37,860 nt of DNA, taken from a virus. This document shows positions 1 to 37,860 of the stretch, one piece after another (positions within the stretch are counted from its first letter, which is position 1; every line of letters starts with the position of its first letter). Where the stretch lies: positions 1-37,860 of the IMG/VR virus record IMGVR_UViG_3300008266_000180. The stretch is one strand, 5' to 3'. The notes under the pieces are model-generated. The model did no database searches, was not told the DNA's origin, and saw nothing but the letters and a program-made list of their open reading frames with translations. A program made the translations under genes and the position numbers.

Positions 1-114
1 ACGGAGATCGGGGATCTGAACTTCGCTTCGGCGGAAAGCGACCCTGACAACATCGTCTCCGCTGAGACCCTTGGCGACGACATCATCTTCTACGGTCAGA
101 ACACGACCGAATGG
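1..114 (+). repeat. Terminal direct repeat, left copy
   Basis: Bases 1-114 are identical to 37747-37860. The repeat lies inside the coding frame of the gp10-like gene and joins it in frame, so it is the overlap of a circular or circularly permuted molecule, not an internal duplication. Confidence 0.95.
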
Positions 115-900
115 CACTCGCCCACGTCGGACATCGACATCCCCTTCATCCGCAACGGTGGCCGGCGCTATGACAAGGGCTCCGCTGCCCAGTTCACAGC
201 GGTGAAGATCGACAACACGATCTTCTGGGTGGGCACGGCTCAACAGGGCGCCGACCTTCAGGTCTACCGCGCTTCCGCTGTTCCGGTGGCAATCTCGAAC
301 GAGGGCATCGAGGCGGCGCTTGCTGCCTGCGCCGACATCACCCAAGCCTCTGCTGTCGCCATCGTCTCGACCGGCCACAGCTTCTACGTCCTCAACATCC
401 CCGGCGTCGGAACCTATGCTTACGACGTTAAAACTGGGCTGTGGGGCAACTGGGAGAGCTTCGGGCAGACGACCTTCCGCGTTCAGTGCGGGGCCGATGG
501 GGTCTACGGCGACGCCATCAACGGCAAGCTCTGGACCATCGACCCTGACCGGCGCACCGATGGGGATGACACGATCATCTATCTGGCCTCCAGCTTCCTT
601 GCTGTTCCCGAGGGGACATACCGCCTCAACGGCCTTCGCCTGAACCTGAAGACGGGCGTCGGCGCTCCTGACGGCAACCCTGTCGTTGAGTTCCGATACG
701 CGGAAACCGGGGGCGAGGATTGGTCCACATGGCGGGAGGCCTCGATAGGCTCGCCGGGCAACCATCCCTCCGTCATCTGGCGTCAACTCGGCATGATCAA
801 GCCGCCCGGAAGGTCGCTGGAGTTCCGCTTCTCCGGTGGCGCTGACTTCGTGCCCCACGAGGTCACGGCTGACCTTGTGAAAGGGAGCGACCGGCTGTGA
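1..900 (+). CDS. P22 gp10-like packaged-DNA stabilisation / head-completion protein, 3' part
   Basis: This is the 3' two thirds of a gene that starts at 37291; the ends of the window overlap and the frame is kept across the join, giving 451 aa in total (P22 gp10 is about 470). The reading frame is open from base 1. A stretch with SDPDNIV followed by FYGQNTTEW matches the gp10 family pattern (SDPD, then a hydrophobic strand and a G-x-x-T-x-E motif) typical of a beta-propeller-like protein. Family knowledge: gp10 plugs the portal channel after packaging and joins the short tail. A gp4-like gene and a P22-type portal elsewhere in the operon support this. It ends in a GTGA overlap with the next small gene. 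Confidence 0.75.
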   Translation, partial: TEIGDLNFASAESDPDNIVSAETLGDDIIFYGQNTTEWHSPTSDIDIPFIRNGGRRYDKGSAAQFTAVKIDNTIFWVGTAQQGADLQVYRASAVPVAISNEGIEAALAACADITQASAVAIVSTGHSFYVLNIPGVGTYAYDVKTGLWGNWESFGQTTFRVQCGADGVYGDAINGKLWTIDPDRRTDGDDTIIYLASSFLAVPEGTYRLNGLRLNLKTGVGAPDGNPVVEFRYAETGGEDWSTWREASIGSPGNHPSVIWRQLGMIKPPGRSLEFRFSGGADFVPHEVTADLVKGSDRL

Positions 901-1040
901 CGCTTCCCCCGCTTCCCCCGTGGTCTGAGCCGATCCTCGACCAGAGCGGCGCCATGACGAAGGTCTGGCGCACCTACTTCGAGAAGCTGGCGCAGGTCAT
1001 GGCCGACCACGAAACCCGAATTGAAACCCTGGAGCCCTGA
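897..1040 (+). CDS. Small phage protein, 47 aa (PPLPPW motif)
   Basis: The GTG start overlaps the stop of the gp10-like gene (GTGA) and its TGA overlaps the ATG of the next gene (TGATG). Double overlap is strong evidence for translation of a gene this short. The product begins with a proline-rich PPLPPWSEP, then a predicted helix ending HETRIETLEP. Small proteins with a PxLPxW start followed by D-x-x-G and a W-x-x-[FY] helix are common next to phage tail genes, but I know no function for them. No signal peptide or TM segment is visible. Confidence 0.7.
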   Translation: MTLPPLPPWSEPILDQSGAMTKVWRTYFEKLAQVMADHETRIETLEP

Positions 1041-1645
1041 TGCGGCATTTCCTGAAGATCGCGGACAGCGTCAACGTGACGCCCCTGCTGGAACAGATCA
1101 CCCGCAACCAACACCTGTTCAACGAAAACCCCTTCCGCTCGACGTTCGAGGGGACGCCGTTCTCAGGGTGCGACGACATTCTGCTCCGCTTCTCCCCGCC
1201 TGATCAGTCGCACGTTCAGGGCGGCTTCGTCGGGAATGAGGAATGTGTCTGGTATCCGGCCCGCGACGTTCTCACCGAGGCGTGGCCGCTGATCCGGGGG
1301 CTCCTTGCCAATGTCGGTGGCTATGAGGTGGGCCGGGTCATCGTCTCCCGCCTGAAGCCCGGCGCCAAGGTTGACCCGCACATCGACAACCAGGGCATTT
1401 ACAACAACCACGGCGACCGCGCCCGTTATCACATCGTCCTGCAAGGTGGACCGGGTTCCAACTTCTACAACGCCGACACCGAGGGTGAGGGCGACGACAT
1501 GAAGCTGGTCGAAGGCGGGGTTGAGGTCGTCAACATGCGCGACGGCGAAGTGTGGTGGTTCAACGCCGCCAAGCTTCACTGGGTCAAGAACGAGAGCGCG
1601 GATGACCGCATCCATCTGCTGGTGGACGTGAGGCTCTACAAATGA
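1040..1645 (+). CDS. Aspartyl/asparaginyl beta-hydroxylase-like Fe(II)/2-oxoglutarate enzyme
   Basis: 201 aa. The C-terminal half (about residues 95-200) has the double-stranded beta-helix pattern of the Asp/Asn beta-hydroxylase family: H114-x-D116 in DPHIDN, R129-x-H131 in RARYHIVL, a late H180 in KLHWVKN, and R190-x-H in RIHLLVDVR. These are the expected metal and 2-oxoglutarate ligands. Known relatives hydroxylate amino-acid side chains, but the substrate cannot be read from sequence. The gene is embedded in the structural operon, overlapping its neighbours by 1 and 4 bp. It may modify a virion or host protein (inference). An alternative is another cupin-fold oxygenase. Confidence 0.75.
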   Translation: MRHFLKIADSVNVTPLLEQITRNQHLFNENPFRSTFEGTPFSGCDDILLRFSPPDQSHVQGGFVGNEECVWYPARDVLTEAWPLIRGLLANVGGYEVGRVIVSRLKPGAKVDPHIDNQGIYNNHGDRARYHIVLQGGPGSNFYNADTEGEGDDMKLVEGGVEVVNMRDGEVWWFNAAKLHWVKNESADDRIHLLVDVRLYK

Positions 1646-2088
1646 CCGTCGCGACCGTCGAGAGCTTCACCGACCACATCGAGGAGCTGATGCCGATCCT
1701 TCCGCTGCACCATGCGGAACTCGCCATCGACCCGCAGGAAATCCCGCTGGACCCGAAGTGGGATATTTACCGGGCTCGGGACGCGGCGGGCCAGATCCTT
1801 TTCATCACCCTCCGCAAGCGTGGCGAGCTGATCGGCTACTTCATCGGTTTCATCCTCGAAAGCCTCCACAACGACCTTCGTCTCTGTGTGCAGGATATCT
1901 TCTACGTCCGCGAAGAGGAGCGCCGGCAGGGGGCCGGTGACGTGCTGTTCAAGGCCCTGAAGTCGGAAGCCAAGCGGCGCGGCGTCGGGCGGATCATCGT
2001 GGCCTGCAAGACGCACCTTCCGGCGGGTCCCTTCTTTGAGGCTCACGGCTTCTCTCACATCGAAAAATCGTACTGGATGAAACTCTAA
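1642..2088 (+). CDS. GNAT-family N-acetyltransferase
   Basis: 148 aa; starts in an ATGA overlap with the hydroxylase-like gene. The central part DIFYVREEERRQGAG carries the acetyl-CoA loop of GNAT enzymes (R/Q-x-x-G-x-G/A, here RRQGAG, about residue 95), after the VQDIFV-type beta-4 strand. It is followed by an alpha helix (LFKALKSEAKRRG) and the FFEAHGF motif near the C-terminus, also typical of GNAT. Family role: transfer of an acetyl group to an amine. The substrate is unknown. Its pairing with a hydroxylase inside the virion operon suggests protein modification (inference). Confidence 0.75.
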   Translation: MTVATVESFTDHIEELMPILPLHHAELAIDPQEIPLDPKWDIYRARDAAGQILFITLRKRGELIGYFIGFILESLHNDLRLCVQDIFYVREEERRQGAGDVLFKALKSEAKRRGVGRIIVACKTHLPAGPFFEAHGFSHIEKSYWMKL

Positions 2089-2720
2089 TGGGCATGATCG
2101 CGGCAGCAGTGATCGGGGCGGTCGGCGCTATCGGCGGCGCTGCGGTCAGTTCCAAGGGCAACAAGGACGCGGCTGCAAAGCAGGAAAACGCGACCAAGAA
2201 CACGTTGACCCTGCAAAAGTACCAGTACGATCAGACGCGGGCCGATCAGGAGCCGTGGCGCAAGTTCGGGCAGAACGCGCTGGCGAACCTGTCTGACCCG
2301 ATGAAGAACTTCTACGAGAGCCCGGACTATCAGTTCCGGCTGTCGCGGGGTCTGGAAGGCGTCACGCAGAACAAGGCGGTGGCTGGCCTGCTCAAGTCAG
2401 GGTCGGCTTTGAAGGGGCTCAACGATTACGCCGGGGCTTCGGCCTCTGCCGAGTTCGGCGACTACTACAACCGCCAGCTTGCGGGCGCCGGTCTGGGTCA
2501 AACCGCCAACGCGGCCAACCAGCAGGCGGGGCAGGCCTACGCCAACGCGGCCAGCCAAGCGAACCAGCAGAACGCCCTCGCCGGGATGCAGTCGAGCTAC
2601 AACAACAGCCAGATGTGGGGTCAGGCGTTTGGCCAGATCGCGGGCATCGGGGTTAACTACTTCAACAACCAGGGGGCGGCCCCCAACACCCAAAACACCG
2701 TCAACAGGACGCGCGGCTGA
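2088..2720 (+). CDS. Ejection / DNA transfer protein (p32-like)
   Basis: 210 aa, starting in a TAATG overlap. The hydrophobic N-terminus is rich in Gly/Ala (AAAVIGAVGAIGGAAV) and could insert in a membrane. The middle has the pattern of phage 'DNA transfer protein' families: YDQTRADQEPW, then SPDYQFRLSRGLEG, then SGSALKGLNDYAGASASAEF and YNRQLAGAGLGQ. The C-terminus is Ala/Gln/Asn-rich. By analogy with P22 gp7 and T7 internal proteins it is probably packaged in the capsid and ejected to form a trans-envelope channel. It heads a run of four such genes. Confidence 0.7.
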   Translation: MGMIAAAVIGAVGAIGGAAVSSKGNKDAAAKQENATKNTLTLQKYQYDQTRADQEPWRKFGQNALANLSDPMKNFYESPDYQFRLSRGLEGVTQNKAVAGLLKSGSALKGLNDYAGASASAEFGDYYNRQLAGAGLGQTANAANQQAGQAYANAASQANQQNALAGMQSSYNNSQMWGQAFGQIAGIGVNYFNNQGAAPNTQNTVNRTRG

Positions 2721-3493
2721 TGGCATTTAATCCTCTCGGAGCGGTTCAGGAAGGCTATGAGTTCGCTCAGGGCCTCCGCGACCGCCGCACGATGAACAAC
2801 GCCGGCAACGCCTTGGCGGGTGGCGACTATCGCGGCGGGGCCAATGCTCTGCTGTCAGGTGGTATGTTGGATCAAGGCATGGGCCTGCTCAACTACGACC
2901 AGCGCAATCAAGAAGCCCAAGCCAAGGCGATGCAGCAGCAGGCCGAAGCGGAGAAGGCGGCCAAGGTGGAGCAGGCGCAAATCCTGCTGCGTGGCGCTGA
3001 AGCCCTTCGCCAGCGTCCCGAAGCCGAGCGGATGGCGGCCATGCAGGGCGAAATCCTGCCGCAGCTCGTCCAGATGGGCCTAGACCAATCGCCGGAGGGT
3101 CAACAGATCATCCAGCGCATCATGCAGGGCGGGTTGAGCGACCAGCAGCTCGACAGTTTCATCCAACTGTACGGCGGCGAGCTTCAGAAGCCGGAATGGC
3201 AGATCGTCACCCCCGGCAACGGCCAGCGCCCCTACGCGATCCAGAAGGGCAACCCCGGCTCGTTCCAGTACGTCGGCCCTGAAGTCGCCGGCCCGCAGGG
3301 TGAGTGGAAAGCAGAGGGCGGCAATATGTGGTTCTACCCGGCGGATGGCAGCGAGCCCCGCAAAGGCCCCGCCCTGACGCCCACGCCGAGAACCTACGCG
3401 CCGCCGCGCGCCCGCTCGGGCGGCGGTGGCGGTCGTGGCGGCTCGGGTGGCGGCTACAGTGACATTCCGGCTGGCGCAGTGGTGGTTCGATAA
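2720..3493 (+). CDS. Putative internal virion / ejection protein, Gln-rich with glycine-rich tail
   Basis: 257 aa; ATG overlaps the previous stop. A short N-terminal helical region is followed by a long charged coiled-coil-like stretch rich in Q, A, E and K (about residues 55-110), then a small beta-rich segment (EWQIVTPGNGQRPYAIQ and GEWKAEGGNMWFYPADG). A Pro/Ala and poly-Gly linker near residue 230 precedes a short hydrophobic end. I do not recognise a family. Position between the p32-like protein and the large internal protein, plus helical composition, suggest an ejection protein (inference). Confidence 0.6.
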   Translation: MAFNPLGAVQEGYEFAQGLRDRRTMNNAGNALAGGDYRGGANALLSGGMLDQGMGLLNYDQRNQEAQAKAMQQQAEAEKAAKVEQAQILLRGAEALRQRPEAERMAAMQGEILPQLVQMGLDQSPEGQQIIQRIMQGGLSDQQLDSFIQLYGGELQKPEWQIVTPGNGQRPYAIQKGNPGSFQYVGPEVAGPQGEWKAEGGNMWFYPADGSEPRKGPALTPTPRTYAPPRARSGGGGGRGGSGGGYSDIPAGAVVVR

Positions 3494-4278
3494 TGGCAGG
3501 CAAACAGGCCCCCGAGGGCACCGTCATCCAGCTCAAAGACGGCTCCATGCAGATCAAGCGTGGAGGCGTCTGGACGACCTATCAGGGGGCCGATCAGTCC
3601 GCTCCGGGCGCGGCCTATTTCGGCGCACCGGGGGGCACGGCCAAGATCCCGCAGCAGGAGGAAATTCTGCTCAAGGACGCCCGCAAGGCCTCCCAATCGG
3701 CGAGGGGCGCCGCGTCGGAAGCCGCCCGCTTTGAGAACCTGAACAGGGATGTCTGGACTGGCGGCCTGGACGACATCGGCGTCGTCGGCTGGGCCACATC
3801 GCTGCTCAATCCGAAGAAATCGGAGATGCGCGCCATCAGCGAGAAGATGGTTCCACTTCAGCGCGAGGCGGGCTCCGGCGCCATGTCTGACCGCGATGTG
3901 GAAATGTACCGCGCCGCTGTTCCGGCCATCGACAAGCCCGGCCCGACCAACCAAGCCATCGCTGCGGTGACCAAAGCCGCCGCCCGGCGTCAGAGCGATT
4001 ATGTCGCGTTCCTCGACTACTACGTCAACCGCAACGGCTCCCTGCGAGGTGCTGAGGAGGCGTGGCAGGCCTACGCGGACAAGAACCCCCTGTTTGGCAA
4101 GGGCAAGACGGGAACGACAGTTCTCGCCACCCCCGGCTGGCGTCAATGGTTCGGCGTCGGCCCCGTGGGTGGCGCTCGCCCCCCGTCTGCGCCTGCAAGG
4201 CCCGCTGCGGCCCCTGCGCGTCCTGCCGCCAAGCCCAAGCGTGACCCCGCCAAAGACCCTCTGGGATTGTTCAAATGA
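3493..4278 (+). CDS. Putative internal virion protein
   Basis: 261 aa; overlaps both neighbours (TAATG at the start, ATGA at the end). The N-terminus has a small beta unit (GTVIQLKDGSMQIKRGGVW), followed by a mostly alpha-helical body (LLKDARKASQSARGAASEAARF, then EMRAISEKMVPLQREAGSGAMSD). The segment EMYRAAVPAIDKPGPTNQA recurs in phage internal proteins. The C-terminus is a low-complexity Pro/Ala/Lys tail. No catalytic motif is visible. Role as an ejection or internal protein is inferred from position. Confidence 0.6.
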   Translation: MAGKQAPEGTVIQLKDGSMQIKRGGVWTTYQGADQSAPGAAYFGAPGGTAKIPQQEEILLKDARKASQSARGAASEAARFENLNRDVWTGGLDDIGVVGWATSLLNPKKSEMRAISEKMVPLQREAGSGAMSDRDVEMYRAAVPAIDKPGPTNQAIAAVTKAAARRQSDYVAFLDYYVNRNGSLRGAEEAWQAYADKNPLFGKGKTGTTVLATPGWRQWFGVGPVGGARPPSAPARPAAAPARPAAKPKRDPAKDPLGLFK

Positions 4279-6266
4279 GCCTGAAGGCCTTTCGCGCGCA
4301 ACACCCCGAGTACAACGACGTGAGCGACCGCGATCTGGCGGATGCGCTCTACAAGAAGCACTATGCGGACGTGCCGCGCGCGGAATTTGACAAGCGCATG
4401 GGGATGGCGCCGGCCCGTCCTGCCGAGCCCAAGGCCCCCGCCAAGGGTCGGGGCTCTATGGCTGACCCCTACCGCGTCGGCACCCGCTACAAGGTCGGCT
4501 CGCCTGAGTACCAGCGCGAGGTCGCCAAGATCCCGCTGGGTTCCTACTTCTCCGACCCGCAAGGCAACCTTCGCCAGCGCATCAACCCCGGCGCCGGTCA
4601 GCCGATCCGCAAGCGCAACGTCGAGCGTGTCTCGGGATGGGAACGCGAGGTTACGGGGGGTGTGGCGAACATCAACCGGGGCCTCCTGATCGGTGACGAA
4701 GGTTCCGCCGTTCTGGGGACCATCGGCAACGTCCTGTCGGGCAAGGTCGGCCCGACCACGAAGAACCCTCTCTCCATCGTCAACGGTCTCGGCAACAGCT
4801 TCAACAACGAGCTGGCGAAACAGCGCAGCTATGAAGACGACTTCGACAAGCGTCGCCCGTGGCTTGCCGCTGGCCTGCAAACGACCGGCATGATCCCGAC
4901 CTTGTTCGTCCCTGGTGGCGCTCCCGCTCAGGCAACGACGCGAACCGGGGTCGTCGTTAACACCGCTGGCAACGCCGCTCTACAGGCTGGCGCCTCCGGT
5001 CTCCTTGATCGCGGCACCTATCAGGAGCGGGCAGGGCAGGGCTCTGTCAACGCTCTTGTGGGCGGCGTGGGCGGCGCGGTGGTTGGCAGGGTCATCGCCC
5101 CCAAGACCGTCAAGCCTCCCGCCATGAGCGGCGGCGCAAAGCCGCAGAACGTCTTGCGCGACGCGGGCGTGAGCCTGACCCCCGGTCAACGCATGGGCGG
5201 CTTTGCGAAGAACGCCGAAGACCTCGCCATGCGCGCCCCAATCATCGGCCCGGCTATTTCCGGCGCTCGCAACCGTGGCGTCGAAAGCCTCAACCGCTCC
5301 GTCGCGCTGCAAGCCGTGGCGCCGGTCGGCAAGGGCATCCCCAAGACGGTCAAGCCCGGTTATGATACCGTGCGCTACGTTGATGAAGTCTTGGGCAATG
5401 CCTACGATGACGCCTTCGACATGGTTCCCACTGTAGCGCTGGACGCTCAGTTGAGCGACGACCTGACCAAGATCGCGGAGCGAAGCGTTGACCTCCCTGA
5501 AAGCATGGGCGGGACGTTTGAGCGGATCATCAAAGACCGCCTGACCCGTCTGGGCAAGGCCGGGCTGTCGGGCCGCGACGTGAAGCAGGTCGCCTCCGAG
5601 ATTGGCGATCTGGCGGCGGAGTACCGCGCCAAGGGCGAAAACACCATGGCCGATATGCTGGACGACGTTCGTCAATCGCTCGGCGGTCTGGTGGGACGCA
5701 ACAACCCGGAAGCGGGCGCGCTCATCGCCAAGGCGGACGAGGGCTGGGGTATCTACAAGATGCTCAACAGCGCCGCCGGCAAGGCTGACGCACGCGGCGG
5801 GGTCTACACCCCCGGCCAACTCACGACGGCTGTCAGGGCGGGTGCCCGGCGTCAGGGCGTCAACATGGCGGGCAAGGGCGAGGGCAGGCTGCAAGACCTG
5901 TCGTCGGCGGCTCAACAGGTCATGCCTGACGGCTTCGGCAATCCTGGAACCGCGAACGTGCTCGGCCTTGGCGCTCTTGGCGTCGGCGTCATCACCGAAC
6001 CCACTACGGCCATCACGGCGGCGACCGGCCTTGGCGCGGCGGCAACGCCCTACTTCCTGATGGGTCGGAAGATCCTAGAGGAACTGCCGGTCAGTGCTTC
6101 CGCCGACGATCTCGCAGTTGCTCAACAACGTCTTGCGGAGCTAGCGTCCCGCGACCCACAAGTCCGTGCTCTCCAGCAGGAGCTTGCGGCGCGTCTGGGC
6201 CGGGCGACGGGCGCAGGCGTCGGGTCAGCCAATCAAAGGCCCAGCGCAGCCACAGCCACCCAATAA
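4275..6266 (+). CDS. Large internal virion / ejection protein
   Basis: 663 aa, ATGA overlap with the previous gene. The N-terminus (LKAFRAQHPEYNDVSDRDLADALYKKHY) is a motif often seen at the start of phage internal proteins. Hydrophobic Gly/Ala-rich stretches near residues 235-275 and 550-600 could be membrane-active. The middle (about 360-500) is helical and includes DMLDDVRQSLGGLVGRNNPEAGALIAKADEGW, typical of large internal proteins. No lysozyme or transglycosylase motif was seen. It closes the ejection block. Its last 176 bp are overlapped by a possible gene on the other strand. Confidence 0.65.
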   Translation: MSLKAFRAQHPEYNDVSDRDLADALYKKHYADVPRAEFDKRMGMAPARPAEPKAPAKGRGSMADPYRVGTRYKVGSPEYQREVAKIPLGSYFSDPQGNLRQRINPGAGQPIRKRNVERVSGWEREVTGGVANINRGLLIGDEGSAVLGTIGNVLSGKVGPTTKNPLSIVNGLGNSFNNELAKQRSYEDDFDKRRPWLAAGLQTTGMIPTLFVPGGAPAQATTRTGVVVNTAGNAALQAGASGLLDRGTYQERAGQGSVNALVGGVGGAVVGRVIAPKTVKPPAMSGGAKPQNVLRDAGVSLTPGQRMGGFAKNAEDLAMRAPIIGPAISGARNRGVESLNRSVALQAVAPVGKGIPKTVKPGYDTVRYVDEVLGNAYDDAFDMVPTVALDAQLSDDLTKIAERSVDLPESMGGTFERIIKDRLTRLGKAGLSGRDVKQVASEIGDLAAEYRAKGENTMADMLDDVRQSLGGLVGRNNPEAGALIAKADEGWGIYKMLNSAAGKADARGGVYTPGQLTTAVRAGARRQGVNMAGKGEGRLQDLSSAAQQVMPDGFGNPGTANVLGLGALGVGVITEPTTAITAATGLGAAATPYFLMGRKILEELPVSASADDLAVAQQRLAELASRDPQVRALQQELAARLGRATGAGVGSANQRPSAATATQ

Positions 6267-6354
6267 CGGCTGCGTAGACGAACAGAAACGCCGCGTTAAC
6301 CCATCTGCGGCGGGCGACGTACTCCTCGCCCCATTTCCATCGAATATCCGGCAT
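6091..6354 (-). CDS. Possible antisense single-pass membrane protein, 87 aa
   Basis: Read leftwards from ATG at 6354. The first 29 residues lie in the 115-bp gap before the tail-fibre gene, the rest is antisense to the end of the large internal protein. Residues 1-19 are polar and basic (RWKWGEEYVARRRW), residues 19-43 form a convincing TM segment (VNAAFLFVYAAVIGWLWL), followed by TRRLRP and a Pro/Ala-rich tail, i.e. a normal positive-inside arrangement. No good Shine-Dalgarno spacing. A weak TTGCAT-N16-TATTTA ends 5 nt before the ATG, which would give a leaderless message. Function unknown; could be chance. Confidence 0.35.
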   Translation of the reverse strand: MPDIRWKWGEEYVARRRWVNAAFLFVYAAVIGWLWLRWAFDWLTRRLRPSPGPDAPQAPAGEHGLVGRGTLAPQDVVEQLRDRRRKH

Positions 6355-6381
6355 TCCCCTAAATAACAGGGCTCTCCAGAC

Positions 6382-7308
6382 ATGCAAACCTATCAGCTCG
6401 CCAAGCGGCTCAACGACGCCGGTTTGCAATTGGCAGGCGGCAAGGCGTACTTTCGTATCGCCGGGACCACCACGGCAGCGGTCATCTACACCGACCCCGA
6501 CCTGACCGAAGAACACGCCTATCCCATCGTGGCGGATGCTTCGGGCAATTTCCCCGAGACGGTCTACTTCACCGGGACCGACACCCTGCGGCTCGACATC
6601 ATCGCCAGCGACGGCGACCTGGCGACGCCGCTTGTCCAATCGGAACAGATCAACGTGCCCCAATCGGCGGGCACCATCGACGGCGGGGACATCACCGAGG
6701 CGACCATTCCGGGTTCCGCGCTGGAGCCGGGGGCCATTGAGGATTACCTCGGCTTCACGCCGCAGCAAGACCTTACGGCCCTGACAGCGACGGCAAAGAA
6801 CGCCCTTCTCGACCGGATCGGCGTGGTGTTCCCCTACTTCGGCACGGCGGCCCCTGCCGGCGCCCTGAAGTGCAACGGCGCGACCATCGGTTCCGCTGCC
6901 TCGGGGGCGACGAACGCCAGCGACAGCTATTCCGCCCTGTACGCCCTTCTGTGGGCATGGGCGGCTGCTGACAGCCCGATCCTGACCAGCGCGGGCGCGG
7001 GCTCGACCAGGGGGGCCAGCGCGGCCGCTGACTTCGCGGCAAACAAGCGCCTCACCCTTCCCGACCTTCGCGCCGAGTTCATCCGGGGCCTGGACGACAG
7101 CCGGGGCATCGACACCGCCCGCGCCATCGGTTCGGCTCAAGTCGAGATGATCGGCCCTCACACTCACACGATTGGCGCCAGCTACGACTTCGGAAACGGC
7201 GGTCAGGCGGGCATCAACCCGGTCGGCACGTCGATTTTGACGGACGCCAACAGTGGCACGGAAAACAGGCCCCGCAACGTGGCCCTGCTCTACGCGGTCT
7301 GGTTCTGA
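6382..7308 (+). CDS. Tail fibre protein with C-terminal tail-collar domain
   Basis: 308 aa. The N-terminal ~100 residues form a beta-rich module (GKAYFRIAGTTTAAVIYTDPDLTEE..., with a DASGNFPETVYF motif) common at the base of phage fibres. A short linker (GGDITEATIPGSALEPGAIEDYLGFTP) follows. Residues ~150-308 match the phage tail-collar fold: FPYFGTAAPAGALKCNG at the start, LPDLRAEFIRGLDDSRGID in the middle, GPHTHTI, and the closing ENRPRNVALLYAVWF. Family role: receptor-binding or fibre tip protein. It sits after the ejection genes and before a hairpin region. Confidence 0.8.
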   Translation: MQTYQLAKRLNDAGLQLAGGKAYFRIAGTTTAAVIYTDPDLTEEHAYPIVADASGNFPETVYFTGTDTLRLDIIASDGDLATPLVQSEQINVPQSAGTIDGGDITEATIPGSALEPGAIEDYLGFTPQQDLTALTATAKNALLDRIGVVFPYFGTAAPAGALKCNGATIGSAASGATNASDSYSALYALLWAWAAADSPILTSAGAGSTRGASAAADFAANKRLTLPDLRAEFIRGLDDSRGIDTARAIGSAQVEMIGPHTHTIGASYDFGNGGQAGINPVGTSILTDANSGTENRPRNVALLYAVWF

Positions 7309-7317
7309 CCGCGCAGC

Positions 7318-7373
7318 TCCGGGGGGTGCAACCCCCGGAACCCCGACTAGTGACAGCCGGGTCACGCGTGACC
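7318..7373. terminator. Tandem inverted repeats after the tail-fibre gene (possible weak terminator or operator)
   Basis: Two palindromes lie in the 99-bp gap. The first has an 8-bp perfect stem (TCCGGGGG at 7318-7325 with CCCCCGGA at 7332-7339, 6-nt loop) but no T-run follows, so it would be a weak or factor-dependent terminator, or an RNA-processing site. The second is a 14-bp perfect palindrome GGTCACGCGTGACC at 7360-7373, which looks more like a protein-binding site. Both strands are possible. Confidence 0.4.
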
Positions 7374-7407
7374 GGCGACCCTAACGCACAAAAGCGAGTG
7401 GCCGCTA

Positions 7408-7659
7408 ATGATTACCCCTGAAATTATCAGCCTCGCCCTTGCGGGTGTTACGGCTATCGTCTGGCTGGTTCGCCTGGAGGGACGGGTGAACACCACCGAC
7501 AAGGAAGTCGCGACATTGCGCGCGAAAGCCGACAGTGACGCCAAGTCGTCATCCGAAACGGCTATCGAGATCGTTCGGCTTCAGGAGCAGATCAAACATC
7601 TGACCGATTTAATCGAGCGAATGGCAAAGCCCCCTGAACGGCGCCGGGCGGCCACCTAA
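7408..7659 (+). CDS. Small membrane protein with TM helix and coiled coil
   Basis: 83 aa. Residues 4-22 form a TM segment (PEIISLALAGVTAIVWLV). The rest is a charged heptad-like helix (TTDKEVATLRAKA..., EIVRLQEQIKHLTDLIERM). This layout (N-terminal anchor plus soluble coiled coil) is seen in phage holin-associated or Rz-like proteins and in many uncharacterised phage proteins. It directly precedes the phosphoesterase gene with no gap. Specific role unknown. Confidence 0.65.
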   Translation: MITPEIISLALAGVTAIVWLVRLEGRVNTTDKEVATLRAKADSDAKSSSETAIEIVRLQEQIKHLTDLIERMAKPPERRRAAT

Positions 7660-9042
7660 ATGCCCAACCCCCCGCTTTCCAAAGCTATCGCAGAAGAAAC
7701 GGTTAAACGGGTAGAGGACAAGCTTAGAGAGGGGTATCGCCCTCAAGGACTATCCGGCCCCGGTGAAGGGGCTATCCGCGCCGCTGCAAGGGATGCTGTA
7801 GCGGATGGATGGGTTGGCTCGGTCAACACCTTCATTTCACGTATGGAGCCCGCCAAGAGCCTCCACGGGCTAGAGCCGGATTGGTCGGTGTATAAGCCGC
7901 CCTTGGAACGTCGCCGCGCTGCTGTGGCTCCCAAGGCGCTAGACGGTTTCGAGCCGAGCGCCGTAACGGAGCAATACGACGGCGAGGGCAAGGTCAAGGG
8001 TCAGTCGATCCGCTGGCGGCCTGATCCCGTCATGCAACCAGGCGGGATAGATGCGGGCGACGCGCGCGATGGCGCCGGGGCCTATGTCATCAAGAGCGTC
8101 TCGACCTACTACGACGCAGCCGGGGAGCAGCGGCAACAGTGGGTCAAAACCAGCCTCACAGACATTCAGCGCGGCGAGATGTTGCGCGAGTTCATGGAGA
8201 CCCTTGCCGCCGAACACCGGGGCAAATCCCCGCTGGTCGAGCGCACCAGCCCAAGCGCCGCTGACGTGCTGGTCTCCTACAAGTTCGGCGATCCGCACTT
8301 CGGTATGTCGTCCAGTTCCCTGACCGGGGCCGACGACTTCGACACCGACGACGCCGAGCGCTTGACCCGTGCCGGCATTGACCAGCTTCTAGCGGTCACC
8401 CCCAACGCCGACACCTGCATCCTTGAAGTCATCGGCGACGTGATGCACGCCAACGATAGTTCCGCCCTGACGCCGGGCCACAAGAACCCCCTGGACGTTG
8501 ACAAACGGGGCTTTCACTACGCGCTGATGCGGGCGGGCTTAGCGTGGGCCTATGCCGTTGAGCGGGCCTTGGAGAAGCATGAGACGGTCATCGTCTGGAT
8601 GCTCCCCGGCAACCATGACCCTGATGCGGTCTTCGGCATCACCATGGGGCTGGCCTTCTACTTCCAGAACAATCCCCGCGTCATCATCCCCATCGACAAC
8701 CACCCCTTCCGCTACCACCAGTTCGGCAAGAACCTGTTTGGCGCTCACCACGGCGACAAGGTGAAGATGGGCGACCTTCCCCTGCTGATGGCTGTGGATC
8801 AGCCGGAGGCATGGGGACAGACGGTCTATCGCTACATCACGACCGGCCACATCCACCACGACGTGGTGAAAGAGCTTCAAGGCGTGCGGGTGGAGAGCCT
8901 GCGGACGCTGGCGGCGAAGGACACCTATCACGCCATGAAGGGCTACCGCTCCCTGCGAGACACGCGGGCGGCGGCCTATCACCGGGAGTATGGCGAGTTT
9001 CAGCGCCACACCGTTTCCGCCGCCATGTTGGAGGCTGCCTGA
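7660..9042 (+). CDS. Calcineurin-like metallophosphoesterase with N-terminal helical extension
   Basis: 460 aa. The phosphoesterase domain begins near residue 205 and shows the full metal-binding set in order: D211-x-H213 (FGDPHFG), G259-D260 (VIGDVMH), G317-N-H-D320 (LPGNHDPD), H363-H in AHHGD, and G396-H-I-H399 (TTGHIHHD). Family knowledge: such enzymes hydrolyse phosphodiesters, often as DNA or nucleotide nucleases with two metals. The first ~65 residues (SKAIAEETVKRVEDKL, then GAIRAAARDAVADGWVGS) look like a helix-turn-helix and could bind DNA (inference). Residues 80-200 are of unknown fold. The TAA of the preceding gene abuts its ATG. The substrate is unknown. Confidence 0.8.
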   Translation: MPNPPLSKAIAEETVKRVEDKLREGYRPQGLSGPGEGAIRAAARDAVADGWVGSVNTFISRMEPAKSLHGLEPDWSVYKPPLERRRAAVAPKALDGFEPSAVTEQYDGEGKVKGQSIRWRPDPVMQPGGIDAGDARDGAGAYVIKSVSTYYDAAGEQRQQWVKTSLTDIQRGEMLREFMETLAAEHRGKSPLVERTSPSAADVLVSYKFGDPHFGMSSSSLTGADDFDTDDAERLTRAGIDQLLAVTPNADTCILEVIGDVMHANDSSALTPGHKNPLDVDKRGFHYALMRAGLAWAYAVERALEKHETVIVWMLPGNHDPDAVFGITMGLAFYFQNNPRVIIPIDNHPFRYHQFGKNLFGAHHGDKVKMGDLPLLMAVDQPEAWGQTVYRYITTGHIHHDVVKELQGVRVESLRTLAAKDTYHAMKGYRSLRDTRAAAYHREYGEFQRHTVSAAMLEAA

Positions 9043-9203
9043 TGGTCTCGAAGCTACCCTGGAAGCGCGCTTATGCGAAGTACGCCCGCGAGCGCCGCGA
9101 GTACCGCAGAGCCTACCGCCAAGCCGCTGGCTTTCCCCCGGACGAACACGATCTCCGTCCCGAACCGGCCACGCTGGACTTCTACGACGACGAGGAGGGG
9201 TGA
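9042..9203 (+). CDS. Small charged protein, 53 aa
   Basis: Both ends overlap neighbours as TGATG, which supports translation. The N-terminal half is strongly basic and Tyr/Arg-rich (AYAKYARERREYRRAYRQ), the C-terminal half acidic (TLDFYDDEEG). No family recognised. It sits between the phosphoesterase and the holin candidate; nucleic-acid binding through the basic half is possible but unproven. Confidence 0.65.
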   Translation: MVSKLPWKRAYAKYARERREYRRAYRQAAGFPPDEHDLRPEPATLDFYDDEEG

Positions 9204-9538
9204 TGCGCTCCGAGCTTGTGAAGGAATGGGCATCCGCCGCGCGAGACGTTCTCGCCCTCCTGTTCACCCCTGTCGTCACCCTCATCGCTGGCTGGCTGAT
9301 CTACATCCTCGCCTATCGGCCGTGGGCTGAAGGTACGCAGGAGCAGCGGATCAACTACCTCGGAGCCGTGGCGATCATCGCCGTGGTTCTCGTCGGCTTT
9401 GGGGGTCAGTGGTTCCAGCGCAACCGGCTTGAGAAGCTGAAGCTGTCAGGCCCCGGTGGCTTCGGCGGCGAGATCGAGACGGAGGCCGAACCCGGCCCGA
9501 CCATCACAACCACAGTCGAAACGGAGGTCAAGCCATGA
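9203..9538 (+). CDS. Putative holin, two TM segments
   Basis: 111 aa. ATG overlaps the preceding stop (TGATG), and the stop overlaps the endolysin start (ATGA). Two hydrophobic segments are clear: about residues 17-38 (LALLFTPVVTLIAGWLIYIL) and 52-66 (LGAVAIIAVVLVGFGG), joined by a short polar loop, with a charged C-terminal tail rich in E and T. Size, topology and position just before the endolysin fit a class II-type holin. A longer frame is open upstream but lies inside other genes, so the overlap start was chosen. Confidence 0.7.
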   Translation: MRSELVKEWASAARDVLALLFTPVVTLIAGWLIYILAYRPWAEGTQEQRINYLGAVAIIAVVLVGFGGQWFQRNRLEKLKLSGPGGFGGEIETEAEPGPTITTTVETEVKP

Positions 9539-9960
9539 CCTATGCACTAGGCCCGGCATCGCGCGCCAACCTCGCGGGCGTCCATCCCCGATTGATCCGT
9601 GTCGTTGAGAGGGCAATCCAGATCAGCCCCGTTGACTTCAAGGTCATCGAGGGGGTTCGGACCCCGGAGCGGCAGAAGGCCCTCTATGCTCAAGGCCGCA
9701 CGAAGCCCGGCCAGGTCGTCACCTGGACGCTCAAGAGCAACCACTTCAAGCAGGCTGACGGCTTCGGGCACGCGGTGGATCTACTGCCGGCGCCCTACGA
9801 CTGGAAAGACCTTCAGCCCTTCAACCAAGTCTACAAGGCCATGATGACCGCCGCAAAAGAGCTTGGCGTCGAGATCAGGAGCGGAATGGACTGGGACCGC
9901 GACGGAAATCTGAGGGAAAAAGGAGAGGGTGACTCTCCGCACTTTGAGCTTAGCCGCTAG
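9535..9960 (+). CDS. Endolysin, M15-family (VanY / L-Ala-D-Glu type) peptidase
   Basis: 141 aa. The metallopeptidase M15 pattern is visible: S68-x-H70 in LKSNH, then GHAVD with D82, and C-terminal SPHFEL with H136; H70, D82 and H136 would bind zinc. The motif VIEGVRTPERQKALYAQG near residue 38 is typical of the M15C/phage subfamily. There is a short insertion between H70 and GHAVD compared with the usual SxHxxGxAxD spacing. Family role: cleavage of peptide cross-links in peptidoglycan at lysis. No signal peptide, so it depends on the adjacent holin. The last 11 bp overlap the end of the antisense HNH gene. Confidence 0.85.
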   Translation: MTYALGPASRANLAGVHPRLIRVVERAIQISPVDFKVIEGVRTPERQKALYAQGRTKPGQVVTWTLKSNHFKQADGFGHAVDLLPAPYDWKDLQPFNQVYKAMMTAAKELGVEIRSGMDWDRDGNLREKGEGDSPHFELSR

Positions 9961-10414
9961 CGAACTCGCCGAACAACTCTCGCGCCTTGGCTTTGTACGC
10001 AGCGTGCGCAGCTTCGGCTGTGTCGTGACGGCCCAGCTTGTAGCGCTTGCCGTCACACTGAACCTCTGCGCGCCAGCGCCCGGTGCACCCCTCAAAGTGA
10101 ACCCCTTTGTATGGTGACGTCTTTGATGCCACCGCGTGACGATTGCCGATGTTTTGGCTGCGCGTGCAGCGCCGAAGGTTGGGCCTCCGGTTATCCAGCC
10201 CGTCGCCATTCGCGTGGTCAACATCTTCACCCCGCGCAGCCCCGGTCAATAGGCGGTGCATGTAGGTCAAACCATCCTTGCGCCGCCCGCGTGGATAGCC
10301 TCGGACGTAGGTAACGGTGGGCGTCAGGTGAAGGTGCCACTGATAACCGGACAGCAGCGCCTCGTCAGCGTCATCGAAAAGAACCACTCGGTCTTTGATC
10401 AGAAGGTGTCCCAT
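9950..10414 (-). CDS. HNH homing-type endonuclease with C-terminal AP2 domain
   Basis: 154 aa from ATG at 10414; a TTG at 10450 would add 12 residues, but homologues usually start close to this ATG (hydrophobic strand, then DDADEALLSGYQW). The middle has the HNH_3 core (TYMHRLLTG, VDHANGDGLDNRRPNLR, then CTRSQNIGN). Residues ~105-150 form an AP2-type DNA-binding domain (SPYKGVHFEGCTGRWRAEVQ, KLGRHDTAEAAHAAY). It is on the strand opposite to the lysis genes and separates the endolysin from the small TM and spanin genes, as expected for a free-standing mobile HNH gene inserted between genes. Confidence 0.85.
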   Translation of the reverse strand: MGHLLIKDRVVLFDDADEALLSGYQWHLHLTPTVTYVRGYPRGRRKDGLTYMHRLLTGAARGEDVDHANGDGLDNRRPNLRRCTRSQNIGNRHAVASKTSPYKGVHFEGCTGRWRAEVQCDGKRYKLGRHDTAEAAHAAYKAKARELFGEFASG

Positions 10415-10462
10415 GCCCCAACTTGTACCCGTTTCGTTCTGCTGTCGCAAGGGCGGCGCCCA

Positions 10463-10585
10463 ATGATCGCCGCCTTCATCGACGGCTTCTTCACCGTGGC
10501 CGGTGGCGCGCTCGCCATCGCCTGCTTCGCCGTAACCGGCTTCTTCGGCCTTCGCTGGCTGTACAAGAAGGGGGTAACGGGATGA
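10463..10585 (+). CDS. Tiny membrane protein, 40 aa
   Basis: MIAAFIDGFF followed by a hydrophobic segment (VAGGALAIACFAVTGFFGL) and a basic end (RWLYKKGVTG). The stop overlaps the start of the i-spanin (GATGA). The longer open frame upstream runs through the HNH gene and is not credible. One TM, positive C-terminus; in a lysis cassette it could be an accessory holin or antiholin (inference). The HNH insertion lies just upstream, so its original leader may have been displaced. Confidence 0.6.
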   Translation: MIAAFIDGFFTVAGGALAIACFAVTGFFGLRWLYKKGVTG

Positions 10586-10986
10586 TCCCCCGTCTCTGGC
10601 TCTGGATCGGCGGCATAGCCCTTGTCGCGGTCCTCGGCGCTGTCCTGCTGGGTGGCCCTATCGTCTCGTTCTGGAAGGCCCAGACGGCGAAGTGGCAGGC
10701 CCGCGAGGAAACCGCCACCGACACCGCCGTCAGCAATGGCGCGGAGGCTGACGGCCAAGCCGCCCTGTCCACCGCTCAAGGCCAGATCACCGAGCGCGTT
10801 ATCGAGCGCACGAACACCATCACCCGCTATGTTGAGCAAGCTTCAGGAGCCCCCGATGCGAAAGCCCCTCTCGGCCCTGATCGTGAGCAGCGCATTGCTG
10901 ACCATGACCGCAGCCTGTGCCTCTCAAGGCCGTCTGTCTGCCCCGGTGGGACCAGCGCCAAGGGTGACGACGCCGGACTACGCTAA
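10582..10986 (+). CDS. i-spanin (Rz-like)
   Basis: 134 aa. N-terminal inner-membrane anchor (residues 5-26, WLWIGGIALVAVLGAVLLGG), then a periplasmic helical domain with alternating charged and Ala residues (KAQTAKWQAREETATD, GQITERVIERTNTITRYVEQ) as in Rz proteins. The 3' third contains the start of a lipoprotein gene in another frame, the classic nested Rz/Rz1 layout. Family role: with the outer-membrane partner it fuses inner and outer membranes at the last step of lysis. Confidence 0.75.
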   Translation: MIPRLWLWIGGIALVAVLGAVLLGGPIVSFWKAQTAKWQAREETATDTAVSNGAEADGQAALSTAQGQITERVIERTNTITRYVEQASGAPDAKAPLGPDREQRIADHDRSLCLSRPSVCPGGTSAKGDDAGLR

Positions 10987-11209
10987 GGCCCCCTGCACCC
11001 TCTACACGCGGCCCGCTGTCACGCTGGAAGACCTCGAAATCATCGCGGCTATCCGGGGGGAACAACTGCTCACCTGTGACGAGAAGCGCGAGCTGGCGGT
11101 GCTGGCGAACGCAGAGCAGGCGAAGGCTCTGGACGCTTGGGAGCAGGCGAGGGCGTTGCGGCGGTGTCCCTGGTGGCGCTTCGGTACTTGCAAGCCACCG
11201 GATAGCTAA
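10856..11209 (+). CDS. o-spanin lipoprotein (Rz1-like), nested in and extending beyond the i-spanin gene
   Basis: 117 aa from ATG at 10856, preceded by GGAG 6 nt upstream; an upstream in-frame extension is just the shadow of the i-spanin. The start MRKPLSALIVSSALL is a signal peptide ending in a lipobox-like TAAC (Cys about residue 23). The mature protein has the Pro-rich start usual for Rz1 (APVGPAPRVTTPDYAK), then a helical part. At ~95 mature residues it is longer than lambda Rz1. It shares 131 bp with the i-spanin in a different frame. Confidence 0.7.
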   Translation: MRKPLSALIVSSALLTMTAACASQGRLSAPVGPAPRVTTPDYAKAPCTLYTRPAVTLEDLEIIAAIRGEQLLTCDEKRELAVLANAEQAKALDAWEQARALRRCPWWRFGTCKPPDS

Positions 11210-11259
11210 CGCTACTTGCCTAACGACTGCCCTTGTAGGCTTTGGCCTCGGGTTCAAAC

Positions 11260-11279
11260 TGTGGGTTTCGCCCACATTT
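11260..11279 (+). terminator. Hairpin downstream of the lysis cassette (first of two)
   Basis: Perfect 6-bp stem TGTGGG (11260-11265) with CCCACA (11271-11276), 5-nt loop TTTCG, followed by TTTA. Weak on its own, but it lies 9 bp before a stronger terminator. Confidence 0.45.
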
Positions 11280-11287
11280 AAGGAAGG

Positions 11288-11318
11288 GGCTCTCCGAGAG
11301 ATCGGAGGGCCTTTTCTT
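11288..11318 (+). terminator. Rho-independent terminator of the late operon
   Basis: A 10-bp stem (GGCTCTCCGA at 11288-11297 with TCGGAGGGCC at 11302-11311, one G-U pair), a GAGA tetraloop and then TTTTCTT. It follows the last lysis gene and probably ends late transcription. It also lies 4 bp from the stop of a convergent small gene. Confidence 0.8.
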
Positions 11319-11321
11319 CGT

Positions 11322-11525
11322 TCAGCGATTGGCCTTGAAGTGGCCGTCTGGGTGAACCTCCGTCACGTAGACCTGAGACCATTTCCCGCCGCGCGCTTCC
11401 TGTACGCGGATGTATCGCCCGACCGCTACGCGAGACCTGCCGTCGATGTGGACGAGCGCCGGCACCGTGCCCAGTTTGCAGGGCAGCGCCGCATTCAACC
11501 ATCGCTCCGTTGCTCGACTGACCAT
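11322..11525 (-). CDS. Small unknown protein, 67 aa, possibly leaderless
   Basis: Read from ATG at 11525. The sequence looks like a small beta-rich protein: ATERWLNAALPCKLG, then VPALVHIDGRSRVAVGRYIRV, then GGKWSQVYVTEVHPDGHF. No family recognised. No Shine-Dalgarno precedes this ATG, but a good promoter (TTGTTT-N17-TATATT) ends 5 nt before it, so the transcript would start at or next to the ATG. The frame stays open a further 17 codons upstream, but that part overlaps the promoter. It ends against the late terminator and is convergent with the late operon. Confidence 0.55.
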   Translation of the reverse strand: MVSRATERWLNAALPCKLGTVPALVHIDGRSRVAVGRYIRVQEARGGKWSQVYVTEVHPDGHFKANR

Positions 11526-11530
11526 GCCCA

Positions 11531-11559
11531 AATATACCCAATTTCTCCAAGCAAAACAA
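11531..11559 (-). promoter_or_regulatory. Sigma70-type promoter, leftward
   Basis: On the minus strand: -35 TTGTTT (11559-11554), 17-bp spacer, -10 TATATT (11536-11531). The ATG of the 67-aa gene starts 5 nt after the -10, predicting a leaderless mRNA. Confidence 0.55.
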
Positions 11560-11571
11560 CCGTCTCCCCGC

Positions 11572-11599
11572 TTCACAGAGCGTCGGTTTGTGCTATTGT
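11572..11599 (+). promoter_or_regulatory. Promoter-like sequence, rightward, before the structured element
   Basis: -35 TTCACA (11572-11577, five of six consensus bases), 16-bp spacer, -10 TATTGT (11594-11599, four of six). It faces away from the leftward promoter 13 bp to its left and would start transcription near 11606, just before a series of hairpins that has no credible ORF. Confidence 0.4.
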
Positions 11600-11605
11600 G
11601 GGGGT

Positions 11606-11790
11606 GTTGCGGCAGCGGGGAGAACCCGCTCTCGATGCGAGAACCCCGGTACTGAAACAGGACCGCTCACAAGCGGCTGGAAACGAGCCGGCATCACGGC
11701 GCGACAGCCAGGTAGCCGGTAACCAATCCGGCTCGCAACATGGGCGGGGAGGGGTTTCGGCTCCTCCCCGGCTACCACCGGCCCCGGTCT
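11606..11790 (+). ncRNA. Candidate structured non-coding RNA (unknown family)
   Basis: Within about 157 nt there are four perfect hairpins and one longer one: AGCGGG/CCCGCT (11614-11630), TCTCG/CGAGA (11630-11642), CCGCT/AGCGG (11663-11676), an 8-bp CGAGCCGG/CCGGCTCG stem (11684-11691 with 11728-11735) enclosing 36 nt that can fold further, and CGGGGAGG/CCTCCCCG (11745-11752 with 11763-11770), extendable to 10 bp with a TTTCGG loop. No coding frame here looks real. A promoter-like sequence lies just upstream. There is no T-run at the 3' end, so the end is uncertain. It could instead be an attachment-site region. I do not recognise a known RNA family. Confidence 0.45.
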
Positions 11791-11813
11791 AAATCACCAC
11801 CCCGCCGAGCCTC

Positions 11814-12002
11814 TTACAGCCCCTCAACCTCCCCACCCTCAGTAACCCTACCCCAAGCTACAGGCTGAAGGCGAAACTCCCGGAGGATGGCGTCGATGAT
11901 CGGATCGGGCTCGTACTGACCTTCGTACATGTTCTCGCTGAAGATCGCGCGCAGCCTCTCCCTCACCCGCTCTCTCAGCGTAACCGTCTCGGCCTCGCTC
12001 AT
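11814..12002 (-). CDS. Small hypothetical protein, 62 aa
   Basis: Starts at ATG 12002 with an AAGGAG 8 nt upstream, one of the clearest Shine-Dalgarno sites in the leftward genes. Product is a charged helical protein (TLRERVRERLRAIFSENMYEGQYEPDPIIDAILREF) with a short C-terminal WGRVTEGGEVEGL. No family recognised. It lies 61 bp downstream of the integrase stop and may be the last gene of that operon. Confidence 0.65.
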   Translation of the reverse strand: MSEAETVTLRERVRERLRAIFSENMYEGQYEPDPIIDAILREFRLQPVAWGRVTEGGEVEGL

Positions 12003-12063
12003 CGGTTCATCTCCTTAATCTTCTCCCCTATTCCAGCCAGGATAGGCCGATGACCGGAGGGGG

Positions 12064-13137
12064 TTAGTCTGCTGTGTCGTTCCTGCTGGCTTCGACCTTC
12101 TCAGCAAGGGCCATCTTCGCCTTCGGGCTAAGGTGGGCGTATCGCTTGGTTGTGCCGGCGTCCTTGTGCCCTAGAGCCTCGCCGATCTCGCTCAGGCCGT
12201 AACCGGCGGCAATGGCATCCGAGGCGAAGCTGTGGCGCAGGTCGTGAAGCCGGAAGTCATCGAGCCCGGCCCGCTCGCGTATCAGATCCCAGACGCCGTT
12301 CGGGTAGCTGGCAAACCCGACCAGCCAGCCCCGGCGAGGGTCGATCCCCTCGACCACGGCTTGAGCGGCTTTGGAGAACGCGATGGTCTTCGGGTTGCCG
12401 TCCGCGTCGGTCTTGTGCTGCTTCAGGGTGAGCAGGCCATCCTTGTACCATGAGCGCTTGGCCTTGGCGATTTCGGAGTGCCTGGCGCCGGTCAGGTAGA
12501 GTAGCCGGATCATGGCGACGGCGTGGGGGAATTGGCCTTCCGTCTCGTCCAGCGCCGCAAGGAAGCGCTCGCGCTCCTCCGGGGAGAGGTAGCGCTGCCG
12601 GGCCGTCTCCTTGTAGGGCTTCACCGACGTGATCGAAGGATGCTCCCCGAACGACCACATGGCGCTGACAAGGGCGACAAGCCGGTTGAAGGCGATGGGG
12701 GTCTTTGCCATCTCGCGGCGCAGGGTGAGCAAATCGTGGCGCGTCACCTCGGCAACCTTCTTCGTTCCCCACCTGGGTTTGATGACGCGGCGGATGCGGC
12801 CTTCGTCGTGGCGCAGGGAGCGCTTGGACTGGTGTTCGGCAACGTACCTGTCAGCCAGCGCCGCGACCGTCTCAGAGGCCCGTAGAGCCTTGTTCTCCTG
12901 CGAGGGGTCGCCACCCTTCGCCACCTCGACCAGCCAGCCCCTAGCGACCTCTCTGGCCTGCTGGATGGTGAAGGCGGGGAAGTCGCCCACCTTTGGCCGG
13001 CGGCGCTGACCGGCCTTGGTCCTATAATACAAAAAGAACGCCTTGCGTCCACCGCGCACGCGCAGCTCAAGGCCGCGAACCTCGTCATCCTTAAGGAGGT
13101 CGCCTTCGGTCGCGGTTTTGATCTGGGTGAGGTTCAT
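12064..13137 (-). CDS. int: Tyrosine-recombinase integrase
   Basis: 357 aa. An N-terminal arm-binding region resembling P4-type integrases (residues 20-70, LELRVRGGRKAFFLYYRTKAG) is followed by a core-binding domain (~95-170). The catalytic domain has all active-site residues: R219 in LTGARHSEI, K242, H298-x-x-R301 in LHDLRHSFAS, H324 in LGHKDAGTT and nucleophile Y333 in KRYAHLS. Family role: site-specific integration and, with an excisionase, excision of the prophage. The start overlaps the end of the DpdA-like gene by 4 bp, so it is the third gene of an operon. No att core could be identified. Confidence 0.92.
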   Translation of the reverse strand: MNLTQIKTATEGDLLKDDEVRGLELRVRGGRKAFFLYYRTKAGQRRRPKVGDFPAFTIQQAREVARGWLVEVAKGGDPSQENKALRASETVAALADRYVAEHQSKRSLRHDEGRIRRVIKPRWGTKKVAEVTRHDLLTLRREMAKTPIAFNRLVALVSAMWSFGEHPSITSVKPYKETARQRYLSPEERERFLAALDETEGQFPHAVAMIRLLYLTGARHSEIAKAKRSWYKDGLLTLKQHKTDADGNPKTIAFSKAAQAVVEGIDPRRGWLVGFASYPNGVWDLIRERAGLDDFRLHDLRHSFASDAIAAGYGLSEIGEALGHKDAGTTKRYAHLSPKAKMALAEKVEASRNDTAD

Positions 13138-13829
13138 GCGGCGGCGCTCTCGTAAAGGTCAGGCTGAGACGCGCGGGGGCTCCAGCGGGGCGGACATTGC
13201 GCCGCATCCCATCGGTCGGCCATGGCGCGGGCCGTATTTTGCGGGCGATTGTGGTTCTGGGCAACGTCGGTGCTGTCCACGGACGCGAAGGGCCACTCAC
13301 GCCCGCTGAGCTGCATCCCGCGAAGCATGTGAACGTTCGGGGTCCGATGGCGCTTCGCCAGTTCGTCCCAAACCCGGTCCATGCGGGCGACCCAGGCATC
13401 CGACAGGATCACGGCATACTCAGCCGTCGAGCCGAAGCAGATGCGCGGGTGTTCGTCGGCAAGGCGAAGGGCGCGGCTAATCGGCTCGTCAAGGTGCCAG
13501 ACTGGAGCGCCCTTGTCGCCGAAGGGCCATTCGCGGATGAGGGCGTCTTGCTCCTGCGTCCCGGCGTCGATCACGTCGGGGATGACCGCCCATGTGGTCG
13601 GGTAGTGAAGCCACTCGTCAGCCCAAGTGTAATAGGCGGGCCAGTCTGTTTCCTTGCCCGACTTCCACTTGCTGAAAGCCCCGTTGTCCAGCATGACCGA
13701 CGATCCGATCTCATGGGCAAGGCGCACTTGATCGGGCCGCATGTGGGACACGCAGAAGCACTTGCCGGCCAGCGTGAGCATGACCGCCGTAGGCGTGATC
13801 GGGGTTCCGTGGTAGTGGATCACCCGCAC
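13134..13829 (-). CDS. TGT/DpdA-like protein (putative deazapurine DNA transglycosylase)
   Basis: 231 aa from GTG at 13829 (AAGG 7 nt upstream); a second GTG at 13823 gives a GTGA overlap with the upstream stop. Conserved blocks at the ends of successive predicted beta strands suggest a TIM barrel: MLDNGAF (D48), AVIPDVID (83-88), VWHLDE (111-115), CFGSTAEY (132), HMLRGM (167) and ASVDSTDVAQN (184-191). This order resembles tRNA-guanine transglycosylases (DSGGF block and later catalytic Asp) and phage DpdA proteins, which insert 7-deazaguanines into DNA. The adjacent QueD-like gene supports it. C-terminal ~35 residues are Pro/Arg-rich. Assignment is by motif only; another barrel enzyme is possible. 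Confidence 0.55.
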   Translation of the reverse strand: MRVIHYHGTPITPTAVMLTLAGKCFCVSHMRPDQVRLAHEIGSSVMLDNGAFSKWKSGKETDWPAYYTWADEWLHYPTTWAVIPDVIDAGTQEQDALIREWPFGDKGAPVWHLDEPISRALRLADEHPRICFGSTAEYAVILSDAWVARMDRVWDELAKRHRTPNVHMLRGMQLSGREWPFASVDSTDVAQNHNRPQNTARAMADRWDAAQCPPRWSPRASQPDLYESAAA

Positions 13830-14152
13830 CGCCCCACCTTGGCATAGAGCCGCTCCAGGGGCCGCGCCAACTCAACGCCGCACGCTTCTGTCAGGTGCAT
13901 GATCGCCCCTGCCATCGCCTCGGCTCGCGTCAGTTCGTCGGGGAGCGTCTTGTGATCGAACGCCTCCAGAACCATCCTCAGCTTCGCTTGCAGGACCATG
14001 GCGTCACGCGGCGGGCTGTGGTCAAACCATGCCGTCACCTCGTAGCTGTGCCCGTGCAACGCCTTCCGCACGTCATCGCGGTGCGAGGCGCTGAAGTACC
14101 AACCAACGCCGGTGAGGCACTTTACGGGCGTCTGGTCGGGCAATTCGCTCAT
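13820..14152 (-). CDS. QueD-like 6-carboxy-tetrahydropterin synthase homologue
   Basis: 110 aa from ATG at 14152 with GAGGGA just upstream. Zinc-site and active-site pattern of the PTPS/QueD family: H24 in YFSASHR, H33-G-H35 in LHGHSYEV, D66-H67 in FDHKTL and E78 in TRAEAMAGAI. Family role: second step of preQ0/queuosine synthesis. The catalytic Cys expected four residues before the HGH motif (C-x-x-x-H-G-H) is replaced by R29, and no other Cys is close, so activity may differ from QueD. First gene of the operon; the following DpdA-like start overlaps its 3' end. Confidence 0.75.
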   Translation of the reverse strand: MSELPDQTPVKCLTGVGWYFSASHRDDVRKALHGHSYEVTAWFDHSPPRDAMVLQAKLRMVLEAFDHKTLPDELTRAEAMAGAIMHLTEACGVELARPLERLYAKVGRCG

Positions 14153-14255
14153 GTTCCCTCGGGTGTCAGTGGGGCGCCGGGATGGCGCCAGACTGGTCGA
14201 TAAAGAGGGCCGTGAACGAGCCGCGAACGGCCTTATAATCCAACGCTCTAAAGCA

Positions 14256-14284
14256 CACCGCCACGATCAACAAAATAGGCGGTG
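14256..14284. promoter_or_regulatory. Inverted repeat in the leader of the queD-dpdA-int operon
   Basis: CACCGCC (14256-14262) and GGCGGTG (14278-14284) are perfect complements separated by 15 bp. It lies between the promoter and the QueD-like start, so it could be an operator or an RNA hairpin in the 5' leader. Confidence 0.45.
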
Positions 14285-14326
14285 CGAGACACTGGATCAC
14301 GTATCACAAACCCTCGAATAGCCTGT

Positions 14327-14354
14327 ATTATATGGCCGGATTGGAGATAGTCAA
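14327..14354 (-). promoter_or_regulatory. Strong sigma70-type promoter for queD-dpdA-int
   Basis: On the minus strand: -35 TTGACT (14354-14349), 16-bp spacer, -10 TATAAT (14332-14327, perfect). Transcription would start near 14320, leaving a leader of about 170 nt before the QueD-like start. It lets the operon be expressed without the upstream early operon, e.g. in a lysogen (inference). Confidence 0.7.
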
Positions 14355-14391
14355 TTGGGCGGGGTGTCAGTGGGGTGTCGCGTCGGAAAAA

Positions 14392-14604
14392 TCAGGCCGC
14401 CGCTTGCCCCGTGTTCTGGTGTATAGGCTGTGCCTGTTCCCAAGCCTCAACCTCTGCCACCGGGTAGCGGACGCGGGCTTGCTGGCTGGTCCCGTACTTG
14501 ATGAACTTCGGACCGACGCCACGGCAGCGCCAGGTAGCCAGCGTGTCAGGCGAAAGGCCGATCCGCTCGGCCAGCTCTGCCGGGGTCAGGTGGCGGGTGG
14601 TCAT
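14392..14604 (-). CDS. Excisionase-like helix-turn-helix protein
   Basis: 70 aa. Residues 5-62 match the MerR/AlpA-type HTH_17 fold of phage excisionases: LTPAELAERIGLSPDTLATWRCRGVGPKFIKYG, then VRYPVAEVEAWEQAQ. It binds DNA and in this position is probably the recombination directionality factor for the nearby integrase, or a regulator of the promoter just downstream of it. It is the last gene of the leftward early operon; its start overlaps the upstream gene by 4 bp. Confidence 0.7.
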   Translation of the reverse strand: MTTRHLTPAELAERIGLSPDTLATWRCRGVGPKFIKYGTSQQARVRYPVAEVEAWEQAQPIHQNTGQAAA

Positions 14605-14873
14605 TGGGCGGGTTTCCTCGCCTTCGCCACAGATGCGCAGATGCCCGCCACCGTGACGTTGTGATTGATGCCGCCGTCTCCGAAATACTCGCGGATCACG
14701 GGCACGACAGAGCCGTCCAGCAAGTGAATGGAAACGATCAGGTGGCGGGGTCCAGCGGGCTCGTCAAAGCCCTCGTTGTGGATCGAGATGCCAGTGATCG
14801 GAAACGACGCCGCGACCGCGAACTGTGCAGCCTTTGCCCGTGCCTCTTCGAGTAGCTTGTTGACCTCGCTCAC
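14601..14873 (-). CDS. Hypothetical protein, 90 aa
   Basis: Overlaps both neighbours by 4 bp. N-terminal helix (VNKLLEEARAKAAQFAVAAS), then two beta strands around HLIVSIHLLDGSVVPVIREYFG. No family recognised. Soluble, no TM. Its place between the excisionase and recombination genes does not define a role. Confidence 0.65.
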   Translation of the reverse strand: MSEVNKLLEEARAKAAQFAVAASFPITGISIHNEGFDEPAGPRHLIVSIHLLDGSVVPVIREYFGDGGINHNVTVAGICASVAKARKPAQ

Positions 14874-15532
14874 GACTGACCCTCCTCACCGGGGGCAGCG
14901 CGAGCCCCCTCGCGAGCGTCGCCGCAAACCAGATCGTGCTCACTCGGGTCGGCCATAAGCCCTTGTTTTCCTTCTCCCCCTCCCGATACAGGGGCGGAAG
15001 ACAGGGCCGCTATCCCAGCAGCGGCCATTTCGCCGATGGACTGGCGGGGCATTGAGGGCGTCATCAGGGCGTTGTGAATGCGCTCCAGCCACTCCAGCCC
15101 TTCCCCCCTCCCTCTCGGGGCGGCGAGGGACGGACCAGCTTCCGTGTCGATGTCGGGGTCCGTCTCGACCTTGCGCCGCAACCAATCGCCATCGACCAGC
15201 ATATCGACGGGCCCCCTCCCTCTCGGGGAAAGGGAGGCGGCGTAGTCTCGCAGCCATAGGGCCTCGGCGGTCTTGCCTTCGACGGCCAGAAGCGCGGCGA
15301 TGTTTTGCAGCTCGGCAGTCTCCGACCCTCTCGGGGATATGGTCGGGGCGGCGGAGAGCATGGCGGGAGCGCACCGAACCATCTCGCGCCAGACCTCGCG
15401 CATCGTGTTGTCGTGAAAAGGGGCGCCGTTCGGGTCGTCGGTGCAGACCGCATCGAGCATGGCCTGCGTCGGCTCTCTCGGCACCATCACCCAGTCTTCT
15501 GTCTGCGTGGGGTTTGAAGGGTTGGGGGTCAT
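14870..15532 (-). CDS. Hypothetical protein with MVPREPTxAMLD motif and in-frame repeats
   Basis: 220 aa. The N-terminus (WVMVPREPTQAMLDAVCTD, then MREVWREMVRCAPAM) is a small module found in many phage and prophage proteins of unknown function. The rest is interrupted by PRGRG-type segments encoded by short GC-rich repeats (at 15104, 15212 and near 15326), which separate helical pieces such as ELQNIAALLAVEGKTAEALWLRDY and LEWLERIHNALMT. The repeats are spaced 36 codons apart. Overlaps its neighbours by 4 bp at both ends. Confidence 0.6.
   Translation of the reverse strand: MTPNPSNPTQTEDWVMVPREPTQAMLDAVCTDDPNGAPFHDNTMREVWREMVRCAPAMLSAAPTISPRGSETAELQNIAALLAVEGKTAEALWLRDYAASLSPRGRGPVDMLVDGDWLRRKVETDPDIDTEAGPSLAAPRGRGEGLEWLERIHNALMTPSMPRQSIGEMAAAGIAALSSAPVSGGGEGKQGLMADPSEHDLVCGDAREGARAAPGEEGQS
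15104..15336. repeat. Three copies of a GC-rich element at exact 108-bp spacing
   Basis: The 17-mer CCCCCTCCCTCTCGGGG occurs at 15104-15120 and 15212-15228, and its last 11 bases again at 15326-15336. The 11-mer starts are 15110, 15218 and 15326, each 108 bp (36 codons) apart. The second copy extends into an inverted repeat with AGGGAGG. A looser relative lies at 14976-14994. All are in frame in the 220-aa gene and encode PRG or PRGRG. Confidence 0.7.
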
Positions 15533-15933
15533 GCTGCGGCTTTCTCATCGAAGTGTTCGATGTTCAGCCCGGCGGTCGCGCACCAGGCCAGAATGAAGGT
15601 GATCAGATCCCGCATTTCGCCCACGGTCAGGTGCGAGGATCGGTGGCCGGCGGGGAACATGCCGTCGCCTTCCAGCTTGGGGAGAAAGCGAACCTCAGCC
15701 CCCCAAGCGTCCATAAAGACGGCCTTCCAAAGTGCCTGATCCATCTGCACGCCGTTGTGGACGGGGCGTTGCTTCAGCACTTGGTCGAGCAAGCCGTAGA
15801 ACCCGGCGTTCTGCTCAACGGAGCGGTTCGGCTCGCGGACTTCCAGCATCCAGCCGTCAGGGGCCTTGGCGACCCACCCGGCGGCGATGCGGCGGTTGCT
15901 CTTGGTCAGCTTCAGGAAGTGGCGTTCGCTCAT
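15529..15933 (-). CDS. ninB: NinB-like recombination protein
   Basis: 134 aa, the usual length for the family. Matches the NinB pattern: an opening short strand/helix, GWVAKAPDGWMLEVREPNRSVEQNAGFYGLLDQVL, then a W-K motif (ALWKAVFMDAWG), a PKLEGDGMFPAGHRSSHLTVGEMRDLITFILAW block. Lambda NinB (Orf) binds single-stranded DNA and replaces RecFOR mediators at recombination. The neighbouring Rad52-type annealing protein fits a phage recombination module. Confidence 0.8.
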   Translation of the reverse strand: MSERHFLKLTKSNRRIAAGWVAKAPDGWMLEVREPNRSVEQNAGFYGLLDQVLKQRPVHNGVQMDQALWKAVFMDAWGAEVRFLPKLEGDGMFPAGHRSSHLTVGEMRDLITFILAWCATAGLNIEHFDEKAAA

Positions 15934-16075
15934 GGTCAGGCGATCCCCAGCCGGTTCTTAGCCGGTCTGGGTCCCTCGCTGTGGTTACGGAAATCTGTGT
16001 CCCCGGAAAGGCCCTCAACACTTCGCGGCAGAGCCAGCGGCCCCACAGGACTTCCGGGGTGTCGGGGAGCTTCAC
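15857..16075 (-). CDS. Possible small protein, 72 aa, overlapping ninB
   Basis: GTG start 3 nt after the stop of the annealing-protein gene; without it the 145-bp gap to ninB would be the largest in this tightly packed operon. The first ~47 residues (EVLWGRWLCREVLRAFPGTQISVTTARD) are outside ninB and look protein-like; the last 25 are read in another frame over ninB and are Pro/Arg-rich. No Shine-Dalgarno visible. Function unknown. Confidence 0.4.
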   Translation of the reverse strand: MKLPDTPEVLWGRWLCREVLRAFPGTQISVTTARDPDRLRTGWGSPDHERTPLPEADQEQPPHRRRVGRQGP

Positions 16076-16078
16076 GGG

Positions 16079-16759
16079 TCACGCGGCTTGCCTTTGGGCT
16101 TCGACCAGCTCGTCGCGCTTCATGCCGTAGGCGTCTTGCAACGGCTCGCGGTGTTGGGCGGGAAGCATGGGGAGGGCGGCTTTGATCTCGCGGCCCACCC
16201 CGCCGAGTTGCTCCATGTCCGTCGCGGCGTCGATCTTCGCCTTGAAGAACTCGAAGTCCTGATCCTTCTTCGCCTGCGCCGCCGACTTCAGCGACACGCC
16301 CGAGTAGTTGGACAGCACCTGCCGAAGTTTGGCGTACTCGCTGGCCTTGATCTTCTGGCCCCGCCCGGCGGCTTCAAGCTCGACCCACGGGCTCGGCAGG
16401 CCGTAGAGGTAGCGACCGATGCCCCAGTTGACCGCAGCCCTCTTGAACGCATCCGAGAGACTGCCCTTTTCGGCTTCGACCTGGGTATCGCCGGCGCCGT
16501 CGCTCTTGACGATCCAGCCGCGCCCTTCAGCCCAGATAGCGATTTCACAGGTGGTCGTTCCGCCGACGTGCGGGTGGCGCCGTTCCCATCCCGCCGGGCC
16601 GCAGACCAAATCCAGCCGGTCCATCACGTCGCGGGCGTCAAGGTAGGCCAGCGCCATGCCTTTGGACTTGTCCTGCGTGGTGGAGCCGACACGCCACGAC
16701 ACGGCGTCGGCGGGGAAGGGCTCGGCAAGGCGTTCAAACATGGTGTTGAGGTCGGTCAC
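16079..16759 (-). CDS. Rad52/Sak-type single-strand annealing protein
   Basis: 226 aa. The Rad52-like core is clear: ALAYLDARDVMDRLDLVCGPAGW (36-58), a beta strand TTTCEIAIWAEGRGWIVKSDGAGDT (68-92), then VEAEKGSLSDAFKRAAVNWGIGRYLYGLPSPWV (94-126). Family knowledge: phage Sak/Rad52 proteins form rings that anneal complementary single strands during replication and recombination. The C-terminal 90 residues are helical and may bind partners. It is co-transcribed with ninB. Confidence 0.85.
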   Translation of the reverse strand: MTDLNTMFERLAEPFPADAVSWRVGSTTQDKSKGMALAYLDARDVMDRLDLVCGPAGWERRHPHVGGTTTCEIAIWAEGRGWIVKSDGAGDTQVEAEKGSLSDAFKRAAVNWGIGRYLYGLPSPWVELEAAGRGQKIKASEYAKLRQVLSNYSGVSLKSAAQAKKDQDFEFFKAKIDAATDMEQLGGVGREIKAALPMLPAQHREPLQDAYGMKRDELVEAQRQAA

Positions 16760-16953
16760 TGTGACTGCTCCAGTTCGGCGATCACCCTGTCGGCGTAGTC
16801 AACGACCATCGCGGCGACGGGTGAGGGGAGAAACAGCGCGTGAAAGTCACGGCTGCGTCGGATGTTGGGGAGGCGCTCAACGGTCGCGGGCTCGCGGTCG
16901 AAGAGGGGCGTTCCGTCCACAAGGCGGAAGATCGGGAGGCTGACGGTTTCCAT
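16756..16953 (-). CDS. Hypothetical protein, 65 aa
   Basis: ATG at 16953 overlaps the stop of the upstream gene (TGATG), and its own stop overlaps the next start by 4 bp; a longer open frame upstream lies inside the 53-aa gene. Product: a beta-like start (VSLPIFRLVDGTPLFDRE) and a C-terminal helix (PVAAMVVDYADRVIAELEQ). No family recognised. Confidence 0.6.
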   Translation of the reverse strand: METVSLPIFRLVDGTPLFDREPATVERLPNIRRSRDFHALFLPSPVAAMVVDYADRVIAELEQSQ

Positions 16954-17114
16954 CACAGCGCCACCCCCAGGTACAGGCCAACGATGAGCCAGAACCCGGC
17001 CCAAGCTGCGAGGCTGTGCCAGATGGTCCAGCGGTGACGCTTCGGATGATGAACCGCTGCCGGGCTATCAGCCTTGAAACCGGGAATGGCGGTGAGGTCG
17101 ATGGATTGGGTCAT
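16953..17114 (-). CDS. Small single-TM protein, 53 aa
   Basis: Both ends overlap neighbours (ATGA upstream, TGATG downstream), strong evidence for a gene in this operon. A polar, basic N-terminus (HHPKRHRWTIWH) is followed by a C-terminal TM segment (LAAWAGFWLIVGLYLGVAL). Small membrane proteins of this kind are frequent in phage early operons; function unknown. Confidence 0.65.
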   Translation of the reverse strand: MTQSIDLTAIPGFKADSPAAVHHPKRHRWTIWHSLAAWAGFWLIVGLYLGVAL

Positions 17115-17431
17115 GCCGCGTCGCCTTGCTGAGCGCGCCAGTCAGCGACCCGTTTGCAGGCGTCCTGAGCGGCGGCCACGACCTCGTCGCCGAACTCGTA
17201 GAGGGCTGCGATCCGGGCGATCTCATCGACGGCCTCGATCAGCACCGACCTCGGCAGCGCCCCGTATTTGACGCTGAAGGTGTCGCTCTTGCTGTAGCCG
17301 TCAGACGAGGTGAAGGAGAACTTCACAGACGCCGACTTGATGAAGCGAGCCTGTTCAGTGATCAGTGTCGTTGCTTCAGCAACGCACGCCGCATCGGCGG
17401 TCGGGTTACTCCCGGGATGCACATTAGACAT
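17111..17431 (-). CDS. Hypothetical protein, 106 aa
   Basis: N-terminal Ala-rich stretch, then beta strands KFSFTSSDGYSKSDTFSVKYGALP, and a C-terminal helix (EFGDEVVAAAQDACKRVADWRA). No known family. Overlaps both neighbours. Soluble early protein of unknown function. Confidence 0.65.
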   Translation of the reverse strand: MSNVHPGSNPTADAACVAEATTLITEQARFIKSASVKFSFTSSDGYSKSDTFSVKYGALPRSVLIEAVDEIARIAALYEFGDEVVAAAQDACKRVADWRAQQGDAA

Positions 17432-17663
17432 TCGTCACTTCCTCAATAACGGATTGAAGGTGAGAGACGGCCCCGGTTACGGTGGCGCGGTATGTTGCTC
17501 TGCGGCGGCGAGCCCAGTGCAGGACGGGCTGATCAACGGGGCAACCGCAGCGCAGGGCGGCTTTGCGAAGGGCCAGATAGCTTCCCATCACGCGCTCGCT
17601 CTGGTCGGCCTCGTAGGCTTCCAGGGCTTCGCAGAGTGCGTCGTAGGAACGGATGCAGCTCAT
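17424..17663 (-). CDS. Hypothetical protein, 79 aa
   Basis: Helical protein with a pair of cysteines (LRCGCPVDQP) and a basic patch (WARRRRATYRATV). Overlaps the downstream gene by 8 bp and the upstream gene by 4 bp. No family recognised. Confidence 0.6.
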   Translation of the reverse strand: MSCIRSYDALCEALEAYEADQSERVMGSYLALRKAALRCGCPVDQPVLHWARRRRATYRATVTGAVSHLQSVIEEVTNV

Positions 17664-17881
17664 TGCTCTTGCTCCTCGCGCTCGGTGACGTACTCGGCGG
17701 CGGATTTACGCGCGGCCTCGGCGGTCCCGTGGCAAAGGGGGCAGGTGAAATACTCACCGACCGAGGGGCTGAAGCCGTTGCTCTCGCGAGTGATGGCGTA
17801 AACCATGCGGGTGCCCTTGCAGCGCGGGCAGGGCACATAGGGCTCGTCACCCCACGAAGCGATCAGGTCGCTGGCGCTCAT
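17660..17881 (-). CDS. Zinc-ribbon protein, 73 aa
   Basis: Two Cys pairs, C18-x-x-C21 in VPCPRCKGTR and C47-x-x-C50 in FTCPLCHGT, with CxxCxG spacing as in DnaJ-type zinc fingers; they should bind one zinc ion. The C-terminus is an acidic helix (AEYVTEREEQEQ). Possibly a small DNA, RNA or protein-binding factor; no specific function can be given. Confidence 0.7.
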   Translation of the reverse strand: MSASDLIASWGDEPYVPCPRCKGTRMVYAITRESNGFSPSVGEYFTCPLCHGTAEAARKSAAEYVTEREEQEQ

Positions 17882-18063
17882 TGCCCCTGGCCCCCATCAA
17901 GAGAGGGAGAGGCCTTGGAGATGGCGAAGGCGAGCTGCCGATAGACAACAAAAGCTTCGCTGCTCGACCAGCAATCGCTGTCGTCAATGTCGTCCTGATC
18001 GACGGGTCCGAAGTAGGACCGAAGGAAGATGGCCGCAGCCGCGTTAGCCGTAAGCGCGCTCAT
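17878..18063 (-). CDS. Hypothetical protein, 61 aa
   Basis: ATG at 18063 overlaps the upstream stop (TGATG); a GTG one codon earlier is also possible. Product starts with an Ala-rich helix (LTANAAAAIFLRSYFGP), then an acidic stretch DQDDIDDSDCW and a helix. No family recognised. Confidence 0.55.
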   Translation of the reverse strand: MSALTANAAAAIFLRSYFGPVDQDDIDDSDCWSSSEAFVVYRQLAFAISKASPSLDGGQGQ

Positions 18064-18356
18064 CACAGCGCCCCCATCAGTTCGTCGTCGCGGCGTTGTT
18101 CGCGCGCTTCGTCCGCACGGTCGGCAGCTTCGGTGTCTTCCTCAGCCGCAGCTTCCGCGATCTGATCAGCGAAGGCCTTGCAGATGGCGGCGTCGAGTTC
18201 GGCGCTGATCTGCGGCTCGGTGGCGAGAAGGGTCGTCAGCCATTTGCGGTCGCGATAGCCGGTGATGGCGTCGATGCGCTGGACGATGGCGTGACCGTCG
18301 CTATCGACCTCACACGTGACTTCGATTTCGAAGCTGAACTTGGCGGCGGTGGCCAT
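18063..18356 (-). CDS. First gene of the leftward early operon, hypothetical, 97 aa
   Basis: Starts at ATG 18356 with AGAGG about 9 nt upstream. N-terminal beta strand (KFSFEIEVTCEVDSDGHAIVQRIDAITG) and a long C-terminal acidic helix (FADQIAEAAAEEDTEAADRADEAREQ). It is the first gene after the left operator cassette, so it should be among the earliest expressed. Not recognised; position corresponds to anti-host genes in other phages, but nothing in the sequence shows this. Confidence 0.65.
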   Translation of the reverse strand: MATAAKFSFEIEVTCEVDSDGHAIVQRIDAITGYRDRKWLTTLLATEPQISAELDAAICKAFADQIAEAAAEEDTEAADRADEAREQRRDDELMGAL

Positions 18357-18382
18357 GGGTGCGTGTCCTCTGGTGTGAGAAC

Positions 18383-18432
18383 ACGTTACCAGCAGTTACG
18401 CAGAGTGCAAGAGAAAAGTTACGCGCTGTTAC
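18383..18432 (-). promoter_or_regulatory. Left early promoter/operator cassette (PL-like)
   Basis: Read on the minus strand: GTAAC-N5-GTAAC (18432-18418), 7 nt, TTGCAC (-35-like, 18410-18405), 5 nt, GTAAC-N5-GTAAC (18399-18385) running into GTG. The half-sites in each pair are 10 bp apart (one helical turn), and the pairs are about three turns apart. The second pair covers the spacer and the -10 (TAACGT, 18388-18383), so a bound repressor would block polymerase. The distal half-site overlaps the stop codon of the repressor gene. Confidence 0.65.
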
Positions 18433-18809
18433 GCACTTTTTAGCAGGCGGACGATGGCCGCGACCATATCCCTCTGGCGTTCCTCGGGCGCATCACGAAG
18501 CGCGGCGACGAGCTGCCACTCTTCGTCCGACAGTTCCAGATTGTCGGGCTCGCCCCTGCCGGTGAGCAGCCATTGCCATGAGACGCCGAACTTCCGGGCA
18601 AACAGGATCGCGCGCTGATGGCTTAAAGGCGTGTGTTTCGATGAGCCTGGTGGGCGCTCATAGGCGGTGTAGGTGTGTTCCTTAAGCCCGACGCTCTCGG
18701 CTGCGGCCTTCCCGCTTGGCTTGATGTTCTTCGCCAGTTGCCACCGCGCCCGCGCCCAAGTCAGGCGTTCGTGCGGCTCTTTCAGGTCGGTCCAGTCGCG
18801 AGGTTCCAT
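18429..18809 (-). CDS. CI-like repressor (XRE-type HTH), short form
   Basis: 126 aa from ATG at 18809. The HTH region (about residues 13-80) is RLTWARARWQ...GKAAAESVGLKEHTYTAYERP, followed by the SWQWLLTGRGEP motif frequent in phage repressors. A C-terminal helix (DEEWQLVAALRDAPEERQRDMVAAIVRLL) may mediate dimerisation. There is no S24/LexA-type peptidase domain, so RecA-dependent self-cleavage is not expected. The frame is open further upstream, but that part covers operators and the divergent promoter. It lies between two operator cassettes. Confidence 0.8.
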   Translation of the reverse strand: MEPRDWTDLKEPHERLTWARARWQLAKNIKPSGKAAAESVGLKEHTYTAYERPPGSSKHTPLSHQRAILFARKFGVSWQWLLTGRGEPDNLELSDEEWQLVAALRDAPEERQRDMVAAIVRLLKSA

Positions 18810-18834
18810 AGCTATCAAGGCTATCGACCCAGCC

Positions 18835-18886
18835 GTAACCATGGGTAATTTCGATCTTGCAGGCGCGCCGTAACTAGTGGTAACGT
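18835..18886 (+). promoter_or_regulatory. Right early promoter/operator cassette (PR-like)
   Basis: GTAAC-N5-GTAAT (18835-18849), 7 nt, TTGCAG (-35-like, 18857-18862), 7 nt, GTAAC-N5-GTAAC (18870-18884) running into GTG. Same order and spacing as the left cassette but on the other strand. A -10 at 18881-18886 (TAACGT) would start transcription close to the Cro-like ATG at 18895. Confidence 0.65.
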
Positions 18887-18894
18887 GCGTCGTC

Positions 18895-19089
18895 ATGAAG
18901 CACGCAGAGATTATCACCGCCAAGGGCACAGCCGCGATTGCGGAGAAGGTCGGTGTTCCGCCGGCTCACGTCCGCGTCTGGAAGCTGAGGGGCATTCCCC
19001 GCTCTCGCTTTGCTGACGTTCTCGCCGCCTTCCCCGATGTGACGCTGGACGCGCTGAAACAAGGCGCCCCGGCCCGTCGAGCGGCCTGA
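18895..19089 (+). CDS. Cro-like DNA-binding protein
   Basis: 64 aa from ATG at 18895; an upstream GTG at 18877 lies inside the operator. HTH: GTAAIAEKVGVPPAHVRVWKLRGIPRSRFADVL, similar to Cro/YdaS-type proteins. No Shine-Dalgarno is present, and the predicted start of transcription is within 2 nt of the ATG, so the message may be leaderless. First gene of the rightward early operon, opposite the repressor, as expected for Cro. Confidence 0.75.
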   Translation: MKHAEIITAKGTAAIAEKVGVPPAHVRVWKLRGIPRSRFADVLAAFPDVTLDALKQGAPARRAA

Positions 19090-19327
19090 CCATGACGCGG
19101 GGGCATCATTCCAATTCGCTACGGTCCAAGCCCATCGCGCCAAGTGCGTCATGCGAACAGTTTGGGCTGTGTCGCTCGCCTTCGGCAATCACTGACAACC
19201 AACGGGCGACCGGGCCTCTCCTGACGGGGGAGCGCACATCCGTGGAGCGCCCAAGAAAAACCCCGCCGTTCGTAGCGGCGGGGCTTCCAGCCCAGACGGG
19301 CAAATCAGCAACAAGGACACGCTGAAT
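19090..19327. other. Gap after the Cro-like gene, with a hairpin oriented as a leftward terminator
   Basis: 238 bp with no convincing gene; a 77-codon frame runs through it but has random-looking Ser/Arg/Pro-rich composition. At 19261-19283 there is a perfect 8-bp GC stem (CCCCGCCG/CGGCGGGG, 7-nt loop). A-run AAAAA precedes it (19256-19260), so on the minus strand the hairpin is followed by TTTTTCTT, a proper terminator. Rightwards only CTTCC follows, so it would be an attenuator at best. Confidence 0.6.
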
Positions 19328-20248
19328 ATGACTGCAATTCCGCTCTTTAGCAAGGTACAGGCGAGCATCGCCAGCTCGCCGGTTTCGGTGGCGCATCAGC
19401 TTCAACAATGGCTGGCGCGGGGGCGTGGCGAGGTCTTCACCGTTACGACCACGCTGACGCCGGAACTGGCGCGGCTGCTCCTGGCGGCCAACGAAGATAA
19501 CCGCACGGTTCGGCTCACCACCCGGGGAACGCGCGGGGTTTCTGCCTATGCCGCGATGATGCGGCGGGGCGAGTGGATGCTGAACGGCTCGACCCTGGTC
19601 GTGGCTTCGAACGGCCAACTCAACGACGGGCAACACCGTTGCCTCGCCTGCATCGAAGCGGATGTAGCCGTCCCTGTTCAAATCGCCTTCGGCGTTGAAC
19701 GCGACACCCGTTGCACCCTGGATCAAGGCGCGGCCCGGTCTCCCGGTGACGTGCTCAAGCTGATTGAACCCAGCCTAACCGACGCGAACGTCTTGGCGAC
19801 CTACCTTCAGTTTCGCTTCAGCCTCGCCGCCGGGCGGAACTTCTCGTTTCAGACGACCCCCGACGAAATCCGCGACGCCTTCCAGATGTACCCGGACGGC
19901 AAGGAACACATCGCCGCCGTTCAAGCCTACGCCCGGCGGATGCGTCTGTCGGTTGGCTATATCGCCGGGGCGCACGGCCTCTGTGCAGAAGCGAACCCCA
20001 CGAAGGCCAAGGCGTTCATCGAAGCGGTGTCAACCGGCGTTGGCATCCCCAGCACGTCGTCGCCGGTTGCGCGGCTGCGTGACCTGTACGAGCGCAACAA
20101 GGGAGCGCGCGGCAACGCCCTGTTCCGCGACGCCCAAGCCGCCCTCTACGTCAAGGCCTTCAACAACTTTGCCAAGGGCAAGTTGGGCGCCCTGACCTAC
20201 CGCCCCAAGGGCGCGCTTGAGGCTTTCCCCGTGGCGGTGCGCGGATGA
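19328..20248 (+). CDS. DGQHR/ParB-nuclease-like phage protein
   Basis: 306 aa. The block NGQLNDGQHRCLACIEADVAVPVQIAFGVE (about residues 96-125), preceded by AAMMRRGEWMLNG, is the signature of a phage family related to the ParB/Srx nucleotide-binding fold (G-x-x-x-DGQHR). The rest is helical. Exact function is unknown; relatives occur in early operons. AAGGA lies about 11 nt before the ATG, and the end overlaps the next gene by 4 bp. Confidence 0.7.
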   Translation: MTAIPLFSKVQASIASSPVSVAHQLQQWLARGRGEVFTVTTTLTPELARLLLAANEDNRTVRLTTRGTRGVSAYAAMMRRGEWMLNGSTLVVASNGQLNDGQHRCLACIEADVAVPVQIAFGVERDTRCTLDQGAARSPGDVLKLIEPSLTDANVLATYLQFRFSLAAGRNFSFQTTPDEIRDAFQMYPDGKEHIAAVQAYARRMRLSVGYIAGAHGLCAEANPTKAKAFIEAVSTGVGIPSTSSPVARLRDLYERNKGARGNALFRDAQAALYVKAFNNFAKGKLGALTYRPKGALEAFPVAVRG

Positions 20249-21027
20249 AAACCGAAAGCATCCTTATTCATGACATCCAGTGCGGAGACCGCCTTCGGGC
20301 GGTCGATGCCGGCAGGGTCGCCTCGCTTGCCGCGTCCATCGCGGAGATCGGCCTGCGAACCCCCGTCACGGTCACTGTCGGCAACGACGCAGACGGCGAG
20401 GTCATCTACCGCCTTGTTGCCGGCGCTCACCGGCTGGAAGCCATGAAGGCGAGCGGCCAGGACTACATCGACGCCTTCGTGATGGACGGCGACGAAGACG
20501 ACGCCGCCCTGTGGGAGATAGACGAGAACTTCGCGCGGGCTGAGCTGTCGGACGCGCAACGGGCGGAACACCACGTTCGCCGCGAGGAAATCCTCAAGCG
20601 GAAGGGGCTGGTGTCGGCGGGGCCGGGTCAGCCGAAAAAGAATTCGGACAAATTGTCCGGATACTCTGCACAAGCCGCCGCTTCCCTTGGCGTCGATGAG
20701 CGCACCGTTCGGCGCGACCTTCGCCGGGGAAAGAACATCGCCCCCGAGATCATGGCGAAAGTCGCGGGCTCACGCCTCGACAAAGGCGTGGTGCTGGACG
20801 AGTTGGCCTCCACCCCCCGCGACCAGCAACCCGCCAAGCTGTCAGAGATCGCCAGCCGGGGCCTCGTCAGCCGGGTCCGTACCGCCGACGACCCCCTGAA
20901 CGATCTGGAGGCCACGGAGCGCCAGTTGGCCGCCCTCATGGCCGCTTGGAACCGGGCAGGGGCCGACGCCCGCCGCAAGTTCCTCGACCGCGTTGACACG
21001 CCCGTCTTTGACAGGGGGGCCGCATGA
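20245..21027 (+). CDS. ParB-like protein (ParB N-terminal domain + HTH)
   Basis: 260 aa. N-terminal ParB domain: RVASLAASIAEIGLRTPVTVTV, then the GAHRLEAMKASG motif (G-x-x-R, about residue 70) that in ParB binds nucleotide. Then IDENFARAELSDAQRAEH and a HTH (SAQAAASLGVDERTVRRDLRRG). No ParA is encoded, so a partition role is unlikely; a regulator or a phage ParB/Noc-like DNA-binding protein fits better (inference). Confidence 0.75.
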   Translation: MKTESILIHDIQCGDRLRAVDAGRVASLAASIAEIGLRTPVTVTVGNDADGEVIYRLVAGAHRLEAMKASGQDYIDAFVMDGDEDDAALWEIDENFARAELSDAQRAEHHVRREEILKRKGLVSAGPGQPKKNSDKLSGYSAQAAASLGVDERTVRRDLRRGKNIAPEIMAKVAGSRLDKGVVLDELASTPRDQQPAKLSEIASRGLVSRVRTADDPLNDLEATERQLAALMAAWNRAGADARRKFLDRVDTPVFDRGAA

Positions 21028-21188
21028 TCCGCCGCATCAACCAGGCCGTCGCTTCGTGGCGCTTCCGCAAGCTGACCCGTCCCATTGACCGCCAGATCGA
21101 AGACGCCCGCCGCCATCACCAGCCGGTGAAGCACCTTCTCGCGGCGAAGCGGTCGCTCGTTCATGCAGCCCTGCGCGGTGAAGCATGA
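21024..21188 (+). CDS. Small basic protein, 54 aa
   Basis: Overlaps both neighbours (ATGA). Very basic, helical: INQAVASWRFRKLTRPIDRQIEDARR, then KHLLAAKRSLVHAALRG. No family recognised; the charge suggests nucleic-acid contact. Confidence 0.6.
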   Translation: MIRRINQAVASWRFRKLTRPIDRQIEDARRHHQPVKHLLAAKRSLVHAALRGEA

Positions 21189-21295
21189 TCGGCCTGGCCA
21201 TCTTCCTCGTCGTGGGCGCCGTGGTCATCCTCAAGGTCGGCGGCTGGGCTATCGACTGGGCTGCTGACGAAGAGACGCAGGACGGCTCGCTATGA
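21185..21295 (+). CDS. Tiny membrane protein, 36 aa
   Basis: Overlaps both neighbours (ATGA at each end). One TM segment (IGLAIFLVVGAVVILKVGGW) and an acidic tail. Function unknown. Confidence 0.55.
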   Translation: MIGLAIFLVVGAVVILKVGGWAIDWAADEETQDGSL

Positions 21296-21798
21296 GCGCC
21301 TACGAGTTCACCAGCGGCCAAGTCGATTTCCCGCCGATCTGTGACGCGTGCGGCGAGCATATCCGCTGGGTCGGACCCCGGAAGAAGCGCGCTCAGGTCT
21401 GCGGCTGCGAGCCTGTCGTTAAGGCGCCGGCCAAGCCCCGCATCAACACGGCTCGCAAGGGCAAGCGCCTGGAGGTTGCCGAGCGCAAGAAGCTGGAGGC
21501 CCTCGGGGTCCGCAAGGCTGTCTCTCAGCCCGGTTCCGGCGCCTACGGCACCCGCAACGACATCGGCTTCCTGCAAGGCGACAACAGCTACGAGATCGCT
21601 GGTCGCCAATTCAAGCAAGAGTGCAAGTCTCGCGCCGACGATAGCGGCTTCAAGGTCATCAAAGAGTGGATGCAGGGCTGTGATGTCCTGACCATCAAGC
21701 AAGACCGCCAGCCGCCCATGCACGTCCTGACCGACGAAGCCTACCTTCATCTTATGGGGTCGGCCAATGCCGCCTCAATCAACGGGGAAAACCAATGA
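21292..21798 (+). CDS. Holliday-junction-resolvase-like PD-(D/E)XK nuclease with zinc ribbon
   Basis: 168 aa. N-terminal zinc ribbon: C17-x-x-C20 in PICDACGEH and CGC near residue 38. A basic linker is followed by VSQPGSGAYGTRNDIGFLQGDNSYEI and FKQECKSRADDSGFKVIKEW; the D in RNDIGF and the E-x-K in QECKSR fit the D...ExK active site of the restriction-endonuclease fold. Phage proteins of this type are annotated as resolvases. Expected role: resolving recombination or replication branches, matching the annealing protein of the left operon. Confidence 0.65.
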   Translation: MSAYEFTSGQVDFPPICDACGEHIRWVGPRKKRAQVCGCEPVVKAPAKPRINTARKGKRLEVAERKKLEALGVRKAVSQPGSGAYGTRNDIGFLQGDNSYEIAGRQFKQECKSRADDSGFKVIKEWMQGCDVLTIKQDRQPPMHVLTDEAYLHLMGSANAASINGENQ

Positions 21799-22268
21799 GA
21801 CAGGGACCTTACTCGCCCAAAGACGACGACACCCTGCTGCGGCTGGTGTCGGAGGGCATGACGAACGCGGCCATCGGCGAAATCCTCGGACGGACGGAAA
21901 AGAGCGTCTGCGCCAGGCTGTCGAAGATCCGCCCTGCCGGCATGGAGCGGCGCGGTTCCTACCACCGCTACACCCCCGACGAAGACGCCCAGATCGTCAC
22001 GCTCCGCAGGGCTAATCACAGGTTCATTGACATCGGCATCGGCCTTGGCCTGACCGGCGGGCAGGTTCGGGAGCGCTATCTCCTGCTGTGCAACGGCAGC
22101 GACTACAAGGCCCTTCAGAACACGCTGGAAGGCTTTGAGGCCCGCGACGACGACTACGTGGAAGCCTGCATCGCTCAGGGCGGCTTCATCCACCGGGAAG
22201 TGATCGACGGCTGCGTCTTCACCTTCGATTGGCGCGGCATGGTCTCCCATGAACGGAGGGCCGCGTGA
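21795..22268 (+). CDS. SANT/Myb-like HTH DNA-binding protein
   Basis: 157 aa. The first 50 residues (YSPKDDDTLLRLVSEGMTNAAIGEILGRTEKSVCARLSKI) have the helix-turn-helix of SANT/Myb or resolvase-type proteins, and YTPDEDAQIVTLRRANHRFIDIGIGLGLTGGQVRERYLLL looks like a second copy of the same unit. The C-terminus is beta-like. Likely a sequence-specific DNA binder in the early operon; target unknown. Confidence 0.65.
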   Translation: MRQGPYSPKDDDTLLRLVSEGMTNAAIGEILGRTEKSVCARLSKIRPAGMERRGSYHRYTPDEDAQIVTLRRANHRFIDIGIGLGLTGGQVRERYLLLCNGSDYKALQNTLEGFEARDDDYVEACIAQGGFIHREVIDGCVFTFDWRGMVSHERRAA

Positions 22269-22462
22269 TCGACCAGCACACCATCGCCCGGGAGCGGTAT
22301 CTCGTCGCCCTGGACGCCATGCTCGCCACGCTGGGGCGTGAGGCGGCCCTGCTGTTCATGCGGCAGGCTACCAGCGCCATCGCGGGCAATCCCTCCCCCA
22401 TGAGCGTCAAGCGGCTGCATGACCATGCGGTGAGCTGCGCGGCCAAGACAGAGGCGGCCTGA
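22265..22462 (+). CDS. Hypothetical protein, 65 aa
   Basis: GTG start in a GTGA overlap with the previous gene. Short helical protein (HTIARERYLVALDAMLATLGREAALLFMRQ) with a Ser/Pro loop and another helix. No family recognised. Confidence 0.55.
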   Translation: MIDQHTIARERYLVALDAMLATLGREAALLFMRQATSAIAGNPSPMSVKRLHDHAVSCAAKTEAA

Positions 22463-22465
22463 GAA

Positions 22466-23461
22466 ATGGCCAGGATCAGGTCCATTCACCCCGGCATCTA
22501 CACAGACGAGGCGTGGGCCAGCGTGTCCATTCCCGCGCGGTGGCTTGCCAAGGGCATCTGCACGGAAGCCGACGACAACGGCGTCTTTGAGTGGAAGCCG
22601 CTGCAACTGAAGATGCGGATTTTCCCGGCTGATGCTGTCGATGTGGTCGCCATGCTTTCCGAGCTGGAGGGCGCCGGTATCGTCATGCGCTTTGAAGGCG
22701 AGGGCAGGGCGCTCGGCGCGCTGAAGAACTTCTGCAAGTACCAGCGCCCCCGGAAGCCAAAAGCGTGGTTCCCGATTACGGATCATGTGCGCCAATTTGT
22801 GGCTCTGGGCTGCGATGATCCCGTACTGACCGATGATGAAGCCGCGCCGGTTCCGCAAAAGTCCGCACTCACCCCGCTTGAAGTGAAGCCGGTTCCGCCG
22901 AAGTCCGAAAAGTCTCCGCAGATGGAGGATGGAGGAGGGAAGAGGGAGAAGAAAGAAGGGGAAGCTAACGCTTCCTTGTCGCCGCTGGCGACGAAAACCC
23001 CGTATCCCGAAAGCTTTGAAACCGCCTGGAAGGCCTACCCCCACACCAGGGGCCGGTCATCGAAGTCGGAAAGCTTGAAGCTGTGGCTGAAGCTGCCCGC
23101 CGATGAGCAATCTTCGTTGGCTGGCGCGGCTGCTGCGTTCGCCGCCAAGCTCTCGACCGTCTGCGGTGACAAGGGCGCCCCCGACATGGCCGTCTGGCTT
23201 AGGCAGGGCAAACACGCCGATTGGCTGGAGGCTGCGGCAAACGTGGTCCCGCTGATGTCGTTCACCGGGCCGCCCGAGGTGCGCCAGGCTGTCGTCAGCG
23301 CGAAGGGTGAGCCGTTCGCCCGGTCCTACGTTGACCCCTGCCAGTGGGACGACACAGGCCGCCGGCTGATCGCTCGCAATGGCATCGCCTTCAAGGCGCT
23401 TCAGTCCGAAGTCGGGGCCGTTCTGGCGGCTCGTCACGTCAGCATTGAGAGGGCCGCATGA
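22466..23461 (+). CDS. Phage replication initiation / replisome organiser protein
   Basis: 331 aa. N-terminus RIRSIHPGIYTDEAWASVSIPARWLAKGICTEADDNGVFEWKP is the typical start of alphaproteobacterial phage replication proteins (winged-helix, origin-binding). Then a helical extension AGIVMRFEGEGRALGALKNFCKYQRPRKP, a charged low-complexity linker (about residues 125-175), and a C-terminal part beginning FETAWKAYPHTRGR found in helicase-loader-type proteins. Probable role: binding the phage origin and recruiting the host DnaB helicase. No separate origin repeats were found inside the gene by eye. Confidence 0.7.
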   Translation: MARIRSIHPGIYTDEAWASVSIPARWLAKGICTEADDNGVFEWKPLQLKMRIFPADAVDVVAMLSELEGAGIVMRFEGEGRALGALKNFCKYQRPRKPKAWFPITDHVRQFVALGCDDPVLTDDEAAPVPQKSALTPLEVKPVPPKSEKSPQMEDGGGKREKKEGEANASLSPLATKTPYPESFETAWKAYPHTRGRSSKSESLKLWLKLPADEQSSLAGAAAAFAAKLSTVCGDKGAPDMAVWLRQGKHADWLEAAANVVPLMSFTGPPEVRQAVVSAKGEPFARSYVDPCQWDDTGRRLIARNGIAFKALQSEVGAVLAARHVSIERAA

Positions 23462-24006
23462 CCTGCACTGTCTACATCGAAGACGTTGAGTTCTCGACCA
23501 ACAACGGCATCTGGGCATTTGGCATCGATCTCACCGCCCTGCTTGCCTTCAGTCGTTGGAAGGAAATCGCTCACATCATCGCCGACGACACGGGCCGCAA
23601 CCCGGATGAGCTGATCAGTTGGCTTGAAGACGCTTTGGAGTTTTGGAAGCATCCCTTGCTCGCCGATGCGTGTTGCGGCGGCATGGGTCCGCTGGCTAAT
23701 GCCGGGCGTATCCACATCGATACCTTCCTGTCGGTCATCTATGCGGAGGAGCAGCGCCGCAAGGACCGGGAAGCAAAACGCAGCCTAACCAAGACGAGGC
23801 GCGGCGAGTTTAACGCTGCCCGTCCGCATCTCGCGTTGGCACTCCTGAATGCTGGCCACTCGTACCGCTGCGCCGATCCTGCCTGCATGGTGACTACCGA
23901 TCTGACCATCGACCACATCGTGCCGCTCAGCCGTGGTGGCACAGACGATTTGGAGAACCTGCGGTTCCTGTGTCGTCCGCACAATTCGGCGAAGGGGGAC
24001 CGATGA
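23458..24006 (+). CDS. HNH endonuclease with N-terminal helical domain
   Basis: 182 aa; ATGA overlap with the replication gene. The C-terminal third is an HNH (McrA-type) nuclease: YRCADPACMV zinc Cys pair, LTIDHIVPLSRGGTDDLENLRFLCRPHNSAKG with D-H (DHIVP), N and H residues. The N-terminal part (residues 1-95, ...LLAFSRWKEIAHIIADDTG...) is unrelated to nucleases I know. As it is on the coding strand of the operon and overlaps its neighbours, it is probably a resident gene rather than a recently arrived homing element. Confidence 0.75.
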   Translation: MTCTVYIEDVEFSTNNGIWAFGIDLTALLAFSRWKEIAHIIADDTGRNPDELISWLEDALEFWKHPLLADACCGGMGPLANAGRIHIDTFLSVIYAEEQRRKDREAKRSLTKTRRGEFNAARPHLALALLNAGHSYRCADPACMVTTDLTIDHIVPLSRGGTDDLENLRFLCRPHNSAKGDR

Positions 24007-24251
24007 ACCGCGCCGCCAGCATCAAAACCCTCTGCTCCGAGATCGCCCTGTTCACCGGCAAGCTGGAACAACACGCGGTCCTAGCCTCCCTCAACGACAA
24101 CAACACGGAGATGCTCATGGGCCACCTGTCCGCTGTGTTCCGAACGAAGGTCGCCCTGGATCATCGGTTCGTCCTGCTTCGGGAGTTGGCGCCTAACTGC
24201 GCTGAGGCTGGGACGGATGCAGGGCGGGATCTGAGGGAGATCGCGGCTTGA
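24003..24251 (+). CDS. Hypothetical protein, 82 aa
   Basis: Overlaps the HNH gene (ATGA) and the methyltransferase (TTGA). Helical protein (ASIKTLCSEIALFTGKLEQHAVLASLNDNNTEML, DAGRDLREIAA). Between an HNH nuclease and a methyltransferase, but no link is proven. Confidence 0.6.
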   Translation: MNRAASIKTLCSEIALFTGKLEQHAVLASLNDNNTEMLMGHLSAVFRTKVALDHRFVLLRELAPNCAEAGTDAGRDLREIAA

Positions 24252-24901
24252 GCCGGGTTGAGGTCATTGGGGACGCGACGCTCATGCTCGGCGATTGCAG
24301 GGACATTCTGCCTACGCTTGGCAAGGTGGATGCGGTCGTTACGGACCCGCCGTATGGGCTGGGCGACCGCATGAAAGGCGGAACCTGGGGCGCTGCTGAG
24401 AAGTACGCAACGATGCGTGTTTGGGACGAGTTGGCCCCCGCCGATATAGTGCGCGAACTATTGGCGCTGCGTGTTCCGTCCATCATTTGGGGCGGGAACT
24501 ATTTTCCCCTTCCTGAAAGCCGCTGCTGGCTTGCGTGGGACAAGATCAACGCTGTTCCAACAATGGCGGATCTTGAGCTGGCGTGGACAAGCCTCGACAG
24601 GCCAGCCAAGCGCCTGCGCCTGCCGGTGGGCGTACACGAACACGGCCACCCGACCGAAAAGCCCCTCGCGCTCATGGCGTGGTGTCTTGGGTTCGTTCCT
24701 TCGGCGCGCACCATCCTCGACCCGTTCATGGGCAGCGGAACAACGGGCGTTGCCAGCGCCAACCTGGGTCGCGCCTTTGTCGGCATTGAGCGCGAGCCGA
24801 CCTATTTCGACATCGCCTGCCGCCGGATTGAAGAGGCCTACAAGCAACCCCGCCTATTCGCCGAGCCGGTCGCCAAGCCCGTTCAGGAGGCCATGCTGTG
24901 A
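24248..24901 (+). CDS. DNA methyltransferase (N6-A or N4-C, beta-type order)
   Basis: 217 aa. TTG start in a TTGA overlap. Motif IV VTDPPYG (residues 33-36 DPPY) precedes the target-recognition part, and motif I-type DPFMGSGTTGVAS (158-166) comes late, followed by GIEREPTYFDIACRR. This order is that of beta-class amino-methyltransferases such as CcrM. Role: methylation of phage or host DNA, perhaps to evade restriction or mark origins. No cognate restriction enzyme is recognised; the specificity is unknown. Confidence 0.85.
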   Translation: MSRVEVIGDATLMLGDCRDILPTLGKVDAVVTDPPYGLGDRMKGGTWGAAEKYATMRVWDELAPADIVRELLALRVPSIIWGGNYFPLPESRCWLAWDKINAVPTMADLELAWTSLDRPAKRLRLPVGVHEHGHPTEKPLALMAWCLGFVPSARTILDPFMGSGTTGVASANLGRAFVGIEREPTYFDIACRRIEEAYKQPRLFAEPVAKPVQEAML

Positions 24902-25074
24902 TCGAAACCACCCACGCCTACGCCGAACTAGGCGGCCTGCTCAAAGAGCGCTTCGGCATCCTCCTCACCTCTGACCAGTGCAAATCACTGGTGGAGGGGG
25001 CGAGGGGAATGACCATCCGCTGGCAGGCCTATGGCGGCCACTCGGGACAACCAGACAAGGAGACTGCCGCATGA
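24898..25074 (+). CDS. Small hypothetical protein, 58 aa
   Basis: GTG start overlapping the methyltransferase stop (GTGA), and stop overlapping the next ATG. Product: HAYAELGGLLKERFGILLTSDQCKSLVEGARGMTI... Helical, no family recognised. Confidence 0.55.
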   Translation: MIETTHAYAELGGLLKERFGILLTSDQCKSLVEGARGMTIRWQAYGGHSGQPDKETAA

Positions 25075-25238
25075 GCGAAGACACCGGACGCGGCTGGCGC
25101 TTGGTCGTCAACAGCCACACCTACCGCCAGTGGTTCTTCATCGGCTCAGCGATTGGGGCGGGGGCCTTCACTGGCGCGTGCATGGTCTTTGCGGTTGGGG
25201 CCATCATTCTGTCAATCGGGAAGGCGCTGTTCTCATGA
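25071..25238 (+). CDS. Small two-hydrophobic-region membrane protein, 55 aa
   Basis: ATGA overlap at both ends. A polar N-terminus (SEDTGRGWRLVVNSHTYRQW) and a long hydrophobic stretch (FFIGSAIGAGAFTGACMVFAVGAIILSIG) that could be one long or two short TM helices. Function unknown. Confidence 0.55.
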   Translation: MSEDTGRGWRLVVNSHTYRQWFFIGSAIGAGAFTGACMVFAVGAIILSIGKALFS

Positions 25239-25762
25239 CCTGGCACGTCGCAGTCGTTCGCTCGGGCAAAGAGGCCGGCGCAACCCATGACCTCCTGACC
25301 ATCGGCATCGAAGCCTACTACCCCCAGAAGGTCAGGTGGAAGCAGCTCCAGCTCCGCAAGGTGCCCGTGTCTTCCCCCATCATCCCCGGCTATGTGTTCT
25401 TCCGCCTCAACGAGCCAGACGAGCAACGCTACATCGACACCTGCGACGGGGTGACGGGGGTGTTGACCTGTGGATACACGCCGCAGGGTGACCGGAAGCT
25501 GGCCTGCATCGGCGGGGGGTGGGTCGAAGACATCCGCGCTCAAGAGGCGAGGGGGGACTTCGACAGCACCATCGACCGCAGCACGAAGGCGAAGCCCGGC
25601 GATCTGGTCCGCATCGTGGTTGGGTCGTTCTCCGAGCGGCTTGCCGTGATCCTGCGTTCCGCCAACCGGAGAGACTGGAAGGTCGAGCTGGTGACAACCG
25701 GCAGGCCCCTACCGCCTATCACAGTGAGCAAGGCTGGCGTTGAGGTGGAAGAAGCGGCTTGA
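25235..25762 (+). CDS. NusG/RfaH-like transcription elongation factor
   Basis: 175 aa. N-terminal NGN domain: WHVAVVRSGKEAGATHDLLTIGIEAYYPQKVRWKQ...PIIPGYVFFRLNEPDEQRYIDTCDGVTGVLTCGY matches NusG proteins (the PxxPGYVF motif and the loop after it). The C-terminal KOW region has PGDLVRIVVGSFSERLAVIL. Family role: binds RNA polymerase and changes pausing and termination. As the last early gene, just before the late leader, it may be a late-operon antiterminator (inference). A longer frame upstream overlaps other genes, so the ATGA overlap start was chosen. Confidence 0.8.
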   Translation: MTWHVAVVRSGKEAGATHDLLTIGIEAYYPQKVRWKQLQLRKVPVSSPIIPGYVFFRLNEPDEQRYIDTCDGVTGVLTCGYTPQGDRKLACIGGGWVEDIRAQEARGDFDSTIDRSTKAKPGDLVRIVVGSFSERLAVILRSANRRDWKVELVTTGRPLPPITVSKAGVEVEEAA

Positions 25763-26083
25763 CACCACCCCTTGCGCCTCCCCCAAATCAGTAGTACCAC
25801 TGGCAGTGGTCGCGTCGTTAATTCTACGCCACCTGCCCCGGTTGAACCCCGGATTTTTGGCTGAGGGCTTTTGCGCCCTGACAGCAACCCCATTCAGACC
25901 GCGCCACGGCTTTCCCCTCCTTGGGCCGAGACGCGAGAGCCCGCCAGCGCCTCCCCTGCTGGTCCCTGGTGGATAGCCAAGCGGCAACCTTCGCCCCGAC
26001 TACTGACAATCATCGCACAGTCGTAACCCAAGCAGCAGATCGCGGGCGAACCCCTTTCTGAAAAAGTATCAGAGAAATCAAAC
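25763..26083 (+). other. Gene-free leader between the early and late operons
   Basis: 321 bp without a credible ORF. It contains a 15-bp perfect palindrome at 25796-25810 (ACCACTG-G-CAGTGGT), a hairpin at 25860-25885 (GCTG/CAGC plus AGGGC/GCCCT with a GA bulge), a weak stem near 25950 (CCAGC/GCTGG), and GC-rich text. No clear sigma70 promoter was found (a TTGACA at 25759 has no matching -10). It could hold the late promoter, an antitermination site for the NusG-like factor, or a packaging site. Confidence 0.5.
25796..25810. promoter_or_regulatory. 15-bp perfect palindrome upstream of the late operon
   Basis: ACCACTG-G-CAGTGGT, a 7-bp inverted repeat around a single base, shaped like an operator half-site pair. 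It starts 34 bp after the NusG-like stop. Confidence 0.5.
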
Positions 26084-26368
26084 ATGGCCCGAGGCGGAAA
26101 ACGCGAGGGCGCCGGCAGACCTAAGGGCGCTGTGAACAAGGTGACCGCGGACATTCGGGAAGCGGCGCAGGAGTACACGCAGGACGCCTTGGATGTTCTG
26201 GTTGCCGTTATGAAGAACACCGAGACGCCAGCCGCAGCCCGCGTATCTGCCGCGTCCGCCGTTCTGGACCGGGGCCACGGTAAGCCGATGCAGTCGGTAG
26301 AGGTCGAGGCCACCGTTGAAGGCACGCTGACCGAGATCAGGCGAACGATTGTCGATCCTCGAAATTGA
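26084..26368 (+). CDS. Terminase small subunit-like protein
   Basis: 94 aa. Starts RGGKREGAGRPKGAVNKVTADIREAAQEYTQDALDVLVAVMKN and continues AARVSAASAVLDRGHGKPMQ; this AT-hook-like GGKR-GAGRPKG start and helical core recur in phage small-terminase-type proteins. It should recognise the packaging site and load DNA on the large subunit. No strong Shine-Dalgarno. It overlaps the large-subunit gene by 20 bp. Confidence 0.7.
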   Translation: MARGGKREGAGRPKGAVNKVTADIREAAQEYTQDALDVLVAVMKNTETPAAARVSAASAVLDRGHGKPMQSVEVEATVEGTLTEIRRTIVDPRN

Positions 26369-27599
26369 GACGCCTCGCGTTTACCTGCCCCTGCTGCACC
26401 CCAGACGCTACAAGGGGGCCAAGGGCGGGCGCGGATCGGGCAAGAGCCACTTCTTCGCTGAGTGCCTGGTTGAGCAGGCCGTGGCGTCTCACATCCGGGC
26501 CGCTTGCCTGCGTGAAGTCCAAAACTCGATCAAGGACAGCGTAAAGCAGCTCATAGAGGACAAGATCGACAGGCTCGGCGTGCGCCACCTGTTCAGATCC
26601 ACCGAGACGGAGATCAAGGGGCCGAACGATAGCCTCTTCATTTTCCGGGGTTTGCAGAACCACACCGTAACCAGCATCAAGTCGCTGGAGGGTTTCAACC
26701 GGGCTTGGGTCGAAGAGGCCCAGACGATCAGCCAGAAGTCTCTGAACATCGCCACCCCGACGTTCCGGGCGCCGGGCTCTGAGATGTGGTTCAGTTGGAA
26801 CCCTGGATCGGCGAACGACCCGATTGAGGCCTTCTTCAACGAGAACGCGGACGATCCCGACTTCGTTTGCGTGAAGGCCAACTACACCGACAACCCGTGG
26901 TTTCCCGAGGAGCTACGGAAGGACATGGAGCGCGACAAGCGCCGCGATTTTGACAAGTACCTGCACGTTTGGGAGGGCGAATACTCCAAGCTGGGTGAGG
27001 CCGCTGTCTTCCGCAACTGGAAGGTCGAGGCGTTCAGCACCCACCCGGAGGCAGTCTTCAGGTTCGGGGCCGACTGGGGCTTCTCGGTAGATCCAACCGT
27101 CCTGATCCGCGCCTACATCATCGGGCGCACGCTGTACGTTGACCAAGAGGCCTACAAGGTCGGCTGCGAGATCGACGCCACGCCGGCTCTCTTCGATACG
27201 ATCCAGGGCAGTCGCAAGTTCACCATCCGCGCCGACAGCGCCCGTCCCGAGACGGTCAGCTTCATGCAGCGCAAGGGCTTCAAGATCATCCCGGCAGTCA
27301 AGGGACCGGGGAGCGTGGAAGACGGTATCGAGTTCCTCAAGAGCTACGACATTGTCGTCCATCCCCGCTGCAAGCACACCATCGACGAGCTGACCCACTA
27401 CAGCTTCAAAACCGACAAGCAGACTGACGAAATCCTCCCCATTCTGGAGGACAAGAACAACCACGTCATCGACGCCCTGCGCTACGCCTGTGAGGGCCTA
27501 CGCCGCGCGGTCAAGCAGACGCCAGACGCCCCGACCAACAGGCCGCCCGACCTTTGGGGCCGTCCGAAACCGCAGGAGACTTCATGGAAGGTGGCGTAA
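26349..27599 (+). CDS. Terminase large subunit
   Basis: 416 aa from a TTG at 26349. ATPase domain: Walker A GGRGSGKS (26-33), Walker B region RAWVEEAQT (118-126) and coupling motif SWNPGSANDPIEAF. Nuclease domain: GADWGFSVDP (D242), RADSARPE (D296) and HVIDALRY (D375), the three acidic residues expected for an RNase-H-fold terminase nuclease. Role: DNA translocation into the prohead and cleavage of concatemers. Its 3' end overlaps the portal start by 16 bp. Confidence 0.92.
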   Translation: MSILEIETPRVYLPLLHPRRYKGAKGGRGSGKSHFFAECLVEQAVASHIRAACLREVQNSIKDSVKQLIEDKIDRLGVRHLFRSTETEIKGPNDSLFIFRGLQNHTVTSIKSLEGFNRAWVEEAQTISQKSLNIATPTFRAPGSEMWFSWNPGSANDPIEAFFNENADDPDFVCVKANYTDNPWFPEELRKDMERDKRRDFDKYLHVWEGEYSKLGEAAVFRNWKVEAFSTHPEAVFRFGADWGFSVDPTVLIRAYIIGRTLYVDQEAYKVGCEIDATPALFDTIQGSRKFTIRADSARPETVSFMQRKGFKIIPAVKGPGSVEDGIEFLKSYDIVVHPRCKHTIDELTHYSFKTDKQTDEILPILEDKNNHVIDALRYACEGLRRAVKQTPDAPTNRPPDLWGRPKPQETSWKVA

Positions 27600-29494
27600 C
27601 TCCTGCCGACACCGAAGGCCCGAAGGCCCCGGAGATCGCCGAACTGCGGGCGATGTACCGTGACGCGATGGACCTGACCGAGTTCGCCCGGCGCCAGGCT
27701 GAAATCGACGACGACTACTACAACGGCAACCAGCTAACCCGCGAAGAGAAGGCGGAACTCGCCAAGCGCGGTCAGCCCGACATCGTGATCAACCGCGTCC
27801 GCCCCGCTGTGAACGGGACACTGGGCGTTCTGAAGCAGGGCGCCACCGACCCGCGCGCCTATCCCCGAACCCCGAAGGACGAGGACAGCGCCGACGTTGC
27901 GTCGAAGGTTCTCCAGTTCATCGCGGACAAGAACCGCTTCGATGACCTGAAGATCAGCGTGGCGCGGGACTACCTCATCCGTGGCACCTGCGCGGCGATT
28001 GTGGAGGCCGACGAAGACCTCCAGATCACCATGCAGGAGATCGCTTCTGAGGAGTTCTTCGCCGATCCTCGGTCGCGTCGGGAAGACTTCTCCGACGCCC
28101 GCTACATGGGCATCGCCAAGTGGCAGTACGCCGACGACGTGGTCGCGATGTACCCGGACGCCAAGCGGGATGTTGAGGGCTCGCTGACCGACAGCGGCGC
28201 GCTCATCGACGATCTCAACCAGGACCGCCCGCAAGACGCTTCCTCGACGGTCTCGTGGGTGGACAAGAAGAAACGCCGGGTGATGGTGGTGGAGATGTAC
28301 CACCGCGAGGGCTCGGAGTGGCGCCGGTGCGTGTTCCATTCCGGTGGCACGCTGGCTTACGGCGTTTCCCCGTACGTTGACGACAAGAAGCGGCCCTGCA
28401 ACCCGATTGTGGCTCAATCCTGCTACATCGACCGCGACAACAACCGTTACGGCATCGTGCGCGACATGCGCGGGCCGCAGGACGAGATCAACAAGCGGCG
28501 CTCCAAGCTGCTCCACCTGATCAACGCCAGCCAGATCCAGGCGGTTGATCCCTCGGCTGTGGAAGTGGACAGCGGCACCGCCCGCAAGGAAGCGGCCCGC
28601 CCTGACGGTGTGATCCCCTACGGCTGGCAGAAAGTCCCGACGACGGACATGGCCGCCGGCCAAGCCAACCTCTTGGTCGAAGCCAAGATGGAGATCGAGC
28701 GTATCGGCCCTAACCCCGCCGTTCTGGGCAGGGAGGGGGAGAACGCTTCGGGCCGGGCCAATCTGGTTCGGCAACAGGCTGGGCTCACTGAGCAGGCCAT
28801 CGTCTACGGTGGCGTCGAGATTTGGGAACTCCGCGTCTACGAGCAGATGTGGAACCGGGCTCGCCAGTTCTGGACCGCGCCGCAGTACGTCCGCGTCACC
28901 GACGACGAGGGCGCCCCGCAGTTCGTGGGCATCAACCAGCCCAAGGTCGCTCAAGACCCCATGACGGGACAGCCGATGGCCGATCCGATGACGGGCCAGC
29001 CCATCATCCTGGGGTACGAGAACAGCCTCGCCGAGATGGATGTAGACATCATCCTCGACACCACGCCGAACACGGCCAACGTCGCGCAAGAGCAGTTCGC
29101 CGTCATGGCAGAGCTTGCCAAGGTCTACGGTCCCCAGGCTGTGCCCTTTGAACTGATGGTCAGCCTGTCCAGCCTCCCCGGTAAGCGGGAGATCATGGAC
29201 AAGATGAAGTCCAAGGCTGACGAGAGCGGACAGGCCCAGCAACAGGTTGTCCAGCTTCAACAGCAGATGGTGCAGCTTGAGGCCGCTTTGAAGCAGGCTC
29301 AAGTCGAGAAGACGCAGGCCGAAGCCGGTCTCACCGAAGCCAAGACACAGACCGAGATGCACCGCGCTGCCTTGGGCGACCGGCAGCAGGGTCTATCCGA
29401 GTTCAACGCGCAGATTGCGGCCGAAAAGGCCCAGTTTGACGCGATGAATGCCGCCGCCGGGCAACAAACGGGCGTTCCGCAGGGCCAAGCGTAA
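27584..29494 (+). CDS. P22-type portal protein
   Basis: 636 aa from ATG at 27584, preceded by GGAG 5 nt upstream; an earlier in-frame start 30 bp upstream lies deeper in the terminase gene. Features of P22-like portals: RRQAEIDDDYYNGNQLTREEKAEL, a FADPRSRREDFSDARYMG motif, YHREGSEWRRC, the RYGIVRDMRGPQDEINKRRSKLLHLIN core and a late coiled-coil tail rich in Q and K (about 545-620). An unusual repeat DPMTGQPMADPMTGQPI lies near residue 465. It forms the dodecameric DNA entry/exit channel. Confidence 0.85.
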   Translation: MEGGVTPADTEGPKAPEIAELRAMYRDAMDLTEFARRQAEIDDDYYNGNQLTREEKAELAKRGQPDIVINRVRPAVNGTLGVLKQGATDPRAYPRTPKDEDSADVASKVLQFIADKNRFDDLKISVARDYLIRGTCAAIVEADEDLQITMQEIASEEFFADPRSRREDFSDARYMGIAKWQYADDVVAMYPDAKRDVEGSLTDSGALIDDLNQDRPQDASSTVSWVDKKKRRVMVVEMYHREGSEWRRCVFHSGGTLAYGVSPYVDDKKRPCNPIVAQSCYIDRDNNRYGIVRDMRGPQDEINKRRSKLLHLINASQIQAVDPSAVEVDSGTARKEAARPDGVIPYGWQKVPTTDMAAGQANLLVEAKMEIERIGPNPAVLGREGENASGRANLVRQQAGLTEQAIVYGGVEIWELRVYEQMWNRARQFWTAPQYVRVTDDEGAPQFVGINQPKVAQDPMTGQPMADPMTGQPIILGYENSLAEMDVDIILDTTPNTANVAQEQFAVMAELAKVYGPQAVPFELMVSLSSLPGKREIMDKMKSKADESGQAQQQVVQLQQQMVQLEAALKQAQVEKTQAEAGLTEAKTQTEMHRAALGDRQQGLSEFNAQIAAEKAQFDAMNAAAGQQTGVPQGQA

Positions 29495-29558
29495 GGCCAA
29501 GCCGCCGCCGGGTTTCGGGCGTTTCGGGCCGCCACCGTGAAGGGCGCTAGGGAATATC

Positions 29559-30284
29559 ATGGCATTGGAATGGATGGACGGGCAGGAGCCCGAGGAAATC
29601 GTCGCGCCTGAAGGTCAGGAACCGGAAATCGAGGCTCAACCCGAGCCCGAAGCAACCCCGGAACCCGATGTCGTTCGCGATGAGCAGGGACGTTTCGCGC
29701 CCAAGCAGCAGACGCAAGTCCCGGTTTCCGCCCTGGAAGCCGAACGCTCGCGCCGGCAGGCCGTTGAAGCACAGTTGGCGGAATACCAGCGCCAGCAGCA
29801 GACGCCCGACCCTGAGTATGACCCGAGCGGTTACACCGATCATCAGGTTCAAACCATCCAGCAGCAGCTACAGGCCCAGCTCTTTCAGCAAAGCCTCACC
29901 TTCTCCCGCCGTCTGGCCGAACAGGTCCACACGCCGGAAGCGGTGGCGCAGGCGCATGAATGGGGCCTCGCCCGCTGTGACGCGGACCCGCTGTTTAACC
30001 AGCGCGTCTCGACCAGCCCTGACCCCTACGAGTTTGTCGTCTCTGAATGGAAGCGCGATCAGGTGCTTTCACGCCTTCAGGGCAACGACCTCGACCAATT
30101 CCTCCAGTGGAAAGCCCAGCAGGCAAACCCGCTCGGCGCACCGCAACCGCAACCCGCCGTCATGGCACCCCAACCTGTCGCCCCGCCGCGCTCCCTCGCG
30201 TCCGCTCCTGCTGCCGGCACTGCCAGGCCCGGAGCCCCGCCGACCTATCAGGGAGCGGCGTTCGACACCGTTTTCAGGAACTAA
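29559..30284 (+). CDS. Putative scaffold protein
   Basis: 241 aa just upstream of the capsid gene, the usual scaffold position. N-terminus strongly acidic and Pro/Glu-rich (EEIVAPEGQEPEIEAQPEPEATPEP), then a Gln-rich helical part (ALEAERSRRQAVEAQLAEYQRQ, VQTIQQQLQAQLFQQ) and a Pro/Ala-rich C-terminus. Scaffold proteins are typically of such composition. No protease motif. Role: guiding procapsid assembly (inference from context). Confidence 0.7.
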   Translation: MALEWMDGQEPEEIVAPEGQEPEIEAQPEPEATPEPDVVRDEQGRFAPKQQTQVPVSALEAERSRRQAVEAQLAEYQRQQQTPDPEYDPSGYTDHQVQTIQQQLQAQLFQQSLTFSRRLAEQVHTPEAVAQAHEWGLARCDADPLFNQRVSTSPDPYEFVVSEWKRDQVLSRLQGNDLDQFLQWKAQQANPLGAPQPQPAVMAPQPVAPPRSLASAPAAGTARPGAPPTYQGAAFDTVFRN

Positions 30285-30287
30285 GAA

Positions 30288-31388
30288 ATGGCTGAAGTCG
30301 CCCTGGCCTCCGCTTCTGAGAAGCAGGTCTTCCTTTCCAACTACTTCGCTGAGTACGTCCGCGAGAGCGGCTACATGCCCTACATGGGCCGTGGCGAAAA
30401 CAAGATCATCGTCGCCAAGTACGAGCTGCAAGAAGAGAGCGGCAAGACGATCAACATTCCGCTGATCCTGCGCCTCACCAGCGACGGCGTCACCGGCTCG
30501 ACCGTTCTGGATGGTCGTGAAGAGGAAATCGGCAACTACAACTGCGCTCTGTCCGTCGATTGGCGCCGGAACGCGGTTCGCGTGCCGAAGTCCACCAGCT
30601 ACAAGACCGAGATCGACCTCTTCGGCGCCGCCAAGCCGCTCCTGCGGAACTGGGAAGCCGAGAAGCTCCGTGACGACATCACCACGGCGCTCCTGTCGGT
30701 CGTGACCACGGGTGACACCACCGTCACCATGTCGGCCTCCACCGCCGCCAACCGCAACGCCTACAACGCCGCCAACAGCGACCGTCTGCTCTTCGGGGCG
30801 ACCAAGTCGAACTACTCGGCGACCTGGGCGACGGCTGTCGGCAACATCGACACCACGAACGACAAGGTGACCTCTGCCTCCATGTCGCTGATGAAGCGCA
30901 TCGCCAAGCAGGCTGACCCGCACATCCGTCCCTACAAGACGGAGAACGGTCGTGAGTTCTTCGTGGCCTTCCACGGCTCGCGGACCTTCCGCGATCTGAA
31001 GCTGGACAGCACCATCCTCACTGCCAACCGTGACGCGCGTCCGCGTGATGTCGAGAACAACCCCATCTTCCAGGACGGGGACATGATCTACGACGGCATC
31101 ATCCACCGTGAAGTTCCGGAGATCGACGACATCGCTTCGGGCGGCACCTACTCGATGGACGCCATCGGCAACTCGTCGGCTGACGTTCGCCCGGTGTTCC
31201 TCTGTGGCCTGCAATCGGTCGGCATCGCGTGGGGTCAGGAACCCACCATGCGGATGGATCTGACGAAGGACTACTCCTTCCGTCCGGGCGTCGCCATCGA
31301 GGAACTGCTGACCGTCAAGAAGCTCTGCTTCAACGGGCGTCAGCACGGCGTTGTCAGCGGCTTCTTTGCGGCCGCCGCAGACGCGTGA
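30288..31388 (+). CDS. Major capsid protein, N4gp56/DUF4043-type
   Basis: 366 aa, preceded by AGGA 8 nt upstream. N-terminus NYFAEYVRESGYMPYMGRGENKIIVAKYELQEESG, then INIPLILRLTSDGVTGSTVLDGREEEIGNYNCALSVDWRRNAVRV; the LTSDGVTGxxxLxGxEEExxxYN block is characteristic of the N4gp56 capsid family, with FGAAKPLLRNWEAEKLRDDI following. Forms the icosahedral shell. The partner portal and completion proteins look P22-type, giving a mosaic head. The stop is 2 bp from the stop of an antisense HNH gene. Confidence 0.75.
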   Translation: MAEVALASASEKQVFLSNYFAEYVRESGYMPYMGRGENKIIVAKYELQEESGKTINIPLILRLTSDGVTGSTVLDGREEEIGNYNCALSVDWRRNAVRVPKSTSYKTEIDLFGAAKPLLRNWEAEKLRDDITTALLSVVTTGDTTVTMSASTAANRNAYNAANSDRLLFGATKSNYSATWATAVGNIDTTNDKVTSASMSLMKRIAKQADPHIRPYKTENGREFFVAFHGSRTFRDLKLDSTILTANRDARPRDVENNPIFQDGDMIYDGIIHREVPEIDDIASGGTYSMDAIGNSSADVRPVFLCGLQSVGIAWGQEPTMRMDLTKDYSFRPGVAIEELLTVKKLCFNGRQHGVVSGFFAAAADA

Positions 31389-31390
31389 GG

Positions 31391-31909
31391 CTAGGCTGAC
31401 CGCCTGACCTGTCCCGAAACTATGCGGTGAATGCCCGTCCGAGATATCCCATAGCGTAGGCCAAGCTCTGTTGGGCCGACGCCTTCGCTATGGGCCTTTC
31501 GGACATCGCAAACCTGCTCCCATGTTAGCTTGGCGTTGTGGTTTAGAATGCCGACCGCCCCCCGGTTCGGCGGCACACCTAGCACCCGGTAGGCATGGGC
31601 GCGGTTCTCTCCATTGGTCACGATCTCAAGGTTGCCCACGTCGCAGTTGGCGCGGTTTCCATCCTTGTGGTTGACCTGCATCCCTTCGGGGATTGGGCCG
31701 AGGAAGGCGTCGGCAACCAGGCGGTGAGCGTATCGCACCGTTACGACGCGTTCGATCTTGATCCAGTAGGCGGGATAGCCATTCAGCAACCGGGCCTTAC
31801 GTATTCTTCCGACCGTCGCGCCTTTACCGGCTGACGTGCGGCGTAAGCGCCCAACGCTGCTGACATCGTAGTCGTCGGGAAACTCGACGGTCGCTTTCCA
31901 CTCTTCCAC
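31391..31909 (-). CDS. NUMOD4-HNH homing endonuclease
   Basis: 172 aa from GTG at 31909 (GGAG 6 nt upstream); upstream TTG starts are possible but add text unlike the family. Domains: NUMOD4 start (EEWKATVEFPDDYDVSSVGRLRR), HNH_3 core (RYAHRLVADAFLGPIPEGMQVNHKDGNRANCDVGNLEIVTNGEN, with the N-H-K-D-x-N motif), and a C-terminal HTH (LTWEQVCDVRKAHSEGVGPTELGLRYGISRTGIHRI). It sits on the minus strand between the capsid gene and its downstream neighbour, an intergenic mobile insertion. Confidence 0.88.
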   Translation of the reverse strand: MEEWKATVEFPDDYDVSSVGRLRRTSAGKGATVGRIRKARLLNGYPAYWIKIERVVTVRYAHRLVADAFLGPIPEGMQVNHKDGNRANCDVGNLEIVTNGENRAHAYRVLGVPPNRGAVGILNHNAKLTWEQVCDVRKAHSEGVGPTELGLRYGISRTGIHRIVSGQVRRSA

Positions 31910-31984
31910 ATCAATCTCCGCGCCATGTGACCAACGCAATGTTGCACAGAATGGCGCTTCCCTCAACTTGAAAGGGCCACATCA

Positions 31985-32470
31985 ATGGCTAACGTCACCG
32001 CGACCCGTGCGGCTGCGAACTTCCCCGTGGGCGGCTATGCCGGTTCGGGCGTTCTCAACGTCGCTTACGGCACCTACACCCTCACCGCCAACCCGACCGC
32101 CGCCGATCTGTTCAAGGCGTGCAAGCTTCCGGCCGGCGCCACTGTTCTGGGCGGCTTCGTCCGTGGCCAGGACATCGACACCGGCACCGGGGTTCTGGAC
32201 TTCGACATCGGCTGGCCCGCCAACGGCGGTTCTGGTGTCGGCGCCACCGCTGACCCGGATGGTTTCGGCAACTTCGGCGCCCTGAACGGCACCGCTGTCA
32301 CCAACTACCTCCCGGAAGGCGGCATCCTGCTTCCGCTTCATGGCACCCTGGCCGCCGGCCCGGTCGCCTTCGACGCTGAAACGATGATCCAGATCGTGTT
32401 CAACACCCCGGCCAACGCCGGCGGCACGGGCGCGCTGACGGTCGTCGTCTACTACGTGTTCAACACCTGA
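31985..32470 (+). CDS. Putative head decoration / structural protein
   Basis: 161 aa; AAAGGG precedes the ATG by about 9 nt. Almost entirely beta-rich and Gly/Ala/Thr-rich (YGTYTLTANPTAADLFKACKLPAGATVLGGFVRGQDIDTGTGVLDF..., ALTVVVYYVFNT), like small virion proteins that follow the capsid gene. Specific family not recognised. The stop overlaps the next ATG. Confidence 0.6.
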   Translation: MANVTATRAAANFPVGGYAGSGVLNVAYGTYTLTANPTAADLFKACKLPAGATVLGGFVRGQDIDTGTGVLDFDIGWPANGGSGVGATADPDGFGNFGALNGTAVTNYLPEGGILLPLHGTLAAGPVAFDAETMIQIVFNTPANAGGTGALTVVVYYVFNT

Positions 32471-32751
32471 TGCGCGTCCGGTTCATCGGGGCTGACGAGC
32501 CCGGCGAGGATGAAGTCTGCACCGTCTTCGGTCAGGACTTCCCTCGCGGCGAGTGGGTGGAGGTCAGCAACGCAAAGCTGGCCAACAACCCGGCGTTTGA
32601 GGTCGATACGGACGAGGACGGCGAACCCGGCCCGTCCGTGGAAGCCCTGCGCGCTCAACTCGATGATCTGGGCGTGAAGTACCACCACAAGGCCGGCGCT
32701 GAGAAGCTGCTGGCCCTGCTGGACGAGGCCACCGCGCCTCAACCTGAGTAA
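32470..32751 (+). CDS. Head-region protein with HeH/LEM-like C-terminus
   Basis: 93 aa, 1-bp overlap start. N-terminal beta part (MRVRFIGADEPGEDEVCTVFGQDFPRGEWVEVS) and a C-terminal helical unit SVEALRAQLDDLGVKYHHKAGAEKLLALLDE that resembles the HeH/LEM extension domain, a DNA- or protein-contact module in some phage head proteins. Probable minor head protein. Confidence 0.6.
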   Translation: MRVRFIGADEPGEDEVCTVFGQDFPRGEWVEVSNAKLANNPAFEVDTDEDGEPGPSVEALRAQLDDLGVKYHHKAGAEKLLALLDEATAPQPE

Positions 32752-32756
32752 GAACC

Positions 32757-33338
32757 ATGCCCACCTGCCGCGAAATCATCGCTTCTGGCTACCGTATGGC
32801 CGGGGTGAAAGACGCTGCCGCGTCCCTGGCTGCGCTTGACGGTCAGGTGGGCATGGAACTCCTGCAAGAGTTCTACGACGGCATCACGAACGGCCTTCTG
32901 GGTCGCATGAACGATGTCATCGCTACGGCGGATTACACCGTCGAAGAGTTCGACCGCGTGCTTTCCGACAACGGCGCGACGGACATCACCATCACCTTCC
33001 CAGAGACGGTTCTGGACGACGAGACGGGGGAGCAACGCCCGGTCAAGGATCTCTCGCTGGTCATCGTGTCGGACCTCGATAGCACCCTTCGGCGGTCCTA
33101 CCTCTACGACAGCCACTACGGCGGCTGGACGCGGCTCGACAGCCTGACGCTCGACGATTACGCCCCCCTTTCGCTGCGCTTTGCCGCTGGCCTCCGTGCG
33201 ATGGTCGCCATCAAGCGCCAGGCTGAAGACGGCTTCCAAGCTGCACCCATGCACGCCCGCGCGGCTGCAATGATGAACCTCGCCTTGGCTTCGCGCTACG
33301 ACAGCGCCGCCGAGCCCGTCCTTCAAACCTACTTCTGA
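32757..33338 (+). CDS. P22 gp4-like tail accessory / head-completion protein
   Basis: 193 aa. Helical N-terminus (TCREIIASGYRMAGVKDAAASLAALDGQVGMELLQEFYDGIT), central strands, and late LSLRFAAGLRAMVAIKRQAEDGFQ..., features of the gp4 adaptor family (P22 gp4 is about 166 aa) that docks under the portal. Its position between capsid and gp10-like genes supports this. Confidence 0.65.
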   Translation: MPTCREIIASGYRMAGVKDAAASLAALDGQVGMELLQEFYDGITNGLLGRMNDVIATADYTVEEFDRVLSDNGATDITITFPETVLDDETGEQRPVKDLSLVIVSDLDSTLRRSYLYDSHYGGWTRLDSLTLDDYAPLSLRFAAGLRAMVAIKRQAEDGFQAAPMHARAAAMMNLALASRYDSAAEPVLQTYF

Positions 33339-33345
33339 GGCAGTC

Positions 33346-33591
33346 ATGTCCCAACAGGATACCAATTCGGCCTCGCAGGCCCGCACCATCACGCCGAGCG
33401 ACAGCGCCGCCAACAACTTCCACCCGACGCGGGGTGTCTGGGTCGGTGGCGCCGGAACCGTGGTCGCCGCGATGGTGGACGGCGGAACCTCGACGTTTGT
33501 CGGTGTCGCTGCCGGGACGCTCCTGCCCATTCAGGTGGTGCGGATCAACTCGACCTCGACCACGGCCACCAGCCTGTTGGCGCTGTACTGA
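33346..33591 (+). CDS. Small conserved structural protein, 81 aa
   Basis: GAGG 5 nt upstream. Pattern ARTITPSDSAANNFHPTRGVWVGGAGTVVAAMVDGGTSTFVGVAAGTLLPIQVVRINSTSTTATSLLALY, a beta-rich unit found in many phages (PSDS start, VGGAG, GTLLPIxVxRI, TTA, ALY end). Probably a minor virion or head-fibre protein. Confidence 0.7.
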   Translation: MSQQDTNSASQARTITPSDSAANNFHPTRGVWVGGAGTVVAAMVDGGTSTFVGVAAGTLLPIQVVRINSTSTTATSLLALY

Positions 33592-33731
33592 TGTTTATCG
33601 GCATCGGCCTGAGCATCACCCGACAGCCCGGCCCGGTCTCTGGTGGTGCTCCCCCGGCCTCGTCCTTCCTGCTCATCGAGAGCGGGGACTTCCTCCTGAT
33701 GGAGAGCGGCGACAAGCTGCTGCTTGAATAA
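33591..33731 (+). CDS. Small virion-associated protein, 46 aa, ESGD-repeat
   Basis: ATG overlaps the previous stop and the TAATG overlaps the next start. The C-terminus repeats a strand motif: FLLIESGDFLLMESGDKLLLE. Such LLLESGD proteins are recurrent short phage structural genes. Too short for a function call. Confidence 0.6.
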   Translation: MFIGIGLSITRQPGPVSGGAPPASSFLLIESGDFLLMESGDKLLLE

Positions 33732-34516
33732 TGGCTGACACGAAGATTTCCGCCCTGTCGGCTGCTGCCGCGCTTGGGGCCACCGACGTAATTCCGGCTG
33801 TTCAAGGCGGGCTTGGCCCGTTCGGCGTGACGGGAACGCAGCTCGCCGAGTACATCCGTGACACCATCGGCACGGCCCTGACGGCAGGCTCGAATGTGAC
33901 CCTGACGGTTAACGACGCGGGCGACACCATTACTGTCGCGGCGGCGGCGGCGGCACCGCATCCGGGCTACATCGCGGGCAACTTCTACTTGCCTATGAGC
34001 AGCGTCGTTTCGGCGGGCACCGCGCTAACCGCAAACAGCATACGCTGCGTTCCGTTCTTCCTGCCGCAGCCGGTGACGATTACCCACCTGGGCGTTCGGA
34101 TCACAACCGCTTCGGCTGGCGGCAATCTGAAGGTCGCGCTCTACGCCAACAACGCGACCACCGGGCGACCCACGGGTTCGGCCCTCGCCAGCACCGGCAA
34201 CATCGCCACCGACAGCGTGACGATCATCTCCGCAGCCATCGCTGAAACGAGCGTCACCCTTCAGCCCGGCGTCTACTGGATGTGTGCCTGGGCGGATAAC
34301 GCCACCGTGGTTTGTCGAGCCCAAAGCGCGGCCAGCGGCACCGCGCCGCAGCTCATTGGTTCCACGACCGAGGCGACCATCAACAACACCTCTACGGGGG
34401 CCGCCTTCACGGTGGCTTGCGCCAAGACCTACGGGGCGTGGCCGAGCATGACTTCGGAGAGCTTCACCGAAGCCACGGGCGCCGGGAACGCCATCATCCA
34501 CTGGAAGGCCGCTTAA
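33731..34516 (+). CDS. Putative tail fibre/structural protein
   Basis: 261 aa. Begins TKISALSAAAALGATDVIPAVQGGLGPFGVTGTQLAEYI, the usual N-terminal module of alphaproteobacterial tail or fibre proteins (the TKISAL...D.iP...G pattern). After an Ala-rich linker (VAAAAAAPHPGYIAGNF), the C-terminal 180 residues are beta-rich (jelly-roll-like: VTITHLGVRITTASAGGNLKVALYANNATTGRPTG, LQPGVYWMCAWADN). Probably a receptor-facing or base protein of the tail. Confidence 0.65.
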   Translation: MADTKISALSAAAALGATDVIPAVQGGLGPFGVTGTQLAEYIRDTIGTALTAGSNVTLTVNDAGDTITVAAAAAAPHPGYIAGNFYLPMSSVVSAGTALTANSIRCVPFFLPQPVTITHLGVRITTASAGGNLKVALYANNATTGRPTGSALASTGNIATDSVTIISAAIAETSVTLQPGVYWMCAWADNATVVCRAQSAASGTAPQLIGSTTEATINNTSTGAAFTVACAKTYGAWPSMTSESFTEATGAGNAIIHWKAA

Positions 34517-34977
34517 TGGCGACCATCACTATCGACATTCCCGCCAAAATTACCATCGAGGACGACACCGTGATTTCAATTGACATTGGCGGCTCGCTCG
34601 TCTGGCTGGGCGAGACCTACATCCCCGTTCCCGTCGCTTATGCGGCTGACATCGCGAACGGCGCGAGCCTCACGGCGGCCATCGACCTGACGACCTCGGA
34701 TCAACGCTGCGCCCGTCCCACGGGTCTGGTCTTCCCTGCGGAATGGGACGCCGCCGACGTGACGTTTCAGGTGTCGGTCGATGGGGGCGTGACCTACTAC
34801 AACATGTACGATGACGCCGATAACGAGTACGTCGTCCAGGCGGGCGCAAGCCGGTATGTGGCGCTGAACCCTTCCGACTTCGCCGGGGTCAGCAACGTGA
34901 AGATCCGTTCGGGCACTGCCGGCACTCCGGTCAACCAGACCGGCGCCGTGACTGTGACGCTGCAAGCGGCGCGATGA
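34516..34977 (+). CDS. Structural protein, 153 aa
   Basis: ATG overlaps the previous stop (TAATG); the longer open frame upstream is a shadow. Beta-rich: MATITIDIPAKITIEDDTVISIDIGG, then YIPVPVAYAADIANGASLTAAIDLTTSDQRCARPTGLVFPAEWDAADVTFQVSVDGG... The C-terminal half resembles a small carbohydrate-binding-like or virion decoration fold. Position within the tail block supports a virion role. Confidence 0.55.
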   Translation: MATITIDIPAKITIEDDTVISIDIGGSLVWLGETYIPVPVAYAADIANGASLTAAIDLTTSDQRCARPTGLVFPAEWDAADVTFQVSVDGGVTYYNMYDDADNEYVVQAGASRYVALNPSDFAGVSNVKIRSGTAGTPVNQTGAVTVTLQAAR

Positions 34978-36284
34978 CCTCCTTCGCCCGCGACTTCCTC
35001 AACGGGAGCTACAGAGGGACGCCGCCGCCGCTTCCCCCGCCGCCCCCGCCACCGACGCCGCTTCCCTACGACATCAACATCATTCTGATTTCCGGTCAGT
35101 CGAACTCGGAAGATCAGGATGCGGCCCCGATCATCAACCGCACCGGACGTGCGGGGGTAGTGATGCTCGACACGATCCGCCCGCGCACCTGGGGGGCTTC
35201 GTTCGGCTCTACGTTCACAACGGCTGTTGGAACGGAATACATCAACTCGACCACCTTCCACATGGGTGGCGACATGGTTCCGGCTGCTGGCGACAAGCTG
35301 ATGCAGTTGATCGAGGACGAAGACGGCTTCACCTACGCCGACCACGGGCAGATGGTCCTGCCGGTTCACATCGGGCAGTCATCCTCGGCCATCAGCGAGT
35401 TCAGCCACGGAACGGCGGTCTTTACCGAGGTCATGGCTCACCTGACGGCTGTTAAGGCCGCAGCGGACGCTCAGTCGAAGACGGTCGGCATCATCTGCGG
35501 GGCGTGGCTCTGGGGGGCTGACGGCTACGAGGACGACATCACGCAGTCGGATTGGTACGATCAGGTTCATGCCTACTGGTCGGGCGACGTGAACGACTAC
35601 CTGGCCGACATCTTCGACCAGCTTGGCGAGGATTTCCCGGTCGGCTTCATGCAGACCCACGCTCACGGCGCGCGGGGCTATGGGACGAACCCCTACGGCG
35701 CTGAAGCTGAACTTGAGCTGGCCGAAGACTTCGCCCGCTATCACATCATCAACCCCGAAGGCCCTTGGTTCCTGAATGGTCTAAACCGGGGCTGGGCAGG
35801 CTCGACCATCCACCACGGCCCGCATGAAGCGGCGATCATCGGCGCTTACATCGGCTGGTTCGCCAAGCGGCTGGTTGTGGATGCGGGAACGTGGAACAGC
35901 CACATCCCGAGCTTCACCCGCGTCAGCTCGACGGAGATCCGTTGGACCGGGGCCTTTACCGGCCTCCGCATGGGCGTGGCCGGCACGGGCCTCCCGCCCA
36001 CTACGATGGTCACGAACTACGGGTTCTTCGCCTACGACCCCGCCACTCCGACGACCGAGATCGCCCTTACTCGCCCTCCCTATCAGGACGGCAACGACCT
36101 TGTTCTGAAGACCGCCGGCACCTTCCCCGTTGGCGTCAAGGTCCGGGGCGGGTCGCGTACCTCGTCCAGCAACATCGCCTCCAACATCGCGTTCATTTCC
36201 AGCGACGTGCAGACCTATTCGGTGCTCGGTCAGGAGATCAGGCTGTGGCGGCACATTCCAACATTTGACCGGGTGGCTGCATGA
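34974..36284 (+). CDS. Tail-associated SASA/SGNH-type carbohydrate esterase
   Basis: 436 aa. Signature block ILISGQSNSED (G41-Q-S43-N, nucleophile S43) typical of the sialate O-acetylesterase-like family, and H-rich STIHHGPHEAAII (H280/H281/H284) expected for the catalytic His. A polyproline linker (PPPLPPPPPPPTPLP, residues 17-31) separates a short N-terminal anchor (SFARDFLNG). The C-terminal ~140 residues are beta-rich and may bind sugar. Likely deacetylates surface polysaccharide during adsorption (family inference). Confidence 0.7.
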   Translation: MTSFARDFLNGSYRGTPPPLPPPPPPPTPLPYDINIILISGQSNSEDQDAAPIINRTGRAGVVMLDTIRPRTWGASFGSTFTTAVGTEYINSTTFHMGGDMVPAAGDKLMQLIEDEDGFTYADHGQMVLPVHIGQSSSAISEFSHGTAVFTEVMAHLTAVKAAADAQSKTVGIICGAWLWGADGYEDDITQSDWYDQVHAYWSGDVNDYLADIFDQLGEDFPVGFMQTHAHGARGYGTNPYGAEAELELAEDFARYHIINPEGPWFLNGLNRGWAGSTIHHGPHEAAIIGAYIGWFAKRLVVDAGTWNSHIPSFTRVSSTEIRWTGAFTGLRMGVAGTGLPPTTMVTNYGFFAYDPATPTTEIALTRPPYQDGNDLVLKTAGTFPVGVKVRGGSRTSSSNIASNIAFISSDVQTYSVLGQEIRLWRHIPTFDRVAA

Positions 36285-37294
36285 CGACCTGGCTTCCCGA
36301 TGACGACGATCTGATCTTTGAGTACCACCTCAATACGGATGCGGCGACCTCGACCCTCAACCACGCGACGGGCACGACGGATGGCGTGATCAACGGCGCT
36401 CCGACCTACGGCGCCGGGTACATGGATATTTCCGGCGTGGGTCCGAAGGGGCTTGATACCGGGTATATCCCGAGCGCCGATGACCTGACGTTTATCGCCC
36501 TGGTGGACCCGAACAACGGCGTTGGCCTCTGCTCTGCGTCTGGGCTCAACGACCCGCTGACGGGACTGGTCCGCTACCTGATGGACGCGAACCCGACCAA
36601 CGGTCAGAAACACACCATCAATGGGGTGGACATCGAGTTCGTCACCTCTGGGGCGACGGGCTATCAGGTCAACATCGGCGCGACGGTGCAAGAAAGCGCC
36701 TTCGCCTTCGGTGAGATGGTCAACGCCAATCCGGGCGTGTTCGGCTGCACGGCCTTCTGCCCCATCGGCAATAGTGTCGTGTTCCTCGAAACCACCATCA
36801 CCGGCTTGGCGGCTAACGCCATCACCGCCACGACCACGGCGACGAACACCCGCGTGAGGGCCGCTGGCAACCCCACCACGCCCGTTACGACCTTTACGGC
36901 GGGGTTGGCCGGGGAAAGCCTGACAACGGGTCTGGTGGCCTCCTCTACGGCCTTCGGCTACCGAAACGCCAACATTGGCGCGGGTGGCCTTGCGAGCGTC
37001 ACCTTCCCTGGCGCGAATTACTACGTGGTGTTCGGCTGGGGTGGCCTTCGCGACTTCCCCCATCTTCAGGTCTGCTCAGGCGGCGCCCTGTCCACAATCT
37101 CGGTCGGCACGACCAGCGGTCGCAAGCGTCAGGTCAGCGGCACAGTGCAGGTTGCTCTTGCGGGAGCGGGCACGGGCTCGGCCAAGGTTGGCTTCGTCGC
37201 CTGCCTTGGGCGGGTGATGACCGACGCGCAACGCCTCGCTGCTTACCTTGCGATCAAGGCTGAAGGTGAAGCCTTGGGGCTGACGGTCAATTGA
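36281..37294 (+). CDS. Tail protein with LamG/concanavalin-like ends
   Basis: 337 aa, ATGA start. N-terminus EYHLNTDAATSTLNHATGTTDGVINGAPTYGAGYMDI is the start of a LamG-type jelly roll, and the closing FVACLGRVMTDAQRLAAYLAIKAEGEALG matches its usual end (the L-G-R-x-x-T-x-x-Q helix). The middle is Ala/Thr/Gly-rich with many short strands. Likely a host-surface-binding tail protein. Its stop overlaps the TTG start of the next gene. Confidence 0.6.
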   Translation: MTTWLPDDDDLIFEYHLNTDAATSTLNHATGTTDGVINGAPTYGAGYMDISGVGPKGLDTGYIPSADDLTFIALVDPNNGVGLCSASGLNDPLTGLVRYLMDANPTNGQKHTINGVDIEFVTSGATGYQVNIGATVQESAFAFGEMVNANPGVFGCTAFCPIGNSVVFLETTITGLAANAITATTTATNTRVRAAGNPTTPVTTFTAGLAGESLTTGLVASSTAFGYRNANIGAGGLASVTFPGANYYVVFGWGGLRDFPHLQVCSGGALSTISVGTTSGRKRQVSGTVQVALAGAGTGSAKVGFVACLGRVMTDAQRLAAYLAIKAEGEALGLTVN

Positions 37295-37860
37295 GGCTCC
37301 CCCTCGCCTCGGAGGCATTCGACCGTCGCTTTGGGTCGAACCGCGCCGTTCTCACGAACCTCTATGCGGAACAGAGCCGCGAAGGGCCGACCGACCGCCG
37401 TCTGGTCCCCCGGCCCGGTCTGGCTCCGGTGGTGACCCTTGGCCCCGGTCCCGTGCGCTGCGTGGTCTTCCACCAGGGCGTTCGCTACATCGTATCGGGA
37501 ACGCGGGTTTACAGCGGCTCAACGCAGATCGGCGTCATTCCGGGTTTCGGCCTGATCCGTTCGGCTGGCTACGACGAGCAACTCGTCATGGTCACGGACG
37601 GGATTGCCTACCTGATCGGGACGGATGTCGCAGCCATCGCCATGCCTGACGGTGACCTAGTGTCGGATGTGGTCGTTGCGGCGGGTCGCTTCATCTACAC
37701 CATCCAGGGGTCGGGCAAGTTCCGCTATTCCGACATTGCCGACGCAACGGAGATCGGGGATCTGAACTTCGCTTCGGCGGAAAGCGACCCTGACAACATC
37801 GTCTCCGCTGAGACCCTTGGCGACGACATCATCTTCTACGGTCAGAACACGACCGAATGG
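37291..37860 (+). CDS. P22 gp10-like stabilisation protein, 5' part (continues at base 1)
   Basis: TTG start at 37291 in a TTGA overlap with the previous gene. The first residues (LRLPLASEAFDRRFGSNRAVL...TDRRLVPRPGLAPVVTLGPGPVRCVVF) match the N-terminal pattern of gp10-like proteins (a basic start, NxY/NLYAE, then RPGL). The frame is the same as that of 1-900 after the 114-bp overlap is removed. Confidence 0.7.
   Translation, partial: MRLPLASEAFDRRFGSNRAVLTNLYAEQSREGPTDRRLVPRPGLAPVVTLGPGPVRCVVFHQGVRYIVSGTRVYSGSTQIGVIPGFGLIRSAGYDEQLVMVTDGIAYLIGTDVAAIAMPDGDLVSDVVVAAGRFIYTIQGSGKFRYSDIADATEIGDLNFASAESDPDNIVSAETLGDDIIFYGQNTTEW
37747..37860 (+). repeat. Terminal direct repeat, right copy
   Basis: Identical to bases 1-114. 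Removing one copy gives a circle of 37,746 bp. This can come from circular DNA, headful (circularly permuted) packaging, or an assembly overlap of a closed genome. Confidence 0.95.

Follow-up and report, generated by a model that had tools for sequence, protein, structure and literature searches.

The PaaR2/YdaS switch of CP-933P in E. coli O157:H7 is the closest known parallel to the locus described here. PaaR2 is the CI protein of that switch, YdaS is the Cro protein, and YdaT is the CII protein (PMC8630535). The repressor gene lies opposite a YdaS-type Cro gene, overlapping operators are found at PR and PL, and one transcript is leaderless (PMC8630535). The authors describe direct- and inverted-repeat readings that coexist, with a balance between them (PMC8630535). 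The RacR-YdaS/T module of the Rac prophage likewise has an HTH repressor beside a YdaS-type gene, with palindromic repeats in the intergenic region (PMC5700373). Genuine head-to-tail binding to direct repeats at early promoters is known for Apl of phage 186; the repeats by which Apl and other RDFs act on pR and pL are spaced by one helical turn (PMC7498355).

The window analyzed here is the whole of an IMG/VR virus record with a length of 37,860 bases. Its repressor locus is very probably a lambda-like immunity region with dyad operators at oL and oR, two early promoters, and a repressor/Cro switch. As in lambda (oL/pL-cI-oR/pR-cro), a CI-type HTH repressor gene is located between two outward early promoters, similar operators are shared by both promoters and overlap the -35 and -10 elements, cro heads the rightward operon, and the recombination genes and int are leftward. 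Unlike lambda, in which each promoter has three operators, the window has two per promoter, and several relatives carry a third; the sites are 15 bp in length with 5-bp half-sites, the repressor is short and without the C-terminal autocleavage domain, and the probable leaderless gene is cro instead of cI. The locus is assigned to the general lambda-like kind and not to lambda's three-operator variant; the type of switch is already known, and the window adds a further member. The operators of CP-933P differ from those of the window in being 18-bp palindromes of GTTTAGTAA, and its leaderless gene is paaR2, not ydaS (PMC8630535). The operator of RacR is GCCTAA/TTAGGC, and the accessible part of that report describes no second cassette (PMC5700373). 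The tandem runs, excisionase function, and att sites associated with Apl and other RDFs (PMC7498355) were not seen in the window.

Operator cassettes and early promoters

The composite pattern GTAAC-N5-GTAA(C/T)-N7-TTGCA(C/G)-N5/7-GTAAC-N5-GTAAC-GTG has exactly two matches in the window, and both point outwards from the gene for a 126-residue repressor (18429-18809, minus strand). The left cassette (18432-18382, minus strand) reads GTAAC AGCGC GTAAC TTTTCTC TTGCAC TCTGC GTAAC TGCTG GTAAC GTG. The right cassette (18835-18887, plus strand) reads GTAAC CATGG GTAAT TTCGATC TTGCAG GCGCGCC GTAAC TAGTG GTAAC GTG. Seven of the eight half-sites are GTAAC and the other is GTAAT. This layout of GTAAC pairs, TTGCA box, and GTG on either side of the repressor gene agrees base for base with that claimed in an earlier sequence-only reading. 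With at most one mismatch, GTAAC-N5-GTAAC occurs four times in the 37,860 bases, always within the two cassettes; the mean for dinucleotide shuffles is 0.32, and none of 100 shuffles reached four. One further match in the window, at 30702, was obtained with the looser pattern GTNAC-N5-GTNA(C/T). The four operator sites score 15.2-20.0 bits with a symmetrised family weight matrix, and no other site in the window exceeds 8.9 bits.

Read from the sequence, O1 in each cassette covers a putative -10 element (TAACGT) and O2 adjoins a putative -35 element (TTGCA). The left O1 operator GTAACTGCTGGTAAC (18385-18399, minus strand), which was assigned from the motif and the family matrix, overlaps the -10 element of the leftward promoter. 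The left O2 operator GTAACAGCGCGTAAC (18418-18432, minus strand) is found just upstream of the -35 element and contains the stop codon of the repressor gene. The TAA lies inside the outer left half-site, so the overlap noted in the sequence-only reading is present. On the other side, the right O2 operator GTAACCATGGGTAAT (18835-18849, plus strand) is upstream of the -35 element and was assigned from the motif and the family matrix, and the right O1 operator GTAACTAGTGGTAAC (18870-18884, plus strand) overlaps the -10 element of pR and has a homologous O1 in 30 loci.

For the leftward promoter pL, the candidate -35 element TTGCAC (18405-18410, minus strand) has its TTG at a nearly constant distance in relatives, and the -10 element TAACGT (18383-18388, minus strand) follows after 16 bp and fits the family pattern TAnnnT. 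For pR, the candidate -35 element is TTGCAG (18857-18862, plus strand), and nearly all relatives have TTG(C) here, followed by a spacer of 17-18 bp. The -10 element TAACGT of pR (18881-18886, plus strand) is separated from TTGCAG by 18 bp, and an ATG is found 8 nt further on. The spacer in relatives is mostly 17 bp, with 18 bp in most of the window's clade, and the -10 element of the relatives, TAnnnT, is located within the right half-site of O1. The O1 geometry AC-N5-GT appears 12-13 nt after the TTG of the -35 element in nearly all of the 30 loci. A sigma-70 scanner called no promoter in the window because TTGCA and TAACGT score below its E. coli consensus, and the promoters were assigned instead from conservation among relatives. 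In Caulobacter, TTG is typical of the -35 elements of RpoD promoters (PMC4287350).

The cro transcript of the window is probably leaderless because the first ATG lies so close after the -10 element across the relatives, at a distance of 6-9 nt in nearly all loci. Leaderless mRNAs are common in Caulobacter, where 375 have been mapped (PMC4117421). The conserved, probable lack of a cro leader is a minor prediction that can be tested.

Repressor, Cro-like protein, and gene order

The 126-residue protein was identified as a CI-type repressor with an XRE HTH domain from its translation, its AlphaFold2 model, Foldseek, and PHROG, which assigns the gene as a transcriptional repressor. The model (pLDDT 90) consists of the HTH domain and two C-terminal helices, and the recognition helix comprises residues 44-50 (EHTYTAY). 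The nearest folds in Foldseek are the N-terminal domain of lambda CI, P22 c2, and 434 Cro, with a weak best E-value of 0.03. No peptidase family of the S24 (LexA/CI autocleavage) type was found in the repressor with Pfam and NCBIfam. The repressors of the window's group are short relative to those of the distant loci L061, L062, L064, and L066, which have about 220-230 residues and are of the S24 type as judged by eye from a GxGDSM motif.

The cro-like gene (18895-19089, plus strand) codes for 64 residues with an HTH domain that profiles, an AlphaFold2 model (pLDDT 85), and Foldseek relate to carph-isopro and YdaS. The Foldseek matches are P22 c2, Xfaso1 Cro, N15 Cro, and YdaS of CP-933P, again with a weak best E-value (0.3). 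The profile scores fall below the curated cut-offs for NCBIfam carphisopro (25.5 versus 38 bits) and Pfam YdaS (13.5 versus 30 bits). Together with the similar predicted fold, these scores weakly suggest a relationship to the YdaS/carph-isopro proteins at a level beneath the family threshold. No match to named phages was obtained with tblastn for either the repressor or cro, and a search of the PDB by sequence gave nothing useful.

The leftward operon begins with a gene for 97 residues without a family assignment (18063-18356, minus strand) and continues with genes for an Erf-like annealing protein, a queuine tRNA-ribosyltransferase-like protein, and a tyrosine integrase. The queuine tRNA-ribosyltransferase-like gene beside the integrase (13134-13829, minus strand; phrog_887, E-value of 1.7e-44) may function in tRNA or DNA 7-deazaguanine modification. 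In the rightward direction, the cro-like gene is followed by ParB-like, RusA-like, replication initiation, HNH, terminase, and portal genes. The ParB-like gene (20245-21027, plus strand) appears early in this operon of a phage that also carries an integrase. Among 299 genomes of the family to which an uncultured Caulobacteraceae MAG belongs, 12 contain relatives of the portal protein, mostly 48-60% identical, and 8 contain relatives of the repressor. Based on these portal and repressor relatives, the host of this temperate phage is probably a member of the Caulobacteraceae.

Operators in related loci

Relatives were gathered by protein, by DNA pattern, and by cro to give more than 30 loci, which are denoted by L numbers. 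The DNA-pattern scan provided 31 contigs, and recognizable repressor relatives were found in L019 and L035 only; L035 was reached from the DNA pattern alone without use of the protein. When the relatives were searched for the half-site pairs, as the sequence-only reading had proposed, the cassettes were found to recur together with the genes in the closest relatives (L043, L044/L035, and L045), for which the repressors are 55-62% identical. The claim that operator cassettes lie over two divergent early promoters flanking the repressor gene is borne out by this comparison, from which the operator geometry, the promoter overlap, and the conservation of the sites are all read. The left O2 operator also overlaps the repressor stop codon in L005/L045, the position of the left O1 operator is common to L045, L047, L048, L051-L053, and L056-L058, and the right O2 operator is 35 bp ahead of O1 in L043-L045 as well. 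Locus L072 keeps the O1 and O2 operators, and no cro-like ORF was recognized after its promoter. Loci L064, L073, and L074 do not enter the operator statistics because an O1 comparable to the others could not be assigned in them.

O2 and O1 are spaced by 33-35 bp in the main group and by 25 bp in the outgroup, a difference of about one helical turn. The operator geometry is kept in L061, L062, and L066, with a spacing of 25 bp and not 33-35 bp. A third site, O3, is located 24-25 bp from O2 at the start of the repressor gene in L042, L043, L044, L051, L052, L054, and L060; none was recognizable when the family weight matrix was applied over the window. Cooperative contacts between operators and autoregulation are predicted.

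Three other features of the related loci were observed. An element of about 20 bp, TACGTCARAAACGGTCGC, is strongly conserved directly after the repressor stop codon and the sequence that follows it differs (L044, 2878-2905). This element is also found in L043, L046, L047, L048, L057, and L058, is absent from the window and L045, and may be a linker at a module boundary or a binding site. A gene that is HIRAN-like by eye (L035, 6772-7240, plus strand) forms an insertion that separates the leftward operators from the 3' end of the repressor gene, and these operators were carried along. The repressor of L073 is apparently fused to a second HTH domain, and the proximal operator and cro were not recognized in that locus.

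Symmetry of the operators and the proposed switch

The reverse complement of GTAAC is GTTAC, so that four of the five bases are identical and the center base alone differs. GTAAC-N5-GTAAC is a direct repeat and an 8/10 palindrome at once, and the 15-mers of the window are symmetric at positions 1/15, 2/14, 4/12, and 5/11, the one exception being position 15 of the GTAAT site. The window by itself is therefore ambiguous between a direct and an inverted reading. In related loci, the sites at the equivalent position are inverted and keep the 5-bp spacer: GTTAC-CGCCA-GTAAC (L047), ATTAC-TTTGA-GTAAC (L048), GATAC-TTTGA-GTATC (L050), GCTAC-GCAAT-GTAGC (L054), GGTAC-TATTG-GTACG (L055), ATTAC-TAATG-GTAAT (L068), and GCTAC-GTTTG-ATAGC (L063). 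The sites at the leftward promoter of L042 are also inverted (ATCAC-CGTTT-GTGAT and ATTAC-TATCT-GTAAT).

Positions 2 and 14 are Watson-Crick complementary in 28 of 30 O1 sites on the cro side (T-A in 17, C-G in 8, A-T in 2, and G-C in 1; the remainder are two T-G pairs). The background, from 992 AC-N5-GT matches in the same loci, is a complementary fraction of 0.29-0.30. Base 12 remains T while bases 2 and 14 change together as complements, and position 3/13 is T/A in 22 of the 24 O1 sites outside the window's clade, again compared with this background. Dyad matches number 127, compared with 109.4 when the right halves are shuffled among loci, and none of 20,000 shuffles reached 127, in a test that ignores the kinship of these related loci. 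Direct-repeat matches are no better than shuffled (83 observed and 84.8 shuffled). On the repressor tree, position 2 requires at least four changes, and the covariation amounts to about 4-5 independent base changes. The sites were partly chosen by eye and are recovered by a fixed rule. Loci fetched later through cro agree with the dyad (L083 and L085, ATTACTGCGAGTAAC; L086 and L087, GTAACGTGCTGTTAC). From the aligned loci, the putative operators are mirror-symmetric (dyad) sites in which substitutions are mirrored across the center. Near-palindromic GTNAC half-sites are a warning case, as they disguise inverted repeats as direct repeats and only relatives decide.

In the proposed switch, the 126-residue repressor, most likely as a dimer, would bind the 15-bp dyad operators, (G/A)TNAC-N5-GTNA(C/T), at O2 beside the -35 element and O1 over the -10 element of each early promoter. 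Repressor at oL would block leftward transcription of the recombination genes and the integrase, and repressor at oR would block rightward transcription of the probably leaderless cro and of the replication and packaging genes. Blocking both directions would keep the lysogenic state, and competition by the Cro-like protein for the same or overlapping sites would favor lysis. The direct-repeat look would reflect the center base, which is A in both halves in the window's clade, whereas relatives have T on the left and A on the right. The sites constitute a readable operator code for a thinly annotated repressor family of Caulobacter-type phages. With one architecture and half-sites of GTNAC, GCTAC, GATAC, GGTAC, or ATTAC, immunity groups may be predicted from sequence.

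The sequence-only reading had taken the half-sites as direct rather than inverted repeats, to which repressor monomers would bind head-to-tail one helical turn apart. The half-sites of the window's four operators do match at 19 of 20 positions as direct repeats and at 15 of 20 as inverted repeats, and the A of the left half is conserved at O1 and O2 across the nearest relatives. This reading was rejected because of the covariation at positions 2/14, with a constant T at base 12, and the inverted sites found with the same spacer in relatives and within the clade itself; direct pairing is at the shuffled level, and the predicted repressor fold is of the CI/Cro type. Solved operator complexes of CI/Cro-type proteins are dyads. 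True direct repeats are thus very unlikely here.

Two other readings assign the operators to a different protein. It is scarcely credible that an excisionase-type protein (Cox/Apl/Xis), and not the repressor, spreads head-to-tail along tandem GTAAC repeats, even though pR and pL of phage 186 are repressed by Apl via direct repeats 10-11 bp apart (PMC7498355). RDF arrays are several contiguous repeats that are also present at att, but the pairs in the window stand alone, 33-35 bp from each other, and the GTAAC pair has no other strong copy near int or elsewhere. The Cro-like protein has a predicted Cro/YdaS fold, and the operators persist in L072. The RDF/Apl model was rejected on the absence of tandem arrays. 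It is highly improbable, too, that the operators serve mainly the Cro-like protein while the 126-residue repressor uses other sites. O1 is beside cro and conserved along with it, and the corresponding region of CP-933P is bound by YdaS as well as by PaaR2 (PMC8630535), but cassettes flank the repressor gene on both sides and one overlaps its stop codon. The type of repressor loosely tracks the operator, with His at position 2 of the recognition helix (H45) in the GTAAC clade, a pattern that is broken by L072, which itself retains O1 and O2 without a recognized cro. Because of L072, His45 is not put forward as a correlate of GTAAC.

The center of the left half-site is A in the clade formed by the window and L043-L046. 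In the repressor tree this clade is sister to a clade with inverted sites, and the outgroup is also inverted; the direct look of the clade's operators is therefore probably derived. The left-half A is nearly constant at both O1 and O2 in the window and the relatives nearest to it, and its constancy at O2, where no -10 element demands it, is left unexplained by a purely symmetric protein. A CI-type dimer in this clade that reads its half-sites unequally is unlikely; such a dimer would have shifted from a symmetric to a direct-repeat-like center base (GTAAC/GTAAC), possibly via H45, with the spacer and dimer geometry unchanged. If true, each operator would acquire a direction relative to its promoter. 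Inverted sites are also found in the window's clade or with H45-type repressors like that of the window (O3 of L043, GTAACTAGAGGTTAC; left O1 of L035, GTAACTGTGCGTTAC; O3 of L056, GTTACAACAAGTAAC; O1 and O3 of L086, GTAACGTGCTGTTAC and GTTACAAGAAGTAAC). Hence the center base can take either orientation.
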